Shown: positions 1 to 64,000 of the stretch, piece by piece
Layout of the letters: each line of letters starts with the position of its first letter
Position numbering within the stretch: position 1 is the first letter of the stretch
Assembly: GCF_000504285.1 (NCBI RefSeq)
Contig: NZ_KI632511.1
Location: forward strand, 8,724,154 to 8,788,153
Direction of reading: 5' to 3'
DNA length: 64,000 nucleotides
Source of the DNA: Actinospica robiniae DSM 44927
Lineage (GTDB): Bacteria; Actinomycetota; Actinomycetes; Streptomycetales; Catenulisporaceae
Made by a program: the position numbers and the translations under genes
The notes under the pieces: model-generated
Told to the model about the DNA's origin: nothing
Seen by the model: the letters and a program-made list of their open reading frames with translations, nothing else
Databases searched by the model: none

Positions 1-55
1 ATCGCGCCGGTGACCTGGCCCGCAAATGCCGGTGCGGGTACCCGGACCGGCTTTG

Positions 56-61
56 TACAAT
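56..61 (+). promoter_or_regulatory. possible -10 element upstream of the LysE-type gene
   Basis: TACAAT sits 43 bases before the chosen start of the first gene. No convincing -35 hexamer is seen 17 bases upstream, so this is only a candidate. The rest of bases 1-103 shows nothing recognisable. Confidence 0.25.
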
Positions 62-103
62 GCCCTTTTCAGCGTCACGGCCGCTGCCTTCCGGGAGGGC
101 GAT

Positions 104-760
104 ATGGGCACGATCCTGGTCGCCGGGCTGCTCGCCGGGTTCGGCATCGCGGTGCAGGTCGGCGCGATCACCGTGCTCATCATGAGCCTGTCCGCGAACC
201 ATTCGCTGCGTACCGGGTTGGCCGCGGGGATGGGCACGGCCACCGCGGACGGCCTCTACGCGCTGCTCGCGACCACGGCCGGAGCGGGGGTGGCCGCACT
301 GCTGCGGCCGATCGCCGGGCCGATGCGGTGGATCGCGGCGGCCGTGCTCGTGCTGATCGCGGTCCGGGGCGTCACCGTCGCGCTGCGGACGCGCCGCACC
401 GACGCGGCCACGGTCTCAGCGGACGAAACCGAGTCGGCCGGCGAGGCCACGGCGGAACCGGCCCGGCGCCCGCTCGGGGCGTACTTCCAGGTGCTCGGCC
501 TCACCATTCTCAATCCCCTGACGATCATCTACTTCTCGGTGCTGGTGCTCGGCCTGCACAACGGCAGCTCGTGGAGTATCGCCGACGCGGCCGTCTTCGT
601 GCTCGCCACGGTCGCCGCCTCCGCCTGCTGGCAATCGGTGCTCGCGCTGGGCGGCGCGCTGATCGGGCGCGCGCTGACCGGACCGCGCGGACGGCTCGGC
701 TCCGCGCTCGTCGGGAACGCGGTCATCGCCGTGCTCGCCGTGCATCTTCTGGTCGGCTGA
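104..760 (+). CDS. LysE-family amino-acid/metabolite exporter
   Basis: Integral membrane protein of about 218 residues with the LysE/RhtB layout. Three hydrophobic helices lie in the first 95 residues, then a hydrophilic central loop rich in Ala, Thr and Glu, then three more helices. The N-terminal segment GFGIAVQVGAITVLIM matches the position where this family carries its G-x-x-PGP motif, and the fourth helix carries NPLTIIYFS, typical of the LysE family NP[KL] segment. Such proteins export amino acids or related small molecules across the cytoplasmic membrane; the substrate here is unknown. The start at 104 is preferred over an upstream ATG at 26 because GGGAGG lies about 7 bases before it and the extra N-terminus is not family-like. 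Confidence 0.8.
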   Translation: MGTILVAGLLAGFGIAVQVGAITVLIMSLSANHSLRTGLAAGMGTATADGLYALLATTAGAGVAALLRPIAGPMRWIAAAVLVLIAVRGVTVALRTRRTDAATVSADETESAGEATAEPARRPLGAYFQVLGLTILNPLTIIYFSVLVLGLHNGSSWSIADAAVFVLATVAASACWQSVLALGGALIGRALTGPRGRLGSALVGNAVIAVLAVHLLVG

Positions 761-783
761 CCGCTCGCACTGCACTGAATTCA

Positions 784-797
784 TCGAAGCGCTTCGA
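784..797. promoter_or_regulatory. palindromic operator, copy 1 (TCGAAGCGCTTCGA)
   Basis: A perfect 14-bp palindrome with a central CG. An identical 14-mer occurs 88 bp downstream, just before the ABC exporter operon. The form AAGC-GCTT resembles LacI/GalR-family operators, but no such regulator gene is in the window. Confidence 0.55.
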
Positions 798-842
798 ATC
801 TCGTCGATGCCCGTCGATCAGTATGTTCGTGCCGGTATTCGG

Positions 843-848
843 TTGACA
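843..848 (+). promoter_or_regulatory. -35 hexamer of the ABC exporter operon
   Basis: Perfect TTGACA. A weak -10 (CAGTTT, 867-872) would place the second palindrome over the transcription start. This argues that translation starts downstream of about 890. Confidence 0.45.
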
Positions 849-871
849 GGGCTCAGCGCGCGGTGGCAGTT

Positions 872-885
872 TCGAAGCGCTTCGA
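872..885. promoter_or_regulatory. palindromic operator, copy 2 (TCGAAGCGCTTCGA)
   Basis: Identical to the palindrome at 784-797, centre-to-centre distance 88 bp, or about eight helical turns. It overlaps the expected +1 of the exporter promoter, which suits looping repression of the exporter and resistance genes downstream. Confidence 0.55.
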
Positions 886-925
886 TCGCTGCGGTCGAGT
901 GCCCGTCGAGAGTGAGGCGCGAGTC

Positions 926-2767
926 TTGGCCCGATCCGAAGAACAGCGCGAGATGTTGCACCTACGCCGGCAGCTGCTCGGGCTGCTGCGTGACGGCGGT
1001 TGGTTCGCCACGGCGCTTTTCAGCGTGATCCAGCTGGTGCAGACCGTCCTCCCGGCCCTGACCGCGCTGGCCACTGCCGCCGTCGTCGACAGCGTCGGGC
1101 GCACTTCCTCGGGCAGCGTCTCGAGGGTCGTCGCGCCGCTGGCTCTGCTCGCCTCGACGCTGATCGCCGCGCAGGTGCTCATGGCGATCCAGATGCCCAC
1201 GATGCTGATCGTGCAGAGCCGCATCGACGTCGCCTACCGGGAACGGCTCGCCGGTCTCACTTCGCAGTCCGACACCATCACCGTGCTCGAACAGCCCGCC
1301 GTGCAGGACCTGATCGCCACCGCGAACGCCGAACCGAGCACGTGGATCGAGAAGACGCCCGGGCAGGGCGCCACCTCCCAGCTGATGCTGATGGTGCGTT
1401 ACCTCGGCCTGATCTCCTCCGCGCTGGTGCTCGTCCGCTTCTCCTGGTGGCTGGTGCCGCTGCTGGTCCTCCCGGCGTTCGCCTACCGCGCGCTCGCCCT
1501 GCGTCAATGGCTCAACCACTTCCGGATCTGGGCCGCCGGGATCAACCACCACCGGCGCTACCAGTACTGGAGCAAGCTGGCCTTCGCCCCCTCGGAGGGC
1601 AAGGAGATCCGCGTGTTCGGCCTCGACGACTGGATCTCGCGCACCGGCCAGACCCACAGCCTCACCCACATGCGGCCGGTCTGGGCGGACGACTACCGGG
1701 CCGCGCGGGCCAAATGGCTCCAGTCGGCGCTCCTGTTCGTGCCGCTGCTGATCGCGTTCCTGGCCGTGTGCGTGCAGACCGAACACGGCCGGACCAGCCT
1801 CGCCACCGAGACCGTCGTGCTCACGGCCGCGTGGGCGACCTTCCAGGGGATCGGCTACACCTTCGACTCGATCAACGTCCAGGGCGTCGTCCCCGTGATG
1901 CGCGCGTACAACAAGCTCGCCGGCGCGCTCACCGACACCCGCCGGGAACCGGCCGACGCGCCGGCCCTGACGAAGACGCCGACGCTCACTTTCGAAAAGG
2001 TCGGATTCCGCTACCCGGCCACCGAACGCGACATCCTCAAGAGCCTCGATCTGGAGATCGAGCCCGGCGAGCTGCTCGCGCTGGTCGGGATGAACGGCGC
2101 GGGCAAGTCCACCCTGACCAAGCTCCTGGCCGGTCTGTACGAGCCCACCTCCGGCACGATCCGCGCCGACGGCCGCGACATCGCCGAGATCGGATACACC
2201 GCCTGGCGCCGCGAGCTCGCGATCGTCTTCCAGGACTTCGTGCGCTACCCGCTCTCCGCGCGCGAGAACGTCGCCCTCGGCGCGCACGTCGATCAGGACC
2301 TGCTGGACTCCGCGGCCCGCGAAGCAGGGTTCGACGAAGTGCTAGCCCGGCTTCCGGACGGCTGGGACACCCCGCTGTCGAAGGAGCTGGCCGGCGGCGT
2401 GGACCTGTCCGGCGGCCAGTGGCAGCAGGTCGTGCTCACCAGGGCGGTCTACGCGATCAAGCGAGGTGCGAAGATCCTGGTGTTGGACGAGCCGACCGCG
2501 CACCTGGACGTGCGCACCGAGTTCGAGGTCTTCGAACGGCTGACCCGGCTCGCCCGCGACGCCACCGTGATCCTCATCTCGCACCGGCTCTCCACCGTGC
2601 GCCAGGCCGACCGGATCGTGCTGCTGGAGAACGGGCGCATCGCCGAATCCGGTAGCCACGAGGAGCTGCTAGGCCGCGGCGGCGACTACGCGGCGATGTT
2701 CACCATCCAGGCCGAGCGTTTTCAGAGCGGCTACGAAGACCGGGTCGAAGAGGGGGAGCTGCTGTGA
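926..2767 (+). CDS. ABC exporter half-transporter (membrane domain fused to ATPase), subunit 1
   Basis: Type IV ABC exporter with an N-terminal six-helix membrane domain (about residues 20-320) and a C-terminal ATPase. The ATPase has Walker A GMNGAGKST, signature LSGGQ followed by WQQ, Walker B ILVLDEPTAHLD and the switch His in ISHRLS, so this nucleotide site looks complete. It overlaps the next exporter gene by 4 bases (GTGA), which indicates translational coupling and probably a heterodimer. The frame is open back to a GTG at 863. A TTG at 926 with GTGAGG eight bases upstream is preferred because the second operator palindrome lies at 872-885; ATG at 953 is also possible. Exporters of this class move lipids, peptides or drugs. 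The phosphotransferase gene downstream suggests self-protection or drug export, which is inference. Confidence 0.85.
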   Translation: MARSEEQREMLHLRRQLLGLLRDGGWFATALFSVIQLVQTVLPALTALATAAVVDSVGRTSSGSVSRVVAPLALLASTLIAAQVLMAIQMPTMLIVQSRIDVAYRERLAGLTSQSDTITVLEQPAVQDLIATANAEPSTWIEKTPGQGATSQLMLMVRYLGLISSALVLVRFSWWLVPLLVLPAFAYRALALRQWLNHFRIWAAGINHHRRYQYWSKLAFAPSEGKEIRVFGLDDWISRTGQTHSLTHMRPVWADDYRAARAKWLQSALLFVPLLIAFLAVCVQTEHGRTSLATETVVLTAAWATFQGIGYTFDSINVQGVVPVMRAYNKLAGALTDTRREPADAPALTKTPTLTFEKVGFRYPATERDILKSLDLEIEPGELLALVGMNGAGKSTLTKLLAGLYEPTSGTIRADGRDIAEIGYTAWRRELAIVFQDFVRYPLSARENVALGAHVDQDLLDSAAREAGFDEVLARLPDGWDTPLSKELAGGVDLSGGQWQQVVLTRAVYAIKRGAKILVLDEPTAHLDVRTEFEVFERLTRLARDATVILISHRLSTVRQADRIVLLENGRIAESGSHEELLGRGGDYAAMFTIQAERFQSGYEDRVEEGELL

Positions 2768-4551
2768 AGACGCTCCAGGTCCTGCGCGGCAACGCCGCCC
2801 TGTTCCGCGAGATCTTCGGGCTGTGCTGGCGCCGCAGCCGGGTGCTGTTCCTGACCGTCTGCGCCTGCATGACCCTCGACACCTTCGCCATCGCGGCGAT
2901 CGGCGTGTGCATGCGGGCGATGGTCTCCGGCACGATCCAGTCCCGCGGCACGCTGATCGTCGTCGGCGCCGTCGGCGCTGCTCTCGGCTACGCCGCGTCG
3001 ATCACCTTCGGCGAGATCGTCTTCAGCCTGCGGATCAACCTGTGCGAGCTCGTCGCGCGCGAGCACTACGACCGGCAGATCCAGATGGCCGCGATGGGCA
3101 TCGAAGGGGTCGAGCACCTCGAGAACACCGAATACCTGGACAAGCTCACCGCGCTCTACGACCAGACCTGGGCGATCGGGCAGTCCGCCTGGAACGCGCT
3201 TGAAGCCGTCGCCCTCGTGGTGCGGCTTTTCCTCGTGCTGGGCCTGCTCGGCAGCATCAGCCCGGTACTGCTGGTCATCCTCGTCGCCGGCGTGATCCCG
3301 CTCTACTTCGAGCAGCGCGCCCGCAGCGTGATCCAAGCCGCCGAGAGCGCACGCTCACAGGACAAGCGGTTGCAACGTCGTCTGTTCGAGATCCTGACCG
3401 GCGGCGCGACCGGGAAAGAGGTGCGGGTCGCCGGAACCAGCGAGCACCTCGTCCGGCTGCAACGGGAGGCCGCCGAGCGCAGCGAGGGGATCTGGCGCCG
3501 CGCCAACCTCAATGCGGGGCTGCTCAACGCGCTCGGCTGGAGCGTCTTCGCGGCCAGCTTCGTGGCCGGACTCGCCGTCGTGGTCGTCTCCGCCGCGAAC
3601 AACCCGACCCACCTCGGCGACATCGTGCTGACCATCACCGTCGGCACCCAGCTGCGCTCGCTGGTGCAGAACGCCGTGCGGGCGTCCTCGAACACCGGCG
3701 GGTCAGGGCGCGTACTCGACCCGTACCGCTGGCTGCGCGCCTACGAGGCCGAGCACACCAGCGCGGCGACCGGCGTCGCGCCCGCCCGGCTGACCCAGGG
3801 CATCACCTTCGAGGACGTCGGTTTCAGCTACGCCAACAGCGACCGGCTCGCCCTCGACGGCATGTCCGTCACCTTGCCGGCGGGCAGCGTCGTCGCGGTC
3901 GTGGGCGAATACGGCTCGGGCAAGACCACGATCGTCAAGCTGCTGGAGAAGATGTACCGCCCGACCTCCGGGCGCATACTCATCGACGGCGTCGACCTCG
4001 CCGACATCGAGACCAGGTCGTGGCGAGGCGCGACAGCCGCCGCGTTCCAGGACTTCGGCCGCTACCACAGCACCTTCGCCCAGGGCATCGGCCTCGGCGA
4101 CCTCGAGCACCCCGAACGGTTGCCCGCCGCCATCGCCCACGCCGATGCGCAGGCGCTGGTCGACCGGCTCCCCGACGGCGTCGAGACCCAGCTCGGGCGA
4201 GCCTTCGGCGGCGTGGACCTGTCCGAGGGCCAGTGGCAGAAGCTCGCGCTCGCCCGCGCCTCGATGCGGCCGGTTCCGTTGCTGTTCGTGCTCGACGAGC
4301 CCACCGCGTCCTTGGACGCTCCGAGCGAGCACGCCATCTTCGAACGCTACATGGAACGCGCCCGCTCGATCGCTCCCGGAGGGATCACCGTCATCGTCTC
4401 CCACCGCTTCTCCACGGTCGCCGGCGCAGATCTGATACTCGTGCTCGACAAGGGCCGCCTCGTCGAGGTCGGCTCCCATGAGGAACTGCTTGCCGAATCG
4501 GCCACGTACTCCGAGCTTTTCTCCCTCCAGCAGACGGCATATACATCATAG
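2764..4551 (+). CDS. ABC exporter half-transporter, subunit 2
   Basis: Protein of 595 residues with the same membrane-domain/ATPase layout as its upstream partner. Motifs are Walker A GEYGSGKTT, signature LSEGQWQK (canonical LSGGQ with Gly to Glu at position 3), Walker B LLFVLDEPTASLD and switch His in VSHRFS. The altered signature is typical of one half of asymmetric heterodimeric exporters, where one composite ATP site hydrolyses slowly. Its GTG start overlaps the TGA stop of subunit 1, so the two are presumably made in equal amounts and pair in the membrane. The phosphotransferase gene begins only 3 bases after its stop, giving a three-gene operon. Confidence 0.87.
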   Translation: MKTLQVLRGNAALFREIFGLCWRRSRVLFLTVCACMTLDTFAIAAIGVCMRAMVSGTIQSRGTLIVVGAVGAALGYAASITFGEIVFSLRINLCELVAREHYDRQIQMAAMGIEGVEHLENTEYLDKLTALYDQTWAIGQSAWNALEAVALVVRLFLVLGLLGSISPVLLVILVAGVIPLYFEQRARSVIQAAESARSQDKRLQRRLFEILTGGATGKEVRVAGTSEHLVRLQREAAERSEGIWRRANLNAGLLNALGWSVFAASFVAGLAVVVVSAANNPTHLGDIVLTITVGTQLRSLVQNAVRASSNTGGSGRVLDPYRWLRAYEAEHTSAATGVAPARLTQGITFEDVGFSYANSDRLALDGMSVTLPAGSVVAVVGEYGSGKTTIVKLLEKMYRPTSGRILIDGVDLADIETRSWRGATAAAFQDFGRYHSTFAQGIGLGDLEHPERLPAAIAHADAQALVDRLPDGVETQLGRAFGGVDLSEGQWQKLALARASMRPVPLLFVLDEPTASLDAPSEHAIFERYMERARSIAPGGITVIVSHRFSTVAGADLILVLDKGRLVEVGSHEELLAESATYSELFSLQQTAYTS

Positions 4552-4554
4552 AAT

Positions 4555-5481
4555 GTGCACTTTATGAACGTGGTACCCGCAGGTCTGCTGGCCTTCGGCC
4601 GCTGGCAGCGCGAAGGCGAGCGCGGACGCGCCTGGATCAGCGCGCTGCCGGACACGGTGAACGAGCTGCTCGGCCGCTGGGAGTTGGAACCCGACGGCGT
4701 GGCCGGCAACGGCTACAACGGCCTCGCCCTTCCGGTGCTGCGAAAGGCCGAGCCGGGTCGGCCGCAGCGGGAGCGGTGCGTACTCAAGGTCTCCTGGCCG
4801 GAGGAGTCCGCGGCCGGCCACGAGGCGCTCGCGCTCGCCATCTGGGACGGGCACGGCGCCGTCAGGCTGCTCGCGACCTCGCCCACCGAAGGCGCGCTGC
4901 TGTTGGAGCGCGCCGAGAGCGGCAAGCCTCTGAGCAGCGGGCCGCTCGAAAAAGCAGTTCCCGCGGCCGGGCGCCTCCTGCGTCGGCTCGCCGTCCCCGC
5001 GCCCAACGGGCCGCGGCAGCTCGCCGAGGTCGCGGCAGAGATTCGCGACAACGTCCGCACCCGCTGGGAAGCGCTCGGTCGCCCCCTCGCCGAGCAGCAA
5101 ATCAGCCAGGCATGTGAGCTTGCCGACGGCCTGAGCCGCCGCACCGGCACCCTGCTGGTGAACCACGACCTGCACTACGACAACGTCCTCGCTGCCGAAC
5201 GCGAGCCGTGGCTGGCGATCGACCCGAAGGTCTACATCGGCGACCCGGAGTACCAGGCGGCGCAACTGCTCTGGGCGCGCCTCGACGAGATGGACGGCCC
5301 CCGCGAGCTCAAGGCCCACTCCGGCGCGCTGGTCGACGCCGCCGAACTCGACCCAGAGCTCACCCGCGCCTGGATCGTCGTACGCTGCGTCGACTACCGA
5401 CTCTGGGGCCTGGCCGCCGGATTCACCGAAGACCCACAACGCTGCGCAACCCTGATCGAGACCTTCGCCCCCACGTTCTAG
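4555..5481 (+). CDS. APH(6)/streptomycin 6-kinase-type phosphotransferase
   Basis: Kinase-like phosphotransferase of about 308 residues (or 305 from the ATG at 4564). The catalytic segment NHDLHYDNVLA and the metal-binding AIDPKVYIGDPEY followed by QLLW are hallmarks of the APH(6)/hydroxyurea-kinase family, which phosphorylates aminoglycosides such as streptomycin. ATP-binding Lys is likely in CVLKVSWPEE. The gene starts 3 bases after the second ABC subunit, so export and modification are co-expressed, a common self-resistance arrangement. No aminoglycoside biosynthetic genes are in the window, so the natural substrate cannot be named. Confidence 0.85.
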   Translation: MHFMNVVPAGLLAFGRWQREGERGRAWISALPDTVNELLGRWELEPDGVAGNGYNGLALPVLRKAEPGRPQRERCVLKVSWPEESAAGHEALALAIWDGHGAVRLLATSPTEGALLLERAESGKPLSSGPLEKAVPAAGRLLRRLAVPAPNGPRQLAEVAAEIRDNVRTRWEALGRPLAEQQISQACELADGLSRRTGTLLVNHDLHYDNVLAAEREPWLAIDPKVYIGDPEYQAAQLLWARLDEMDGPRELKAHSGALVDAAELDPELTRAWIVVRCVDYRLWGLAAGFTEDPQRCATLIETFAPTF

Positions 5482-5552
5482 CGTGATCCGGATCCTCCGG
5501 TCGCGCAGGCGATGCGTGCAGCGCGTCTTAGCCTGCGTGGGAGGATTCGGCT

Positions 5553-6284
5553 GTGGACATAGTGCGTGCGGCGCGGCTGGAGGACGGGGCGTGCCGGCAC
5601 ATGCTGGCCTGGCGCGCGGGCCCGGGATGGCGGATGGTCAGCTCGTCAGTCCTCGGCGGCGGCCTCGGCGAGCGCGAATGGGTGCTCAACGCGCAGGTCC
5701 GAGCCGGCTACGACCGGATGGATCCGGAAGCACATCTCCGAGAACTGGCATCCGGGCTGGACCTGAGAGGACCGGGCGTCGGCCTGATGACGGCCGCCTC
5801 GGTCGACGCGTTCGTCCACGCCGCCGACGACGAGGTCGAAGCGGTCGTGACGGCCGGCCTCGGCGTGCCGACCTGGGCCGCGGCCCCCGACCACGTGCCC
5901 GCGCCGTACCGCCCGGGCACGATCAACATCATCGCCGCCGTCCCTGCGGCGCTCACCGACGCGGCCCTGATCAACTGCATCGGCACCGCGACCGAGGCGA
6001 AGGTCCAAGCCCTACTCGACGCAGGCTACGACTGCTCCGGCACCCCCTCCGACGCCGTGTGCATCGCCGCCCGCACGGCCGCAGCGGCGGCCGGAGCGCA
6101 CCCCGAACCCTTCGGCGGACCCCGTTCGCGTTGGGGCGCACGACTGGCACGCGCGGTATACACGGCCGTATACCAATCCGCATCAGAGGACGCGGCTCGC
6201 CGCGCGCACGGCGAGCCCGCCGTTCACGCGGAGACCCTCCAAGCCTGCACGGCGCCGCCGCTCGAGACCGTGCGGATCAGTTAG
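5553..6284 (+). CDS. cbiZ: adenosylcobinamide amidohydrolase, CbiZ family
   Basis: About 243 residues. The core GTINIIAAVPAALTDAAL followed by ATEAKVQAL and SGTPSDAVCIA is the conserved block of CbiZ. CbiZ hydrolyses adenosylcobinamide to adenosylcobyric acid during cobinamide salvage toward coenzyme B12. The GTG start is supported by GGGAGG about 9 bases upstream. Only 71 bases separate it from the phosphotransferase and no cobalamin riboswitch fits there. It is an isolated copy with no other cob/cbi genes nearby. Its stop is followed directly by a short inverted repeat and then by element 1. Confidence 0.85.
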   Translation: MDIVRAARLEDGACRHMLAWRAGPGWRMVSSSVLGGGLGEREWVLNAQVRAGYDRMDPEAHLRELASGLDLRGPGVGLMTAASVDAFVHAADDEVEAVVTAGLGVPTWAAAPDHVPAPYRPGTINIIAAVPAALTDAALINCIGTATEAKVQALLDAGYDCSGTPSDAVCIAARTAAAAAGAHPEPFGGPRSRWGARLARAVYTAVYQSASEDAARRAHGEPAVHAETLQACTAPPLETVRIS

Positions 6285-6287
6285 ATA

Positions 6288-6303
6288 GCAATCTATTGAT
6301 TGC
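6288..6303. repeat. short inverted repeat after cbiZ
   Basis: GCAATC-TATT-GATTGC, 6-bp arms with a 4-base loop, begins 4 bases after the cbiZ stop. It is too AT-rich and short to be a strong terminator. The GCAATCT word recurs at about 6651 and 6665 inside element 1. Confidence 0.35.
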
Positions 6304-6319
6304 CTCTCTGCAGGTCGGC

Positions 6320-6623
6320 GGGAGGATCAAAGTCAAAGGCGCCGCCGGCGGGCCCTCCGCCGAGGGGTGGGCGTTGTCGGGCTGGGGTGTCGTGGGTGGT
6401 CGGGTTGGTGGGGGTGGGGTTCGGCGGGGGGTTCTCGGCGTCGGGCACCCGGGGGCTATCAGCGTTGTGGCGGGGGTGCAACCGGCGGTGGTCTGGGTGG
6501 GCTGTCGCAGGATTTCGTTCTCGCCGGTTGCGCCCCCGCCACAACGCTGATCGTGCTGCGCATGCCCGACGCCGAGAACCCCCCGCCTCAGGGCAGGATC
6601 CTGCGCTCGCGCCCGGGCGGGTG
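6320..6623 (+). repeat. left inverted arm of element 1
   Basis: About 304 bp, matched in reverse complement by 8088-8391. It begins GGGAGGATCAAAGTCAAAGG and ends near GCGGGTG. By eye the arms differ at about six positions, so they are either recent or kept identical by gene conversion. No protein-coding signal is seen; the open frames here are GC-rich artefacts. Confidence 0.85.
6424..6587. repeat. nested hairpin inside the left arm
   Basis: Outer stem GGGGTTCTCGGCGTCGGGCA pairs with TGCCCGACGCCGAGAACCCC. Inner stem 6458-6487 (contains CAGCGTTGTGGCGGGGGTGC) pairs with 6522-6551. The apical loop of about 34 bases lies between. The stem is long enough to extrude as a cruciform or fold in RNA. 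Confidence 0.8.
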
Positions 6624-6714
6624 CTCGTCTCGGATACCGCGAGCCGGACGGCAATCTCTTAGCGCAATCTCAGACTATTTGCCCAGATTCGCATCCTTTG
6701 TCACGGCAGACCCA

Positions 6715-6720
6715 TATACT
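6715..6720 (+). promoter_or_regulatory. -10-like element of the HNH gene
   Basis: TATACT, 42 bases before the GTG start, preceded by CCTTTGTCACGG. A similar string (CTTTTGTCGGTGG, then TAGTATCGAAG) occurs in element 2 at 44186-44216, which suggests a conserved promoter region in both elements. Confidence 0.4.
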
Positions 6721-6761
6721 TGAAGTACGGGGACGGATACGAAGAGCAATGGGGGCGGGAT

Positions 6762-7988
6762 GTGACCAAGGGGATCAAGAACACAGCGGCCGGAGATCCG
6801 GCGGCGCCGAGTGAGACTGAGATCGATTCGCAGATCGACACTGCCGCGTGGCAGGTACTCCAGCGAGCGCGGGCCGCAGATACGGGTGACCGTGGAGCCG
6901 GCGAGGAGGTGCTGCGGGACGCGGCGCGGATCGCCCGAAGCGTGCAGGCGTACCAGGGTCTGCTGCTGATGATGCTCGCCCAGGCCCAACGCCTCGGCGC
7001 GGTGCCCGGCGGCCTCGACACGTGGATCGCGACGCACCTCGACGTCACCGGCGGCACCGCCATCGGGATCATGAAGCAGGCCAAAGCGCTCGGCACGGAT
7101 CCGCAGCTGACCGCGCCGCTGGCCTCCGGCAAGCTCGGTGCGGCCACGATCAGTGCCCTGACCCGCACCGCCCACGCCGTACGTCACGAAGATGAGCAGA
7201 CCCGGGCCAAGGCGATGGCCGAGACCCTCGAAGTCGCCTCCCGCAACGGTGCGGACCGGGCGAAGCGGCACGTGCAGGTGCTCGAGGAGACGATCAATCC
7301 GGGCCGAGCCGGGCAGCACCTGGCGAAGGCGCGCGAACGCAGTTTTCTCAAGGTCAGCTCGACCGAGTCCGGGATGTGCCGCATCGAAGGCCTCCTCGAC
7401 CCCGAACGCGCCACGATCTTCCGCGCCGTGATCGACCAGACCGTCTCCGCATTCCTCCGCGCCCGCCAATACGACCACACCGAGCTCGTGCCCGAAGACG
7501 TGCGCACCACCGAGCAACTCCAGGCCGAAGCTCTCGTCCGGATGGCACAGAATTTCGCGGCCACCGACGCCGCCGCCCGCGAAATCGCGTTCACCCTGCC
7601 CACCCTCTACACCGCGCCCCTCGACCCGCAGCAGGATGCGGGCCTGGCCGAGTCCGTCTACGGGGACATGATCCCCCGCACGATCCTTCCCCCTCCCGGC
7701 GCGCCCGGCGCCCACCTCCTCCACTACGGCGAGGACGGCCAGCCCGTCCTCCTCGATCAGGCGATCATCGATCAGAATCCTGCAGCACGTCTGGCCAGCG
7801 CCTCGCAACGCACCGCGCTCGCTTGGCGCGACCGCGGCTGCACCTTCCTCGGCTGCCGCCGCCCGCCGACGTTCGCCCTCCACGCCCACCACAAAATTCC
7901 GCACAGCCACCACGGACCGACCGTCCTCGACAACCTCACACTCCTGTGCTCCCCCCACCACGTCCTCACCCACCACGACCAGCGCTAA
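6762..7988 (+). CDS. DUF222 / HNH endonuclease (13E12-repeat family)
   Basis: About 408 residues. An N-terminal alpha-helical DUF222 region (about residues 20-320) is followed by an HNH nuclease domain at the very C-terminus. That domain reads CTFLGC, then HAHHKIPHSHHG, DNLTLLC and HHVLTHH, giving the two zinc Cys pairs, the catalytic His and the Asn/His metal ligands. The protein ends six residues after the last HH pair, shorter than most relatives, so its tail may be trimmed. The family is the 13E12 repeat family of mycobacteria and is scattered through actinobacterial genomes; its biological role is not established. GTG at 6762 is chosen because GGGGCGGG lies just upstream; a TTG at 6720 is less likely. 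The gene is the only cargo of element 1. Confidence 0.85.
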   Translation: MTKGIKNTAAGDPAAPSETEIDSQIDTAAWQVLQRARAADTGDRGAGEEVLRDAARIARSVQAYQGLLLMMLAQAQRLGAVPGGLDTWIATHLDVTGGTAIGIMKQAKALGTDPQLTAPLASGKLGAATISALTRTAHAVRHEDEQTRAKAMAETLEVASRNGADRAKRHVQVLEETINPGRAGQHLAKARERSFLKVSSTESGMCRIEGLLDPERATIFRAVIDQTVSAFLRARQYDHTELVPEDVRTTEQLQAEALVRMAQNFAATDAAAREIAFTLPTLYTAPLDPQQDAGLAESVYGDMIPRTILPPPGAPGAHLLHYGEDGQPVLLDQAIIDQNPAARLASASQRTALAWRDRGCTFLGCRRPPTFALHAHHKIPHSHHGPTVLDNLTLLCSPHHVLTHHDQR

Positions 7989-8087
7989 GCCACCCGCCGC
8001 GGCCGCCGTAGAATCCGTGCCACTCCACCACGCGCCTACCCGAACACGGACAGGGACGAGGCAGCGGACACCGGACCGCCGAATGCC

Positions 8088-8391
8088 ACCCGCCGGGGCG
8101 CGAGCGCAGGATCCTGCCCTGAGGCGGGGGGTTCTCGGCGTCGGGCATGCGCAGCACGATCAGCGTTGTGGCGGGGGCGCAACCGGCGAGAACGAAATCC
8201 TGCGACAGCCCACCCCACACCACCGCCGGTTGCACCCCCGCCACAACGCTGATAGCCCCCGGGTGACCGACGCCGAGAACCCCCCGCCGAACCCCACCCC
8301 CACCAACCCGACCACCCACGACACCCCAACCCGACAACGCCCACCCCTCGGCGGAGGGCCCGCCAGCGGCGCCTTTGACTTTGATCTTCCC
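8088..8391 (-). repeat. right inverted arm of element 1
   Basis: Reverse complement of 6320-6623 at roughly 98 percent identity by eye. It contains the same nested hairpin (about 8124-8287). One single-base insertion occurs in the apical loop region and a T replaces G in one GTCGGGCA copy. Confidence 0.85.
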
Positions 8392-8430
8392 ATCCACCCC
8401 ATCCATCCACCCCATCCATCCATCACCCAG
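8391..8430. repeat. 13-bp tandem repeat at the outer edge of the right arm
   Basis: CATCCACCCCATC occurs twice in tandem (8391-8403, 8404-8416), followed by a partial CATCCATC copy. It abuts the right end of element 1 and could be slippage at, or a target for, the boundary. Confidence 0.7.
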
Positions 8431-8517
8431 CCGCCACCCCACCCCAACTCGCCGCAACCGACCCCGCAGCCGCCGAACAGATCACAACCGAACAGATCAC
8501 CAACTAGCGTCAGGCGA

Positions 8518-8558
8518 GGTCTCCGGCAAAAGTGGTCTCCGGCAAAAGTGATCTCCGG
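8518..8558. repeat. 16-bp tandem repeat before the uridine-kinase-like gene
   Basis: GGTCTCCGGCAAAAGT is present twice in tandem (8518-8533, 8534-8549) with a third partial copy GATCTCCGG. It ends 15 bases before the start codon of the next gene, so copy number could affect its 5' leader. Confidence 0.8.
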
Positions 8559-8573
8559 TGGAAGGATCGTCAG

Positions 8574-9212
8574 ATGCGAGCGCGACCGATCTCACCGGAC
8601 CTACTTGTCGAACACATCGCCGAGGCCGTCGACAGCCTGTCGCGGCCTCCGGGGACGCGGTTGGCGGTGGGGATCGACGGAGCCGGCCCGACCGGCACCG
8701 ACGTCCTCGCCGAGCGGCTGGTGGAGGCATTGCGGCTGCGCGGCCGGCAGGCGGTGCACGTAGCCGCCCGCGACTACCTGCGCCCGGCCTCGCTGCGGTT
8801 CGAGCTCGGGCGCCACGATCCAGACGTGTTCTATACCGAGTGGCTCGACCTCAAGGCGCTCGACCGGGAGGTCTTGGCGCCGATCGGCCCGGACGGTAAC
8901 GGCATGGTGCTGCCGCGGCTCTGGGACGCCGCGGCCGACCGGGCTTATCGCGCGCAGTACGTGCAGCTCGGTCCCGGCGGCGTTGTCCTGGTGGAGGGCT
9001 CGTTGTTGTTCGGGGTCGGCCTGGCCTTCGATCTGACGGTTCATCTATCCATGTCAGCCGCCGCGCTCGCGCGTCGCACCGCCGATGAGGACGCGTGGAC
9101 GCTGCCGGCTTACCAGCGCTACGAGGAGGAACAGCAGCCGGTGGAGACGTCCGACATCGCGGTGCGCTGCGACGATCCGCGCCACCCGGCGATCGTCACG
9201 CGCGACGAGTGA
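8574..9212 (+). CDS. uridine-kinase-like P-loop protein with degenerate Walker A
   Basis: About 212 residues resembling actinobacterial uridine kinase/phosphoribulokinase-type NTPases. The order is an N-terminal nucleotide-binding strand, then the lid-like YLRPASLRFE region, VLVEGSLLF, and a C-terminal acidic tail. The P-loop position reads GIDGAGPTGTD (residues 33-43) where relatives have G-x-x-G-x-GKT: the catalytic Lys is replaced by Thr and the following Thr by Asp. Unless another residue substitutes, ATP phosphotransfer should be weak or absent. ATG at 8574 is preferred because GGAAGG precedes it; a GTG at 8532 would extend into the tandem repeat. Function unknown. Confidence 0.65.
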   Translation: MRARPISPDLLVEHIAEAVDSLSRPPGTRLAVGIDGAGPTGTDVLAERLVEALRLRGRQAVHVAARDYLRPASLRFELGRHDPDVFYTEWLDLKALDREVLAPIGPDGNGMVLPRLWDAAADRAYRAQYVQLGPGGVVLVEGSLLFGVGLAFDLTVHLSMSAAALARRTADEDAWTLPAYQRYEEEQQPVETSDIAVRCDDPRHPAIVTRDE

Positions 9213-9226
9213 GCCCGCAGTCGGGC

Positions 9227-10015
9227 CTAAGACCGGCGACGAGGCTTGCCGCGCTTCGGCGCCGCGGCCTTCTTGCGCGCCTCGCCGGACGGCCTTGCCG
9301 AACCTGATGCCTTAGACGTTCCCTTAGACGTTCCCTTAGACGTGGATTTAGAGGTGCCCTTGGCCGCACCCGCCCCCGCCGCCGCGTCCTGCTGCCGCCC
9401 GCCGCCGCGGGAGCTGTTCACCGTGCGTCCCCGTACGATCCCGATGAACTCCTCCACCAGGTCGGTCGTCTGCTCCTCCAGCCAGGACAGCGCGACCCGC
9501 GACTCCGGCGCGTCCGTCAGCGGCCGGTACGTCAGGTCTTTGCGGTGGTGCAGACGGGCCAGCGACTGCGGCACGACCAGCAGGCCCACCCCCGCCGCCA
9601 CCAGCTCGATCGCGTCGGCCGTGGTCTGCGGACGCTCGAGCGCGGGCCGGCCCGGGAACTCCGCCTCGGTCCAGTCAAGGCTGTCGTCGAGCGGGTGGAG
9701 CACGAGATAGTCGGCGAGGTCGGCGAGGCTCGCCTCGTCCACGGCCGCCACCTCGTGGTCCTTGGGCACGACCACCACCGCGGTCTCCGCGTACAGCGGG
9801 ATCGCGCTCAGGCCGGCCCGGTCGATCGGCAGCCGCAGCAGCGCCGCGTCCGCGCCGCCCTCGCGCAGCGTCGGCGCGGCCTCGGCCACCGGGAGCGGAA
9901 CGAGGTCGAGGGGCACGTCCGGCACCCGCTCCGCCCAGATCCGGACCCACTTGCCGGGGGTCACGCCCGGGACGTACCCGAGTCGGAATGAACCGGTCTG
10001 CTCCGTGCCTGTCAC
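9227..10015 (-). CDS. LysR-type substrate-binding-domain protein without HTH
   Basis: About 262 residues. Residues 8-200 have the periplasmic-binding-like fold of LysR effector domains (RLGYVPGVTPGKW, DAALLRLPID, VAAGVGLLVVPQSLA). The usual N-terminal helix-turn-helix is absent. The C-terminus is a Lys/Ser/Thr/Gly-rich repetitive tail (KGTSKSTSKGTSKGTSK, then KKAAAPKRGKPRRRS) that could bind nucleic acid. Because the gene is divergent from a DUF5997 gene with a 58-bp gap, an arrangement I know from Streptomyces, the two probably act together, perhaps with DUF5997 supplying DNA binding. GTG at 10015 is chosen; the longer upstream frame runs antisense through the neighbour. Confidence 0.75.
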   Translation of the reverse strand: MTGTEQTGSFRLGYVPGVTPGKWVRIWAERVPDVPLDLVPLPVAEAAPTLREGGADAALLRLPIDRAGLSAIPLYAETAVVVVPKDHEVAAVDEASLADLADYLVLHPLDDSLDWTEAEFPGRPALERPQTTADAIELVAAGVGLLVVPQSLARLHHRKDLTYRPLTDAPESRVALSWLEEQTTDLVEEFIGIVRGRTVNSSRGGGRQQDAAAGAGAAKGTSKSTSKGTSKGTSKASGSARPSGEARKKAAAPKRGKPRRRS

Positions 10016-10073
10016 CCGGTCAGGGTACCGGCCCTGGTCGGAGCCGCCGCGCGCGGTCGCTACTGTTGGACCT

Positions 10074-10514
10074 ATGAGTCCGCACAAGACCACCCAGACG
10101 ATGAAGCCCGCGACGGCCGCGAAGAAGCTGGGCATCCACCTCCAGGCCGCCCCCGCCGAGTTCCAAGAGGGTGTCGTCTCGCGCGACGAGCTCAACGCGC
10201 TGCAGGCGGACCCGCCGCAGTGGCTGCGCGACCTGCGCCGGGACGGCCCGCACCCGCGCGAGGTGTCCGCCGCCAGGCTCGGCGTCTCCATCGCCGGGCT
10301 CGCCCGCGGCGGGGTCACCGAGCCGCTGACCACCGAGCAGATCGAGCAGCTCAAGGCGGAGGAGCCGGAGTGGCTGGCGCACGAGCGCTCCACCCAGGCT
10401 GAGTTCCGCCGCGAGACCGTCCGGATCAAGGAGAAGCACCGTGCCGACGCGGCGAAGGCGAGTGAGCGGGCCCAGGGCGCTGGACCTGCCCGGCCGCGCC
10501 GTTCCCCGCGGTGA
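10074..10514 (+). CDS. DUF5997 family protein
   Basis: 146 residues. The conserved block KPATAAKKLGIHL, AEFQEGVVSRDEL, RLGVSIAGLARGGVT and EPLTTEQIEQLKAE identifies the actinobacterial DUF5997 family. The AARLGVSIAGLARGG segment has a helix-turn-helix-like look. It is divergent from the HTH-less LysR-domain gene, so the pair may form a split regulator (inference). The last 20 residues (AKASERAQGAGPARPRRSPR) are encoded by the first unit of a 92-98-bp tandem repeat, so the tail may be recent and not conserved. Confidence 0.75.
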   Translation: MSPHKTTQTMKPATAAKKLGIHLQAAPAEFQEGVVSRDELNALQADPPQWLRDLRRDGPHPREVSAARLGVSIAGLARGGVTEPLTTEQIEQLKAEEPEWLAHERSTQAEFRRETVRIKEKHRADAAKASERAQGAGPARPRRSPR

Positions 10515-10728
10515 TCAGCTGAGATGACGGCCGGGCCGAGGCGGTGAAGGTGAGTGAGCGGGCCCAGGGCCCAGGGTGCCGGGCCTGCCCGGCCGCGCCG
10601 TTCCCCGCGGTGATCAGCTGAGATAACGGCCGGCTGAGGCGGCGAAGGTGAGTGAGCGGGCCCAGGGCCCAGGGCGCCGGGCCTGCCCGGCCGCGCCGTT
10701 CCCCGCGGTGATCAGCTGAAATAACCTC
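10453..10728. repeat. three-copy tandem repeat, about 92-98 bp
   Basis: Units each contain AGTGAGCGGGCCCAGGGC, then CCTGCCCGGCCGCGCCG and CCCCGCGGTGATCAGCTGA. The AGTGAGCG word starts at 10461, 10553 and 10651. Unit 1 overlaps the end of the DUF5997 gene and units 2-3 are intergenic. Each unit holds CCGCGG and TGATCA palindromes. The copy with the shorter CCCAGGGC run explains the 92 versus 98 spacing. Confidence 0.9.
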
Positions 10729-10801
10729 GAAGCCGGCCGGGTCGGTCATTTACCATGAGCGCGAACGCAGTGTTCTGGCGACTGATCGAGAGGTGCGCGC
10801 G

Positions 10802-13330
10802 GTGACGATTCCGGAGAAGCCGTCCGTCAACGGCTTGGACGACAAGTGGGCACGTAGTTGGGCCGACGCTGGCGTCTACCGGTTCGTACCCGCCGCCGTA
10901 CGCGAGCAGGTCTACTCGATCGACACGCCGCCGCCGACCGCGTCCGGCTCCCTGCACGTCGGGCACGTGTTCTCCTACACCCAGACGGACATCCTCGCGC
11001 GCTATCAGCGGATGCGCGGCAAGCACGTGTTCTACCCGATGGGCTGGGATGACAACGGCTTGCCGACGGAGCGGCGGGTGCAGAACTACTACGGCGTGCG
11101 GTGCGAGCCGTCGCTGCCGTACGACCCGGACTTCGTCGCGCCCGAGCTGGTGGGCAAGAAGGGCCGGCAGCAGCCGCTCCCGCTCGCGCGCCGCAACTTC
11201 GTCGAGCTCTGCGAGGTGCTGACGACCGAGGACGAGAAGGTGTTCGAGCACCTGTGGCGTCGCCTCGGTCTGTCCGTGGACTGGTCGATGACGTACACGA
11301 CCATCGGGGCGAAGGCGCAGAAGGTCTCGCAGACGGCTTTCCTGCGGCTGCTCAGTCGCGGCGAGGCGTATCAGTCCGAGGCCCCGACGATGTGGGACGT
11401 GGACTTCGGCACGGCGGTGTCGAACGCGGAGATGGTGGACAAGGACCAGCAGTCCGCCTACCACCGGCTGCGCTTCACCGTCGACGGCGCGCCCGTGCAG
11501 ATCGAGACCACCCGGCCGGAGCTGCTGGCCGCCTGCGTGGCACTGGTCGCGCACCCGGATGACGCCCGCTACCAGGCGTTGTTCGGCAAGGAGGCGGTCA
11601 CGCCGCTGTTCGGCGTGCGCGTCCCGGTGCTGGCGCACCCGCTCGCCCAGGTGGACAAGGGCTCGGGCATCGCGATGGTCTGCACCTTCGGCGACCAGAC
11701 CGATGTGGTCTGGTGGCGCGAGCTCGGCCTGGCCACGCGCACGATCATCGGCCGGGACGGACGCCTGCTGCAGCTGGACTTCAGCGAGATCCCTTGCCAG
11801 GAACCGGAGAAGGCCGCCAGCGCCTACGCCGGTCTGGTGGGGCTGAGCGCGACGCAGGCGCGCAAGGCCGTCGTGGCCCTGCTGGAGCAGGCCGGGGCGA
11901 TCGAGGGCGCGCCGCGGCCGATCGTGCACCCGGTCAAGTTCTACGAAAAGGGCGACCGGCCGCTGGAGATCGTGAGCTCGCGGCAGTGGTTCGTGCGGAC
12001 GGTGCGGGACAAGGAAGCGCTACTGGCCCGCGGTGGGCGGATCACCTGGCACCCGGCGCACATGAAGGCCCGGTACGACGACTGGGTGCGCAACCTCAAC
12101 GCGGACTGGCTGATCAGCCGGCAGCGGTACTTCGGCGTGCCGTTCCCGCTGTGGTACCCGCTCGGTGCCGACGGCGAGCCCGACTACGCACACCCGCTCG
12201 TGCCCGACGAGGCCGAGCTCCCGGTGGATCCGCAGAGCGCGGTCCCGGCCGGCTACACCGAGGAGCAGCGCGGCACGCCCGGCGGCTTCGTCGGCGAACC
12301 GGACGTCATGGACACCTGGGCGACCTCCTCGCTCACCCCGCAGCTGGCTTGCGGGTGGCTGGACGACCCGGAGCTGTACGCGGTCACCTACCCGATGGAC
12401 CATCGTCCGCAGGCCCACGACATCATCCGCACCTGGCTTTTCTACACGGTCGTGCGCTCGCATCTGGAGGCCGACGCCACCCCGTGGCGCCACGCCGCGA
12501 TCTCCGGCTTCATCCTGGATCCGGACCGGAAGAAGATGTCGAAGTCGCAGGACAACGTGATCACGCCGGCGCACCTGATCGACGAGTACGGCCCGGACGG
12601 CGTGCGCTACTGGGCCGCGCTCGGGCGTTCCGGCACGGACATGACGTTCGAGCCGCAGCAGATGAAGGTGGGTCGCAGGCTCGCGACCAAGATGCTCAAC
12701 GCGGCGAAGTTCGTCTACTCCTTCGGCGAGCCGTCTGCGGACGCGCAGGTCACCGACCCGCTCGATCAGGCGCTGCTGCGGACGTACGCCGAGACCGTAG
12801 CCGAGGCGACCAAGGCTCTGGATGCCTTCGATTACACGTCCGCGCTGGTGACGGCCGAGCGGTTCTTCTGGACGTTCTGCGACGACTACGTCGAGCTGGT
12901 GAAGGACCGTGCCTATGCGGGCTCGGATTCTGCCCGGCTGACGCTGCGCCACGCGCTCAACGGCGTGGTCCAGCTGCTCGCGCCGTTCATCCCGTTCACC
13001 ACCGAAGAGGTCTGGTCCTGGACGCACGAGGGCTCGGTGCATCTGACGCGGTGGCCGGAGCCCGACGTGGCCGACGACGCGGCCGAAGCAGCAGCGCCGC
13101 TCGGGCTGCTGAGCCTCGCCTCGGAGGTGATCGGCGCGATCCGCCGGGCCAAGACGGCGGAGAAGCTCTCGATGCGCGCCGATGTCAGCACGGTGATCAT
13201 CACCGCCGACGAGGTGCGGATCGAGGCGATCCGCACCTTCGAGCGCGACGTGCGGGCAGCCGGCCACATCGGCGAGATCGCGTATGAGGCCGGGGGAGAG
13301 CTCGACGTCAAGCTCGTGTCGGCACTGTAG
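10802..13330 (+). CDS. valS: valine--tRNA ligase
   Basis: Class I aminoacyl-tRNA synthetase of about 842 residues, charging tRNA-Val with valine. The HIGH-type motif appears as PPPTASGSLHVGHVF (about residue 50) and the KMSKS loop as DRKKMSKSQDN (about residue 580). The editing (CP1) domain contains IETTRPELLAA. The C-terminal anticodon-binding region is present, but the long C-terminal coiled coil of E. coli ValS is absent, as is usual for this shorter actinobacterial type. GTG at 10802 is preferred to GTG at 10793 because GAGAGG lies 8 bases before 10802. It is an essential housekeeping gene. Confidence 0.93.
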   Translation: MTIPEKPSVNGLDDKWARSWADAGVYRFVPAAVREQVYSIDTPPPTASGSLHVGHVFSYTQTDILARYQRMRGKHVFYPMGWDDNGLPTERRVQNYYGVRCEPSLPYDPDFVAPELVGKKGRQQPLPLARRNFVELCEVLTTEDEKVFEHLWRRLGLSVDWSMTYTTIGAKAQKVSQTAFLRLLSRGEAYQSEAPTMWDVDFGTAVSNAEMVDKDQQSAYHRLRFTVDGAPVQIETTRPELLAACVALVAHPDDARYQALFGKEAVTPLFGVRVPVLAHPLAQVDKGSGIAMVCTFGDQTDVVWWRELGLATRTIIGRDGRLLQLDFSEIPCQEPEKAASAYAGLVGLSATQARKAVVALLEQAGAIEGAPRPIVHPVKFYEKGDRPLEIVSSRQWFVRTVRDKEALLARGGRITWHPAHMKARYDDWVRNLNADWLISRQRYFGVPFPLWYPLGADGEPDYAHPLVPDEAELPVDPQSAVPAGYTEEQRGTPGGFVGEPDVMDTWATSSLTPQLACGWLDDPELYAVTYPMDHRPQAHDIIRTWLFYTVVRSHLEADATPWRHAAISGFILDPDRKKMSKSQDNVITPAHLIDEYGPDGVRYWAALGRSGTDMTFEPQQMKVGRRLATKMLNAAKFVYSFGEPSADAQVTDPLDQALLRTYAETVAEATKALDAFDYTSALVTAERFFWTFCDDYVELVKDRAYAGSDSARLTLRHALNGVVQLLAPFIPFTTEEVWSWTHEGSVHLTRWPEPDVADDAAEAAAPLGLLSLASEVIGAIRRAKTAEKLSMRADVSTVIITADEVRIEAIRTFERDVRAAGHIGEIAYEAGGELDVKLVSAL

Positions 13331-13345
13331 CGAGCCGGGGCCTTC

Positions 13346-15310
13346 TCACTCCTCGAGTGCGAAGGACTCAGCCTGCAGCCGGTACATCTCGGCGTAGTGG
13401 CCGGCGGCCTGCATCAGCTGCGCGTGCGTCCCCTCCTCGATGATCCGGCCGTGGTCGAGCACGATGATCCGGTCGGCGTGGCGGACGCTGTTCATCCGAT
13501 GGGTGATCAGGATGACGGTGCGGCCCTCGGCCAGGGTCATCACCGTCTCGAACGCCTTCTGCTCCGCCTTCGGGTCCAGGCTGGCGGTGGGCTCGTCGAG
13601 CAGGAGGACGGGCGCGTCCCGGAGGAAGCTGCGGGCCAGCGCGATCTTCTGCCACTGGCCGCCGCTCAGGTTCACCCCGCCGAAGAACTCGCTGGCGATC
13701 AGCGTGTCCAGGCCCTGCTTGAGCTCCTCGATCACGGTGTCGGCCCCGCCGCGCTGGGCTGCGACCAGCACCGCCTCGTCGTCGTGTTCGACGTCGGGGC
13801 GGCCGACGGCGATGTTCCACCGCGCCGTGAACGGCCAACGCTCGAAGCTCTGCGGCAGCAGGCCCACGTGTGTGGCGGCGGCCGGGCGGTTGAGCTCCGT
13901 GAGCGGCACGCCGTCCCACAGCAGCTGACCCTCGGTGGGCAGGTACAGGCCGGTGATCAGTTTGGCCAGCGTGGTCTTGCCCGAACCGTTCTCGCCGACG
14001 AAGGCGATCACCTCACCGGCCTGGATCTTCAGGTCGAGGTCGCTGATCGCGGCCGTTTCCTTGTTCGGGTAACGGAACGTCAGGCCGCGTGCCTCGATCA
14101 CCTCCGGCGGACCCTGCGGAGCCGGTGTGTCGTCGGGGATGCGCGCGTGTTCCGCCTGCTCGATCGCGTCGGCGAGGTCGATCAGATAGAGGCCGTACTC
14201 CACCGTCGAATTCAGCGCCGAGATCATGCCCGCGAGTTCTCCGGTGCCCTTGCCGATGGCGAATACCGCCGTGCCCGCGGTGGCCAGCGGGATCTGGCCG
14301 TGCCAGGCCAGGTAGCCGAGCACGATGTAGGTCAGTGCCGTGGTCGTCCCGGCGATGGTCCGGGAGACCAGCGAGGCCTTCGCCGCGTAGCGGGCGAGCC
14401 GTGCCTGCTCGGCCTCGTTGTGCTCGGAGAGCCGGTCGTGGTGCGCGAGCAGCAGTTTGCCCACACCGTGCAGCCGCACCTCCTCGGCCGGCTCCTGATC
14501 GACCATCAGCTGGGTGAGCCGGGTCTGCTGCCGCACCTTGGCCAGCCACTTGAGCCGGGAGGCGTTGCGGCGCCGGGTGATCACCAGCGTGGCCACGCCG
14601 TCCGGGATGACGGCCAGGATCAGCAGCGGCACCAACTCCCATTTCAGTGCTGCCAGTACGCCCGCGGCGGCGGCGATACCGGCCGCCGCGGTGATCAGCG
14701 CCGAGATCTGTTCGAGCATGTACTCGGCCCATCCCGCGCCGAATTGTGCGGCGGCGATGAGGTCTTTGAATTCGGGCTGCTGGAAGCGAAGCAGCTCGAC
14801 CCGCACCGCGCGCTCAAGCAGCTCCCGGTAGGCGAGCCGGGCCACCTTCGGGCGCAGTGCGCCGCTCGCGGCCCGTCCGGCCACGCCCAGCAGCGCGGCG
14901 CACATCGCTGCCGCGCCGACCACCAGCAGCGAGGGGATGGCCGCACGCACCCGGCCGGGGGTCGGGCCCTCTGCCAGCAGCGAGACCAGCACCCGTTGGG
15001 TGGCCAGCAGGCCGAACGCGGTGAAGACGCCGTTGGCGATCTGGCAGGCCAACAGCGTCACCACCGCCCGGGCGTCCGTGCGCCAGGACAGCCGCAGACA
15101 CAGCCCCATCACCTCGGGCAGCCGGCGGCTGAGCGTGCGCAGGGACATGTTCACGAATTCTTCGTCGTGCCGGTTCCATCCGGCCGACCACTTGTAGCCG
15201 GTGCCGAAGAGCGGATCCGCGTGCTCCGCCCCCGGTTCGGCCTCGTCCACGATGTCGGCGGGCTCGGGTTCCTCTCCGATGCCCTCGGCAGCCCCCAAGG
15301 CGGCCGTCAT
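13346..15310 (-). CDS. ABC exporter, membrane domain fused to ATPase
   Basis: 654 residues. A soluble acidic N-terminal extension of about 60 residues precedes the six-helix membrane domain (about 75-370). The ATPase has Walker A GENGSGKTT, signature LSGGQWQK, Walker B VLLLDEPTASLD and switch His in ITHRMNS. It is similar in style to the pair at 0.9-4.5 kb but stands alone, so it may homodimerise. It converges on valS with 15 bp between stops and is divergent from a nucleotidyltransferase-fold gene. Substrate unknown. Confidence 0.85.
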   Translation of the reverse strand: MTAALGAAEGIGEEPEPADIVDEAEPGAEHADPLFGTGYKWSAGWNRHDEEFVNMSLRTLSRRLPEVMGLCLRLSWRTDARAVVTLLACQIANGVFTAFGLLATQRVLVSLLAEGPTPGRVRAAIPSLLVVGAAAMCAALLGVAGRAASGALRPKVARLAYRELLERAVRVELLRFQQPEFKDLIAAAQFGAGWAEYMLEQISALITAAAGIAAAAGVLAALKWELVPLLILAVIPDGVATLVITRRRNASRLKWLAKVRQQTRLTQLMVDQEPAEEVRLHGVGKLLLAHHDRLSEHNEAEQARLARYAAKASLVSRTIAGTTTALTYIVLGYLAWHGQIPLATAGTAVFAIGKGTGELAGMISALNSTVEYGLYLIDLADAIEQAEHARIPDDTPAPQGPPEVIEARGLTFRYPNKETAAISDLDLKIQAGEVIAFVGENGSGKTTLAKLITGLYLPTEGQLLWDGVPLTELNRPAAATHVGLLPQSFERWPFTARWNIAVGRPDVEHDDEAVLVAAQRGGADTVIEELKQGLDTLIASEFFGGVNLSGGQWQKIALARSFLRDAPVLLLDEPTASLDPKAEQKAFETVMTLAEGRTVILITHRMNSVRHADRIIVLDHGRIIEEGTHAQLMQAAGHYAEMYRLQAESFALEE

Positions 15311-15331
15311 CCCCCGCGCTCCTCACGGTCC

Positions 15332-15361
15332 ATGCCGGGCTCTTACCCGGAGTCTCGGCAT
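15332..15361. promoter_or_regulatory. inverted repeat in the divergent ABC/nucleotidyltransferase promoter
   Basis: ATGCCG and CGGCAT arms are 18 bases apart, with CCGGG/CCCGG nested between them. CATAAT at 15359-15364 lies 8 bases before the GTG of the rightward gene, consistent with a leaderless transcript controlled at this site. Confidence 0.35.
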
Positions 15362-15371
15362 AATCAAGCGG

Positions 15372-15956
15372 GTGACCACTGACGCTGAGATCCTCGAGCA
15401 ACAACGCGCCCTCCAACGCGAGGCGGATTCCGCCGTAGCCGAACTGGGCCTTGACACGGCCCTGGCGGCCTTCGGCGACGCCGTGCGCACCGGCAGTTCG
15501 GCGCTCGGACTGATGGTCCGCCCGGACATCGACATCACCGTGTGCTGCCATGCCCTGGACGCCGCGATCATCGGAGACGTGATCGACCTCGGCGGGCGGC
15601 TGGCCCGGCACGACCACGTCCGCCGCGTGCTCTTCCGCGACGACACCGGCTCCTGGAACGGGGAGCCGGAGCAGTATCCGGACGGCGTCTACCTCGGCCT
15701 GGGCTTCCGCGCCGGCGCCACCGGCCGGGAGTGGAACGCGGACATCTGGTTCGTCGACGAGCCGGACCGGCAGCCGGATCTCGCGCATCTGCGCACCCTG
15801 CCGTCCCGGCTCACCGACGAGGCCCGGGTGACGATCCTGCGGATCAAGCACGCGCGCTCGGCGAGCGGCGCGACGATCTACGAGGCCGTACTCGACGCCG
15901 GCGTGGGCTCGCCGGAGGAATTCGACGCCTGGCTCGCGGCCGCCGGCTCCCGCTGA
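15372..15956 (+). CDS. uncharacterised nucleotidyltransferase-fold protein
   Basis: About 194 residues, not assigned to a named family. It carries a nucleotidyltransferase signature: TGSSALGLMVRPDIDIT fits the hG[GS]-x(n)-DxD pattern, and a third carboxylate is likely in NADIWFVD. Such proteins transfer NMP to small molecules or proteins, or act as antitoxin/toxin modifiers. Given the ABC exporter divergent to it, a drug-modifying role is possible but unproven. GTG at 15372 with a -10 just upstream suggests leaderless translation. The last 79 bases overlap the 3' end of the convergent MFS gene. Confidence 0.6.
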   Translation: MTTDAEILEQQRALQREADSAVAELGLDTALAAFGDAVRTGSSALGLMVRPDIDITVCCHALDAAIIGDVIDLGGRLARHDHVRRVLFRDDTGSWNGEPEQYPDGVYLGLGFRAGATGREWNADIWFVDEPDRQPDLAHLRTLPSRLTDEARVTILRIKHARSASGATIYEAVLDAGVGSPEEFDAWLAAAGSR

Positions 15957-17368
15957 GCGCCGGGCAGCCACAGCGAGAGCAGCACGGCGACGAGGGAGAA
16001 GCCGGCGGACCACCAGAACGCCAGCTGGAACGCGTGGTCCGGGGCGGCCGGATGCGCAGCGATGGCGCCTTCCAGGATCACCGCGAGCACGGCGGTGCCG
16101 AACGAGCCGCCGATCTGCTGCGTGGTCCTGGTCAGCACGCTGGAGTGCGGGATTTCCTGCTTGTCCAGGCCTATGTAGGCGGCGACCATCACCGGCATGG
16201 TCACCGCGCCGAGCCCGAACCCGCGCAGCACCAGCCACCCGGCCAGCTGCCACGCGCTGGTGTGCGGCCCGGCGAGTGCGAACGGGACGGTCGCGGCGGC
16301 GACCACGGCGAAGCCGGCCGCCGCGATCACGCGCGAGCCGAAGCGGTCGATGTTGCCGCCGACGACGATCCGGGAGCCGATGGCGCCTACGCCCTGCGGC
16401 ACCAGCATGACGCCGGCGGCGAGGGCGCTGCTGCCGCGGATCTGCTGGTAGTACAAGGGCAGCAGCAGCATCGCGCCGTAGAGGGAGAAGCCGGAGAAGA
16501 AGAGCACTGAGCTGGCGGAGGCGACCGGCCGCCGGGCCAGCAGCCGGATTTCGACCAGCGGGCGGCGGGTGCGCAGTGCGTAGACGGTGAAGGCGATGAG
16601 CAGTGCGGCGCCGATGATCAGCGGGATGACGACGTTCGGGTGGGCGAACCCGCCCGCGGTGCCCGCGTTGGCCAGGCCCAGCAGGACCACCGAGGTGCCC
16701 GGCGCGATCAGCAGGAGTCCGGGCAGGTCGAGCTTCGGCCGGCCGGCCGCGGCGTCGGCGCCTCGGCGGACGGGCGATTCGGGGTTCAGGTGGCGCCAGG
16801 CGAGCACGATGCCCAGGACGCAGAACGGCACGTTCACCCAGAACATGAACCGCCAGTCCAGGTGGGTCAGGATGGCGCCGCCGACGACCGGGCCGAGGAT
16901 CGGGCCGAGCAGCGCGGGCAGCGCGACGTAGGTGACCAGGCGCCCGAGCGACTTGCCGCCCGCGGCCTGGAAGATCAGCGTGGTCATCACCGGCAGCATC
17001 AGCCCGCCGCCCAGGCCCTGCACGACCCGCCAGCCGATCAGCGCGCCGATGTTCCAGGCGAGGCTGGCGCCGACCGAACCGACCAGGAAGACGGCCAGGG
17101 AGAAGATCCACAGCCGTTTCCCGCCGAACCGCTGCAGCCCCCAGGTGCTGAGCGGTACGGCGATGCCGAGCGCCAGCAGGTAGCCGGTGGTGACCCACTG
17201 GACCGTGGCGACCGAGGTGTCCAGCTTCGCGGCCAGCGTGTGCAGGGCGACGCTCACGATCGTGGTGTCGAAGATGACGGCCATGGCCCCGACGATGAGG
17301 ATCAGCGCGGTTCTGACCAACGCGGGGTCGAGCTTCTCGGGTGCGGCCTTCGCCGGTGTCCGGGCCAT
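15878..17368 (-). CDS. MFS multidrug exporter, DHA2 (EmrB/QacA-type, 14 TM)
   Basis: 496 residues with about 14 hydrophobic helices. The first helix has VGAMAVIFDTTIVSVAL (motif D1 of DHA2 exporters, with the acidic Asp). The second segment reads VTTGYLLALGIAVPLS, then LQRFGGKRLW (motif A), and GPILGPVVGGAIL is the antiporter motif C. It is a proton-driven exporter for hydrophobic or cationic drugs. It is divergent from a TetR gene across 103 bp containing two matching operators, so it is very probably the TetR target. It overlaps the convergent nucleotidyltransferase gene by 79 bp. Confidence 0.9.
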   Translation of the reverse strand: MARTPAKAAPEKLDPALVRTALILIVGAMAVIFDTTIVSVALHTLAAKLDTSVATVQWVTTGYLLALGIAVPLSTWGLQRFGGKRLWIFSLAVFLVGSVGASLAWNIGALIGWRVVQGLGGGLMLPVMTTLIFQAAGGKSLGRLVTYVALPALLGPILGPVVGGAILTHLDWRFMFWVNVPFCVLGIVLAWRHLNPESPVRRGADAAAGRPKLDLPGLLLIAPGTSVVLLGLANAGTAGGFAHPNVVIPLIIGAALLIAFTVYALRTRRPLVEIRLLARRPVASASSVLFFSGFSLYGAMLLLPLYYQQIRGSSALAAGVMLVPQGVGAIGSRIVVGGNIDRFGSRVIAAAGFAVVAAATVPFALAGPHTSAWQLAGWLVLRGFGLGAVTMPVMVAAYIGLDKQEIPHSSVLTRTTQQIGGSFGTAVLAVILEGAIAAHPAAPDHAFQLAFWWSAGFSLVAVLLSLWLPGAQREPAAASQASNSSGEPTPASSTAS

Positions 17369-17383
17369 GCCCAGCCTCCTGGA

Positions 17384-17405
17384 TAAGAGATGACTACCTC
17401 TCTTA
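17384..17405. promoter_or_regulatory. TetR operator 1 (TAAGAGA-N8-TCTCTTA)
   Basis: Perfect 7-bp arms separated by 8 bases, 16 bases from the MFS start codon. The same 22-bp pattern recurs at 17425-17446. Confidence 0.7.
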
Positions 17406-17424
17406 GGAGGCTAGGACACTCTGC

Positions 17425-17446
17425 TAAGGAATGCAAACCTCTCTTA
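17425..17446. promoter_or_regulatory. TetR operator 2 (TAAGGAA-N8-TCTCTTA)
   Basis: A direct, imperfect copy of operator 1, starting 41 bp from it and 26 bp from the TetR start. The two sites place the repressor over both divergent promoters, so autoregulation plus exporter control is expected. Confidence 0.65.
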
Positions 17447-17471
17447 TCCGCGCGGCCGGTATCCTGGCGGC

Positions 17472-18086
17472 ATGGCCCAAGCGGAGCAGACGCGATCCCC
17501 GGCCCGGCAGCGGCGGCGCGGGGAGGAGCTGGAGGCGGCCCTGCTCGAGTCCGCCTGGCAGGAGCTGGCCGAGGCGGGCTTCGCCAAGATGACGATGGAG
17601 TCGGTCGCGGCGCGGGCGAAGACGGGCGTGGCCGTGCTCTACCGGCGCTGGCCCAACAAGAGCGATCTGGTGCTGGCCGCCATCCGGCACTACGGCGCGA
17701 CCCACCCCATCGAGGTCCCGGACACCGGCAACCTGCGCGACGACCTGATCGCGCTGCTCGAGGGCACCGGCGCGGTCCGGGTCGGCTTCGTCGCGGCCGT
17801 CACCGCCGCGTTCTCCGGCCTGCTCTCGGATACCGGCCTGACCCCGGCCGAAGTGCGCGAGAAGATCATGGCCGACCGCCCGATCTACTCCCGACGGATC
17901 TTCGACCGGGCGCACGAGCGCGGCGAGATCGACCTCGCGACCATTCCCCCGGCGGTCCTCAGCATGCCGTTCGACCTGATGCGCCACGACATGCTGATGA
18001 CCTACCGGCAGATTCCGCGCGAACGGGTGCTCGCGATCGTCGACGACCTGTTCATGCCTCTGGTCGGGCGCGCATCATCTGCCTGA
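17472..18086 (+). CDS. TetR-family transcriptional repressor
   Basis: 204 residues. The N-terminal helix-turn-helix reads AFLES-type helix then FAKMTMESVAARAKTGVAVLYRRWPNKSDL split across residues 38-68, the standard TetR recognition helix. The C-terminal ligand domain is helical and unassigned. It is divergent from the DHA2 exporter with two 22-bp operators between, so it likely represses the exporter and itself until a drug binds. Its 3' end overlaps the convergent TPR gene by 35 bp. Confidence 0.9.
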   Translation: MAQAEQTRSPARQRRRGEELEAALLESAWQELAEAGFAKMTMESVAARAKTGVAVLYRRWPNKSDLVLAAIRHYGATHPIEVPDTGNLRDDLIALLEGTGAVRVGFVAAVTAAFSGLLSDTGLTPAEVREKIMADRPIYSRRIFDRAHERGEIDLATIPPAVLSMPFDLMRHDMLMTYRQIPRERVLAIVDDLFMPLVGRASSA

Positions 18087-20010
18087 GCTGCTTCTCCGTC
18101 TCGGCCAGCTCGGCCGCGGCCTCGGGCGCGGAGATCTCGACCGCCTCGCGCAGCTCGTCTCGCGTCTCGCGCATCAGCTTCAGGGCGAGGCCGCGCCGGT
18201 TCTGCCCGAGGTAGAGCCAAGCGGCCGCGCGCCGGCAGCGCGCGAGCGGCCCGGTCACGCCTAGCTCGCGCCACAGTTCGACGGCCTTCTCATAAGCCGC
18301 GATCGCGGCCACCGGGTTTCCGCTTGCGGAGAGCGACTCCGCGGCGGACCAGGAGACCTGCGCATAGGCGACCCTGCTCTCCGGGTGCTCCTCGATCAGC
18401 CGAGCCGCGATCACCAGCTGCTCGGCCGCGGCCTTGTGCTGCCGCAGCGCCCGCAGCGATTCGCTGTAGGCCTTGCGCGTCATGGCCGCCGTGTACGGCT
18501 GGTACGCGATATCCACCCGCGGCATCGCCTCACCGAACAATGCCGCGGCCTCGCCGTGCCGGCCCTGTTCGTGGTAGGCGCGGGCGGCGGTGAAGATCAG
18601 CCGCAACTCATCGGGCTCTGATATGCCTTGCCAGCGCGCCGCGGCCCGCAGCGCCGCGTCGATGAGGTCCGGCTCGCGTCCCGGCTGCCGCGAGATCGCC
18701 TCCACCAGCAGCGAGCCCAGGCGCGCCACCGCCTCCGGCTCCAACGCCGAACCGCCGAGCTCGACGGCCTGACGCGCGTACGACTCCGCCCGCGCCGCGT
18801 CGTGCTCCAGGTGATCGCGAGCGAGATCCTCGGCAGCCTCGGCTTCGGCCCGATCGCCGGTGCGTGCCGAAGCCGCGGCGGTCCGCGGCGCGACCGGCTT
18901 CCGCGTCACGCGCTCGGGCAGTTTCGCCGAGAAGCCCAGCGGTAGCCAGTCGCCCGTCGGCTGCGCGCCGAGCCGTCGGGCGGTCAGGTCACTGATATAG
19001 GTGCTTCCGTTGCGTGCGTCGCTCCGCGCGCAGGACCGATCGACCTCGGCGGTCAGCGAATCGAGCGCGCCCGCCACGGTCACAGTGCCGATCTGAAGGT
19101 CACTCAGGCCGAGCGTCGCGAGCTGGCGTAACAACACCAGAACGCTGGTGGCGTGGTGCCGCCGTCCGCGCGACTTCACGGGACGGTCCAGGAGCCAGTC
19201 CTTGTGCTCGGTCAGGATCTCCAGGCCGCGGGCCTCGTTCCCGGTCAGCGCGCAGAACTCGATGTGGTACGCGACCGACGCGCGCAGTCCGGCCCTGCCG
19301 CGGGCCAGCTGATATCCGCGCAGGTGCGCGCTGCGGGCCTCGTCCAGGCGGCCGAGGCGGACGAGCGGCATCAGCGCTTTCGCCAAGACCCGGGCCGGCT
19401 CCTCCCGGCACCGGAGCCGGCCGGCCAACAGCGGCTCCCAATCCCGGCAGGCCGCCTCGTCGTCGCCGAGATCCACCTGCAGATCGCCCCAGGCGTTGCG
19501 CTCGCAGGCCTCGCAGTTGGCCATCTCGTCGCGCGGTGCCGCGATGGACGCGTCCATGAACGCGCGCGCGGCGGCGTGCTCGCCCTCCAGCACGGCCAGG
19601 CTCGAGCGCAGCGACAGGACCGGGCGGAGGCTGTAACCGCGCTGCCGGTAGCGCGACTCGAACTCGTCCAGCCACTTGTGCGCACTCGCGCGCGGCACGG
19701 AGGTCTTGGAGACCAGCGCGCCGGTCAGCCACTTCAACTGCCAGTGGATGCTGTGCGTGTGCGCGCCGAGCTCGGCCGGGAACTCGTCGTAGATCTTCAG
19801 CAGGCGCGCGAACACGACCGGCTGCCGGTTGGGCCCGCCGCCGAACGAGTAGCTGTCGCTCAGTTCCAGCAGTACCTGCGCTTCGAGCGACCGGTCCCAC
19901 TCCGCCTTCGCCCACTCCGCCAAGTTCTCGAGCAGCTCCGTCTTCGCCCGCCCGTCCGGCAGCCGGCGCGCCTGAAGCAGCTTCGTCCGGATCTCCTCGA
20001 CGCCGCTCAT
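18052..20010 (-). CDS. TPR-type helical-repeat protein partnered with HSP90
   Basis: About 652 residues, almost entirely alpha-helical and Ala/Leu/Arg/Glu rich. Tetratricopeptide-like helical pairs are visible, for example AIAAYEKAVELWRELG and ALFGEAMPRVDIAYQPYT. A central low-complexity linker lies near residue 410 (RKPVAPRTAAASARTGDR). There are no catalytic motifs. Its ATG overlaps the TGA of the HSP90 gene (ATGA), with GGAGG upstream, so the two proteins are translationally coupled and probably interact. TPR domains are the classic eukaryotic HSP90 partners, but here the pairing is genomic. Function unknown. Confidence 0.65.
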   Translation of the reverse strand: MSGVEEIRTKLLQARRLPDGRAKTELLENLAEWAKAEWDRSLEAQVLLELSDSYSFGGGPNRQPVVFARLLKIYDEFPAELGAHTHSIHWQLKWLTGALVSKTSVPRASAHKWLDEFESRYRQRGYSLRPVLSLRSSLAVLEGEHAAARAFMDASIAAPRDEMANCEACERNAWGDLQVDLGDDEAACRDWEPLLAGRLRCREEPARVLAKALMPLVRLGRLDEARSAHLRGYQLARGRAGLRASVAYHIEFCALTGNEARGLEILTEHKDWLLDRPVKSRGRRHHATSVLVLLRQLATLGLSDLQIGTVTVAGALDSLTAEVDRSCARSDARNGSTYISDLTARRLGAQPTGDWLPLGFSAKLPERVTRKPVAPRTAAASARTGDRAEAEAAEDLARDHLEHDAARAESYARQAVELGGSALEPEAVARLGSLLVEAISRQPGREPDLIDAALRAAARWQGISEPDELRLIFTAARAYHEQGRHGEAAALFGEAMPRVDIAYQPYTAAMTRKAYSESLRALRQHKAAAEQLVIAARLIEEHPESRVAYAQVSWSAAESLSASGNPVAAIAAYEKAVELWRELGVTGPLARCRRAAAWLYLGQNRRGLALKLMRETRDELREAVEISAPEAAAELAETEKQLRQMMRARPEA

Positions 20011-21848
20011 CCCGCCTCCCGCCCGTCCGCCGCCGGACGGGCGACCTGCATGGCCCAGCCGAGCAGGTCGCCGAAGGCCCGGTTCAGCAGCGAGGTGTCG
20101 GCCGGGCGCAGCGGCCGGTGCGTCATCAGCAGCGCCTGGCCGTAGAGCGCCTCCACCGCCGTGCCGAGCAGCGCCCGATCGGTGATCTCGGTGAGCCGGC
20201 GGATCACCGGGCTGTGGTGGTTGAGCACCAGCCGAGCCCGCGGCTCGTCCGACTTGAGCGCGCCGAGCAACTCGGCCCACAGCCCGTCCGACTCCGCCTC
20301 GGTCTGCGCGCGGACCCGCTCCTGCCGGGCGCCCTGCGAGTCGACGTGCAGGGCACTGACCGAGTACGGCTGGAACTCGCGCAGGACGACGTCGCAGTCC
20401 AGTGGGTCGAGTACGGCCCGGGCCGCGGTGAGGAAGCCGGTCAGCCGCAACTCCTCGGCCGGGTCCACCGGATCGAGCGCGTCGGTGATGGTGTCCGCTC
20501 CCAGGCGCCGCACGGTCACGCCGGGCAGGATCTCCGGCAGCAGGAAGACCAGGTCGCCGTCATAGGTGTAGCCGCCGTTGACCACGCCGACGCCCTGCGC
20601 CGCGGCGATCGCGGCGACCTGGCGGAACTCCTCGACCGACGGCGCGACGAGGATCTCCCGGTGGGCCTTGGCGAACTCGGCCAGCGAGACCGGGCCGTCG
20701 GTCGTCTCGAACGGCAGGTGCGGCAGCATGATCCGCAGCAGTTCGGCGTCGTGGCAGGCCAGCGCCTTGACCCCGATCGCGTGCACGGCCAGGAACTCGC
20801 GCAGCCGGCCCGGCTCCCGGGCGGCGAGCTCGGCCAGCCAGTCCCGGATCCGCCCGCCGAGCGCCTCGCGCACCGCGGCCAGGGTGTCGTCCTCGTACAG
20901 CGCCTCGCGCGACGCGGTGGGCTTGAGCGCGTCCGTGGTGATCAGGCAGCGCAGGAACACCGCCCAGTCCGGCAGCAGCCCGCCGACCGCATCGCCGAGC
21001 AGCATGCCCTTGAGATAGATCCGGTGCCGGCCGGACTCGGTCGGATTCGCCGGCTGCGGCAGCACGTAGCCCACGCCGCGGATGCCCACCAGCGGAAGGT
21101 CGAGCTCGACGGCGTCGAGGGGCCGGAACCCCAACGCGGCCCGGCCGTACTCCAGCAGCGCGGTGCGCCGTGCCGCAGGGCTCGGATACGCGCGGTCCCA
21201 CACCGGCGGGCTGTCCGTGGTACGCACCACGGAGTCCTCGTGCTCGACGGTGACCTCGTACGGCAGCAGCGCGCCGTAGTCGCGGGCGAGCTCGGCCACC
21301 CGCTCCCCGACGAACCACCGCTCCGCGCCGGGTCGCGGCGAGAGCTCGACCGTCGTGCCCGGCTCCGCGAGCTCCTGCCCGGCGGGCACGCGTTGCACCG
21401 TGTAGGTCCCGTCCGACGTCGCAAGCCACTGAATCGTCGGGGCGCCCGGCTCCACCGCCGACCGCGTCACTACCCTGATATTCTCGGCCACCGTGAAACA
21501 CGCCAGCAGCCCGATCCCGAACTGTCCCAGGAACTCCTGCCGCGCCTCGGCCAGCTCGCCTCGCTTGGACGAGCGGCCGATGGTGGCCAGGAAGCGGTGC
21601 GCGTCCGCCTCGCTCAGGCCGATGCCCGGGTCGTGGATCCGCAGGCCGTCCGAGTGAACCAGGATCCTGATGGCGCTCGGCGCCTCCGGGTCGCGCAGTC
21701 GGCGCGCGGTCACCGCGTCCACCGCGTTCTGCAGCAGCTCGCGTATATAGACGCGCGGGCTGGAGTAAAGATGCTGCGATAACAGGTCCACCAGGCCGCG
21801 CAGGTCCACCTGGAAGGAACGGGGGTCTTCGGCTGACTCGTGCGGCAT
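20007..21848 (-). CDS. HSP90-family (HtpG-like) ATPase
   Basis: 613 residues. The GHKL ATPase domain is at the N-terminus: [13 protein letters not shown] (ATP-metal Asn box), [12 protein letters not shown] (G1), and a lid segment SSKRGEL then [13 protein letters not shown]. The middle domain follows, with [11 protein letters not shown] and [13 protein letters not shown] and the SREALYED element containing the catalytic-loop Arg region. The C-terminal third diverges from HtpG. It is a paralogue distinct from the standard folding chaperone and is encoded with a TPR protein. It is divergent from a crotonase gene. A client is not predictable from sequence. Confidence 0.85.
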
Positions 21849-21986
21849 GGAGGCGATGGTAGCGGCGGACCCCGACACCGGGCACCGGAGTATTCGCCCG
21901 GCGCGTGGCGCGCTGGACTTGCCAGGACGCCCGACTATATGGTCGGCGGCAATCCGCCGACCCGTCGTCATCAGGGAGTTCACGTC

Positions 21987-22763
21987 ATGACGCAGTACCA
22001 GACGATCAAGGTGGAGCGCCGGGACCGGGTCGGGCTGATCACGCTCCACCGCCCGGAGGCTCTCAATGCCCTCAATCTCCAGGTGATGCACGAGGTGGTC
22101 GCGGCCGCCGAGGAGTTCGACCGGGACGCGGAGATCGGCTGCCTGGTGCTGACCGGCTCGGAGAAGGCCTTCGCGGCGGGCGCGGACGTCAAGGAGATGC
22201 AGAACCTCGAGTTCGTCGACGCGTACCGCGAGGACCTGTTCGCCGAGTGGGAGCGGCTGACCCGGGTGCGCAAGCCGATCGTGGCCGCGGTGGCCGGCTA
22301 CGCCCTCGGCGGCGGCTGCGAACTGGCCATGATGTGCGACATCCTGCTGGCCGCGGACACGGCGAAGTTCGGCCAGCCGGAGATCAAGCTCGGCGTCATC
22401 CCCGGCATGGGCGGCTCGCAGCGGCTCACCCGCGCGGTGGGCAAGGCCAAGGCGATGGAGTTGTGCCTGACCGGCCGGATGATGGGCGCCGAGGAGGCCG
22501 AGCGGGCCGGCCTGGTCTCCCGGATCGTGCCCGCGGCGGAACTGCTGGACGAGGCGGTCAAGGTGGCCGCGACCATCGCGTCGATGTCCCCGCTCGCGGT
22601 GCTGGCGGCCAAGGACGCGGTCAACCGCGCCTTCGAGTCCACCCTGGCCGAGGGCCTGCGCTACGAGCGGCGGCTGTTCCACGCCGCGTTCGCCACCGCG
22701 GACCAGAAGGAGGGCATGGCCGCGTTCGTGGAGAAGCGCCCGGCCGAGTTCCGCGGGCGCTGA
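21987..22763 (+). CDS. enoyl-CoA hydratase/isomerase (crotonase) family
   Basis: About 258 residues, the usual crotonase length. The oxyanion-hole segments [11 protein letters not shown] and [17 protein letters not shown] are present. Both catalytic Glu positions of short-chain hydratases are retained (in GGGCELAM and GQPEIKLG), and [10 protein letters not shown] follows. It most likely hydrates short-chain trans-2-enoyl-CoA in fatty acid or amino-acid catabolism. Start ATG at 21987 has CAGGGAG upstream. It stands alone; the 138-bp gap to the HSP90 gene must hold both divergent promoters. Confidence 0.9.
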
Positions 22764-22908
22764 GACGCGGATTCCGGGCCGAGCGCGGATCGGCCCGGGG
22801 TGGGCTCACCTGGGCGGGTGAACCCGGGGCGCCGCGCTCGCCGGGGCGGTGTTGCACTGGATCATCCGATATGCACGCCGTCCTCACCCACCAGGGAGCG
22901 AATCGACG

Positions 22909-23136
22909 ATGTCCACCGACCCGTTCGAGTCCGACCACGAAGACCACGGCACCCGGCGTCCGGCGATCCCGGACGACCCGGGCGAGCTGCTCGACCGGTA
23001 CTCGCCGCAGTCCATGCCCGACCCGGCCTCGGTGCGGGTGCCCGACGATCCGGGCGAGTTGATGGACGAGGACGAAGACGACGAGGATGAGGACCCGGAA
23101 GGCGACCTCGACGACCGGGACTCCTACTCGATGTAG
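22909..23136 (+). CDS. small acidic protein of unknown function
   Basis: 75 residues, strongly acidic. Two PDDPGEL repeats (residues 19 and 42 approximately) precede a run of Asp/Glu (DEDEDDEDEDPEGDLDD) and a C-terminal DSYSM. No domain recognised and no signal peptide. ATG at 22909 follows CAGGGAG, so it looks translated; an upstream frame from 22849 is less likely. Expected to be largely disordered. The gene is followed by a strong hairpin terminator. Confidence 0.55.
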   Translation: MSTDPFESDHEDHGTRRPAIPDDPGELLDRYSPQSMPDPASVRVPDDPGELMDEDEDDEDEDPEGDLDDRDSYSM

Positions 23137-23161
23137 CCCGTCCGCGGCTGCTCGACGCGCC

Positions 23162-23195
23162 GCCGGCCCGGCCCCGCTCAGGGGGCCGGGCCGGC
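23162..23195. terminator. bidirectional hairpin terminator
   Basis: A perfect 14-bp G+C stem (GCCGGCCCGGCCCC and its complement) with a 6-base loop lies between the convergent stops of the acidic-protein gene and the aldo/keto reductase gene. There is no T-tract, as is common in actinomycetes. Confidence 0.8.
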
Positions 23196-23212
23196 CGCGT
23201 CCCACCGGAAGT

Positions 23213-24166
23213 CTACGAACCCTGCGACGGCTTGAGCGCCTCGTCGATCTCGGCCAGCTCCAGCACGGTCGGCATCCACTCGGCGGCGGACGCGTTCGCG
23301 CGCACCTGCTCGGCCGAGGTCGCGCCGGCGATCACCGAGGCGCAGCCCGGCTGGGCCGCGAGCGCCCCGACGCCGATCTCCAGCACGCTGCGGCCGTTCG
23401 CCTCGCCCCACGCGGCCAGCCGCTCGACCGCGTCCAGGAACGCCTCGGTCACCCGCTCCGGCCGCGAGGCCAGCCGGGAGCCCTCCGGCACGCCGGTGGC
23501 GCGCCGCACCTTGCCGGTGAGCAGGCCGTTGGCCAGCGGGAAGTACGGCAGCACGCCGAGGCCGTAGCGGATCGCGGCCGGCACGACCTCCGCCTCCACC
23601 CGGCGCTCGAGCAGCGACCACTCGTTCTGCGCCGAGATGAACGGCACCGCCCCGATCTCCTGGGCCACGTGCGCGGCCTCGGCGATCTGCCACCCGGCGA
23701 GGTTGGAGTGCCCGATGTAGCGCACCTTGCCCTCGCGCACCAGTTCGCTCAGCGCCTCGAGGGTCTCCGCGATCGGGGTCAGCGGGTCGGGCGTGTGCAG
23801 CTGGTAGAGGTCGATGTAGTCGGTCTCCAGCCGCCGCAGCGACTCCTCGACCGCGCGCCGGATGTAGGAGCGCCCGGCCCGGGCGCCGGCCGCCGGGCCG
23901 TAGCCCATGTCGTAGTTCTGGTGGCCGAACTTCGTGGCCAGCACCACCTTGTCACGCCGCCCCTTGAGCGCCTGCCCGAGGTAGGTCTCGGAGCCGCCGC
24001 CGTTGCCGTAGATGTCGGCGGTGTCGAAGAGCGTCACCCCGGCTTCGATCGCCGCGTCCACGACCTCGCGCGTCCGGTCCGCGTCGAGCCGGCCGCCGAA
24101 GTTGTTGCAGCCGAGGCCGACGGCGGAGACCAGAAGGCCGCTCGCACCCAGAGTTCGATATTCCAT
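23213..24166 (-). CDS. aldo/keto reductase
   Basis: 317 residues of the NADPH-dependent AKR superfamily (TIM barrel). Catalytic tetrad: Asp and Tyr in TLFDTADIYGNGGGSE, Lys in VVLATKFGH, His in YIDLYQLHTPDP. The C-terminal cofactor segment reads VIAGATSAEQVRANA. It probably reduces small aldehydes or ketones. ATG at 24166 chosen; a GTG three codons upstream is possible. Convergent with the acidic-protein gene through a shared terminator. Confidence 0.9.
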   Translation of the reverse strand: MEYRTLGASGLLVSAVGLGCNNFGGRLDADRTREVVDAAIEAGVTLFDTADIYGNGGGSETYLGQALKGRRDKVVLATKFGHQNYDMGYGPAAGARAGRSYIRRAVEESLRRLETDYIDLYQLHTPDPLTPIAETLEALSELVREGKVRYIGHSNLAGWQIAEAAHVAQEIGAVPFISAQNEWSLLERRVEAEVVPAAIRYGLGVLPYFPLANGLLTGKVRRATGVPEGSRLASRPERVTEAFLDAVERLAAWGEANGRSVLEIGVGALAAQPGCASVIAGATSAEQVRANASAAEWMPTVLELAEIDEALKPSQGS

Positions 24167-24228
24167 GCGGCTCACTCTATGCCTCGTCCGAGCCCGGTCC
24201 GGCGGCCGACCTGGCCGGGTTCGGCCGC

Positions 24229-24882
24229 TCAGGAGACGGCGAGCCCCAGATACGTCAGCGCCGGGTCCTCGATCGGGATCACGTGGAAGCCGAGCCGGTC
24301 GTAGAACTTCCGGGCGGCGGTGTTCGTGGTGAGCATGCCGACGTGCAGGGCCGGGGTCGAGCGCTCGGCCAGCTCGCGCACCAGGCGCGCCAGCAGGGTG
24401 GAGCCGTGGCCCTGGCGCTGGTGGCTGGGCAGCAGGTCGATGTGCAGGTGGCCCGGGTAGGCCTCGAGGCCCGCGACCTTGAGCCGGTCCGGGTTGTGCA
24501 GCAGCCAGGCCATCAGTTCGTCCGGGCCGTCCCAGTCGCCGACCGGCGCGGCGGCGTGCCGGCCGGCCACGCGCGGCAGCCACTCGTCGCGGAAGCGGTC
24601 GGCGAAGCGGTGCGTGTCGTCGGTGCCCAGGACGTAGCCGACGGCCCGGCCCTCGCCGTCGTCGAGCACGAAGGCGAGCTCCGGGTCGAGGGCGATGTAG
24701 GGGGCCGCGAACAGGTGGTCGAGGATCGCCGGGTCCTGATATATCCCGGTCGCGTCCCGCCCCGCGTCCGCGGTGCGCAGGCAGATGTCCGCGACCGCCT
24801 CCGCATCCTGGTCGCGGTAACGGCGGACGAAGGCGCCGCCGGTGTGAGGGCTCTGCTGCTCTGCGGTGGATTCCGGTGCCAT
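24229..24882 (-). CDS. GNAT-family N-acetyltransferase
   Basis: 217 residues. The acetyl-CoA motif A is seen as LLPSHQRQGHGSTLLARLV (Q/R-x-x-G-x-G/A) at about residue 155, followed by LHVGMLTTNTAARKFYDRLGF, the classic motif B region. The N-terminal half (RRYRDQDAEAVADICLRTADAG) resembles the acetyltransferase-like domain of the O-GlcNAcase-associated subgroup. The acceptor substrate is unknown. It lies 51 bp after the BlaI gene on the same strand. Confidence 0.85.
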   Translation of the reverse strand: MAPESTAEQQSPHTGGAFVRRYRDQDAEAVADICLRTADAGRDATGIYQDPAILDHLFAAPYIALDPELAFVLDDGEGRAVGYVLGTDDTHRFADRFRDEWLPRVAGRHAAAPVGDWDGPDELMAWLLHNPDRLKVAGLEAYPGHLHIDLLPSHQRQGHGSTLLARLVRELAERSTPALHVGMLTTNTAARKFYDRLGFHVIPIEDPALTYLGLAVS

Positions 24883-24933
24883 GGCGGGAGGTTAACACTT
24901 CCGCGGCTACCAAGATCGCGCTCGCCGGCCGGG

Positions 24934-25296
24934 TCAGCGCAGCAGCTCGCGCAGCACCTGCTCGTCGTGGTCGGAGAGCTCCTCGACGAAGCGGGAGAGC
25001 ACCGCGTCGCGGTCGGCGGCCTGGTCGAGCAGGTCGGTCAGCCGCCGGGCGGCCAGGCCGGCCTCGTCCGCGACCGGCGCGTACCGGTAGGACCGGCCGA
25101 CGCGCTCCCGGATCAGCGCGCCCTTCTCGTGCAGCCGGGTCAGCACCGTGACGACGGTGGTGTAGGCCAGCTCGGAGCCGGCGCGCCGGCCCGGTTCGGC
25201 GAGCCGTTCGCGGACCTCGGCCGGGCTGAGCGGCCGCCCGGCCGTCCACAGGACCGCCAGGACGGCCGAGGCGAGCGAGCCCTGGGCGCGCGCCAT
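24934..25296 (-). CDS. BlaI/MecI/CopY-family repressor
   Basis: 120 residues. The winged-helix has LASAVLAVLWTAGRPLSPAEV, then the recognition helix AYTTVVTVLTRLHEKGAL and wing RVGRSYRYAPV, which are hallmark BlaI segments. The C-terminal helix mediates dimerisation. BlaI proteins bind TACA-TGTA palindromes and are released by BlaR1-type proteolysis, but no BlaR1 (M56 peptidase) gene is present here. It starts 13 bp after the PAP2 gene. CTACA-N4-TGTAG boxes precede PAP2 and the divergent DedA gene. Confidence 0.88.
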   Translation of the reverse strand: MARAQGSLASAVLAVLWTAGRPLSPAEVRERLAEPGRRAGSELAYTTVVTVLTRLHEKGALIRERVGRSYRYAPVADEAGLAARRLTDLLDQAADRDAVLSRFVEELSDHDEQVLRELLR

Positions 25297-25309
25297 CGTG
25301 CCGCCGGCC

Positions 25310-26053
25310 TCAGCGGCGGTCGCGGCCGAAGGCGGCCTGCGCGGTGGCCGCGGGCTCGCCGCCCGAAGGGTTCGCCGGGGCGCTGGTGAGCAGCGGGCGC
25401 AGCGGCGTCGTCTCCAGGCGCGCCACCGCGGTGTTCAGCGGGCGCCGGGCGAAGGTCCAGCCGACCAGCAGGATCACGATGCTCACGCTCGCGCCCGCGA
25501 TCACGTCGTGCGGGTAGTGCTGGCCGAGGTAGACCCGCGAGAAGCCCTCGAGGGCGGCGAGGACGACGGCGATCCCGCCGAGCCTGCGGCTGACGATCCA
25601 CAGCCCGACCGCGAGCGCGAAGGCGAAGATGGTGTGGTCGGAGGGGAACGAGTAGTCCGTGGGCCCGGGACACGCCTGGACCGTGGCCACGTGGATGGTC
25701 TGGCACGGCCGGCTCTCCTGGAAGACCTGTTTGAGCACCAGGCCGCAGCTGATCGACAGGGCCGTGCCGAGGCCCAGCCAGATCACCGCCGCCATCCTCG
25801 CCTGGTCCGCCCGGGCGCGCGCGGTCCAGGCGGCGTAGAGCGCCAGCAGGAGCAGCAGCCCGATCCCGGCGACGGTGTAGAACTCCATCGCGCTCTGCAG
25901 CCAGGGCGTGTGCTGGGCGAAGGAGGTGATGGAGCGGTACCAGTCCTCGTCGGCCGTGCTGGCCGACGCCGTGCCGGCCTGGGCGGCCAGACCGGCGTGG
26001 ACGATCGGGGAGGTCGGAACGGGGGCGGCGGATGCGGCGGGCACTATGGGCAT
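25310..26053 (-). CDS. PAP2-family membrane phosphatase
   Basis: About 247 residues with five to six membrane helices. The phosphatase signatures are KQVFQESRP (KxxxxxxRP), PSDHTIFAF (PSGH motif with Gly to Asp) and SRVYLGQHYPHD (SRxxxxxHxxxD). The active site faces outside. Family members dephosphorylate undecaprenyl pyrophosphate or phosphatidate, and the undecaprenyl role would fit a BlaI-controlled cell-wall response together with DedA. ATG at 26053 has AGAAGAGA upstream. First gene of a PAP2-BlaI operon. Confidence 0.85.
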   Translation of the reverse strand: MPIVPAASAAPVPTSPIVHAGLAAQAGTASASTADEDWYRSITSFAQHTPWLQSAMEFYTVAGIGLLLLLALYAAWTARARADQARMAAVIWLGLGTALSISCGLVLKQVFQESRPCQTIHVATVQACPGPTDYSFPSDHTIFAFALAVGLWIVSRRLGGIAVVLAALEGFSRVYLGQHYPHDVIAGASVSIVILLVGWTFARRPLNTAVARLETTPLRPLLTSAPANPSGGEPAATAQAAFGRDRR

Positions 26054-26123
26054 GCTGATCTCTTCTCGCGGTACGTCTCGTGCACTTCCCGGCCGGCCGG
26101 CGTGAGGGCGCGGCCCGCCACAT

Positions 26124-26137
26124 CTACAAAGATGTAG
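26124..26137. promoter_or_regulatory. BlaI-type operator upstream of PAP2
   Basis: CTACA-AAGA-TGTAG, perfect 5-bp arms with a 4-bp spacer, 71 bp before the PAP2 start. It carries the TACA/TGTA core of BlaI/MecI boxes and shares exact arms and spacing with the box at 26256-26269. Confidence 0.65.
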
Positions 26138-26255
26138 AAGTCGCGTCGAGTCTAGATCAGCCGGTGCGTCCGCGCGAACCGACGGTGGACAACGGGTGAA
26201 CCGCACGTTTGCCGGATCCGCCCGCGGGCTGCCCGAGCCTGCGGGCGGCTCGGTA

Positions 26256-26269
26256 CTACATTGTTGTAG
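26256..26269. promoter_or_regulatory. BlaI-type operator upstream of DedA
   Basis: CTACA-TTGT-TGTAG, the same arms and spacing as the PAP2 box, 38 bp before the DedA start codon. The two boxes are 132 bp apart in the divergent intergenic region, so both operons likely answer to the BlaI protein encoded nearby. Confidence 0.65.
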
Positions 26270-26306
26270 AAGCCCCCGCCCGAGCCGCGAAGGAGACCGG
26301 TCGCCG

Positions 26307-27041
26307 GTGAGCGCCCCCGCCCAACTGCCCGGATTCCTCGAGGCCCTCGCCCCGCTGCTCGACCGCTGGGGTTACGCCGCGGTCGCCTTCCTGCTGTTCG
26401 TGGAGGACTTCGGGGTCCCCGCGCCGGGCGAGACCGTGCTCATCGCCGCCTCGGTCTACGCCGGGGCCGGCCGGCTCAACATCTTCGCCGTCGGCTTGAT
26501 CGGCTTCGTCGCCGCGCTGCTGGGCGACAACGTCGGCTACCTGATCGGCCGCTTCGGCGGCCGCGCGCTGGTGCTGCGCTACGGCCGCTACGTCATGATC
26601 ACCGAGGAGCGCCTGGACAAGGCGCAGGACTTCTTCAACCGGCACGGCGGCAAGATCGTCACGGTGGCCCGGTTCATCGAGGGGCTGCGCCAGGCGAACG
26701 GGATCATCGCCGGGATCAGCGGCATGCACTGGCTGAAGTTCTTCGCCTACAACGCGCTCGGCGCCGCGCTCTGGGTGGCCACCTGGACTTCGGTCGGGTA
26801 CCTGGCCGGCGACCACATCGAGGCCATCTACCATGCGATCGGCCGATACTCGCTCTACATCCTGGCCGCCGCGGCCGTCGCCGTCGTGTTCTTCATCCTG
26901 CGGCGCAGGCGCAAACACGCGGCGGAACAGCACAAGGGCACTGACACGAACACTGACACGAACACTGACACGGACGCCGACGACGGATCAGCAGGCTCCG
27001 AAAAGACGTCGGAGCCCGAGCCCGGCGAGCCGGAGCGCTGA
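26307..27041 (+). CDS. DedA/SNARE-associated family membrane protein
   Basis: About 244 residues. The conserved DedA features are FVEDFGVPAPGETVLI, GDNVGYLIGRFGGR, RHGGKIVTVARFIEGLRQ and GISGMHWLKFFAYNALGA. Relatives act as undecaprenyl-phosphate or phospholipid flippases/scramblases in the cytoplasmic membrane. The C-terminal tail is cytoplasmic, basic then acidic, and includes a DTNTDTNTDTD stretch from 12-bp DNA repeats. GTG at 26307 is used, with AAGGAG upstream. It is divergent from PAP2-BlaI with matching operator boxes, so lipid-carrier recycling under cell-wall stress is a reasonable hypothesis. Confidence 0.85.
   Translation: MSAPAQLPGFLEALAPLLDRWGYAAVAFLLFVEDFGVPAPGETVLIAASVYAGAGRLNIFAVGLIGFVAALLGDNVGYLIGRFGGRALVLRYGRYVMITEERLDKAQDFFNRHGGKIVTVARFIEGLRQANGIIAGISGMHWLKFFAYNALGAALWVATWTSVGYLAGDHIEAIYHAIGRYSLYILAAAAVAVVFFILRRRRKHAAEQHKGTDTNTDTNTDTDADDGSAGSEKTSEPEPGEPER
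26939..26972. repeat. 12-bp tandem repeat in the DedA C-terminus
   Basis: CACTGACACGAA repeated almost three times, encoding the DTNTDTNTDTD tail. Coding-neutral expansion in multiples of three codons is possible. Confidence 0.85.
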
Positions 27042-28496
27042 TCAGGCCTCGACCTCGCTCCCGTCGCCGGCCCAGAGCGTGTGGAAGGTGCCGGGACGGT
27101 CGACCCGCTCGTAGGTGTGCGCGCCGAAGTTGTCGCGCAGGCCCTGGATGAGCGCGGCGGGCAGGCGCGGGCGGCGCAGCGCGTCGAGGTAGGCCAGGGA
27201 TGAGGAGAAGGTCGGCGTCGGCACGCCCGCGCGCACGGCCGTGGCGATCACCCGCCGCCAGCTCTCCGCGCCCGCCGCCACGGCGTCCGCGAAGTAGGGC
27301 GCCACCAGCAGGGACTCCAGCTTCGGGGAGTCGGCGTAGGCCTCGCGGATCCGGTCGAGGAAGCGCGCCCGGATGATGCAGCCACCGCGCCAGATCGTGG
27401 CCATCGCCCCGCGGTCGATGTCCCAGCCGTACTGCTCGCTGCCCGCCTGGATGTGGTCGAAGCCCTGCGCGTACGCGACGATCTTCGACGCGTACAGCGC
27501 GTTGCGGACGTCCTCGATGAACTGCTTGCGATCGCCCACCACACTGGCCGGGTCGGCGTCGGCGGCCCGGTCGCGGTAGACGCGCTGCGCGGCCTCGCGC
27601 TGGTCGGCGTGTCCGGACAGGGAGCGGGCGAAGGTCGCCTCGGCGATCCCGGTGATCGGGATGCCGAGGTCGAGCGCGCTCTGCACGGTCCAGCGGCCGG
27701 TGCCCTTCTGCTCGGCCCGGTCGGCCACGACGTCGATGAACGGCCCGCCGGTGGCGGCGTCGGTGTGCGCGAGCACGTCCGCGGTGATCTCGATCAGGAA
27801 GGACTCGAGCTCGCCGCCGTTCCACTCGCGGAAGATCTCGGCGATCTCGGCCGGGCTAGCGCCGAGCCCGGAACGCAGCAGGTCGTAGGACTCGGAGATC
27901 AGCTGCATGTCGGCGTATTCGATGCCGTTGTGCACCATCTTCACGAAGTGGCCGGCGCCGTCCGGGCCCACGTGCACGGCGCACGGCGTACCGTCCACCT
28001 GCGCGGCGATGGCCTCGAAGATCGGGCCGAGCGTGCGGTAGGCCTGCGCCGACCCGCCTGGCATGATGCTCGGCCCGTTCAGCGCCCCCTCCTCGCCGCC
28101 GGACACGCCGGTGCCGACGAAGTGCAGCTTCTTCGCCGCGAGGTCCTTCTCCCGCCGGATCGTGTCGGTGAAGTGGGTGTTGCCGCAGTCGATGACGATG
28201 TCGTCCGGATCGAGCAGGCCGACGAGCTGCTCGATCACCGCGTCGGTCGCCGAACCCGCCTTGACCATGACGATGACCGCGCGGGGGCGGGCGAGCGAGT
28301 CGACGAACTGCTCCATCGACTCGCTCGGGACGAAGTCGCCCTCGTCCCCGTGTTCGGCCATCAGGCTGCGGGTGCGCTCCACGCTGCGGTTGTGCAGCGC
28401 CACCCGGTAGCCGTGCCGGGCGAGATTGCGGGCCAGGTTGCGGCCCATCACGGACAGCCCGGTGACGCCGATCTGGGCCTTTGCCTGCTCGGTCAT
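27042..28496 (-). CDS. gndA: 6-phosphogluconate dehydrogenase (decarboxylating, NADP-dependent)
   Basis: 484 residues, the length of the long homodimeric type. N-terminal Rossmann segment IGVTGLSVMGRNLARN; substrate signature VGTGVSGGEEGALNGPSIM; catalytic Lys/Asn in FVKMVHNGIEYADMQ; C-terminal GCIIRARFLD and NFGAHTYER. It oxidises 6-phosphogluconate to ribulose 5-phosphate in the oxidative pentose phosphate pathway. Its stop codon is directly adjacent to the stop of the convergent DedA gene with no base between. Confidence 0.95.
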   Translation of the reverse strand: MTEQAKAQIGVTGLSVMGRNLARNLARHGYRVALHNRSVERTRSLMAEHGDEGDFVPSESMEQFVDSLARPRAVIVMVKAGSATDAVIEQLVGLLDPDDIVIDCGNTHFTDTIRREKDLAAKKLHFVGTGVSGGEEGALNGPSIMPGGSAQAYRTLGPIFEAIAAQVDGTPCAVHVGPDGAGHFVKMVHNGIEYADMQLISESYDLLRSGLGASPAEIAEIFREWNGGELESFLIEITADVLAHTDAATGGPFIDVVADRAEQKGTGRWTVQSALDLGIPITGIAEATFARSLSGHADQREAAQRVYRDRAADADPASVVGDRKQFIEDVRNALYASKIVAYAQGFDHIQAGSEQYGWDIDRGAMATIWRGGCIIRARFLDRIREAYADSPKLESLLVAPYFADAVAAGAESWRRVIATAVRAGVPTPTFSSSLAYLDALRRPRLPAALIQGLRDNFGAHTYERVDRPGTFHTLWAGDGSEVEA

Positions 28497-28686
28497 GTGT
28501 TGCCGCCTTACGGTCGAGCGCGGCCGTGCCACTGCTCGGCGCGGCCGGGCGCCGGTTCGGACCTTCCTATTGCCGCATTCGTCCCGAACACGCGCAACCG
28601 GTGCCGCCCGCCGTGGCGCCGCGCGGCACCGGGTGAGCAGAAGTGCCTCTGGGCAGGCAGCGCGCGGTTGGGTAGGTTGTGTCGTC

Positions 28687-29559
28687 ATGGCACTGCCCCC
28701 GCTCCGACTCGGCCTCATGTTCGACCGCTCCCGCGACCCGGCCGGCCTCCCGGCGTTCGCCGCCACCGCCGAACAGGCCGGCGCGCAGGACCTCTGGGTG
28801 GTCGAGGACCTCGGCTGGAACGGCGGCTTCACCGCAGCCACCGCCGCGCTCGCCGCCACCCGCACGTTGCGCGTGGGCCTGGGCATCGCGCCCGCGCCCT
28901 ACCGGAACCCGGCGCTGTACGCGATGGAGGCCGCGACCCTCGGCAGGCTCTACCCCGGCCGCTTCGTGGCCGGCCTCGGCCACGGCGTGACGGACTGGAT
29001 GGCCGACGTCGGCGCCAGCGCGGCCTCGCCGATGGCGCTGCTGGAGGAGACGGTGGTGGCCGTCAGGGCCCTGTTGCGCGGCGAACGCGTCAAAGCGGAC
29101 GGCCGCGAGGTGCGGCTGAACGACGTCGCGCTCGTGCACGTGCCGGACGTGCCTCCGCCCGTGTTCGCGGCCGCCGTCCGCCGCCGGACGCTGGAGCTGT
29201 CCGGCCGGGTGTCGCAGGGCACGGTGATCGCCGAAGGCCACGGGCCCGACGATCTGACGGCCATCCGCGGCCACCTGGCCGCAGGCGGCGCGGACGCGGA
29301 GCACGAGCTGGTCGTCTTCGCATTCGCCCGGATCGCCGACGACGACCGGGGATCCGAGCAGCTGGCCGAGATGCTCGCCGGCCAGGCGGCATGGCTCGGG
29401 CGCCCCGCCGAGCAGCTGTTCGCCGTCTCCGGTTCGGCTGCCTCGGCCGCCGAGCAGATCCGCAGCCTCGAGGAACACGGTGCGACGACGGTGGTGCTCC
29501 GGTTCGCGGGCGACAATCCGCTGGAGCAGTGGGCTCAGGTGCGCGCGGAGCTCGGCTGA
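28687..29559 (+). CDS. LLM-class flavin-dependent oxidoreductase (luciferase-like)
   Basis: 290 residues of the bacterial luciferase-like TIM-barrel superfamily. Seen: LRLGLMFDRS at the N-terminus, DLWVVEDLGWNGGF, GLGIAPAPYRNPALYAMEAATL, and GRFVAGLGHGVTDWM, typical of F420- or FMN-dependent members. Actinomycetes use many F420 enzymes of this type; the cofactor cannot be decided from sequence alone. ATG at 28687 chosen, since the longer frame covers the gnd promoter region. Confidence 0.85.
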   Translation: MALPPLRLGLMFDRSRDPAGLPAFAATAEQAGAQDLWVVEDLGWNGGFTAATAALAATRTLRVGLGIAPAPYRNPALYAMEAATLGRLYPGRFVAGLGHGVTDWMADVGASAASPMALLEETVVAVRALLRGERVKADGREVRLNDVALVHVPDVPPPVFAAAVRRRTLELSGRVSQGTVIAEGHGPDDLTAIRGHLAAGGADAEHELVVFAFARIADDDRGSEQLAEMLAGQAAWLGRPAEQLFAVSGSAASAAEQIRSLEEHGATTVVLRFAGDNPLEQWAQVRAELG

Positions 29560-29569
29560 GCCAGCGACA

Positions 29570-29589
29570 CCAGTGAACGGTTACACTGG
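29570..29589. promoter_or_regulatory. operator/promoter of the CGNR gene (CCAGTG-N8-CACTGG)
   Basis: Perfect 6-bp arms, 8-bp spacer, containing a TACACT -10 element (29582-29587) just 6 bases before the ATG, so the transcript would be leaderless. The core AGTGAAC..T.ACAC.GG.GTC recurs upstream of the epoxide hydrolase gene at about 31354-31375. Confidence 0.5.
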
Positions 29590-29593
29590 CGTC

Positions 29594-30304
29594 ATGGCAG
29601 GTGAGAGTGCGCAGGTCGAGGCGGACACGGAGCTGCTTGCCGGCTTCCTCAACACTCTCGACCAGCGCAGCTTCAGCCGACGCGGTCAGCGCTTCGAGCC
29701 GCACGACGAGCTCGACTCTCCGGCCGCGCTCGGCCGCTGGCTCACGGGGCAGGGCCTCGTCGCGCAGCCGCGGGCCACGGCGGCGGACCTCGCCGACGCG
29801 CTCGCTCTGCGCGCCGGCCTGCGCGAGAACCTGCGAGCGGCGCTGGAGGAGGGCCTGAGCGCGGATCCCGCCGCCGCTGCCGACCCGGCCGAGGCGACCG
29901 GCCTCGGCTATCCGCTGCGCCTGGCGGCGGATCCGTCCGGCGAGCTGTCCCTGGTCTGCACCCCGCCGCGATCGGGCGAAGCGAGTCAGGCGCTTGCGAC
30001 GCTCGTCGCCGCGGTGGCGACGGCCGCGATCCGAGGCGGCTGGCGCCGGGTGCGGCTGTGCGCCGCGCCGGAATGCCGGTGGGCCTTCGTCGACACCTCC
30101 CGCCGGGGCGACCGGCGCTGGTGCTCCGCCGCTTCCTGCGGCAACCGCCATAAGACCGCTGATTACCGGGCCCGCGGCCGGACCGGATCGTCCGGCGTCA
30201 GTCCCGCAGCGGACGGAAGAAGTCACGCAGCTCGCGGGCCAGCAGCTCCGGCTCCTCGAGCGCCGGGAAGTGCCCGCCGCCCGACTGGTCCGTCCACCGG
30301 GTGA
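29594..30304 (+). CDS. CGNR zinc-finger protein (ABATE domain), putative regulator
   Basis: 236 residues. An N-terminal helical ABATE-type domain (about 10-150; LLAGFLNTLDQRSF, ADALALRAGLRENL) is followed by a CGNR zinc finger: LCAAPECRWAFVD, WCSAASCGNRHK. Such proteins are thought to be transcriptional regulators. After the finger the frame continues for about 45 residues, of which about 35 are read antisense through the end of the convergent epoxide hydrolase gene (107-bp overlap). That tail is probably not functional. A palindromic operator at its start suggests autoregulation. Confidence 0.75.
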   Translation: MAGESAQVEADTELLAGFLNTLDQRSFSRRGQRFEPHDELDSPAALGRWLTGQGLVAQPRATAADLADALALRAGLRENLRAALEEGLSADPAAAADPAEATGLGYPLRLAADPSGELSLVCTPPRSGEASQALATLVAAVATAAIRGGWRRVRLCAAPECRWAFVDTSRRGDRRWCSAASCGNRHKTADYRARGRTGSSGVSPAADGRSHAARGPAAPAPRAPGSARRPTGPSTG

Positions 30305-31352
30305 CGTTGAAGTGGCGCTCCGCCAGATCCCGCGGCGGCTGCGGCATCGGGGCGAACTCGTGCCCGAAGACGGTGAAGCCGGTCGGGACGTCGTTGCGCT
30401 CGGCCGGATCGAGCGGCCGCGCGTGCTCGCGATACTCGTGGTAGAGCCGGATCGAGGACGCCGCGGTCCCGGTGGCCCAATAGATCGTCAGCAAGGTGAG
30501 CAGGTAGCCGAACGGCAGCCGCGCCTCGGGGTCGCCCCCGCCGTCGGTCCAGGCCCGGTACTTCTCGCCGATCCAGGAGGCGAGACCGGCCGGCGAGTCG
30601 TTGAGTGCCACGCCGAGCGTCTGCGGCCTGGTGGCATGCACGCGGGCGTAGGCGCCCTCGGCGTCGTCCCAGCGCGCTGTCTCCTCCGCATACCGCTCTT
30701 CGGCCGCGGTCCAGGACCGTTCGGGCAGGGGGAGTGCGGCGGCGCTCAGGTGAATCCCGGCGAGAGCGTCAGGGTGCTGCCGCGCCAGGCGCGCGGTGAC
30801 TCCTGCGCCGATGTCGGTGCCGTGGGCCCCGAACCGCCGGTGGCCTAGGACGTCGCGCATCAGTCGCGCCCAGAGATCGGCGATGACCGGATGGGCGACG
30901 CCGGGCGCGGCGGGCCGGTCCGAGAAGCCGAAGCCGGGCAGCGAGGGCGCGACCACGGTGAAGGCGTCCGACGGGTCCGCTCCGTGTGCGCCGGGATCGG
31001 TGAGCAGCGGGAGCAGCTCCTGATACTCGGTGAAGGCGCTGGGCCAGCCGTGTGTGAGCAGCAGCGGCAGCGGGCGCGGGCCGTTGCCGGGCTGGTGGAC
31101 GAAGTGGATCCGCAGCCCGTCCAGCTCCGTGCGGAACATCGGCAGCCGGTTGAGCGACTGCTCCGCCGCGCGCCAGTCGAAGTGGGCCCAGGTCTCGAGC
31201 AATCCGCTCAGCCAGCCGACGTCCGTGCCCGCCGACCACGGGGCCTCCGAGGTCTGGTCGGGCAATCGCGCGTGCACGATCCGGGTGCGCAGATCGTCGA
31301 GGACCGCCTCGTCGACGGCGATGGCGAAGGGCTCCGCGGTTTCATTCGACAC
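30198..31352 (-). CDS. epoxide hydrolase (alpha/beta hydrolase with EHN domain)
   Basis: 384 residues. The N-terminal EHN domain (PFAIAVDEAVLDDLRTRI, ending near FDWRAAEQSLNRLPMF) precedes an alpha/beta-hydrolase core. HGWP is the oxyanion motif, GAHGTDIGAGVTARLA holds the nucleophilic Asp, and GGHFPALEEPELLA carries the catalytic His. It opens epoxides to vicinal diols. The GTG start has a TAGGGT -10 only 7 bases upstream, so it is probably leaderless. A motif shared with the CGNR gene's promoter overlaps this -10, so that protein may control this enzyme. Confidence 0.88.
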   Translation of the reverse strand: MSNETAEPFAIAVDEAVLDDLRTRIVHARLPDQTSEAPWSAGTDVGWLSGLLETWAHFDWRAAEQSLNRLPMFRTELDGLRIHFVHQPGNGPRPLPLLLTHGWPSAFTEYQELLPLLTDPGAHGADPSDAFTVVAPSLPGFGFSDRPAAPGVAHPVIADLWARLMRDVLGHRRFGAHGTDIGAGVTARLARQHPDALAGIHLSAAALPLPERSWTAAEERYAEETARWDDAEGAYARVHATRPQTLGVALNDSPAGLASWIGEKYRAWTDGGGDPEARLPFGYLLTLLTIYWATGTAASSIRLYHEYREHARPLDPAERNDVPTGFTVFGHEFAPMPQPPRDLAERHFNVTRWTDQSGGGHFPALEEPELLARELRDFFRPLRD

Positions 31353-31353
31353 G

Positions 31354-31375
31354 AGTGAACCCTAACACCGGTGTC
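31354..31375. promoter_or_regulatory. promoter/operator of the epoxide hydrolase gene
   Basis: AGTGAACCCTAACACCGGTG matches the CGNR-gene operator at all but about five of 22 positions. It contains TAGGGT (minus strand, 31359-31364) as -10, and the palindrome ACACCGGTGT lies at its right edge (31366-31375). Confidence 0.45.
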
Positions 31376-31460
31376 GAGTGTCGCGGCCGACGACGCTGTT
31401 CAGGTCGCGCCGCGGCGTCCCGACGGGCGGGTCGGCGCCCGGTCGGGCAGGGTTTGAGCC

Positions 31461-31766
31461 ATGACCAACGACGCGGACCGCCTGCTCGCCACGGCTCGGC
31501 AGGCCCTGCAGGACGCCGGGCTCGCCGGAAACCAGCAGGTCGTGCTGGATCGGCGGGTCCGTGACGGCTACGAGAAGGCGCTGCTCTCGATCCAGCCCGC
31601 CGGCAGCCCGGACGCCGACCTGGCGCGCAACGTGCTGTCCGCGCTCGGGGGCCGCCGGCTGCGGCTGAGCCCGTTCGACGAGACCGACCCCGGCGAGATG
31701 TTCGAAGGCCTGGCGCGCGGCGGCTTCTTCGAGATCCTCAAGATGCCCGCGAGCCGCGCCAAGTGA
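31461..31766 (+). CDS. hypothetical protein
   Basis: 101 residues, no family recognised. It is mainly helical with a basic start (DRLLATARQALQDAGLAG), a central QQVVLDRRVRDGYEKALLSI, and ends FEILKMPASRAK. No signal peptide or membrane helix. The ATG follows GCAGGG; coding is supported by strong third-position G+C bias and a compact gap to the next gene. Function unknown. Confidence 0.5.
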   Translation: MTNDADRLLATARQALQDAGLAGNQQVVLDRRVRDGYEKALLSIQPAGSPDADLARNVLSALGGRRLRLSPFDETDPGEMFEGLARGGFFEILKMPASRAK

Positions 31767-31930
31767 CGTGGCGCCAGGCGCGGCGCCGGGCGCGGTGGTG
31801 GGGCTCGCGCAGGCGGCGGACGCTCGTCCGGACGACCCGACGTGCCGGCCCGGGCGGGCCGACCTAGCGTGGGGCGCAGCGGCGATGCCGGACCGGACCG
31901 GCCGTCCGATGCGCCGTCCAGGAGGCCGCG

Positions 31931-32242
31931 GTGTTCCAGATCGTCTGGATCGTGATCGTCGGACTGGTCCTCGGCGTGCTCGCCAAGCTGATCCTGCCGG
32001 GTAAACAAGCGATCCCGATCTGGATGACCATCCTGCTGGGCATCCTCGGCGCCTGGCTCGGCGACGGCGTGGCCGGCTGGATCGGCGTGCGCAACACCAA
32101 CGGCATCGACTGGATCCGGCACGCGCTCCAGCTGGCCTTCTCCGTCGCCTTGGTCGCGCTGGTGGCGCCGCTGTGGGTGAAGGGCCGTTCCGGGCCGCAC
32201 GGGGGATCGGGCCGGCCGCCGACGAACGCCGGCTGGCGCTAG
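31931..32242 (+). CDS. GlsB/YeaQ/YmgE-family small membrane protein
   Basis: 103 residues. The first helix with VGLVLGVLAKLILPGKQ, then a second helix TILLGILGAWLGDGVAG, is the transglycosylase-associated/GlsB pattern, followed here by an extra third helix and a basic Gly-rich tail. Members are stress-induced inner-membrane proteins of unknown mechanism. GTG start with GGAGG upstream. The gene is slightly longer than the usual 80-90 residues because of the C-terminal extension. Confidence 0.8.
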   Translation: MFQIVWIVIVGLVLGVLAKLILPGKQAIPIWMTILLGILGAWLGDGVAGWIGVRNTNGIDWIRHALQLAFSVALVALVAPLWVKGRSGPHGGSGRPPTNAGWR

Positions 32243-32341
32243 CGCCAACCGGCGCGGTCCGGGCCGGGACCCGGACCGCGTTGTGACGATTGATCAGGTA
32301 GACGACCCGTCAGGTGGACGACCCGTCAGGCAGCCGACCCG

Positions 32342-34018
32342 TCAGGAGGCGGCACAGGACACCACGGTCATGCCCTGTCCGGTGCCGGTGCCCTGGAAGC
32401 CGAAGTTGGTCGTCTGACCGGCCCCCAGGCTGCCGTCGTAGCTGACGTTCGCGAACCGGGTCGGGCCGGTCCCGCTGGCCGTGGCGTTCCAGGTGCTGGT
32501 CACCGCGGCTCCGGTGGGCAGGCTCATGCTGACCGTCCACCCGTGGATGGCCGCGCCGCCGGCGGTGACGTTGACGCTGGCCGTGAAGCCACCCGACCAC
32601 TGGTTCACCGTGACCGCCGCCGTGCAGCCGGTGGGCGGCGTGCTCGGCGGCGGCTGGGAACCCGTCGACGGACTCGGCGTCGGACTGCTCGAGGGGCTGC
32701 TCGAAGTGGGACCGGTCGAAGGGCTGCTCGAGGTGGGCGGCCCGCTCGTCAAGGTCGGCGTGGTCCAATTCCGCCACTGCGCCAGGTTCCCCGACTTCAG
32801 GCTGGAGACGTGGAACGTGCCCGGGCCGGTGCCCGAGTTCAGCAGGAACGCCTTGATGCTCTGCTGGAGCGGCGCCTTCCACTCCGGCCGCACGGCGCAG
32901 TGCGTGCCGTCCTGCACGTCGGACCAGTAGCTGATGTTCGACGAAGCGCCGAGCGCGTTGTAGATCTCCCGCGCGCCCAAGGCCGCAACACTGCCCGAGG
33001 TCGTGGCCAGCCAGTCGATGTGCGGGTTCTCCATCACGAACAACCCGCGCGGCGCGACCAGGCCGAGGATCTCGTGCGTGTCGATGGGAAGCATGTTCGG
33101 GTTGCCGGTGAACGCGCTGAAGGCGTCGCCGACCCAGGGCTGCTCGTTGTACGCCTCGTCCAGCGGCTGCGCGCCGCTCTCGCCGGGGACCCCGCGGAAG
33201 ATCGGCGCGCCGTCCGTGCCCGACTCGACCGGCATGGTCAACGCGACCCGCTGGTCGAACGCGCCGGCCACCAGCGCGCCCTTGCCGTAGCGCGAGCAGC
33301 CGGTGACGCCCACCGAACTGGCCAGGACGGAGCCGCCGGACTGGTTGATGACGTCGATGATGCGGCTGACGCCCCAGGCCCACGCCATCAGCAGGCCGGT
33401 GCTGTCGGAGGAGCCGTAGAGGGTGTAGTAAGCGCCCTGCTTGTCGCTGCGTGGGGTGCCCTCGGCGCCGACGTTGAGCGGGTTGTAGTTGATGACGGCC
33501 GCGCCGGAGGCGAGGATCGTCGCGGTGTCCACGCCGGTCCCGCCGTAGACGATGACGGCGGGGAAGGGCCCTGATCCGGTGCTCGGCAGCGTCACACCCG
33601 CGGAGAAGCTGACGCTGTGCCCGTTGTCCGTCACGTTGACGGTGACGTTGCTGCCGCTGACGGTACCGCTGACGGAGGCGGGCTTGGCGCCCTTCTGTCC
33701 GTACACGTACTTCTCCGCCAGCTGCAGGATCTCCTCGCGCCGGCAGGTCCAGTCCGACACCGAGGTGATGCGGGTCCCGTTGAGGCTGGTGAAGGGGTCG
33801 GGCAGGCTCGCGTTGGAGGTGAGGCTGCCGGGCAGGCTGACCGCGCAGCCCGCGCCGGAGTCCTCGACGGTGCTGGTGAGCGCCGCGGCGGAGGCGGCGG
33901 GCGCGGCGGCCTGGTCGCCGGTCCGCGCCGCGACCGTCTCCGCGCCCGCGGCCAGCAGCGCCGCCACGGCGAGCGCGACCACCGTCGAGCGAAACTTGCG
34001 GCGGTCCGATCTGATCAT
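32342..34018 (-). CDS. secreted glucuronoyl esterase-like CE15 with CBM2
   Basis: 558 residues. Signal peptide (RSDRRKFRSTVVALAVAALLAAG, cut near residue 33; shown over two stretches). The CE15 catalytic core has nucleophile Ser in GVTGCSRYGKGAL, acidic residue in MPVESGTDGAP and His in QDGTHCAVRPEW. A Ser/Thr/Pro linker follows, then a C-terminal family 2 cellulose-binding module (GCTAAVTVNQWSGGF to GMTVVSC, with the flanking Cys pair). CE15 enzymes cleave ester bonds between lignin and glucuronoxylan. ATG at 34018 has GGAAGGAAAG upstream. The 5' region has several GAAA/TTTC palindromes, suggesting sugar-responsive repression. Confidence 0.85.
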   Translation of the reverse strand: MIRSDRRKFRSTVVALAVAALLAAGAETVAARTGDQAAAPAASAAALTSTVEDSGAGCAVSLPGSLTSNASLPDPFTSLNGTRITSVSDWTCRREEILQLAEKYVYGQKGAKPASVSGTVSGSNVTVNVTDNGHSVSFSAGVTLPSTGSGPFPAVIVYGGTGVDTATILASGAAVINYNPLNVGAEGTPRSDKQGAYYTLYGSSDSTGLLMAWAWGVSRIIDVINQSGGSVLASSVGVTGCSRYGKGALVAGAFDQRVALTMPVESGTDGAPIFRGVPGESGAQPLDEAYNEQPWVGDAFSAFTGNPNMLPIDTHEILGLVAPRGLFVMENPHIDWLATTSGSVAALGAREIYNALGASSNISYWSDVQDGTHCAVRPEWKAPLQQSIKAFLLNSGTGPGTFHVSSLKSGNLAQWRNWTTPTLTSGPPTSSSPSTGPTSSSPSSSPTPSPSTGSQPPPSTPPTGCTAAVTVNQWSGGFTASVNVTAGGAAIHGWTVSMSLPTGAAVTSTWNATASGTGPTRFANVSYDGSLGAGQTTNFGFQGTGTGQGMTVVSCAAS

Positions 34019-34141
34019 CACGAAGGCTTTCCTTCCGTAGAGGGGTGGAAGGGGCGCCGGGATCCGGATGTCGGCGCTCTGAGCTTCGAACAAGCCTGAA
34101 AGGGTGTCAACGACGTCGTGAAAGGGCGTCAGTGAGGGCGT

Positions 34142-34151
34142 GAAAGCTTTC
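34142..34151. promoter_or_regulatory. GAAAGCTTTC palindrome upstream of the CE15 gene
   Basis: Perfect 10-bp palindrome, 124 bp before the CE15 start. GAAA/TTTC palindromes are known as repressor sites of xylanolytic genes in Streptomyces. Confidence 0.45.
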
Positions 34152-34228
34152 GGCGCCGCAGCCGCTTCGGGGCAGGCGGGGCGGGAGGCGGCGGCCTCGT
34201 CTTCGGGACGGGCACGACCGATCTTCAG

Positions 34229-34237
34229 GAAACTTTC
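34229..34237. promoter_or_regulatory. GAAA-C-TTTC palindrome
   Basis: Second GAAA/TTTC inverted site in the 624-bp gap between the CE15 and rodlin-like genes. Same class as the site at 34142. Confidence 0.4.
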
Positions 34238-34313
34238 ATCGTCCGCGGGGGCCGGGCGCCGTCCGCCGCGACCCCATCCGTCACGACCGCGGCCGCTCCC
34301 TCCGCGAGACCGT

Positions 34314-34327
34314 CGGAAACGCTTCCG
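34314..34327. promoter_or_regulatory. CGGAA-ACGC-TTCCG inverted repeat
   Basis: LacI-like palindrome with central CG (GGAAACGCTTCC). A further CTGAA-N5-TTCAG repeat lies at 34374-34388. The rest of 34019-34642 shows no gene. Either divergent gene could be controlled. Confidence 0.4.
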
Positions 34328-34642
34328 GACGGCCGGAAATCCTGAGTTCCCGGCCCGGTGCGGCCGATTCGAACTGAATGACTTTCAGGTCGTTGGAACT
34401 TGGTCCATCACATGAAATGCGCGACCCGCGGCTTTCTTCTTCGCACGGCCGGCTAGAGCGTCGTCGCAGGCCGGAGTGGTCTACCGGGTGGATGACTCAC
34501 TCGTTCGTGGCAGTGGCCGCATCATCTGGGGGGCGGCGCGCGTTATCGGCGAAAAGGGCGAGTGCGGAAGTTGCGTGGCCGAGAGGTTCTCCCCTCAGCC
34601 CTTGGAATAAGACGATTTGAACCCGATAGGAAGTACCAGCTC

Positions 34643-35182
34643 ATGGCATTCATCAAGAAGGCTTCCGCCGCCGCCGCCCTGGCGAGCGCGGCCGTCATGG
34701 GAGCGGCCGGAGCCGCTGCGGCGTCGTGCGGTTGCCACCCCACCCCCGCCCCCCACCGCGGCGGCCACGAGAGCGGCAGCGACGACCAGGTCGGGCAGTC
34801 CGGCCTGATCCCGGTCAACCTGCTCAACAACGTCGACGTCTCGCCGAACCTCGGCTGCCTCGGCGACGGCACGCTCAAGGACCTGACCGTGCAGAGCCTG
34901 CTGGTCGGCATCCCGATCGGCGTCGCGCTCAACCACCTGCTCGAGCACGCCAGCCTCAACGTGCTGGCCAACGGCAACACCTCGACCGAGGTGGAGGACT
35001 ACTCCTGCACCTCCGACCAGGGTTCGTCGCAGGCGGGCAACGACAGCCACCACAGCATCGGCGCCGGCAGCAGCGCGTCCGAGCACGTCACCGGCCAGGG
35101 CGCGGGCTCGAACAACTCGAAGGACGGCGAGGGCGCGGGCGGCCTGCTTGGCGGCACCGGCATCCTCGGCACCGGCCTCTAG
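34643..35182 (+). CDS. secreted rodlin-like protein
   Basis: 179 residues. The signal peptide is KKASAAAALASAAVMGAAG with cleavage near residue 28. The mature part opens with a Cys/His/Pro segment. Its core SGLIPVNLLNNVDVSPNLGC, then TLKDLTVQSLLVGIPIGVAL and ASLNVLANGNTS ending at a second Cys, resembles rodlins (RdlA/RdlB), which form the rodlet layer on aerial hyphae and spores with chaplins. The Gly/Ser-rich C-terminal tail (about 55 residues) is longer than in rodlins. Two spaced Cys could form a disulphide. ATG at 34643 has AGGAAG upstream. Confidence is moderate because rodlins are short and variable. Confidence 0.55.
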   Translation: MAFIKKASAAAALASAAVMGAAGAAAASCGCHPTPAPHRGGHESGSDDQVGQSGLIPVNLLNNVDVSPNLGCLGDGTLKDLTVQSLLVGIPIGVALNHLLEHASLNVLANGNTSTEVEDYSCTSDQGSSQAGNDSHHSIGAGSSASEHVTGQGAGSNNSKDGEGAGGLLGGTGILGTGL

Positions 35183-35198
35183 GCCGCGCACGGCAACG

Positions 35199-35250
35199 GC
35201 CGGCCCCGGATCCGTATCAGTGCCCTGCGGCGCGGCGGTCCGGGGCCGGC
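35199..35250 (+). terminator. hairpin terminator after the rodlin-like gene
   Basis: Perfect 12-bp arms (GCCGGCCCCGGA and TCCGGGGCCGGC) with a 28-base loop begin 17 bases after the stop codon. Confidence 0.65.
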
Positions 35251-35298
35251 GCCGTCGAACGGTGGACAGGCTTTGACACGCAGGGCCTAATCACCCGC

Positions 35299-35325
35299 TT
35301 GACCCGGGGTCGGGTCGGGTAGGCT
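35299..35325 (+). promoter_or_regulatory. promoter of the cold-shock gene
   Basis: TTGACC (35299-35304) and TAGGCT (35320-35325) with a 15-bp spacer. Transcription would start near 35332, giving a leader of about 75 bases before the ATG. Confidence 0.45.
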
Positions 35326-35407
35326 CAGGAAGAATTCGGACAATTGACGCAGCGCGGGTCTGGACGCTCAGGCCCGGGGCGGGTGTTCCGTGGAGGAGAG
35401 TCGGAGT

Positions 35408-35611
35408 ATGGCAACGGGCACGGTGAAGTGGTTCAACTCGGAGAAGGGCTTCGGGTTCATCGAGCAGGACGAGGGCGGACCTGACGTCTTCGCCCACTAC
35501 TCCGCCATCGCCACCCAGGGCTACCGCGAACTGCGGGAGGGACAGCAGGTCACCTTCGAGGTGACGGAGAGTGCCAAGGGCCCCCAGGCCACGAACATTC
35601 TGCCGCTGTGA
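35408..35611 (+). CDS. cold-shock domain protein (CspA family)
   Basis: 67 residues, the typical length. It begins [18 protein letters not shown], holding RNP1 (KGFGFI), followed by DVFAHYSAI (RNP2) and EGQQVTFEV. It is a single OB-fold that binds single-stranded RNA/DNA and melts RNA structure. GGAG lies 7 bases upstream of ATG 35408. In Streptomyces such genes are abundant and often constitutive. Confidence 0.95.
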
Positions 35612-35716
35612 GTTCGGGCGCCCGAGGTCGCGGGGCGGCGCGGGCCGATGCCGCCGGAGGAATCCGGCGGCATCCGTGTGTCCGCCGCCGGATCGCGGCC
35701 GGCCGATATCGGCCCC

Positions 35717-36595
35717 TCACTTGAGCAGCCGGGAGAGCCGGCGGTCGGCGAGCACCTTCCCGCCGGTCTGGCAGGTCGGGCAGTACTGCAGCGCGGAGTC
35801 GCTGAAGGAGACCTCGCGGATCGTGTCGCCGCACACCGGGCAGCGCTCGCCCTTGCGGCCGTGCACGCGCAGGCCGGACTTCTTCTCGCCCTTGAGGTCG
35901 GTCATCGGCAGACCGCGCGAGCGCTCGACGGCGTCGGCGAGGGTGCGCACCGCGACGTCGTGCAGCCCCTCGACCTCCTCGGCCGTCAGCTTCGCGGCGA
36001 TCTTGAACGGCGACATCCGGGCCGCGTGCAGGATCTCGTCCGAGTAGGCGTTGCCGATGCCGGCGATCACCGTCTGATCCCGCAGCACGCCCTTGATCAG
36101 CCTTCGATCGCCGTCGAGCAGCTCCGCCAGTTTCTCCGCGGTGAACTCGGCGGTCAGCGGATCGACGCCGAGGCGGGCGATCCCCGGCACCTGTTCGACG
36201 TCGCGCACGACGTAGATCGCCAGGCGCTTCTGCGTGCCGGCCTCGGTGATCTCGAACCCGGCCTCGGCGGCGTCGTCCTCCTCGCCGCGCAGCCGCACCC
36301 GCATCGCCAGCGGGCCCTTGCCGGGGCGCGGCGGGGTCTTGGCCAGTTCGTCCCGCCACCGGATCCAGCCGGCCCGGGCGAGGTGGGTGACGAGGTGGAG
36401 CTCGCCGAGGCGCAGGTCGAGGAACTTGCCGTGCCGGGTGGCGCCGTCGAAAGCCTGGCCGACCAGGGCGTCGAGCGGCGGGTCGTAGGTCTTGAGCGCC
36501 TGGATGGACACCGGCGTCGCGCCCGCCACGACCCGCCCGGCGAGCTTGTCGTCCAGGAACGCGCTGAGGGCTTCGACTTCCGGCAATTCGGGCAT
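35717..36595 (-). CDS. Fpg/Nei-family DNA glycosylase (formamidopyrimidine-type)
   Basis: 292 residues. It begins with the processed catalytic Pro as MPELPEVEALSAFLDDKLAG. Residues include Lys in RHGKFLDLRL, the helix-two-turn-helix GIGNAYSDEILHAAR, and a C-terminal zinc finger CPVCGDTI to YCPTCQTGG. This bifunctional enzyme excises oxidised bases and cleaves AP sites. The sequence fits the Fpg/Nei group of actinobacteria; substrate range is not decided by sequence. It is divergent from an OYE gene with 81 bp between starts. Confidence 0.9.
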   Translation of the reverse strand: MPELPEVEALSAFLDDKLAGRVVAGATPVSIQALKTYDPPLDALVGQAFDGATRHGKFLDLRLGELHLVTHLARAGWIRWRDELAKTPPRPGKGPLAMRVRLRGEEDDAAEAGFEITEAGTQKRLAIYVVRDVEQVPGIARLGVDPLTAEFTAEKLAELLDGDRRLIKGVLRDQTVIAGIGNAYSDEILHAARMSPFKIAAKLTAEEVEGLHDVAVRTLADAVERSRGLPMTDLKGEKKSGLRVHGRKGERCPVCGDTIREVSFSDSALQYCPTCQTGGKVLADRRLSRLLK

Positions 36596-36676
36596 AGTCA
36601 GAGTCTGCCACGGCCCACCGACAGCGCCGTGAGCACGACGGAACAAGGTCACGGCGTGCCGATGTTGCGAGAAAAC

Positions 36677-37747
36677 ATGAGCCTTCTCTTCAGTCCGCTG
36701 ACGCTGCGTGAGCGAACCATCCCCAACCGTGCCTGGGTCTCCCCGATGTGCCAGTACTCCTCGGTCGACGGGCGGCCGACCGACTGGCACCTGGTGCATC
36801 TCGGCTCCCTGGCGCGCGGCGGCGCGGGACTGGTGTTCACCGAGGCGACGGCGGTCGTGCCGGAGGGGCGCATCTCCCCGCAGGACGCCGGGATCTGGAA
36901 CGACGAGCAGGCCGAGGACTACGCCCGGATCACCGCGTTCATCCGCTCCCAGGGCGCGGTGCCCGGGATACAGCTCGCGCACGCCGGCCGTAAGGCCTCG
37001 ACGTACGCGCCGTGGCGCGGCCGGCACAGCGTGGCCCTGGCCGACGGCGGCTGGACCACGGTCGGGCCCTCGGCGGTCGCGTTCGGCGATTACGCCGAGC
37101 CGCGCGCGCTCGATGCCGCCGAGATCCCGGCGCTGGTGCAGGCTTGGGCGGCCGCGGCCCGGCGCGCCGTCGCAGCGGGCTTCGACGTCCTGGAGATCCA
37201 CGGCGCGCACGGCTATCTGGTGCACGAGTTCCTCTCGCCGCTCTCCAACCTGCGCACTGACGGCTACGGCGGCGACCTCGCCGGCCGAGCCCGGCTGCTG
37301 CTGGAGATCGTCGACGCGGTGCGCGCCGCCGTGCCCGAGCACGTGCTGCTGTTCGTCCGGCTCAGCGCCAGCGACTGGGTTCCCGGCGGCCTGACCGTGG
37401 ACGACGTCAGCGAGGTCGCGACGCTGCTCGCCCCGCGCGGCGTGGACCTGATCGACGTCTCCAGCGGCGGCAACAGCCCGGCCCAGGACATCGCGATCGG
37501 GCCCGGCTACCAGGTCCCGTTCGCCCGCGCGATCCGGGCCGCGAGCGGCCTGCCGACCGCCGCCGTCGGGCTGATCACCGAGCCGGAGCAGGCCGAGAAG
37601 ATCCTCTCCGAGTCCTCCGCGGACGCCGTGCTGCTCGCCCGCGCCCTGCTGCGCGAGCCCAACTGGGCGCGCCGCGCGGCCTTCGAACTCGGCGACGATC
37701 TGCCCTGGCCGCCGCAGGACGAGCGGGCCAAGCCGTCACGCGATTGA
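36677..37747 (+). CDS. NADH:flavin oxidoreductase, old-yellow-enzyme family (YqjM-like)
   Basis: 356 residues. FMN TIM barrel with LFSPLTLRERTIPNRAWVSP, MCQYSSVDG (the Cys typical of the YqjM/thermophilic-like class), QLAHAGRKAS, and the catalytic HGAHGYLVHEFLSP (His pair). Tyr proton donor region NLRTDGYGGD. It reduces activated C=C bonds with NAD(P)H. ATG 36677 is used; ATG 36662 is possible. It is followed 69 bp later by the FHA gene. Confidence 0.9.
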   Translation: MSLLFSPLTLRERTIPNRAWVSPMCQYSSVDGRPTDWHLVHLGSLARGGAGLVFTEATAVVPEGRISPQDAGIWNDEQAEDYARITAFIRSQGAVPGIQLAHAGRKASTYAPWRGRHSVALADGGWTTVGPSAVAFGDYAEPRALDAAEIPALVQAWAAAARRAVAAGFDVLEIHGAHGYLVHEFLSPLSNLRTDGYGGDLAGRARLLLEIVDAVRAAVPEHVLLFVRLSASDWVPGGLTVDDVSEVATLLAPRGVDLIDVSSGGNSPAQDIAIGPGYQVPFARAIRAASGLPTAAVGLITEPEQAEKILSESSADAVLLARALLREPNWARRAAFELGDDLPWPPQDERAKPSRD

Positions 37748-37816
37748 ACCAGCCGGAGCGTGGGGGTACGCGCGCGCCGCGTGCCCCACGCTGCGCAGGC
37801 TGCTACGTTCACCCGT

Positions 37817-39049
37817 ATGGCGTTGGAGTCCCATCTCTATCCGGACGCCGATACGGCGGAGTACGCGGTCGACGTCTCCAGTGTCGTGCACGACACCAAG
37901 CTGGGCGGAGACCGACCGGCCGACCTCGGACGCTTCTACGCGCTGATCGTCGGACTGGTCGCCTATGCGAAGAACGACGATCTGCGCATCTACGCGGTCG
38001 GCGACTGGTCGCTGGTGCGCGACCGGCGGCTGACCGAGAAGGAGCGCTCGACCCTGCTGCGCTGGCACCGGCGCGGCCGGATCGAGCTGCTCGACCCGGC
38101 CGACGACCGGCTGCTCGAGCTCGCCGACACCACCGGGCAGATGGTGGTGAGCGCGGACTACTTCCGCGACTACGTGCCCGACTTCCCCTGGATCGCGGGC
38201 AACCGCGACCGCTTCCTGCTGCCGGTGCCCGATCCGAGCGGCACCGGGGTGACGGTCGAGCCGCGGGTGATGCCGATCCCGTTCGAGTCCGAGATCTCCC
38301 GCAAGATGGAAGAGCACGAACTGCTCGCCATGGGCCTCTACGACCGGCGCGGACGCGGCGGCCCGCGCCGCGACCTGCTCTCCCGGCTCTGGCTCTGCCC
38401 GGAGCCGGACTGCCCGCTGTTCGGGCCGGCCGAGCGCGAGTTCCAGCCGCTGCCGCGCTTCTACAACGACGCCGCGCACTGCCCGGAGCACAAGCTCGTG
38501 CTCGAAGACGTCGGCGGCGTGCCCCGGCGGGTGCAGATCAAGGTGCGGGTGGGCGGCGTGGTGCGACGCAGATTCCTGATGCGGGCCGCGCAGCAGATCG
38601 CCGTCGGACGCGCGCCCGGAGACGGCGGGATCGCGCTGGCCGAGCACCTCGGCTCGCTCGACCGCGGTATCGCGCACGAGCTCAGCCGCAGCCACGTGGT
38701 GCTCAAGTGGACCGGGTGGAAGCTCAGCGTGCTCGACACCAGCCGCAACGGCACCCGCGTGCGCCCGGCGCACGGCCAGGGCCCGGACCGGGTGCTGGTC
38801 AACGGCGAGTCCGCGCGGGTCAAGCCGGGTGAGGAGGTCGTGCTGGTGGAAGGGCTCGAACTGCTCGCCAGCGGCCGCGAGTTCGCCTTCACCCCCGACG
38901 ACTCCCTGGGCGGCCCCGGCGCCGAGACCGCGGACGGTTCCGCCGAGCAGGACGAGGGGTTCGCGCAGACGATCACCACGCGGCCGCGGCACCTGGGCGT
39001 TCCGGCGCAGACCGGAGACGTGTGGACGCCGCCCGACCTGAACGTGTGA
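37817..39049 (+). CDS. NYN-like nuclease domain, zinc ribbon and FHA domain protein
   Basis: About 410 residues with three parts. Residues about 12-150 look like a NYN/PIN-type nuclease fold (EYAVDVSSVVHDTKLGG, DLRIYAVGDWSLV, QMVVSADYFRDYV; the last resembles the conserved SxDxFRDY strand of Zc3h12a-type RNases). Residues about 195-235 contain a zinc-ribbon (CPEPDCPLF, HCPEHK). Residues about 260-360 form an FHA domain (IAVGRAPGD, LSRSHVVLKW, LDTSRNGTRV), which binds phospho-Thr. The C-terminal acidic Gln/Thr tail could be a phosphorylation target (FAQTITTRP). I infer a kinase-regulated RNase. ATG at 37817 chosen. Confidence 0.7.
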   Translation: MALESHLYPDADTAEYAVDVSSVVHDTKLGGDRPADLGRFYALIVGLVAYAKNDDLRIYAVGDWSLVRDRRLTEKERSTLLRWHRRGRIELLDPADDRLLELADTTGQMVVSADYFRDYVPDFPWIAGNRDRFLLPVPDPSGTGVTVEPRVMPIPFESEISRKMEEHELLAMGLYDRRGRGGPRRDLLSRLWLCPEPDCPLFGPAEREFQPLPRFYNDAAHCPEHKLVLEDVGGVPRRVQIKVRVGGVVRRRFLMRAAQQIAVGRAPGDGGIALAEHLGSLDRGIAHELSRSHVVLKWTGWKLSVLDTSRNGTRVRPAHGQGPDRVLVNGESARVKPGEEVVLVEGLELLASGREFAFTPDDSLGGPGAETADGSAEQDEGFAQTITTRPRHLGVPAQTGDVWTPPDLNV

Positions 39050-39116
39050 CGAGGCCTCAGGTCGGGTAACCGTCTCGGCGCGGCGTTCAACGACGCCCAC
39101 GCGGGAATACTGTTTA

Positions 39117-41714
39117 ATGCGCACAACGGACGTTGGACCACAAACCGCAGCGGCCTCGTCGCGGGGCGAGATCGGGGAGAGAGCCTTGTCGTCGCCTGAG
39201 CCGTCGCCCGAAGCCGGTCCGCCGCGTACCGTCGTGCCCTCGGGCACCTACCGGATCCAGCTGACCGACTCGATGACCTTCGACGACGTCTGCGCGCAGG
39301 TCGACTACCTGGACCGGCTCGGCGTCAGCCACGTCTACCTCTCGCCGATCCTGCAGGCCGCGATCGGCTCGACCCACGGCTACGACGTGGTCGACCACAA
39401 TCAGATCGCGGAAGGCCTCGGCGGCGTGGAAGGGCTTCGCCGGCTGGCCGAGCGGCTGCACGCGCGCGGCATGGGCGCCATCGTGGACGTGGTGCCCAAC
39501 CACATGGCCGTGCCGGTGCCGGAGAAGCGCAACCGGGCGCTGTGGTCGGTGCTGCGCGAGGGCCCGGAGTCGCCGTACGCATCCTGGTTCGACGTCGACT
39601 GGTCGGCGCAGGACGGCGCGCTGTTGCTGCCCGTGCTCGGCCGTCGGATCGCCGAGTGCCTGCGCACCGGCGAGCTGGCGGTGGACGAGTCGGACGAGGC
39701 TGTCGCCGAGTTCGGCGGGCCGGTGCTGCGCTACTTCTCGCACGTCTTCCCGGTCCGGCCGGGCACCGAGCACCTGCCGATGCACACGCTGGTGCGCGCG
39801 CAGCACTACCGGCTGGCCTACTGGCGCGTGGCCACCGAGGAGCCGGGTTACCGGCGTTTCTTCGATGTCAGCAGCCTGATCGCGATCCGGGTGGAGGACT
39901 CCGGTGTGCTGCACGCGACGCACCGGCTGCTGCTCGAGCTGATGCGCGAAGGGATCCTCGACGGCCTGCGGATCGACCATCCGGACGGGCTCGCCGACCC
40001 GCGCGGCTATCTGCGCTTCCTGCGCAAGGCCACCTCCGGGGCGTGGACCGTGGTGGAGAAGATCCTTGCCGCGGACGAGCAGCTGCCCATCGACTGGGAG
40101 TGCGCCGGCACCACCGGGTACGACGCGCAGCGGGCGATCGGCGCGCTGCTGACCGACCCGATCGGCGCGGAGCGGCTGGTGGCGCTGTACGTCGGGCTGA
40201 CCGGCTCGGCCCAGGACTTCGGGCCGGTGGCCCGCGAGGCGCGGCTGTTCGTGCTCGACACCGTGCTGCGGGCCGAGGCGGACCGGCTGGTCGAGGTGCT
40301 CGTCGCGATCTGCCGCACCGAGCTCGAGCTGCGCGACCACACCCAGCTCGGCCTGCACGAGTCGGTGTGCGCGCTGATCGCGAACCTGCGCGTCTACCGG
40401 GCGTACTCGGTGCCGGGGGAGCCGCCACCGGCCGACTCGGTGATCCGGGTGGAGGCGGCGGCGAAGGCCGCGGCGGCCCAACTGCCGGCCGAGCGGCACG
40501 AGACGCTCTACCTGGTGCGCGACATCGCGCTGGGCCGGGTCGGTCCGCGCGACGAGCTGCGCGACGAGTTCCAGATCCGGTTCCAGCAGACCTGCGCCGC
40601 GGTGACGGCCAAGGGCGTGGAGGACACCGCGTTCTACCGCTGGACCGCGCTGCCCGGCGCCTCGGACGTGGGCGGCGAACCGACCGAGCCGGCCCTGGCC
40701 CCCGCCCGCTTCCACGGGTTCTGCGCGCTGCGGCAGGCCGAGTGGCCGGCCGCGATGACGGTGCTGAGCACGCACGACTCCAAGCGTTCGGAGGACGTGC
40801 GGGCCCGGCTCACCGTGCTGACCGAGATGCCCGAGGACTGGGCCGTGGCGCTGGCCGGGTTCCAGACCGCGGTGCGCGCGACGGCCGCGCCGCCCGCGGC
40901 GCCGGAGCCCGCGGACGAATACCTCCTCTGGCAGAGCCTTTTCGGAGCGTGGCCGATCGACGGCGAGCGGCTGCTGCCTTACCTGCGCAAGGCCCTGCGC
41001 GAGGCGAAGACCCGCACCTCGTGGAGCGCCCCGGACGAGGACTACGAAGCCCGGGTGCTGGACTTCGCCGCCGCCGCGCTCGCCAGCGACAAGGTGCGCG
41101 CCGAGGTCGAGGCCTTCGTGCAGCGGATCGAGCCGTACACCACCAGCAACATACTGACGCAGAAGCTGGTGCAGCTGACCATGGCCGGGGTGCCGGACGT
41201 GTATCAGGGCTCGGAATCGGAGTTCTGGGCGCTGACCGACCCGGACAACCGCCGCCCGGTCGACTTCGGGCACCTGCGCGAGCTGCTGGACAAGGCCGAC
41301 GCGGACGCCGAGGGCGACAGCGCGGCCGAGGCCAGGGGCGGCGCGCTGGCCAAGATCCTGGTCACCTCGCGCGCACTGCGGCTGCGCCGGGAGCGGCCGG
41401 AGTTCTTCGGGCCGGAGGCGTCGCAGACCCCGCTGTTCGCCATCGGGCCGGCCGCCGGGCACGCGGTGGCGCTGCTGCGCGGCGAGAACGTGGCGACCGT
41501 CGGCACCCGGCTGCCGGCCGCGCTCGAGCGCTTCGGCGGCTGGCGCGACACCGCGCTGCCGCTGCCGCCGGGCACCTGGCGCTGCCGGCTCAGCGGCCGG
41601 GCGTACCGGGTGGACGCGCAGTCCGGAGTCGGGCTGCCGCTGGCCTGGCTGACCGAGCACCTGCCGGTGGCGCTGCTGGTCCGGGAAGAAGAGGTCGAGG
41701 TCGAGATCGCATGA
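39117..41714 (+). CDS. treY: malto-oligosyltrehalose synthase
   Basis: 865 residues, GH13 family. It converts the reducing end of maltodextrins into a trehalose linkage. N-terminal beta-strand TYRIQLTDSMTFDDV and STHGYDVVDHNQI, then VDVVPNHMAV; catalytic Asp in DGLRIDHPDGL, Glu in TVVEKILAADEQLP, final Asp region STHDSKRSEDVRARL. The C-terminal part fits the family. ATG at 39117 starts the longest frame; TTG at 39186 just after GGGGAGAGAG is an attractive alternative because the first 23 residues are not conserved. The stop overlaps the treZ start (ATGA), so the two are coupled. Confidence 0.93.
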   Translation: MRTTDVGPQTAAASSRGEIGERALSSPEPSPEAGPPRTVVPSGTYRIQLTDSMTFDDVCAQVDYLDRLGVSHVYLSPILQAAIGSTHGYDVVDHNQIAEGLGGVEGLRRLAERLHARGMGAIVDVVPNHMAVPVPEKRNRALWSVLREGPESPYASWFDVDWSAQDGALLLPVLGRRIAECLRTGELAVDESDEAVAEFGGPVLRYFSHVFPVRPGTEHLPMHTLVRAQHYRLAYWRVATEEPGYRRFFDVSSLIAIRVEDSGVLHATHRLLLELMREGILDGLRIDHPDGLADPRGYLRFLRKATSGAWTVVEKILAADEQLPIDWECAGTTGYDAQRAIGALLTDPIGAERLVALYVGLTGSAQDFGPVAREARLFVLDTVLRAEADRLVEVLVAICRTELELRDHTQLGLHESVCALIANLRVYRAYSVPGEPPPADSVIRVEAAAKAAAAQLPAERHETLYLVRDIALGRVGPRDELRDEFQIRFQQTCAAVTAKGVEDTAFYRWTALPGASDVGGEPTEPALAPARFHGFCALRQAEWPAAMTVLSTHDSKRSEDVRARLTVLTEMPEDWAVALAGFQTAVRATAAPPAAPEPADEYLLWQSLFGAWPIDGERLLPYLRKALREAKTRTSWSAPDEDYEARVLDFAAAALASDKVRAEVEAFVQRIEPYTTSNILTQKLVQLTMAGVPDVYQGSESEFWALTDPDNRRPVDFGHLRELLDKADADAEGDSAAEARGGALAKILVTSRALRLRRERPEFFGPEASQTPLFAIGPAAGHAVALLRGENVATVGTRLPAALERFGGWRDTALPLPPGTWRCRLSGRAYRVDAQSGVGLPLAWLTEHLPVALLVREEEVEVEIA

Positions 41715-43450
41715 CCAATTTCGAGGTGTGGGCGCCGAATGCCGACCAGGTCGACCTCGACCTCGGCGACCGGGTGCTGCCGATGAAGAAGGCCGACCGG
41801 CCGGAGCGTCCGGGCTGGTGGCGGGCCGAGGCGGAGAGCGCCACCGGCGACTACGCCTTCCGCCTCGACGGCGGACCGTCCCGGCCGGACCCGCGCGCGC
41901 GGCGCCAGCCCTACGGCGTGCACGGCGGCAGCCGGCTCGACGGCGCGGCGGCGTTCCCGTGGACGGACGGGGAGTGGCACGGCCGGCCGCTGCGCGGATC
42001 AGTGCTCTACGAACTGCACATCGGCACCTTCACCCCGGAGGGCACGTTCGACGCGGCGATCGGCCGGCTCGACCACCTCGCCCGCCTCGGCGTGGACTTC
42101 GTCGAGCTCATGCCGGTCGCGGCCTTCGGCGGGGACCACGGCTGGGGCTACGACGGCGTCGGCCTGTGGGCGGTGCACGAGCCGTACGGCGGGCCCGACG
42201 GGCTGCGCCGCTTCGTCGATGCCTGCCATGCCCACGGCCTCGGCGTCGTGCTCGACGTCGTCTACAACCACCTCGGTCCGAGCGGGAACTACCTCGCAGA
42301 GTTCGGGCCCTACTTCACCGACACGCACGTCACGCCGTGGGGCGCCGCGGTGAACCTGGACGCGCCCGGCTCGGACGAGGTGCGCGCCTTCCTGGTCGGC
42401 AACGCCCTCCACTGGCTGCGCGAGAACCACCTCGACGGACTGCGCCTCGACGCCGTGCACGCGCTCATCGACAACAGAGCCCTGCATTTCCTGGAGGAAC
42501 TCGCCGCCGCGGTGGACGGCCTGGCCGCCAGCAGCGGCCGCATCCTGCACCTGATCGCGGAGACGGACCGCAACGATCCGCACACCGTCACCCCGCGCCC
42601 GGCCGGCGGACAGGGCGTGCACGCGCAGTGGAGCGACGACTTCCACCACGCCCTGCACAGTGCCCTGACAGGCGAGAACCAAGGCTACTACTGCGATTTC
42701 GGGCCGCTCGCCGCGATCGAGAAGACGCTGACGTCAGCCTTCTACCACGATGGCGGCTACTCGGCCTTCCGCGGCCGCTGCCACGGCCGCCCGGTCGACA
42801 CGCAGGCGCTGGACGCGGATCGCTTCATCGTCTCGCTGCAGACGCACGACCAGGTCGGCAACCGGGCCGAGGGCGACCGGATCGGCTTCGCGCTCTCCGA
42901 AGGGCTGCGCCGGGTGGGCGCGGCCCTGCTGCTCACCTCGCCGTTCACGCCGCAGCTGTTCATGGGCGAGGAGTGGGGCGCCGGCACGCCCTGGCAGTAC
43001 TTCACCGACCACCCCGAACCGGACCTCGCCGAGGCCGTGCGGGCCGGCCGCCGCGCCGAGTTCGCCCGCTACGGCTGGTCGGCCGACCGGGTCCCCGACC
43101 CGCAGGACCCTGCGACATTCCAGCGCAGCAAGCTCGACTGGGACGAGCCGGGCCAGCCAGGCCCGCGCGCACTGCTGGACTGGTACCGCGACCTGATCGC
43201 CCTGCGCCGGGCCCGCCCCGACCTCGCCGACCCGAGCTTCGCCAGCGTATCCGTGACCTGCGACGAGGAGCACCGCTGGCTGGTAGTGAGTCGCGGCGCC
43301 CTGCGGGTGGCGGCGAACCTCTCGCCCGAGCCGCGCTCGATCCCGCTCGACGCCGCGGCCCGCGAGATCCTGCTCGCCTCGGATCCCCGCGTCCGGCTCA
43401 TCGACGACGGCGTGGAACTGCCGGCGGAATCGGCCGCGGTCCTGGCCTGA
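41711..43450 (+). CDS. treZ: malto-oligosyltrehalose trehalohydrolase
   Basis: 579 residues, GH13. An N-terminal carbohydrate-binding E-set domain (FEVWAPNADQVDLDL) is followed by the barrel with YELHIGTFTPEGTF, VVYNHLGPSGNYL, catalytic Asp in DGLRLDAVHALID, Glu in HLIAETDRND, Asp in SLQTHDQVGNR. It releases trehalose from the product of TreY. Start overlaps the treY stop by 4 bases. A debranching enzyme (TreX/GlgX) that often completes the operon is absent here; a GH15 enzyme lies 9 kb away. Trehalose is an osmolyte and spore reserve in actinomycetes. Confidence 0.94.
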   Translation: MTNFEVWAPNADQVDLDLGDRVLPMKKADRPERPGWWRAEAESATGDYAFRLDGGPSRPDPRARRQPYGVHGGSRLDGAAAFPWTDGEWHGRPLRGSVLYELHIGTFTPEGTFDAAIGRLDHLARLGVDFVELMPVAAFGGDHGWGYDGVGLWAVHEPYGGPDGLRRFVDACHAHGLGVVLDVVYNHLGPSGNYLAEFGPYFTDTHVTPWGAAVNLDAPGSDEVRAFLVGNALHWLRENHLDGLRLDAVHALIDNRALHFLEELAAAVDGLAASSGRILHLIAETDRNDPHTVTPRPAGGQGVHAQWSDDFHHALHSALTGENQGYYCDFGPLAAIEKTLTSAFYHDGGYSAFRGRCHGRPVDTQALDADRFIVSLQTHDQVGNRAEGDRIGFALSEGLRRVGAALLLTSPFTPQLFMGEEWGAGTPWQYFTDHPEPDLAEAVRAGRRAEFARYGWSADRVPDPQDPATFQRSKLDWDEPGQPGPRALLDWYRDLIALRRARPDLADPSFASVSVTCDEEHRWLVVSRGALRVAANLSPEPRSIPLDAAAREILLASDPRVRLIDDGVELPAESAAVLA

Positions 43451-43571
43451 CCGACGCGCCACCGCCGAATGCTGCTTCAATCCCGCCACACGATCCGGCC
43501 GCATAAGAGCTTCCCCCTGTCGCGCGCGATCTGCGCGACCCACATCAAAGTGTTGCTCAGAGTGGTCCTGT

Positions 43572-43941
43572 GCGGTCGCTTCGCGTCGCCTGGTTCGTCT
43601 GACCGCCCGCCCACCCGTTGCGTCGGCGGGGTGGGCTGGGGTTTCAAGATCTCGCCTCCGGCGCGGGCCCTTCCCTCGGAGAGAGAGGCCGGAGTCTGTG
43701 GGGTGGGTGTGGTTGGCGGGGCGGGCTGGGGTTCGGGGTGGTCGGGTGTCGGGGGTGTGCTCTCTCCTCGGTCGGTCCCCGGAGGCAATCAGGGACCTGC
43801 CGGGAGGTCAAGCGGCGGTGGTTTCCGCTGCTGGTGGATTGTGTATGGCGCCGCTTGACCTCCCGGCAGAACCCTGATCGGGCTTCGCCTGCCCGACCGA
43901 GGAGAGAGCCCACCCCCTGGGGGTCCGGTGCGAGCTGCGCT
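43572..43941 (+). repeat. left arm of element 2
   Basis: Matches the complement of 44627-44991. It holds the nested hairpin 43759-43910 and a conserved outer segment with GTTTCAAGATCTCGCCTCCG and GGCGCGGGCCCTT. Divergence is mostly in the middle (about 43690-43735) and the hairpin loop. Confidence 0.8.
43759..43910. repeat. nested hairpin in the left arm of element 2
   Basis: Outer stem TCTCTCCTCGGTCGG pairs with CCGACCGAGGAGAGA. Inner stem CTGCCGGGAGGTCAAGCGGC pairs with GCCGCTTGACCTCCCGGCAG. Same topology as the element 1 hairpin but with different sequence. The right arm has the matching hairpin at about 44656-44807. Confidence 0.8.
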
Positions 43942-44185
43942 CGGGCCGATTCCTGTCCCGGGGCCCGGCCGCGCTCGATGCGGAAGGATTCTGCATCACC
44001 CTGATCCGGCCATCCTGATCCTCGATCCGCGAAGGAGTCGGTGCCCGGGCCGCGCTTGCTGCTGAATCCTGCATTGCCATTCTGGGCTGCTCTTTTCTCC
44101 TCTCTTTCTTCAACGCCGGGGAACGCGCACGAGTGCCCGGAAATCTGCAGAATTTTTGCTTATTCAGTAAAGGCCGGATTCGCCA

Positions 44186-44216
44186 CTTTTGTCGGTGGTG
44201 GCGTCTAGTATCGAAG
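44186..44216 (+). promoter_or_regulatory. promoter-like segment of element 2
   Basis: CTTTTGTCGGTGG, then TCTAGTATCGAAGCATG. It resembles the segment upstream of the element 1 HNH gene (CCTTTGTCACGG then ATATACTTGAAG). An ATG lies right after it, but the frame that follows is repeats. Confidence 0.35.
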
Positions 44217-44271
44217 CATGGGGATCGGGACCTGTGTCGAGAGGGGTGGTGGACGGGGTGTGGCCGAGAGC

Positions 44272-44640
44272 GGTGCAGGAATTCCCCTCAGCGTGCGACC
44301 GGGCCACGCGATCGTGCGCACCGGGTGGATCGGACCGGGGCGATGCAGAAATCGCCCGCATCGAACGCGGCGGGCCCACGGGATTCCTGCGCGAGGTCTG
44401 GGATCGGGGTGGATCACATGAGGGCGGTACAGGATTTCACATTAGGCGCGACCCGAGCATCGACCTCTTCGCGCGGATCGATGATCGGGATGGTCGGATC
44501 AGGGTGATGCAGAATTCTCCCGCATCGGGCGCGGCTGGCCTGCGGGATTCTGCCGCGAGGTCTGGGATCGGGGTCGATCGCGCCAAGGCGATGCACGATT
44601 CAGCAGCAAGCGTGACCCGGCCTGAGCGCAGCTCGCACCG
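44272..44640 (+). repeat. degenerate tandem array inside element 2
   Basis: A word of the form GRTGCAGRAWTC recurs at about 44272, 44341, 44427, 44506 and 44591, with spacing 69 to 86. The larger 154-164-bp unit is clearest where GCGAGGTCTGGGATCGGGGT appears at 44391 and 44555. Copies in reverse orientation lie at about 43987 and 44065. No open frame stays coding-like. Confidence 0.65.
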
Positions 44641-44991
44641 TTCCCCAGGGGGTGGGCTCTCTCCTCGGTCGGGCAGGCGAAGCCCGATCAGGGTTCTGCC
44701 GGGAGGTCAAGCGGCGCGATGCAAGATCGAGCATCAGCGGAAGCTACCGCCGCTTGACCTCCCGGCAGGTTCCTGATTGCCTCCGGGGACCGACCGAGGA
44801 GAGAGAACGCCCCCGGCACCCGACCATCCCGAACCCCAGCCCGCCCCACAAACGACAGCACCCACATGAACCCGGCACTCTCTCCGAGGGAAGGGCCCGC
44901 GCCGGAGGCGAGATCTTGAAACCCCAGCCCACCCCGCCAACGCAACGGGTGGGCGGGCGGTCAGACAAAACAGGCGACGCGAAGCGGCCGC
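44627..44991 (-). repeat. right arm of element 2
   Basis: Reverse complement of the left arm. It carries the nested hairpin (about 44656-44807) and the conserved outer end (GCGACGCGAAGCGGCCGC). The loop sequence (around 44718-44745) differs from the left arm loop. Confidence 0.8.
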
Positions 44992-45063
44992 CCCACCTCT
45001 ACGACCACCCCGACCCGACAGGCCAACACGCCCGACCAGCACACAGCCGATCATCAACTCGCG

Positions 45064-45609
45064 TTACGACACGGCCTGGCCGAGCGCGGCAAGAACCATG
45101 CCCACCCGTCCGTCCAGCGGCCCGTCGAGTTCCAGGACTGCGATGTCCCCCCAGAGGCCCAACGGGTCGTCGTAGACCAGGTCCAGTAACGCGTCATCGA
45201 CCCGGAGGCGCAGCGCAGGCAGCTGCGCAGGCGGCATCACTCGTTCCGTCTCCGCGGTGACCCGCGTGATGACCAGCAGATCGAGCCCTGCGAAGGCAGG
45301 CTGCAGTGCTTCCGCCACGGCCGGGGCCTCAGGATCGGCGCCTGACGCCGTCATGTAGGCGAGATAGTCCAACGGCGTTCGGTCGAAGACGACCGCGGAG
45401 GACAGCGGCCGGGAGACCATGCTGCGCACCGAGCGCACGAGCATGGCGTGGTAGTCCTCCAGGGACGGCGGGTTCGCGAACTCGTAGCCCTCCTCCTCGA
45501 GCAGGTAATACGGTTCGTCGACCGCCACGTGACCTGGCAGATGCTCACACAGCGCCTCGACCAGCGTCGTCTTCCCCGTGCCGTGCGTGCCGGAGACACC
45601 CACTCTCAT
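45064..45609 (-). CDS. AAA/P-loop nucleoside-kinase-like ATPase (NadR-type fold)
   Basis: 181 residues. The Walker A is GTHGTGKTTLVEAL at the very N-terminus, followed by PYYLLEEEGYEF, VVFDRTPLDYLAY (DRxxxD lid/Walker B-like, as in NadR and thymidylate-kinase-like proteins) and LVITRV. Probably phosphorylates a nucleoside, ribosylnicotinamide or small molecule; substrate unassigned. ATG at 45609, SD TGGGAG upstream. It stands right outside element 2 and is divergent from the GH20 gene. Confidence 0.7.
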   Translation of the reverse strand: MRVGVSGTHGTGKTTLVEALCEHLPGHVAVDEPYYLLEEEGYEFANPPSLEDYHAMLVRSVRSMVSRPLSSAVVFDRTPLDYLAYMTASGADPEAPAVAEALQPAFAGLDLLVITRVTAETERVMPPAQLPALRLRVDDALLDLVYDDPLGLWGDIAVLELDGPLDGRVGMVLAALGQAVS

Positions 45610-45730
45610 CTGCGGCTCCCACTCCAGAAAAACCGACTACGGCATTCTACCGTCGCTGATCCAAAGGACATCGGTGATTCAGCGGACAGTCCTAGCCTGA
45701 CCTGCTGCGCTCGCCTAAGATCCAGTAGTT

Positions 45731-47332
45731 ATGGATCTCATACCCGCGCCCCGGTCCCTCGTCCGCCCCGATGAGCCCGGCGCGTATCCGCTGACCGCGG
45801 CGAGCGCGCTGACCGGTGGGCCGGGGACGGAGCGCGTGGCGGCGTGGCTGCGGGCCGAGCTCGGCGCGGCGACGGGCTTCGACCTGCTGCCGGGCGACGG
45901 CGGGGGAGTGCGGCTCGGGCTGGATCCGGATCTCGGCGCCGAAGCGTACCGGCTCGTCGTCGACGCCGACGGGGTGCGCCTGAGTGGCGGCTCGGCGGCC
46001 GGCGTCTTCCTCGGCGCGCAGACGCTGCGTCAGTTGCTGGGTGCCGACGCCTACCGCCGCGCGCCGCTCCCGGAGCGGGACTGGTCGGTTCCGCACGTCA
46101 CGATCGAGGACGAGCCGCGCTTCGGCTGGCGCGGCTTCATGCTGGATGTCGCGCGGCATTTCCTGCCCAAGGCCGACGTGCTGCGCTACCTCGACCTGAT
46201 CGCCGCCCACAAAATCAATGTGCTGCATCTGCACCTCACCGACGACCAGGGCTGGCGCGTCGAGATCAAGCGCTATCCGCGCTTGACCGAGATCGGCTCG
46301 TGGCGTGAGCAGACCATGGTCGGCGTGCGCGAGGGCAAACGCCGCGACGGCCGCCCGCACGGCGGCTACTACACCCAGGACGACCTGCGCGAGATCGTCG
46401 CGTACGCGGCGGCGCGGCACATCACCGTCGTCCCCGAGATCGACATCCCGGGCCACTCCCGCGCCGCGATCGCCGCGTATCCGGAGCTCGGCAACGTCGA
46501 CGTGATCAACACCGCGGCGCTCAAACCGTTCACTGACTGGGGTATCAGCAGCGACGTGCTCAACGTCGAGGACGCGACGCTGAGCTTCTACGAGCACGTG
46601 CTCGAAGAAGTGCTCGACATCTTTCCGTCGACCTTCGTGCACATCGGCGGCGACGAGTGCCCGAAGGAGCAATGGCGGGCCAGCGCGCATGCCCAGGCCC
46701 GGATCCGCCAGGAGGGCCTGGCCGACGAGCACGAGCTGCAGAGCTGGTTCATCCGCCACTTCGACCGCTGGCTCGCCGAGCGTGGGCGACGCCTGATCGG
46801 CTGGGACGAGATCCTCGAAGGCGGCCTCGCGCCGGGCGCCGCCGTCGCCTCGTGGCGCGGCTACGAGGGCGGCGTCGCAGCGGCCCAGGCGGGCCACGAC
46901 GTCGTCATGTGCCCGAAGCAGCACGTCTACCTCGACTATCGCGAGTCCGAGCGCCCGGACGAGCCGATCCCGGTCGGCATCGTCCGGACGCTCGAGGACG
47001 TCTACCGCTTCGAGCCGGTCCCGCCCGGGCTGCGCGAGGATCCGGCCGCGGCGCGGCACGTGATCGGCACGCAGGCGAACGTGTGGACCGAGTTCATGGA
47101 CAGCGTCCGGGTCGTGGACTACCGCACCTTCCCGCGCCTGTGCGCGTTCGCGGAGGTGGCGTGGTCCGCCCTGCCGTCCGACCCGGAAGCCCGCGACTAC
47201 GCGGACTTCGAAGCGCGCATGGCCACGCACCTGACTCGCCTCGACGCCCTCGGCGTGGAGTACCGTCCCGCCGACGGCCCGCTTCCGTGGCAGCAGCGAC
47301 CCGGCGTGCGCGGACGGCCGAAGGGGGATTAG
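45731..47332 (+). CDS. beta-N-acetylhexosaminidase, GH20
   Basis: 533 residues. N-terminal GH20b-like domain, then the barrel: GWRGFMLDVARHFLP, VLHLHLTDDQGWRVEIKRYP, PEIDIPGHSRAAI, catalytic Asp-Glu in FVHIGGDECPKEQW, and WDEILEGGLA. It removes terminal GlcNAc/GalNAc from chitin or peptidoglycan oligosaccharides by substrate-assisted catalysis. No signal peptide is evident, so it is probably cytoplasmic and works on imported chitobiose-type sugars. ATG at 45731 starts the frame. Confidence 0.92.
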   Translation: MDLIPAPRSLVRPDEPGAYPLTAASALTGGPGTERVAAWLRAELGAATGFDLLPGDGGGVRLGLDPDLGAEAYRLVVDADGVRLSGGSAAGVFLGAQTLRQLLGADAYRRAPLPERDWSVPHVTIEDEPRFGWRGFMLDVARHFLPKADVLRYLDLIAAHKINVLHLHLTDDQGWRVEIKRYPRLTEIGSWREQTMVGVREGKRRDGRPHGGYYTQDDLREIVAYAAARHITVVPEIDIPGHSRAAIAAYPELGNVDVINTAALKPFTDWGISSDVLNVEDATLSFYEHVLEEVLDIFPSTFVHIGGDECPKEQWRASAHAQARIRQEGLADEHELQSWFIRHFDRWLAERGRRLIGWDEILEGGLAPGAAVASWRGYEGGVAAAQAGHDVVMCPKQHVYLDYRESERPDEPIPVGIVRTLEDVYRFEPVPPGLREDPAAARHVIGTQANVWTEFMDSVRVVDYRTFPRLCAFAEVAWSALPSDPEARDYADFEARMATHLTRLDALGVEYRPADGPLPWQQRPGVRGRPKGD

Positions 47333-47345
47333 GGCCGGGCGGGCC

Positions 47346-48341
47346 TTAGCCGTCGGCCCGCCCTTTTTCGCCGGTTGACTGCGGCAGCGCGGCGGCCAGT
47401 CGGTCGACTCCGAACCCGCTGATCAGGAGGCGTTCCTTGCGGCTGCCCGTCAGCTGCTGGGTCCATTCGACGAACCCGCCGTCGGCCAATTCCACGCACT
47501 CGCCGCCGATGGTGGCGTAGATCTTGTAGCACAGCCGGGTGTAGTAGCCGCGTCCGCTCGTGCGCTCGGGGTCGTCGAGGACGTCGACGCCCGGTGTCGC
47601 CGCCAGCGCGGCGCGGGTGTGTTCGAGGAGCGCGATGCTCGCCTCGTCCAGGCAGGTCAGGCGAATCTCGGCGTGCCCGACACCGGCGGCGGACAACACT
47701 CTGGCGGCGAACTGCAGGTGTTCGACGAGATGCCGGCGCTCGAAGGCGCGGTCGCCGGTGTCCCGTCCGGCGGTGACCATGCCGAAGAGCTGGAAGTGCG
47801 CGAGCATGCCGGGTGCGCCGAAGTGCTGGGCGCGCACCACCCGCTGGGTGGCGGCGAGCCGGACGGGTGTGCTGGAGCGGGGATCTGCCGCCAGGGCCGC
47901 GGACCGCCGATGGGCGGCTTCCAGGGCCAGGCCGTTGGTCGGATCGGCCGCGACCTCGCTGGCCCGGATCGTGGCCACCACCTTGCGCGGATCGACGCTG
48001 CCGACGGCCGAATGGGTCGCCAGCGGCGCGAGCGGCGAGAGGACCAGCGATTCGCAACCCTCGGGCAGCGCGGCGAACAGCACCTCTTCGGCGCGGCGCA
48101 GCGCGGCCGCGTCGATCCGGGCCGGGCCGACGAAGCGATCCGAGCGGTAGCGCCGCATCACCTCGGCCGGAGTGAGCCGGTCCGCCCGGCGCCGGAAGAC
48201 CTCGAGCAGCAGTGTGGTGAGATCCGCGCCCGAGAGCTCGGTGACCAGCAGATCCAGCAGGTCCGGTCCGCCCGCGCGGCTCAGTACCCGTTGCAGGGCC
48301 GGACCGACTCGGGCGTGCTCTGAGAGCTCGTACTCTGCCAT
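47346..48341 (-). CDS. uncharacterised conserved-looking protein
   Basis: 331 residues, family not recognised. The middle part (SPLAPLATHSAVGSVDP, VRLAATQRVVRAQHFG, MLAHFQLFGMVTAGRD) is faintly reminiscent of class II aminoacyl-tRNA synthetase motif 2 (an Arg strand followed by hxxF), and the C-terminal GYYTRLCYKIYA and LLISGFGVDRLAAALPQS recalls a motif 3-like G-x-G-x-x-R segment. That similarity is weak and may be coincidence. No membrane helix. Convergent with GH20 (13-bp gap). Confidence 0.6.
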   Translation of the reverse strand: MAEYELSEHARVGPALQRVLSRAGGPDLLDLLVTELSGADLTTLLLEVFRRRADRLTPAEVMRRYRSDRFVGPARIDAAALRRAEEVLFAALPEGCESLVLSPLAPLATHSAVGSVDPRKVVATIRASEVAADPTNGLALEAAHRRSAALAADPRSSTPVRLAATQRVVRAQHFGAPGMLAHFQLFGMVTAGRDTGDRAFERRHLVEHLQFAARVLSAAGVGHAEIRLTCLDEASIALLEHTRAALAATPGVDVLDDPERTSGRGYYTRLCYKIYATIGGECVELADGGFVEWTQQLTGSRKERLLISGFGVDRLAAALPQSTGEKGRADG

Positions 48342-48383
48342 GGTCGACCACTATCGTCCGAAGTGCGGCGGCGCGGCCAGCGA

Positions 48384-48995
48384 TTATTCGAATCCGAGAC
48401 CGCTGAGCGCCTGGCCGATCTTGGCGCGGTGCTGCGCCTCCCACTCGTCGAGCGACTCAGCGGCCTCCTTCGCCAGCCTTGCCGTGGCCGCCGCGAGCAG
48501 CTGCTCCCGCTGTGCGGCGGGCACCACGACGACGCCCTCCTCGTCAGCGACCACGACGTCACCCGGATGGACGAGCACGCCGCCGCAGCGGGCCGGTTCG
48601 GCCAGGGCGCCGAGGGCCTTCTTCGTGCCCGGCTTCGGGATGACGCCGCGCCCGAAGACGGGGAACCCGGCCTCGCGGACCTCGGCGAGGTCGCGGATCA
48701 GGCCATCGACCACGAACCCGGCCACGCCGCGGCGCTGGGCGACGGCGCACACGTTGCCGCCGGCCAGCGCGTAGTCCAGATCGCCCGACTCGACCACGAT
48801 GACCGAGCCCGGCTCGGCGCGGTAGATCGCCGCGTGCAGCATCAGGTTGTCCCCGGGCGGGCAGCGCACGGTGTAGGCCGGGCCGGCCAGCCGGGGCACC
48901 GGCGTCCACAGCGGGCGGATGCCGATGTCCATGATCTGCGCCCGGTCGAGCAGGTCGGCCAGAGTAGTGGTGGGGATTTCGGCAAAGGCGCTCAT
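48384..48995 (-). CDS. RraA-like / HMG-aldolase family protein
   Basis: 203 residues. Conserved: IPTTTLADLLDRAQIM, AYTVRCPPGDNLMLHAAI, VIVVESGDLDYALAGGN, FVVDGLIRDLAEVREAGFPVFGRG and HPGDVVVADEEGVVVVP. The Arg-Asp pair in DGLIRD is the catalytic/metal site of 4-hydroxy-4-methyl-2-oxoglutarate aldolase and oxaloacetate decarboxylase relatives; the RNase E inhibitor RraA shares the fold. I favour aldolase/decarboxylase. ATG at 48995, SD AAGGAA upstream. Confidence 0.85.
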   Translation of the reverse strand: MSAFAEIPTTTLADLLDRAQIMDIGIRPLWTPVPRLAGPAYTVRCPPGDNLMLHAAIYRAEPGSVIVVESGDLDYALAGGNVCAVAQRRGVAGFVVDGLIRDLAEVREAGFPVFGRGVIPKPGTKKALGALAEPARCGGVLVHPGDVVVADEEGVVVVPAAQREQLLAAATARLAKEAAESLDEWEAQHRAKIGQALSGLGFE

Positions 48996-49092
48996 GCGTT
49001 CCTTCTTCTCTGCGCGGCCGTGACTTCGTGGTTTTACCCCTGCGTCACCGGCCGCGTCCGATCGTGAAACCTCGGGCGGGGATCGTAGAGCC

Positions 49093-49893
49093 ATGACATT
49101 ACAGAACACGCTCCGGCACCACCGCCACCTGGTCGAGCTCGGCTCGCTGCTCGCGACGGCGGGCGCGGCCGACGCCTTCGCCGACGCATTCGGGGCGCGG
49201 CGCGACGGCGTCGCCGTGCTGATCTGCCTCGGCATAGCCCTGATCGTGACGACCGTCGGCCACCACGTGTGGCTGCGCCGGAGCGACCACGCGCCGCCGC
49301 ACGCAGCGAAGGCAGCGGAGACGGCGGACGCACTCGACGCCGCGGTGACCGGCGTCGTCTGGCGGGTGCGCACCGAGATCGACAACACGCCCGGCCGACT
49401 GGCCGTGCTCGCCGGCGCGCTCGCAGCCGCCGGCGCCAACATCCACGGCCTCGACGCGCACCCCGGCCCGGCGGGCACGGTCGTGGACGAATTCCTGGTC
49501 GAGACCCCGCCGGACACCTCCGCGCAGCAGCTGTGCGCTGCCATCCGGGCGGTCGGCGGTCGGGCGACCCGCGCCGTCCCGACCGACCTGCTCGCACTCG
49601 TCGACGCACCGACCCGCGCGCTCGACCTCGCCGCCCGGCTCGCCCGACGGCCCGACGCACTCGAAGCCGTGCTGGCCGATCTGCTGGAGGCCGAACGGGT
49701 CGAGCTCGGGCCGGCCGACGCAGACCTCGAACATCTGGCCGACGGGACCAGGCTCGTGCTGCGCGGCCCGGACGGCACAGCGGTCACGGTCAGCCGACCC
49801 GGCCTGCCGTTCACCGTGGTCGAACGCTCGCGCGCCCGCGCCGTGCTCGACCTCGCGGCCGCCCACAGCGCCGCACGCGAACGCGGCTGCTGA
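49093..49893 (+). CDS. membrane-anchored ACT-domain protein
   Basis: 266 residues. One hydrophobic helix (VAVLICLGIALIVTTVG, residues about 41-57). An ACT domain lies at about 95-165 (TEIDNTPGRLAVLAGALAAA, GANIHGLDAHPG, DEFLVETPP). The C-terminal region resembles a second ligand domain (LRGPDGTAVTVSRPGLPF). ACT domains bind amino acids as regulators. Target unknown. ATG at 49093; a strong bidirectional terminator follows. Confidence 0.7.
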   Translation: MTLQNTLRHHRHLVELGSLLATAGAADAFADAFGARRDGVAVLICLGIALIVTTVGHHVWLRRSDHAPPHAAKAAETADALDAAVTGVVWRVRTEIDNTPGRLAVLAGALAAAGANIHGLDAHPGPAGTVVDEFLVETPPDTSAQQLCAAIRAVGGRATRAVPTDLLALVDAPTRALDLAARLARRPDALEAVLADLLEAERVELGPADADLEHLADGTRLVLRGPDGTAVTVSRPGLPFTVVERSRARAVLDLAAAHSAARERGC

Positions 49894-49896
49894 AAA

Positions 49897-49935
49897 ACGC
49901 CTCCGGCCGACCCGAAACGGGTCGGCCGGAGGCGT
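49897..49935. terminator. strong bidirectional terminator between the ACT gene and katG
   Basis: Perfect 17-bp stem (starts ACGCCTCCGGCCGACCC) with a GAAAC loop. It is preceded by AAAAA, which gives a T-run for the minus-strand katG transcript. Confidence 0.9.
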
Positions 49936-49953
49936 CGGAACAGAAACCGCGGA

Positions 49954-52191
<2,238 letters not shown>

Positions 52192-52213
52192 TCAGGTAGG
52201 CGGATCATGGCGC

Positions 52214-52663
52214 CTAGGTCGCCGCCGCCACGGGGGAGCAGGCGGGACACAGGCCCCAGTAGATGACCTCGGCCTCGTCGATGGCGAAACCGTGATCGTC
52301 GGACGCGGTCAGGCACGGCGCCTCGCCCACCGCGCAGTCGACGTCGGCGACGACGCCGCACGCGCGGCACACGAGGTGGTGGTGGTTGTCCCCGACCCGG
52401 CCCTCGAACCTGGCCGGGCTGCCCGGCGGCTCGATCCGACGGATCAGCCCGGCCGCGGTCAGCGCGGTCAGGGCCTCGTAAACGGCCTGCAACGAGACGT
52501 GGCCGACGCGCTCGCGGACCCCGCCGGCGATCTCCTCGGCGTCGAGGTGCGCGCCGGCGCGGACGGTCTCGAGCAGCGCGACCCGTGCCGCGGTGACCCG
52601 CAGGCCGGCGCCGCGCAGCTGCGCGGCGGTGGTCGGGGTCGCGGACGGGCTCATGGCGGCCAC
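52214..52663 (-). CDS. furA: Fur-family regulator of katG (FurA/CatR type)
   Basis: 149 residues. Winged-helix with RLT-type GLRVTAARVALLETV and VSLQAVYEALTALTAAGLI, then DNHHHLVCRACG and a C-terminal CPAC for structural zinc. These regulators repress katG and themselves, and release on peroxide. GTG at 52663 used; the ATG at 52654 is also possible. A perfect inverted repeat (52694-52712) lies 31 bp upstream and is the likely operator. Confidence 0.9.
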   Translation of the reverse strand: MAAMSPSATPTTAAQLRGAGLRVTAARVALLETVRAGAHLDAEEIAGGVRERVGHVSLQAVYEALTALTAAGLIRRIEPPGSPARFEGRVGDNHHHLVCRACGVVADVDCAVGEAPCLTASDDHGFAIDEAEVIYWGLCPACSPVAAAT

Positions 52664-52693
52664 CCTATCTCCCTAAAGACGAACGATTCAAGA

Positions 52694-52712
52694 TAACGAG
52701 GAGTTCTCGTTA
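52694..52712. promoter_or_regulatory. Fur-type operator of the furA-katG operon
   Basis: TAACGAG-GAGTT-CTCGTTA, 7-bp perfect arms with a 5-bp spacer. Position and AT-rich arms fit a FurA/CatR autoregulatory site. Confidence 0.6.
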
Positions 52713-52797
52713 CATGAAAACCAGCTTAGTCCGGGTTCGCCGAATCGCCACCGGATGTCCACTTCCGTCACCGTCAACGTCACCTTCACCACTGCCG

Positions 52798-54648
52798 TCA
52801 CCGCCGCGCCGAAAGCGCCCGTCCGAGCCGGCTGCCGGAGGCGATGACGCCGATATGGCTGAAGGCCTGCGGGAAATTGCCGCAGAAGGCGCCGGTGCCC
52901 GGGTCGATCTGCTCGGAGAGCAGCCCGAGCGGGCTGGCCCGCGCGCACAGCGAGGTGTAGAGCTCCTCCGCCTCCTCCAGCCGGCCCTGCCCGGAAAGGT
53001 TGTCCACCAGCCAGAAGCTGCACAGCAGGAAGGCGCCCTCGTCGCCGGGCAGCCCGTCCGGCGAGTCGGTGTGCAGGTAGCGGTAGAGCAGGCCGCCGCC
53101 GGCCGAGAGCCGTTCGGCCACGGCCGCGGTGGTCGCCGTCATCCGCGGATGGTCGAACGGGACCACCCGGCGCAGCGGCAGCGCGAGCAGGCTCGCGTCG
53201 AGGCCGCCGCCGTCGCCGAGGTGCTCGGTCAGCGTCCGCGCCCGCTCGTCCCAGGCCTCGTTCAGAATCAGGTCACGAAGACTCTCGGCCTCCTGCCGCC
53301 AGTGCCGCGCCGCCTCGCGATCGCCGAGCAGCCGGGCGATCCGGCCGGCCCGGTCCATCGCCACCTGGCACATGGCCGCGGAGTAGGTGAACACCCGGCC
53401 GGCGCTGCGCACCTCCCAGATGCCCTGGTCCGGGGTGCGCCACTGCTCGCCCGCCTGGCCGGCCAGCCGGGCCAGGCTCTGCCACAGATGCGGCGGGACG
53501 TCGCCGCCGCCCTCCACCCACTGATACGCGCAGTCCAGCACCTCGCCGTAGACGTCGTGCTGCACCTGGTCGGTCGCGCCGTTGCCCCAGCGCACCGGCG
53601 CCGAGCCGCGGTAGCCCTCGAGATCGTGGTCCACGACCTCGTCCGGCACCGGCTCTCCGGTCAGCGTGTACATGATCCGCGGGCCCTCGCCGGCCTCGAA
53701 CGCGTCGAGCACCCAGCCGAGGAACGCGTCCGCCTCGCCGCCGAAACCGATGCGGCGCAAGGCGAAGACGGCGAACGCGGCGTCGCGCACCCAGGCGTAG
53801 CGGTAGTCCCAGTTGCGCACGCCGCCGATCGGGGCCGGCAGCGAGGAGGTCGGCGCGGCCACCAGCGAGCCGTTCGTCCAGTCGTCGCAGAGCTTCAGGG
53901 TGACCGCCGAGCGGCGCACCATGCTTTCTTGAGGGCCCTGATAATCGAACCCGGACATCCAGCGCCGCCAGGCGCGCTCGGTGCTGCGCACGGTGGTCTC
54001 GGCCTCGAACCGATGGTGCCGGTGCGCCCGCGCCCAGGACAGGCACAGGCTGACCGACTCGCCCTGTTCGAGCTCGTACACGCCGTGCGTGCCGTCCGGC
54101 TCCCCGGTCCCGACCCCGCCGAGCGGCCGGTCTCCGCGCAGGTGCAGCCGCATCCCCGGCCGTTCCGGCAGACGCAGTTCCACCCCGCTGAACAGCGGCC
54201 GTGCCTGCGCCCCGCCCAGCGGTTCGATCGCGTACCTCAGCCGCACCCGCCCGGAGAGCACTAGGGCCGTGCGCACCAGTTCCCCGCGTCCGGCCGGGAC
54301 GTCGTCGGACAGGTCCGCGCCCGCCCGCAGCGTCATCACGTCGGTGATCCGCACCGTGCCGGAGGCGCAGCGGAACTCGGTGTCGAGCACGGCCGTGTCC
54401 GGCCGGTAGAGCTGCCGGGTCTCGAACGGTTCGTCCGGCGCGAAGGTGAACGCCCCGCCGCGGGCGTGGTCGAGCAGGCCGCAGAACACGGGGCGGGAAT
54501 CGAACCGGGGCAGGCACATCCAGGACACCGCGCCGTCCCGCCCGACCAAAGCGGCCGCCGCCCCGTCGCCGATCAACCCGTGATCTTCCAGCGGCAGATA
54601 GCCACCGGCTCGGCGGATCGGCTGGAACGGCGGGTCCGGATCGAGCAT
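52798..54648 (-). CDS. GH15 family glycoside hydrolase (glucoamylase/trehalase-like)
   Basis: 616 residues. N-terminal super-sandwich (YLPLEDHGLIGDGAAAALVGRDG, SWMCLPRFDS), then the (alpha/alpha)6 barrel: IGGVRNWDYRYAWVRDAAF, catalytic Glu region EGPRIMYTLTGE, WGNGATDQVQHDVYGEV, and the second Glu in LLSEQIDPGTGAF. Mycobacterial trehalases belong here, so together with TreY-TreZ in the window it may handle trehalose turnover, though glucoamylase activity is equally possible. ATG at 54648. Confidence 0.85.
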   Translation of the reverse strand: MLDPDPPFQPIRRAGGYLPLEDHGLIGDGAAAALVGRDGAVSWMCLPRFDSRPVFCGLLDHARGGAFTFAPDEPFETRQLYRPDTAVLDTEFRCASGTVRITDVMTLRAGADLSDDVPAGRGELVRTALVLSGRVRLRYAIEPLGGAQARPLFSGVELRLPERPGMRLHLRGDRPLGGVGTGEPDGTHGVYELEQGESVSLCLSWARAHRHHRFEAETTVRSTERAWRRWMSGFDYQGPQESMVRRSAVTLKLCDDWTNGSLVAAPTSSLPAPIGGVRNWDYRYAWVRDAAFAVFALRRIGFGGEADAFLGWVLDAFEAGEGPRIMYTLTGEPVPDEVVDHDLEGYRGSAPVRWGNGATDQVQHDVYGEVLDCAYQWVEGGGDVPPHLWQSLARLAGQAGEQWRTPDQGIWEVRSAGRVFTYSAAMCQVAMDRAGRIARLLGDREAARHWRQEAESLRDLILNEAWDERARTLTEHLGDGGGLDASLLALPLRRVVPFDHPRMTATTAAVAERLSAGGGLLYRYLHTDSPDGLPGDEGAFLLCSFWLVDNLSGQGRLEEAEELYTSLCARASPLGLLSEQIDPGTGAFCGNFPQAFSHIGVIASGSRLGRALSARR

Positions 54649-54777
54649 CGGGCTTCCTGTCGGCGGCGGTCAGCGCGGACGGGCGGTCCGCTCGTCCCAA
54701 AGTGCACCGCGCCGCCGGGCCCGGCTGCCCGGGTGGACCGTCCGGGTCAGCGGGCGGTGGACGCGGCCGCCGCCCGC

Positions 54778-55323
54778 TCAGCCGCCGCTCGGCCGCCGCG
54801 GCCCGGCGAAGTCCTCCGGGGTGATCCGGCGCAGCTCCCGGCGCAGCTTGCGCGGCGAGGCCGGCGGCGCCACCAGCAGCACCGGCGCGCGGGCGCCGGC
54901 CGCGGCGCAGCGGCGCACGTGCCCGTGCAGGAACCGGGCCAGCCGGCCCCGGCCGCCGGCGCCGAGCACCAGCAGGTCCCCGGACTGGTCGGCCAGCGCG
55001 TTCAGCGCGAACGCGGCGGGTGCGCGCACCACTATCCGTTCCACCGCGACGTCGTCCGGTATGCCGCCCGCGGCCGCGATCGACGCCTGCAGCCGTTCCT
55101 CGGCCCGCAGCGCCCAGAGCGCGGCCAGCCGGGGCTCCGGTGCCATCCGGTAGACGGTCTCGCCGCCCGGGGGCTCCCAGGCCAGCACCGGAACGAGGAC
55201 GCTGCGGGTGCAGCGGGCCTCGTAGACGGCCCGGCGCAGCGCCGCGGCGCTGCTGGCCGAACCGGTCACCCCGACCACCACGCGGGCGGGGCGCACCACG
55301 GGGGATAGGTCCGTTTCGTTCAT
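54778..55323 (-). CDS. universal stress protein (UspA) family
   Basis: 181 residues, single Usp domain. VVVGVTGSASSAAALRRAV matches the first strand and the ATP-binding Asp position is Thr here. The ATP signature G-x2-G-x9-G appears as LGAGGRGRLARFLHGHV. A C-terminal basic tail (PRKLRRELRRIT) is extra. Likely a nucleotide-binding stress response protein. ATG at 55323. Confidence 0.8.
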   Translation of the reverse strand: MNETDLSPVVRPARVVVGVTGSASSAAALRRAVYEARCTRSVLVPVLAWEPPGGETVYRMAPEPRLAALWALRAEERLQASIAAAGGIPDDVAVERIVVRAPAAFALNALADQSGDLLVLGAGGRGRLARFLHGHVRRCAAAGARAPVLLVAPPASPRKLRRELRRITPEDFAGPRRPSGG

Positions 55324-55461
55324 AGTTTCCAGTATTCGAGCGACAGCGCCGCCCGCACAGTGGCACTATTGCCGTAGGCCCATAAGATCCTGCCAGCCGG
55401 GGCCGTGGCGTCCGCATGCTGGACGGCCGGGGCCCGTCGACACCGCTGATGGGAGGTCGTC

Positions 55462-56463
55462 ATGCTCAAGACCGTCGCGGCCGTGGTGATGGAAGGCTCG
55501 GCCGCCTTCGAGCTCGGCGTCGCGTGCGAGGTCTTCGGGATCGACCGAACGGCCCATGGGGTGCCCCGCTTCGACTTCCGGGTGTGCGCGCAGGAGCCCG
55601 GCCGTCCGATCGGCTCCACCGGCGTCGGCGTCCTCGCGCCGTACGGTCTCGACGGCGTCGTCGGCGCGGACGCGGTGATCGTGCCGGCCGTGGCCGGGCC
55701 GCCCGAGGGCTTCCCCGAGCCGGTGCTCGAGGCGCTGCGCACGGCGGCGCGGGCCGGGGCCACGCTGGTGTCGGTCTGCTCGGGCATCTACCCGCTGGCC
55801 GAGGCCGGGCTGCTCTCCGGCATGCGCTGCACCCTGCACTGGAAGCAGGTGGCGGACTTCGCCCGGCGTTTCCCCGACGTCAAGCTGGACCCGGACGTGC
55901 TGTTCGTGGACGAGGGCTCGGTGATCACCAGCGCGGGCACCGCGGCCGGCATCGACGCCCTGCTGCACCTGGTGCGCCGCGAGCTCGGCACCGCCGTCGC
56001 CAACGAGATCGCCCGGCAGATGGTGGTCGCCCCGCAGCGCGACGGCGGCCAGCGCCAGTTCGTCTCGCTGCCGGTGCCGGAAGAACCCTGCGACAGTCTG
56101 CAGCCGGTGCTGGACTTCATGATCGAGCATCTCGGCGGGCAGTTCGACGTCGCCCGGCTGGCCCGGCTGGCCGCGATGTCGGAGCGCACCTTCGCCCGCC
56201 GCTTCGTCGCCGAGACCGGCACCACGCCGCTGCGCTGGCTCACCACCCAGCGCATCCTGCACGCGCGCCGGCTGCTGGAGGAGACGACGCTGAGCGTCGA
56301 GGAGATCGCAGGGTCCTGCGGCCTGGGCTCCGGCGCCCTGCTGCGCCACCACTTCCGCCGCGTGGTCGGTCTCACCCCGGCCGACTACCGCAAGTCCTTC
56401 CGGGTCGAGGCGGCCGGCGCCCTAGACCGGCACCGAGAAGGTCCCAGCCGCCGGACGGCCTGA
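55462..56463 (+). CDS. GlxA-family AraC-type transcriptional regulator
   Basis: 333 residues. N-terminal DJ-1/PfpI-like domain (EGSAAFELGVACEVFGIDR, VSVCSGIYPLAEAGLLSG with the nucleophile-elbow Cys, TLHWKQVADFARRFPDV), C-terminal AraC double HTH (ARLARLAAMSERTFARRF, VEEIAGSCGLGSGALLRHHF). Activator of nearby catabolic or transport genes in this family; the MFS gene 37 bp downstream on the same strand is a candidate target. ATG follows GGGAGG. Confidence 0.9.
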   Translation: MLKTVAAVVMEGSAAFELGVACEVFGIDRTAHGVPRFDFRVCAQEPGRPIGSTGVGVLAPYGLDGVVGADAVIVPAVAGPPEGFPEPVLEALRTAARAGATLVSVCSGIYPLAEAGLLSGMRCTLHWKQVADFARRFPDVKLDPDVLFVDEGSVITSAGTAAGIDALLHLVRRELGTAVANEIARQMVVAPQRDGGQRQFVSLPVPEEPCDSLQPVLDFMIEHLGGQFDVARLARLAAMSERTFARRFVAETGTTPLRWLTTQRILHARRLLEETTLSVEEIAGSCGLGSGALLRHHFRRVVGLTPADYRKSFRVEAAGALDRHREGPSRRTA

Positions 56464-56500
56464 CGGGGAAACGGCGCTGGCGTGGGATGATGCCGCTGCC

Positions 56501-57925
56501 ATGGACATGCACGCGCACGATCAGCCCCTCCCGACCGTCCCCGAGACCGACTCCGCGACCGACCCGATCGCCGCCGTGCCGCCCGGCGCCGAGCGCGCGC
56601 ACCCCGTCCTACCGCACACGCCGATGCGCGCCTGGATCATGTGGCTCGGCGCCGTGGCCGTCTACCTGGTGGCCGTGTTCAACCGCAGCAGCCTCGGCGT
56701 GGCCGGCCTCGACGCCGAGCACCGCTTCGGCATCAGCGCCTCCGCGCTCTCCACCTTCTCGATGCTGCAGCTGCTGGTCTACGCCGGCATGCAGATACCC
56801 GTGGGCCTGCTCATCGACCGGCTCGGCCCGCGCCGCATGCTGATCTCCGGGCTGAGCGTGATGTGCGCCGCCCAGGCCTGCTTCGCCGCCGTCCCGTCCT
56901 TCGGCCTCGCCCTCGCCGCCCGCGGCCTGCTCGGCTGCGGCGACGCCATGGTGTTCATCAGTGTGCTGCGGATCGTCGCGGCCTGGTTCCCCACCCGCCG
57001 GGTGGCGCTGCTGACCCAGCTCACCTCGCTCACCGGCGCGGCCGGCGGCATCGCCAGCACCTGGCCGCTGGCCTGGGCCCTGCGCACCTTCGGCTGGAGC
57101 GGGACGTTCCTCGGCATCGCCGGAGCCGGGCTGTGCGTGCTCGTGCTGCCCACCCTGGTCGTGCGCGACACGCCGGAGACCGCCGCCCCGCGCGTCCCGC
57201 GGCCGCGCCCGGACGCTCCGCGCGTCCGGGTGCGCACGCAGATGCGCGAGGCGTGGGCCCGGCCGCATACCCGGCTCGGGCTGTGGGTGCACTTCACCAC
57301 CGGTTTCCCCGGCGCCGTGTTCAGCCTGCTGTGGGGCTATCCGTTCCTGGTGCAGGGCGAGGGCGTCGACGCGGGCACGGCCAGCGGCCTGCTCACCCTG
57401 TTGATATGCGCGGGTATGGGCATATCCTTCGGCTTCGGCGTCCTGCTCACCCACCGCCCGCAGCAGCGGATCCCCTACGCCCTGGCCGTGATCGGCGTCA
57501 CCGCCGGCGCCCTGGCCGCCGTGCTGCTGTGGCCCGGCCGCGCGCCCGGCTGGCTGCTGGTCGTCCTCATCTGCGCCTACGCGACGAACGGCGGAGGCTC
57601 GATGATCGCCTTCGACATCGCCCGCAGCGCCAACCCGCCGGAGAGCCTGGGCACCGCCTCCGGCATGGTCAACGTCGGCGCCTTCATCGCCTCCGCGATC
57701 ACGTTGCAGGCGACCGGATTCCTGCTCGACCGCACCGGCGCCGGCCACGCGCTCACCGCCGCCGCGGCGCTGGACGGCTACAAGACGGCCTTCTGCTTCC
57801 CCTTCGTCCTGCTCGCACTCGGTACGGTGCAGATCCTGCGCCTGTCCCGCGCCGCCGGCGAGTTCACCGCCGCTCCGCGCCCGCGAGCACTTCGCCGATC
57901 GCCGTCAGCAGCGCCGACGTCGTGA
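56501..57925 (+). CDS. MFS transporter
   Basis: 474 residues with 12 predicted helices. First helix with FNRSSLGVAGLDAEHRFG, motif A as GLLIDRLGPRRMLI, RGLLGCGDAMVFISVLRIVAAWF, and C-terminal GTASGMVNVGAFIASAIT. It resembles the NarK/ProP-type or organic-anion MFS groups of actinobacteria; substrate unknown. It starts 37 bp after the GlxA-type regulator. Its end overlaps the convergent hybrid histidine kinase by 62 bp. Confidence 0.85.
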   Translation: MDMHAHDQPLPTVPETDSATDPIAAVPPGAERAHPVLPHTPMRAWIMWLGAVAVYLVAVFNRSSLGVAGLDAEHRFGISASALSTFSMLQLLVYAGMQIPVGLLIDRLGPRRMLISGLSVMCAAQACFAAVPSFGLALAARGLLGCGDAMVFISVLRIVAAWFPTRRVALLTQLTSLTGAAGGIASTWPLAWALRTFGWSGTFLGIAGAGLCVLVLPTLVVRDTPETAAPRVPRPRPDAPRVRVRTQMREAWARPHTRLGLWVHFTTGFPGAVFSLLWGYPFLVQGEGVDAGTASGLLTLLICAGMGISFGFGVLLTHRPQQRIPYALAVIGVTAGALAAVLLWPGRAPGWLLVVLICAYATNGGGSMIAFDIARSANPPESLGTASGMVNVGAFIASAITLQATGFLLDRTGAGHALTAAAALDGYKTAFCFPFVLLALGTVQILRLSRAAGEFTAAPRPRALRRSPSAAPTS

Positions 57926-59810
57926 ACGGCTTGTGCAGCAGCGCCATCCCCGCCGGCAGCGGCTGGTCGCCCGGCAGCGTGCCCGCCGCGTAGCCGGACA
58001 TCAGCAGCACCGGCAGGGTGTGATCCACGGCGCGGACCGCGTTGGCGAGTTCGATCCCGGACATACCCGACATCACCAGGTCGGTCAGCAGCGCGTCGAT
58101 CGAGTCGGCCGACTCGGTGTAGATCCGCAGCGCGTCCTGCGGCGCCGCCACGCTGATCGTCCGGTATCCGTTGCGGCCGGCCATCAGGCACACCAGGTCG
58201 CGCACCGCGTCGTCGTCCTCGACCACGAGCAGCGTCTGCCCGCGGCCGTCTTCGGGTGCGGGTTCCTCGGCTCGCCCCGACTCGGCCGGGCACTCGACCG
58301 CCGGCAGGTCGATCCGCACCACCGTGCCGCGGTCCGGTTCCGAGCTCAGGCTGATCTCGCCGCCGGCCGCCTTGACCACCCCGTACGCGGAGGAGAGTCC
58401 CAGGCCGGTTCCGGCTGACGCGTCGGTGGTGAAGTACGGCTCGAAAGCGTGCTTGCGTACCTGGTCCGGCATCCCGGTGCCGGTGTCGGACACGCTCAGG
58501 CGCACCATCGGCCCGGACGGCTCGGCCCCGTCCTCGCCGCTCTCGCCGTCCGGCTCCACGTTGCCGGTCTCGATGACCAGCCGCCCGCCCGAGGGCATGG
58601 CCCGGCGCGCGTTCGAGACCAGGTTGAGCAGCAGCCGCTCCAACTCGCTGCGGTCGATCCGGATCGGACGCAGGTCCGGCGCCGCCCGCGTGACGAACTC
58701 GACGTCCTCGCCGATCGCCCCGCGCAGCACCCGCTCGGTCTCGGCCACCACCGCGTTGGCGTCGAGGATCTCCGGGCGCAACGGCTCCTGCCGGCTGAAC
58801 ACCAGCAGCTGCCGGGTCAGCCCCGCGCCGCGCTCGGACAGCGTGCGGATCAGCTCCAGGCCCGGGCGGTGCGGGCTGTCCGCCGGCAGTTCGCCGAGTG
58901 CCAGGTCGGTGTGGCCGAGGATCACCGCGAGCAGGTTGTTGAAGTCGTGCGCGATCCCGCCGGCCAGCCGGCCCATCGACTCGAGCCGCTCGGCCTGGCG
59001 CAGCTGCTGCTGCAGGGCGTCGCGTTGGTGGTCGGCGCGCACTCGGTCGGTGATGTCGCGCAGGATCCCCTCCACGGTGATCACGCGCCCGTCCTCGTCG
59101 CGCAGCGCGACCGCCCGCTGCTCGGTCCACGCGTCCCCGCCCTCCGGCCGCGGCCAGCGCACCACCAGCGGACGCGGGTTCGGCGAGTGCCAGGCGGCCC
59201 GCAGCGCGGCCTGGTCCTCCGGCGCGGCCAGGCCGAAGAGCCTCTCCGGGTCACCGCACAGCTCCCGCGGATCCCGGCCGAACACCGCCTGCGCGGCCGG
59301 GCTGAGGTATTCGACCTCTTCCACCGGGTGCAGGCGGTAGCGGAACATCACGTCCGGCGAGTGGTCGGCGAACAGCCGGAAGCGCTGTTCGCTCAGCCGC
59401 CGGGTCGCCTCCGCGGCCCGCCACTCCCGCCGGTGCTCGGCCTGCCGCAGCTCCCGGCGCACCACCTCGACCAGCCGGGCCGGCTGGTCCTTGAGCACGA
59501 AGTCGTGCGCGCCGGCCCGCATCAGCGCGGCCGCGGACTCCTCGCCGATCCGTCCGCTGACCAGGATGAACGGGAGGTCCAGTCCGCTGGCCTGGACCAG
59601 CTCGAGCGCGTCCTCGGCGCCGAAGCCCGGCATCCAGTAGTCGGAGATGACCAGATCGGGGGTGCGCGCCCGCAGCGCCTCGCGGGCAGTGTCCGCGTCC
59701 TCCACCCGCTCGTAGTCCAGCTCCACCCCGCCGCGGCGCAGCCGGGTGGCCGCCAGCAGCGCGTCGTCCTCGCTGTCCTCGCAGATCAGGATCTTGATGG
59801 GGGCGGTCAT
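57864..59810 (-). CDS. hybrid sensor histidine kinase, REC-PAS-HisKA-HATPase-REC
   Basis: 648 residues. Domain order: REC1 about 5-125 with phosphoacceptor Asp57 (VISDYWMPG), PAS about 140-260 (FRLFADHSPDVMFRYRL), HisKA with His288 (GGIAHDFNNLLAVILGH), HATPase about 385-505 (NLVSNARRAM, SDTGTGMP, GTGLGLSSAYGVV) and REC2 about 525-645 with Asp577 (LLTDLVMSGMSG). All catalytic residues look intact. It starts immediately after the single-domain regulator gene, no gap, so the pair is one operon. It is a soluble input-processing hub; the input signal is unknown. Confidence 0.92.
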   Translation of the reverse strand: MTAPIKILICEDSEDDALLAATRLRRGGVELDYERVEDADTAREALRARTPDLVISDYWMPGFGAEDALELVQASGLDLPFILVSGRIGEESAAALMRAGAHDFVLKDQPARLVEVVRRELRQAEHRREWRAAEATRRLSEQRFRLFADHSPDVMFRYRLHPVEEVEYLSPAAQAVFGRDPRELCGDPERLFGLAAPEDQAALRAAWHSPNPRPLVVRWPRPEGGDAWTEQRAVALRDEDGRVITVEGILRDITDRVRADHQRDALQQQLRQAERLESMGRLAGGIAHDFNNLLAVILGHTDLALGELPADSPHRPGLELIRTLSERGAGLTRQLLVFSRQEPLRPEILDANAVVAETERVLRGAIGEDVEFVTRAAPDLRPIRIDRSELERLLLNLVSNARRAMPSGGRLVIETGNVEPDGESGEDGAEPSGPMVRLSVSDTGTGMPDQVRKHAFEPYFTTDASAGTGLGLSSAYGVVKAAGGEISLSSEPDRGTVVRIDLPAVECPAESGRAEEPAPEDGRGQTLLVVEDDDAVRDLVCLMAGRNGYRTISVAAPQDALRIYTESADSIDALLTDLVMSGMSGIELANAVRAVDHTLPVLLMSGYAAGTLPGDQPLPAGMALLHKPFTTSALLTAIGEVLAGAERR

Positions 59811-60248
59811 CTACAGCGTCCCCGGATCCGGGCACGGCTCGTTCACCCCGAGCCAGTACGACGCCAGGGTCTGGATCAGCTCGGTGAAGCCGGCGAACGA
59901 GACCGGCTTGCACACGAAGCTGTTCGCGCCGGCCAGATAGCAGTTGAGGATGTCGCGCCGCTCCCGCGAGGTGGTCAGCACGACCACCGGGACCAGCGAG
60001 GTGCGCGCGTCCGCCCGCAGCCGCCCGAGCACGTCGAGGCCGCTGATCTTGGGCAGGTTGATGTCGAGCAGCACCAGCGCGGGCTTGAGCCCGCTCCGGC
60101 CGTCCTCCGGCAGCAGGAGGGTCAGGCACTCCTCGCCGTCGGTCGCGGCCACGATCTCGTTCTCGAAGCCGTTCTTGGCGAACGCCCGGCGGGTGAGCAG
60201 GACGTCGTCCGGGTTGTCCTCGACCAGCAGGATCGGCGCGTCGATCAC
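59811..60248 (-). CDS. single-domain response regulator (Rcp1-like)
   Basis: 145 residues, REC only. Acidic triad NPDD near residue 12-15, phosphoacceptor Asp62 (LVLLDINLPKISG), Thr in VLTTSRE, Lys in VCKPVSF. The longer loop between strands 2 and 3 and the FTELIQTLASYWL tail resemble cyanobacterial Rcp1-type regulators, partners of phytochrome-type kinases. It is adjacent to the hybrid kinase, probably exchanging phosphate with it. Confidence 0.9.
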   Translation of the reverse strand: MIDAPILLVEDNPDDVLLTRRAFAKNGFENEIVAATDGEECLTLLLPEDGRSGLKPALVLLDINLPKISGLDVLGRLRADARTSLVPVVVLTTSRERRDILNCYLAGANSFVCKPVSFAGFTELIQTLASYWLGVNEPCPDPGTL

Positions 60249-60464
60249 GGCAGCTCACCCCGGACCCCGGGCATGATCTCTGCCGTGCGCTCACGCATCG
60301 CTTTCCGCCTTGTCGCGACGGGGAACCTCGGTCGCCTCCATCGTCAGGCGGCCTGATCGCCGCGGCAACCGGGAAGTCTTGAGCAGAACCTGACCGGGAC
60401 CACACCCGCGCTTTCGCCTCCCGGCCGAGGCTGGTTCACCGGGGGTGAGCGAAAGGTGGGCACG

Positions 60465-60839
60465 ATGCGCGAGGCGCGCGGTGCCCGTGCGAGGCCGGCC
60501 GTGGACGCCGAGCGGCTCGGCCGGGTGCGGGCCGAGGTGGGCGAACAGGCGGTTCGCCGCTACGCCCGCGCCTACCTGGACCTGCTCTGGCCCCGGATCG
60601 AGCGGATCGAGCAGGCGATGGCCGCGGCCGAGGCCGGCGAGGCCCGCCGGATCATGTTCGACCTGCGGGTGAGCAGCGAGATGCTGGGCGTCGCCGAGCT
60701 GCCCGGCATGATCGCCGAGCTCGAGTCCTCGCCGCAGACCTGGCTCGCCGCCGGCACGGCCCGGTTGCGCCGCGAACGCCGGGAGGCCAAGCGCGTCGAA
60801 GACGAACTGCCGCCGCTGCTCGGGCTGCTCGGGGTGTGA
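60465..60839 (+). CDS. Hpt-like protein lacking the phospho-accepting histidine
   Basis: 124 residues, all helical. The core RRIMFDLRVSSEMLGVAEL aligns with the Hpt motif AH-x-LKGSS-x-x-LG, but the His position is Phe65 and the Lys is Arg68. If the alignment holds, it cannot carry phosphate and may instead dock receivers. ATG at 60465 chosen since GAAAGG lies 9 bases upstream; a GTG at 60456 has no spacing for a ribosome site. Flanked on both sides by response-regulator genes. Confidence 0.6.
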   Translation: MREARGARARPAVDAERLGRVRAEVGEQAVRRYARAYLDLLWPRIERIEQAMAAAEAGEARRIMFDLRVSSEMLGVAELPGMIAELESSPQTWLAAGTARLRRERREAKRVEDELPPLLGLLGV

Positions 60840-60848
60840 CCTGGCAGG

Positions 60849-61568
60849 TCAGGGCGCGCCGAAGCGGTACCCGACGCCGCGCACGGTGTGCACCCAGTGG
60901 CCGCTCTGCGCGCTCTCGCCGAGCTTGTGCCGCAGGTTCGCCACGTGCACGTCGATCACGTGGTCGTCGCCCGGCCAGTCGGTGCGCCAGACCCGGCGCG
61001 CCAGCGTGTCGCGCTCCCACACCCGGCGCGGGCGGCTCATGAAGGCCTCCAGCAGGTCGAACTCCGTTCGGGTGAGTTCCACCGGCTCGCCGGCCAGGGT
61101 GACCTCGCGGCTCTCCCGGTCCAGCAGCAACTCGCCGATCCGCAGCACCGCCCCCTCGCTCGGCTGTTCGGGCGCTCCCGGGTCGGCCAGCCGCGGTCGG
61201 CGGAACATCGCCCCCACGCGTGCACGCAGCTCGCGCGGCGAGAACGGCTTGCCCAGATAGTCGTCCGCGCCGACCTCGAGACCGATCAGCCGGTCGGTCT
61301 CCTCGGCCCGCGCGGTCAGCATGATGATGTAGGCGTTCGTCATGTTCCGCAGCTGCCGGCAGACCTCGATGCCGTCCATGTCGGGCAGGGTGAGATCCAG
61401 CGTCACCACGTCGGGCGTGCGCTGCCGGGCCTGCTCGAGCGCGCTCGCGCCGGTCCCGGCGCCCACCGGCTCGAAGCCGGCCTGCCGCAGGGTGTCGCAC
61501 AGCAGCATCCGGATGTCCGGGGCGTCCTCGACGACCAGGGCCATCCGCGGCTGCTCGGCCTGCGCCAC
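60849..61568 (-). CDS. OmpR/PhoB-type response regulator
   Basis: 239 residues. REC with Asp58 (VVTLDLTLPDMDG), Thr/Lys in IIMLTARAEE and GKPFSPRE. The winged-helix domain follows (ELTRTEFDLLEAFMSRP, HVANLRHKLGES, VRGVGYRF). It binds DNA as a dimer upon phosphorylation. Its start codon is 2 bp after the isolated HisKA gene stop, so the two are co-translated, which is the arrangement of a kinase/regulator pair though the ATPase domain is missing. Confidence 0.92.
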   Translation of the reverse strand: MAQAEQPRMALVVEDAPDIRMLLCDTLRQAGFEPVGAGTGASALEQARQRTPDVVTLDLTLPDMDGIEVCRQLRNMTNAYIIMLTARAEETDRLIGLEVGADDYLGKPFSPRELRARVGAMFRRPRLADPGAPEQPSEGAVLRIGELLLDRESREVTLAGEPVELTRTEFDLLEAFMSRPRRVWERDTLARRVWRTDWPGDDHVIDVHVANLRHKLGESAQSGHWVHTVRGVGYRFGAP

Positions 61569-61570
61569 GG

Positions 61571-61882
61571 CTACGGTCCGTCCTGCGGCGCGGGCACCGC
61601 CGGATCGAGCTCGTCGACCAGCCGGGCGAGCCGCCGCACGCTCTCGTCCACCGTGCGCAGGGTCGCGGCCTGTTCGGGCGTGACCGGCCCGTAGCTGCCG
61701 TCGGAGAGCAGTTCGAGATAGCCCAAGGCGCTGGTCAGCGGGGTGCGCAGCTGGTGCGCCAACGCGCCGAGCAGCTCGTCCGCGCGCTCCTCGAGCGGAC
61801 CCAACGCCTCGACCAGGGCCACGGTGGGCCGTACAGAATCACCCACGCGATCAGGGTAGATCGGCGCCGTGAGCTTCGCCAT
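61571..61882 (-). CDS. isolated HisKA (dimerisation/phosphoacceptor) domain protein
   Basis: 103 residues. A helical lead-in then LGALAHQLRTPLTSALGYLELL with His43, the H-box of HisKA kinases, and a second helix (LRTVDESVRRLARLVDEL). No HATPase domain follows; the stop comes 17 residues after the coil. The usual Glu after His is Gln (HQLRTP). It could act as a phosphotransferase/phosphatase for the co-operonic PhoB-type regulator, as Spo0B or ChpT do with other folds. ATG 61882 used; TTG 61897 is possible. Confidence 0.65.
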   Translation of the reverse strand: MAKLTAPIYPDRVGDSVRPTVALVEALGPLEERADELLGALAHQLRTPLTSALGYLELLSDGSYGPVTPEQAATLRTVDESVRRLARLVDELDPAVPAPQDGP

Positions 61883-62001
61883 CGAGGCCTTGAGCAAACG
61901 CTGACGAACCCTTGAATGCCCGTGAACCTGGCCGCAAGAACCTGGTCGGAACGGGGCGTGAGGAGCCCGGAGCCACCAGCGCGGAACCAGGTGAAGGAAC
62001 G

Positions 62002-62817
62002 ATGGCGATCAGTGAACAGTACTCGGCGACGGCTCCGGCCACGGCCGCGTTGCCGACCGGTTCGCCTCGGGTCAGCGTGGTCATCCCGGCGCGCGACGAG
62101 GCGCGGAACCTGCCGCTCGTGCTGGGCGAGCTGCCCGTGGGCCTGCACGAGGTGATCCTGGTCGACGGCGGCTCGCAGGACGGCACCGTCGCCGCGGCCC
62201 GCCGGGTGCGGCCCGACGTGCGCGTCGTGACCCAGTCCCGCTGCGGCAAGGGCAACGCCCTGGCCTGCGGCATAGCCGAGTGCACCGGCGACATCGCGGT
62301 GCTGCTCGACGCGGACTACTCGGCCGACCCGGCGGAGATCGCCGCGTTCGTGGAGAAGCTCGAGGGCGGCGCCGACGTGGTCAAGGGCAGCCGCTTCCTG
62401 CGCGAGGGCGGCAGTTCGGATCTGACCGTGTTGCGCCGCGCCGGCAACAAGACCCTGCTCTTCCTGATGAACCGGCTCTACCGGACCTCGTTCAGCGACC
62501 TCTGCTACGGCTACAACGCGTTCTGGACTCGATGCAGCCCCGCCCTGGAACTGCCCTCGGCCGGTCCGGGCGAGGCGGAGTTCGGCGACGGATTCGAGTT
62601 CGAGACCGTGTTCGCCGCGCACGCCGCGACGGCGCGGCTGGAGATCGGCGAGGTGCCGTCCTTCGAGCGGGACCGCCGGTTCGGCGTGAGCCACCTGCAC
62701 ACCTGGCGCGACGGCTGGCGCTGCCTGCACGCGATCCTGCGCGAGCGGCTGCCCTGGCCGAACCCGCAGCAGGTCGAGGCGCTGCCGGTGGAAGCCATGC
62801 GAGCTGCGGAGAAGTAG
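62002..62817 (+). CDS. glycosyltransferase family 2
   Basis: 271 residues. GT-A fold: VSVVIPARDEARNLP, VILVDGGSQDGT, GKGNALACGIAECTGDIAV, and the DxD as LLDADYSADP. CYGYNAFWTRC and FEFETVFAAHAATARL resemble dolichol-phosphate mannose synthase-type GT2 enzymes. No membrane helix at the C-terminus. Likely transfers a sugar to a lipid or polyketide-like acceptor. ATG at 62002, SD GAAGGAA. Confidence 0.85.
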   Translation: MAISEQYSATAPATAALPTGSPRVSVVIPARDEARNLPLVLGELPVGLHEVILVDGGSQDGTVAAARRVRPDVRVVTQSRCGKGNALACGIAECTGDIAVLLDADYSADPAEIAAFVEKLEGGADVVKGSRFLREGGSSDLTVLRRAGNKTLLFLMNRLYRTSFSDLCYGYNAFWTRCSPALELPSAGPGEAEFGDGFEFETVFAAHAATARLEIGEVPSFERDRRFGVSHLHTWRDGWRCLHAILRERLPWPNPQQVEALPVEAMRAAEK

Positions 62818-62819
62818 TC

Positions 62820-63731
62820 ATGAGGCCTTGTGCGGCACTCGCCGTCACCCAGTTGGACCTGGACGCGCCGGACGGCCCGTTGCTCGGGCCGGCCGAGCCG
62901 ACCACGGTGCTGGCGCTGGTCCGCCTGCACCGCCACCCGGTCGGCGTGGTCGAGGTGCGGGTCGACACCGGTCACCCGTTCGCCACACGCCTGCGCCGCG
63001 CCGCCGTGGCCCAGTTCGGACCGGCCATCCTCGAACACGAGCTGCGCGATCGGGGCGCCGAACCGATGCCGTGGGAGGCCGCGGCGGCGCTCGACGCGGC
63101 GGTTCCCGGCGGGTCTCCCGTGCCCCCCGGGCCCGCCGCCGCGCCGGTCCCGCCATGCCTGCGGCAGCGTGCCCGGGTGCTCGCCGATCCGCCGCCGATC
63201 AGCGTCATCATCGGCACGCGGGAGCAGCCGCGCCGGCTGAGCCGCTGCCTGGACTCCCTGACCACGACGGGCTACCCGAACTTCGAGGTGCTGGTGATCG
63301 ACAGCGCGCCGGAGACGGACGCGACGCGCCACGTGGTGGAGCGCGCCGACGGTCCGATACGGTACCTGCGCACTCATCGGCCCGGCCGCGCGGCGGCGCA
63401 CGAGCTCGGCGCCGCCGAGGCCGAAGGGCGGCTGCTCGCCTTCACCGCCGACGACGTGCGGGTGGACCGGGATTGGCTGCCGGCGATGGCCGAGTCCTTC
63501 GTCGACAGCCCGGTCGGCTGCGCGGCCGGGCTGACCATGCCGGGCGAGGTCGCCGGCCCGCCGCACGGAGTGCTCAACCTCGCCGTCGACGCGGATCTGG
63601 CCCGGGATCAGCTGCGCGGCTTCGACCCGAAAGCGGTCGCCGACCTCTCGCAGCACGCGGTCTACCAGCCGGACGCGGTGCTCTGGGATCAACGCCGCGG
63701 CGACTTGATCGCCCTGGGCGCTCGCCGCTGA
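62820..63731 (+). CDS. glycosyltransferase (GT2-like) with N-terminal extension
   Basis: 303 residues. A 120-residue N-terminal region (LVRLHRHPVGVVEVRVDTG) without a known family, then a GT-A-like core: PPPISVIIGTREQPRRLSRCLDSL, FEVLVIDSAPETD, GRLLAFTADDVRVDRDW (a DD in place of DxD). It ends soon after the core, so it may be shortened at the C-terminus compared with full GT2 enzymes. Starts 2 bp after the previous stop. Pairs of this kind occur in glycan or natural product clusters. It overlaps a convergent flavoprotein gene by 43 bp. Confidence 0.7.
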   Translation: MRPCAALAVTQLDLDAPDGPLLGPAEPTTVLALVRLHRHPVGVVEVRVDTGHPFATRLRRAAVAQFGPAILEHELRDRGAEPMPWEAAAALDAAVPGGSPVPPGPAAAPVPPCLRQRARVLADPPPISVIIGTREQPRRLSRCLDSLTTTGYPNFEVLVIDSAPETDATRHVVERADGPIRYLRTHRPGRAAAHELGAAEAEGRLLAFTADDVRVDRDWLPAMAESFVDSPVGCAAGLTMPGEVAGPPHGVLNLAVDADLARDQLRGFDPKAVADLSQHAVYQPDAVLWDQRRGDLIALGARR

Positions 63732-64000
63732 CGCTCTGCCTGGTTCCGTTCGCGCACTCGCGTGTGAATCGCCTGCGCCAACCGAGGGCTCGCGTATTCG
63801 CTCCCGCATACGAAGCGCATCAGCGGCCCATACGAGGCGGCGGAAGGGAATCCGACGAAGTAGAGTCCCGGGATCGAGGACTGATACCCCGCGCCGAGCC
63901 TCGGCCAGTGGTTCACCCGGGCCAGCGCGTCATTGATATCAGAGCTCAGAAACGTGAATGAGTCCTCGGCGATACGGTAGCCGGTGGCGGCGATGACGTG
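63689..64000 (-). CDS. FAD-dependent monooxygenase/oxidoreductase, C-terminal part (runs off the window)
   Basis: 103 residues visible, open to the window edge at 64000, so this is partial. Reading HVIAATGYRIAEDSF, then NHWPRLGAGYQSSIPGLYF and VGFPSAASYGPLMRFVCGS, matches the C-terminal region of flavin-containing monooxygenase-like enzymes (ATGY motif, SIPGLYFVG). Its basic tail (RERNQAERQRRAPRAIK) is unremarkable. Catalyses an NADPH-dependent oxygenation; substrate unknown. Confidence 0.75.
   Translation of the reverse strand, partial: HVIAATGYRIAEDSFTFLSSDINDALARVNHWPRLGAGYQSSIPGLYFVGFPSAASYGPLMRFVCGSEYASPRLAQAIHTRVRERNQAERQRRAPRAIKSPRR

What the first reader, a model, noticed from the sequence alone, without database searches (positions are those of the whole stretch)
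6320..8391. HNH endonuclease gene bounded by near-identical hairpin-rich inverted arms: candidate new mobile or homing element
Seen directly: 304-bp arms, about 98 percent identical in reverse complement, with a DUF222-HNH gene as the only cargo and about 100 bp between each arm and the gene. Each arm is a nested hairpin (GGTTCTCGGCGTCGGG outer stem, GCGTTGTGGCGGGGG inner stem). Near-identity of non-coding arms in a GC-rich genome means recent duplication or gene conversion. DUF222 proteins (13E12 family) are widespread in actinobacteria without a known function. The arrangement resembles REP/RAYT elements, with HNH replacing Y1 HUH nuclease. If real it would give this family a mobility role.
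Basis: partly seen in the sequence, partly recalled or inferred. Interest (0 to 1): 0.88.

Follow-up and report, generated by a model that had tools for sequence, protein, structure and literature searches.

The report
Hairpin-armed mobile element encoding HNH nuclease
A soil bacterium's genome holds more than eighty copies of a jumping DNA element with long hairpin-rich inverted arms, and the only gene that seems to belong to it is a nuclease of a common but unexplained family, so that family may hold a new kind of DNA mover.

Summary
The window gene (DUF222 + HNH, 6720-7988) lies between inverted arms 97.7% identical. Its host, an Actinospica (9.92 Mb), carries at least 80 paired elements of the same design: 50 short gene-less palindromes (median 1463 bp), DUF222-HNH elements (2.6 kb), and longer ones that, where checked, hold ordinary insertion sequences. 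All 13 DUF222-HNH loci found by an arm-blind search have arms (12 on both sides, 1 on one). Sequence shows mobility: two copies of 1451 bp (99.3%) and two DUF222-bearing copies of 2.6 kb (96.3%) sit in unrelated flanks; two of two testable loci are empty in two congeners; ends read YTA-NN-GCGANTTGATGATCGGC with TA at both junctions. The arm hairpin is kept by covariation (18 of 47 pairs), also in A. acidithermotolerans, where one of three DUF222-HNH genes shows both arms. The link is lineage-specific: 67 of 70 DUF222 loci in other genomes lack a flanking inverted repeat, none has the hairpin. Best reading: a new transposon family, DUF222-HNH being the probable mover of its own element and of the gene-less palindromes. 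That last step is inferred. REP/RAYT is only an analogy.

The parts
6313..6623 (+). left arm (hairpin-rich, non-coding) of the DUF222-HNH element
   Evidence: inverted repeats I1, I2; 97.7% to the right arm
6429..6581 (+). conserved nested hairpin of the left arm (covariance model R1)
   Evidence: 139.7 bits, E 8.2e-28; this sequence is one of the 13 the model was built from; covariation
6720..7988 (+). DUF222-HNH nuclease gene (TTG start at 6720 taken; GTG at 6762 possible); HNH residues H390 H391 N405 H414 H418 invariant in 8 homologues
8087..8398 (-). right arm, inverted copy of the left arm
8129..8282 (-). conserved nested hairpin of the right arm
   Evidence: 135.7 bits; also in the training set
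43569..45071 (.). second element of the family in this window: gene-less palindromic element (left end truncated, right end complete)
   Evidence: size 1503; end-profile hits 43569-43673 (+) and 45071-44889 (-)
43759..43909 (+). arm hairpin, left, of the gene-less element
   Evidence: 158.2 bits; not in the training set
44656..44806 (-). arm hairpin, right, of the gene-less element
   Evidence: 157.4 bits; not in the training set

Best explanation
The thing is one member of a family of transposons. An autonomous element is: terminal YTA-NN-GCGANTTGATGATCGGC, a long arm that holds a 150-nt nested hairpin, a gene for a DUF222-HNH nuclease, and the same arm inverted. A larger number of gene-less elements consist of the two arms and a short centre: near-complete palindromes, moved in trans. 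Mechanism proposed: DUF222 recognises the arm hairpin (extruded from the palindrome, or exposed as single strand during replication), HNH nicks or cuts at the element ends, and the excised or copied element joins a TA (YTAR-like) target, often at the stop codon of a gene; the same nuclease activity would provoke gene conversion between the many arms. Shown here from sequence: element anatomy, multiple copies, precise ends, TA at both junctions, empty sites, recent copies, conservation of the hairpin and of the nuclease. Inferred: that the nuclease is the enzyme that moves the elements, that it binds the hairpin, and the order of the strand events.
For: End motif TTGATGATCGGCTGAGTG (<=3 mismatches): 73 forward + 79 reverse in the genome, 0 + 0 for the backward control; inner motif 86 + 89 against 2 + 2. 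80 +/- pairs in the stretches fetched, 50 of them under 1.7 kb. An arm-blind search finds 13 DUF222-HNH loci (18 matches); 12 have inverted arms on both sides and 1 (4366801) on one side. Four protein lineages in this genome (41-45% identity between them) have the arms, and so does one locus of a fifth lineage, in A. acidithermotolerans: hairpin, gene, inverted hairpin. Recent movement: L093/L206, 1451 bp 99.3%, all 10 differences in the first 145 bp, unrelated flanks; L044/L045, DUF222-bearing, 2639 aligned bp 96.3% (inner 2189 bp 99.3%), starting exactly at TTAATGC. Empty sites: flanks of L202 and L203 run together in one match in both G001 and G002, and those stretches hold no hairpin. Outside YTA only a mild pyrimidine preference at the next base in 53 elements. 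Hairpin covariation 18 of 47 pairs, 0 of 500 shuffles reach it. dN/dS 0.12-0.22 in 7 of 7 main-family pairs. No other gene was seen to be constant: of 10 ORFs taken from longer elements 9 match ordinary transposase or integrase families and 1, a wrong-frame choice, nothing.
Against: No experiment; the nuclease-mobility link is association only. 67 of 70 DUF222 loci in other genomes have no flanking inverted repeat and none has the hairpin, so most DUF222-HNH proteins exist without such arms. In A. acidithermotolerans only 1 of 3 DUF222-HNH loci shows both arms; one has an arm on the 3' side at the contig start and none on the 5' side, one has none on the 5' side and its 3' side is cut off by the contig end. 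TA/YTAR targets are what IS630/Tc1/mariner transposases use, and the genome holds such genes (5 matches). Protein and hairpin divergence do not run in parallel over 5 lineages (r 0.20; the 8-sequence test, r 0.71, P 152/40320, leans on near-identical main-family copies): L043 has a main-type hairpin with a protein 43-44% identical to the main type. The window copy itself has no recognisable outer end and no clean empty site (G001 has about 3.4 kb of other DNA there). The AlphaFold model is poor (pLDDT 51). The 13 hairpins of the covariation test include both arms of two elements and near-copies, and pairing could in part be kept by palindrome-templated correction rather than selection.
Confidence: 0.57

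Rival explanations
1. The elements are transposons moved by another enzyme in trans, most plausibly a TA-specific DDE transposase of the IS630/Tc1/mariner type; the DUF222-HNH gene is a passenger or a secondary invader of the elements.
For: TA at both junctions and a YTAR-like preference are typical of IS630-type elements (TA preference of ISY100 seen in an abstract in the listing; CTAG preference of IS630 recalled). Five DDE_3 matches in the genome, one of them between an element end and an arm hairpin near 8.18 Mb; the resident IS630 copy also begins with CTAG.
Against: The resident IS630 ends (CTAGTGCCGTATCAGGCTAC...) differ: the best match to the 23-base end pattern in the stretches around the five DDE_3 genes has 6-9 mismatches. 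The two IS630 copies match only over their own 1236 bp. No DDE gene was seen to be constant in the elements. Arms go with four DUF222 lineages in this genome and with one locus in a second species.
Confidence: 0.24
2. DUF222-HNH does not transpose the elements but cuts arms or ends and drives gene conversion (homing-like spread of arm variants between existing copies); insertion at new sites is rare and due to other processes.
For: Variants in 66 arms are shuffled almost freely: 41 common biallelic sites, r2 0.02-0.06 beyond 5 bp against 0.016 for shuffled; left and right arms of one element are no more alike (85.5%) than arms of different elements (85.3%). All 10 differences between L093 and L206 lie in one end. 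In M. tuberculosis the REP13E12 loci are gene-conversion hotspots, 87 events (passages of PMC13061034).
Against: New-site insertion is clearly part of the family's life: about 80 loci, unrelated flanks, empty sites. This rival explains the shuffling but not the spread.
Confidence: 0.13
3. The arms are genome-wide structural repeats (REP-like, for example two-way terminators between converging genes) with no link to HNH.
For: 50 short elements carry no gene; flanking genes mostly point at the element (105 of 152 called flanks, 8 more not called; 31 convergent, 35 tandem, 6 divergent of 72 with both genes called; rough GC3 gene calls); at 30 of 98 ends the junction TA is part of the neighbour's stop codon, against 8 of 254 control sites.
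Against: The 80 elements are 1.88% of the genome, yet 13 of 13 DUF222-HNH loci lie between or beside arms, in four protein lineages, and one again in a second species. Position at gene ends fits a target or tolerance preference of a mobile element.
Confidence: 0.06

Closest known systems
REP13E12 / 13E12 (DUF222-HNH) repeats of mycobacteria
   Same: Same protein family; multicopy; turned up among repetitive elements in a reference-free search for mobile elements (passage of PMC10589994) and as gene-conversion hotspots (passages of PMC13061034).
   Different: No hairpin arms at the 70 DUF222 loci of 35 other genomes tested, several of them many-copy genomes (unnamed; whether mycobacteria are among them is not known to me). 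No transposition described in the passages I read.
REP elements with RAYT (TnpA-REP) transposases
   Same: Palindromic, intergenic, many copies, a nuclease gene between inverted copies as proposed source (RAYT details recalled).
   Different: REPs are 20-40 bp (abstract of PMC3733652 in the listings); here the arms are 300-600 bp with terminal inverted repeats and a TA target, and the nuclease is HNH, not Y1 HUH.
IS630/Tc1/mariner elements and their MITEs
   Same: TA at both junctions, terminal inverted repeats, gene-less derivatives.
   Different: No DDE transposase seen as a constant part of the elements; different ends from the resident IS630; very long hairpin-rich arms.
IS200/IS605 family and IscB/TnpB-bearing relatives
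   Same: Subterminal secondary structures (abstract of PMC6006769, listing); the HNH part is most like that of IscB and Cas8f-HNH, weakly (E 0.013-0.43).
   Different: No TnpA Y1 gene and no RuvC domain found in the element; has long terminal inverted repeats.
HNH homing endonucleases
   Same: HNH nuclease as sole gene; gene conversion.
   Different: Homing targets a cognate site with homologous flanks; here the flanks are unrelated.

Membership tests
DNA transposon with terminal inverted repeats and gene-less derivatives | conserved terminal sequences in inverted orientation | tested here: met
   80 pairs; 73 + 79 end motifs against 0 + 0 control
DNA transposon with terminal inverted repeats and gene-less derivatives | copies in unrelated flanks and empty sites | tested here: met
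   L093/L206, L044/L045; L202 and L203 empty in G001 and G002: 2 of the 5 loci in the query were testable, both empty
DNA transposon with terminal inverted repeats and gene-less derivatives | target-site duplication | tested here: inconclusive
   TA at both ends, next base pair Y/R not coupled; intergenic sequence at the empty sites too diverged to read the original target base by base
DNA transposon with terminal inverted repeats and gene-less derivatives | encodes a transposase of a known class (DDE, HUH, Tyr, Ser, DEDD, Cas1) | tested here: not met
   DUF222-HNH is the only gene recognised in the uninterrupted elements; Pfam, NCBIfam and PADLOC name no transposase in it
REP/RAYT | Y1 HUH nuclease gene between REPs | tested here: not met
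   the gene is DUF222-HNH
REP/RAYT | 20-40 bp palindromes | tested here: not met
   arms of 300-600 bp with a 150-nt nested hairpin
IS630/Tc1/mariner MITE | TA target | tested here: met
IS630/Tc1/mariner MITE | same ends as a resident DDE element | tested here: not met
   5 DDE_3 loci, 6-9 mismatches to the end pattern; IS630 ends differ
HNH homing element | insertion in a cognate site with homologous flanks | tested here: not met
   beyond YTA only a mild pyrimidine preference at one base in 53 elements
13E12 (DUF222-HNH) protein family | DUF222 plus C-terminal HNH | tested here: met
   window, L041, L043, L044 and the A. acidithermotolerans protein over Pfam cut-offs for both; L073 and L187 pass for HNH only at E 0.001 but are 42% identical to the window protein
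13E12 (DUF222-HNH) protein family | hairpin arms as a feature of the whole family | tested here: not met
   0 of 70 loci of other genomes have the hairpin; 3 of 70 have a flanking inverted repeat of 35 nt or more, one of them an 810-bp identical pair with the look of an IS; 4 of the 70 windows are cut short by contig ends

The most novel reading that the evidence does not exclude
DUF222-HNH is a new class of transposase: an HNH nuclease that recognises a nested DNA hairpin in long palindromic arms and inserts the element, or gene-less palindromes in trans, at TA, preferably at stop codons, while its cuts shuffle arm sequence between copies by very short conversion tracts. The widespread arm-less DUF222-HNH genes of actinobacteria would be relatives using shorter, unrecognised sites or domesticated forms.
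Probability: 0.48. Interest if true: 0.93.

Novelty: categorically new. Interest (0 to 1): 0.82.

Why it matters
No kind of mobile element that I tested fits: not REP/RAYT, not a MITE of the resident IS630, not a homing element; IS200/IS605 was compared by features only. If the nuclease is the mover, HNH joins the short list of transposase chemistries, and one common unexplained gene family of actinobacteria (DUF222 in 83 of 248 sampled genomes of the phylum) gets a testable function. The gene-less palindromes of about 1.5 kb, with a covarying hairpin, are also unusual natural substrates for the study of cruciforms, gene conversion and insertion that keeps a stop codon. The rating 'categorically new' rests on the inferred role of HNH; without it the family is still a new transposon family, but of a known kind.

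Tried and rejected
Rfam (window 5400-9400): five matches, all microRNA models far below their cut-offs; no known RNA family. Viral contigs: no relative of the protein. Named bacterial genomes: only two loci, both Actinospica acidithermotolerans (the tool may leave out the window's own genome). PDB by sequence: only the HNH stretch, weakly. Anti-phage library: nothing for three of the proteins. AlphaFold on the window protein plus two congener proteins: pLDDT 51, so no fold search was made. A conserved gene in the short elements: the most widely shared ORF occurs in 21 of 33 and, by its residues, reads through an arm, so I take it as chance. Empty site of the window copy: G001 has both flanking genes but about 3.4 kb of other DNA between them; not a clean empty site. 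A target duplication longer than TA: NN equal at both ends in 8 of 53 (shuffle mean 3.0, P 0.0075), but on the 31 cleanest elements the two terminal dinucleotides are coupled and mostly different (AC/CT 7, GA/TT 6), so NN is taken as element sequence. Strict co-divergence of protein and hairpin: not found. A claim that this is not in print rests on searches in open-licence PMC papers only; listings and some passages were seen, no paper was read whole, and the 1999 paper that described REP13E12 was not read (its citation seen).

Rows dropped: from 80 elements, 33 complete short ones went into the arm statistics, 53 into the end table, 31 into the coupling test (both ends with TA and at most 3 mismatches). 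Not all elements over 1.7 kb were checked for content: 10 ORFs of 9 of them went to Pfam. In one search the window/L041 pair gave dN/dS 0.38 and L044/L045 1.12 (too few changes to mean anything).
Full report
WHAT IS IN THE WINDOW. Between them is one recognised gene, 6720-7988, DUF222 plus HNH. A second, gene-less member of the same family lies at 43569-45071 of the same window.

THE FAMILY IN THE GENOME. The window is part of a 9,918,887-bp single-contig genome; a genome of the same genus, G002, has the contigs of Actinospica acidithermotolerans. blastn of the arm against 40 fetched stretches showed that arms mostly come in inverted pairs. The end motif occurs 73 + 79 times with up to 3 mismatches, 0 + 0 for the backward control; an inner motif 86 + 89 against 2 + 2. 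An end profile pairs 80 elements in the stretches I fetched (101 sources); the window copy and L041, L043, L044, L045 and L072 are not among these 80. 50 are 1.04-1.67 kb (median 1463 bp), largely palindromic (16 aligned) and without a gene conserved throughout (33 tested). 7 of the 80 carry DUF222-HNH; the uninterrupted ones are 2.56-2.63 kb. The other 23 are longer; where checked, ordinary insertion sequences sit in them: of 10 ORFs taken from 9 long elements 9 match transposase or integrase families and one, a wrong-frame choice, matches nothing, and long near-identical stretches link many of them. The 80 elements make up 1.88% of the genome.

DUF222-HNH AND ARMS. A search with a profile of the proteins alone, which knows nothing of arms, finds 18 matches at 13 loci in this genome. 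Every one has arms: 12 on both sides (in L072 the left end lies just outside the fetched stretch and is seen) and one, 4366801, on the right side only. The proteins fall into four lineages with 41-45% identity between them (window and L041 are one lineage, 65% identical), so this is not one recent duplication. In A. acidithermotolerans one DUF222-HNH gene (C361) has the hairpin on one side and the inverted hairpin on the other. Its two other loci do not show this: C210 has the arm on the 3' side, at the contig start, and none on the 5' side; C17 has none on the 5' side and its 3' side is beyond the contig. Outside the genus: of 70 DUF222 loci in 35 other genomes (30 loci, 40; 4 windows cut short by contig ends) 67 have no flanking inverted repeat of 35 nt or more and none has the hairpin (best E 0.17). 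The same test finds arms in 9 of 10 own-genome windows and at the C361 locus. The arm link is therefore lineage-specific.

MOBILITY. (i) L093 (3,588,192) and L206 (8,365,411) share 1451 bp at 99.3% and end together at the element borders; all 10 differences fall in the first 145 bp. (ii) The DUF222-bearing elements L044 and L045 share 2639 aligned bp at 96.3%, starting exactly at TTAATGC, with unrelated flanks. (iii) The joined flanks of L203 match G001 and G002 in one piece across the junction, and so do those of L202; both congeners lack the element there and these stretches hold no hairpin. Of the five loci in that query these two were testable; for the other three only one flank was found. 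The bases at the junctions are too diverged to read the original target, except that in G001 the gene left of L202 ends in TGA where the occupied site has TAA formed with the element end. (iv) In 53 elements with both ends there is no conservation outside YTA but a mild pyrimidine preference at the next base. The family is abundant only in this genome: hairpin model R1 gives 147 matches here (the cap), 12 in G002, 2 in G001, 0 in the complete genome G003 of the same family and 0-1 in the other 17 (G001 and G002 are drafts, so their numbers are minimum counts).

WHERE IT INSERTS. With rough gene calls, the flanking gene points at the element at 105 of 152 called flanks (8 not called); of 72 elements with both genes called 31 are convergent, 35 tandem, 6 divergent. 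At 30 of 98 ends the junction TA plus the next base is the in-frame stop codon of an open frame of 100 codons or more coming from outside, against 8 of 254 control sites. Target preference or tolerance (insertion leaves a stop codon) would both give this.

THE HAIRPIN. Thirteen arms from this genome and the congener (mean column identity 67%; they include both arms of two elements and near-copies) fold into one consensus structure with asymmetric internal loops. 18 of 47 pairs change on both sides and keep pairing; 97.3% of cells pair, shuffles give 87.3%, slid versions 39-45%. Pairing is conserved while sequence is not. Selection on a folded strand is the natural reading; correction of one half of a palindrome by the other is a caveat.

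THE NUCLEASE. HNH residues are invariant in 8 homologues. dN/dS among main-family copies is 0.12-0.22 (7 of 7 pairs): scattered copies stay functional, as expected if each copy must code for its own spread. No library used names a transposase in the protein.

SHUFFLING. Arms are about 85% alike whether they belong to one element or to different ones, and common variants are nearly unlinked beyond 5 bp (r2 0.02-0.06, shuffled 0.016). By contrast the terminal dinucleotides after YTA (and, less, the N after GCGA) are coupled between the two ends of an element (mutual information 1.01 against 0.26, 0 of 1000 shuffles; 31 elements). Gene conversion with short tracts explains the shuffling; recurrent mutation at hot sites is not excluded. 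REP13E12 loci of M. tuberculosis, the same protein family, are reported as gene-conversion hotspots (passages).

JUDGEMENT. Mobile family: shown by sequence (my confidence about 0.95). DUF222-HNH as mover: most likely (0.57), by its presence at all 13 loci, in four lineages and again in a second species, and the lack of any other gene seen to be constant. Rivals are a TA-specific DDE transposase in trans (0.24), a conversion-only role (0.13), and unrelated structural repeats (0.06).

Noticed in passing
L050, L061, L096, L211, L213, L223 (own genome): In six elements the arm is split at the same position (end-profile column 123-127). In L050 an IS110-family transposase gene lies beside the split and long near-identical matches link the others: probably an IS110-type element that targets these arms.
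   Followed up: partly
own genome, elements larger than 2.9 kb (for example L083 3332-10464): The palindromic elements act as a sink for insertion sequences of several families (Mutator/IS256, IS110, IS5-like, IS3-like, IS4, IS1380-like, integrase-core types) (IS family names partly recalled from the Pfam names).
   Followed up: partly
66 arms of 33 short elements: Linkage between common variants is nearly gone beyond about 5 bp. If conversion does this, the tracts are extremely short. No explanation tested.
   Followed up: partly
ends of 31 elements: The dinucleotides after YTA at the two ends are coupled and almost never equal (1 of 31; AC with CT, GA with TT or TC), so the element is polar although its arms look alike.
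   Followed up: partly
L120 (G001 contig C406, 3375 bp): A stretch that looks like a Mutator-type transposase gene (by eye) lies between two HNH-coding stretches in inverted orientation, with one arm hairpin at 3207-3357: a decayed or collapsed DUF222 element in a congener.
   Followed up: no
L117 810-861 against L115 4029-4080 (A. acidithermotolerans): The stretch just upstream of two DUF222-HNH genes is 94% identical over 52 nt although one has no arm there: a possible shared promoter.
   Followed up: no
L293 1024-1833 and 5692-6501 (G225): A DUF222 gene of another genus lies between two 810-bp identical inverted copies, possibly an IS pair.
   Followed up: no
L046 6048-6345 (own genome, 2.766 Mb): A single arm about 81% identical to the window arm, without partner or gene seen: a relic of the window's own sub-family.
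   Followed up: partly
window 8390-8419: Short tandem repeats (CCATCCACCCCATCCAT) directly outside the right arm, where the element's outer end may have been lost.
   Followed up: no
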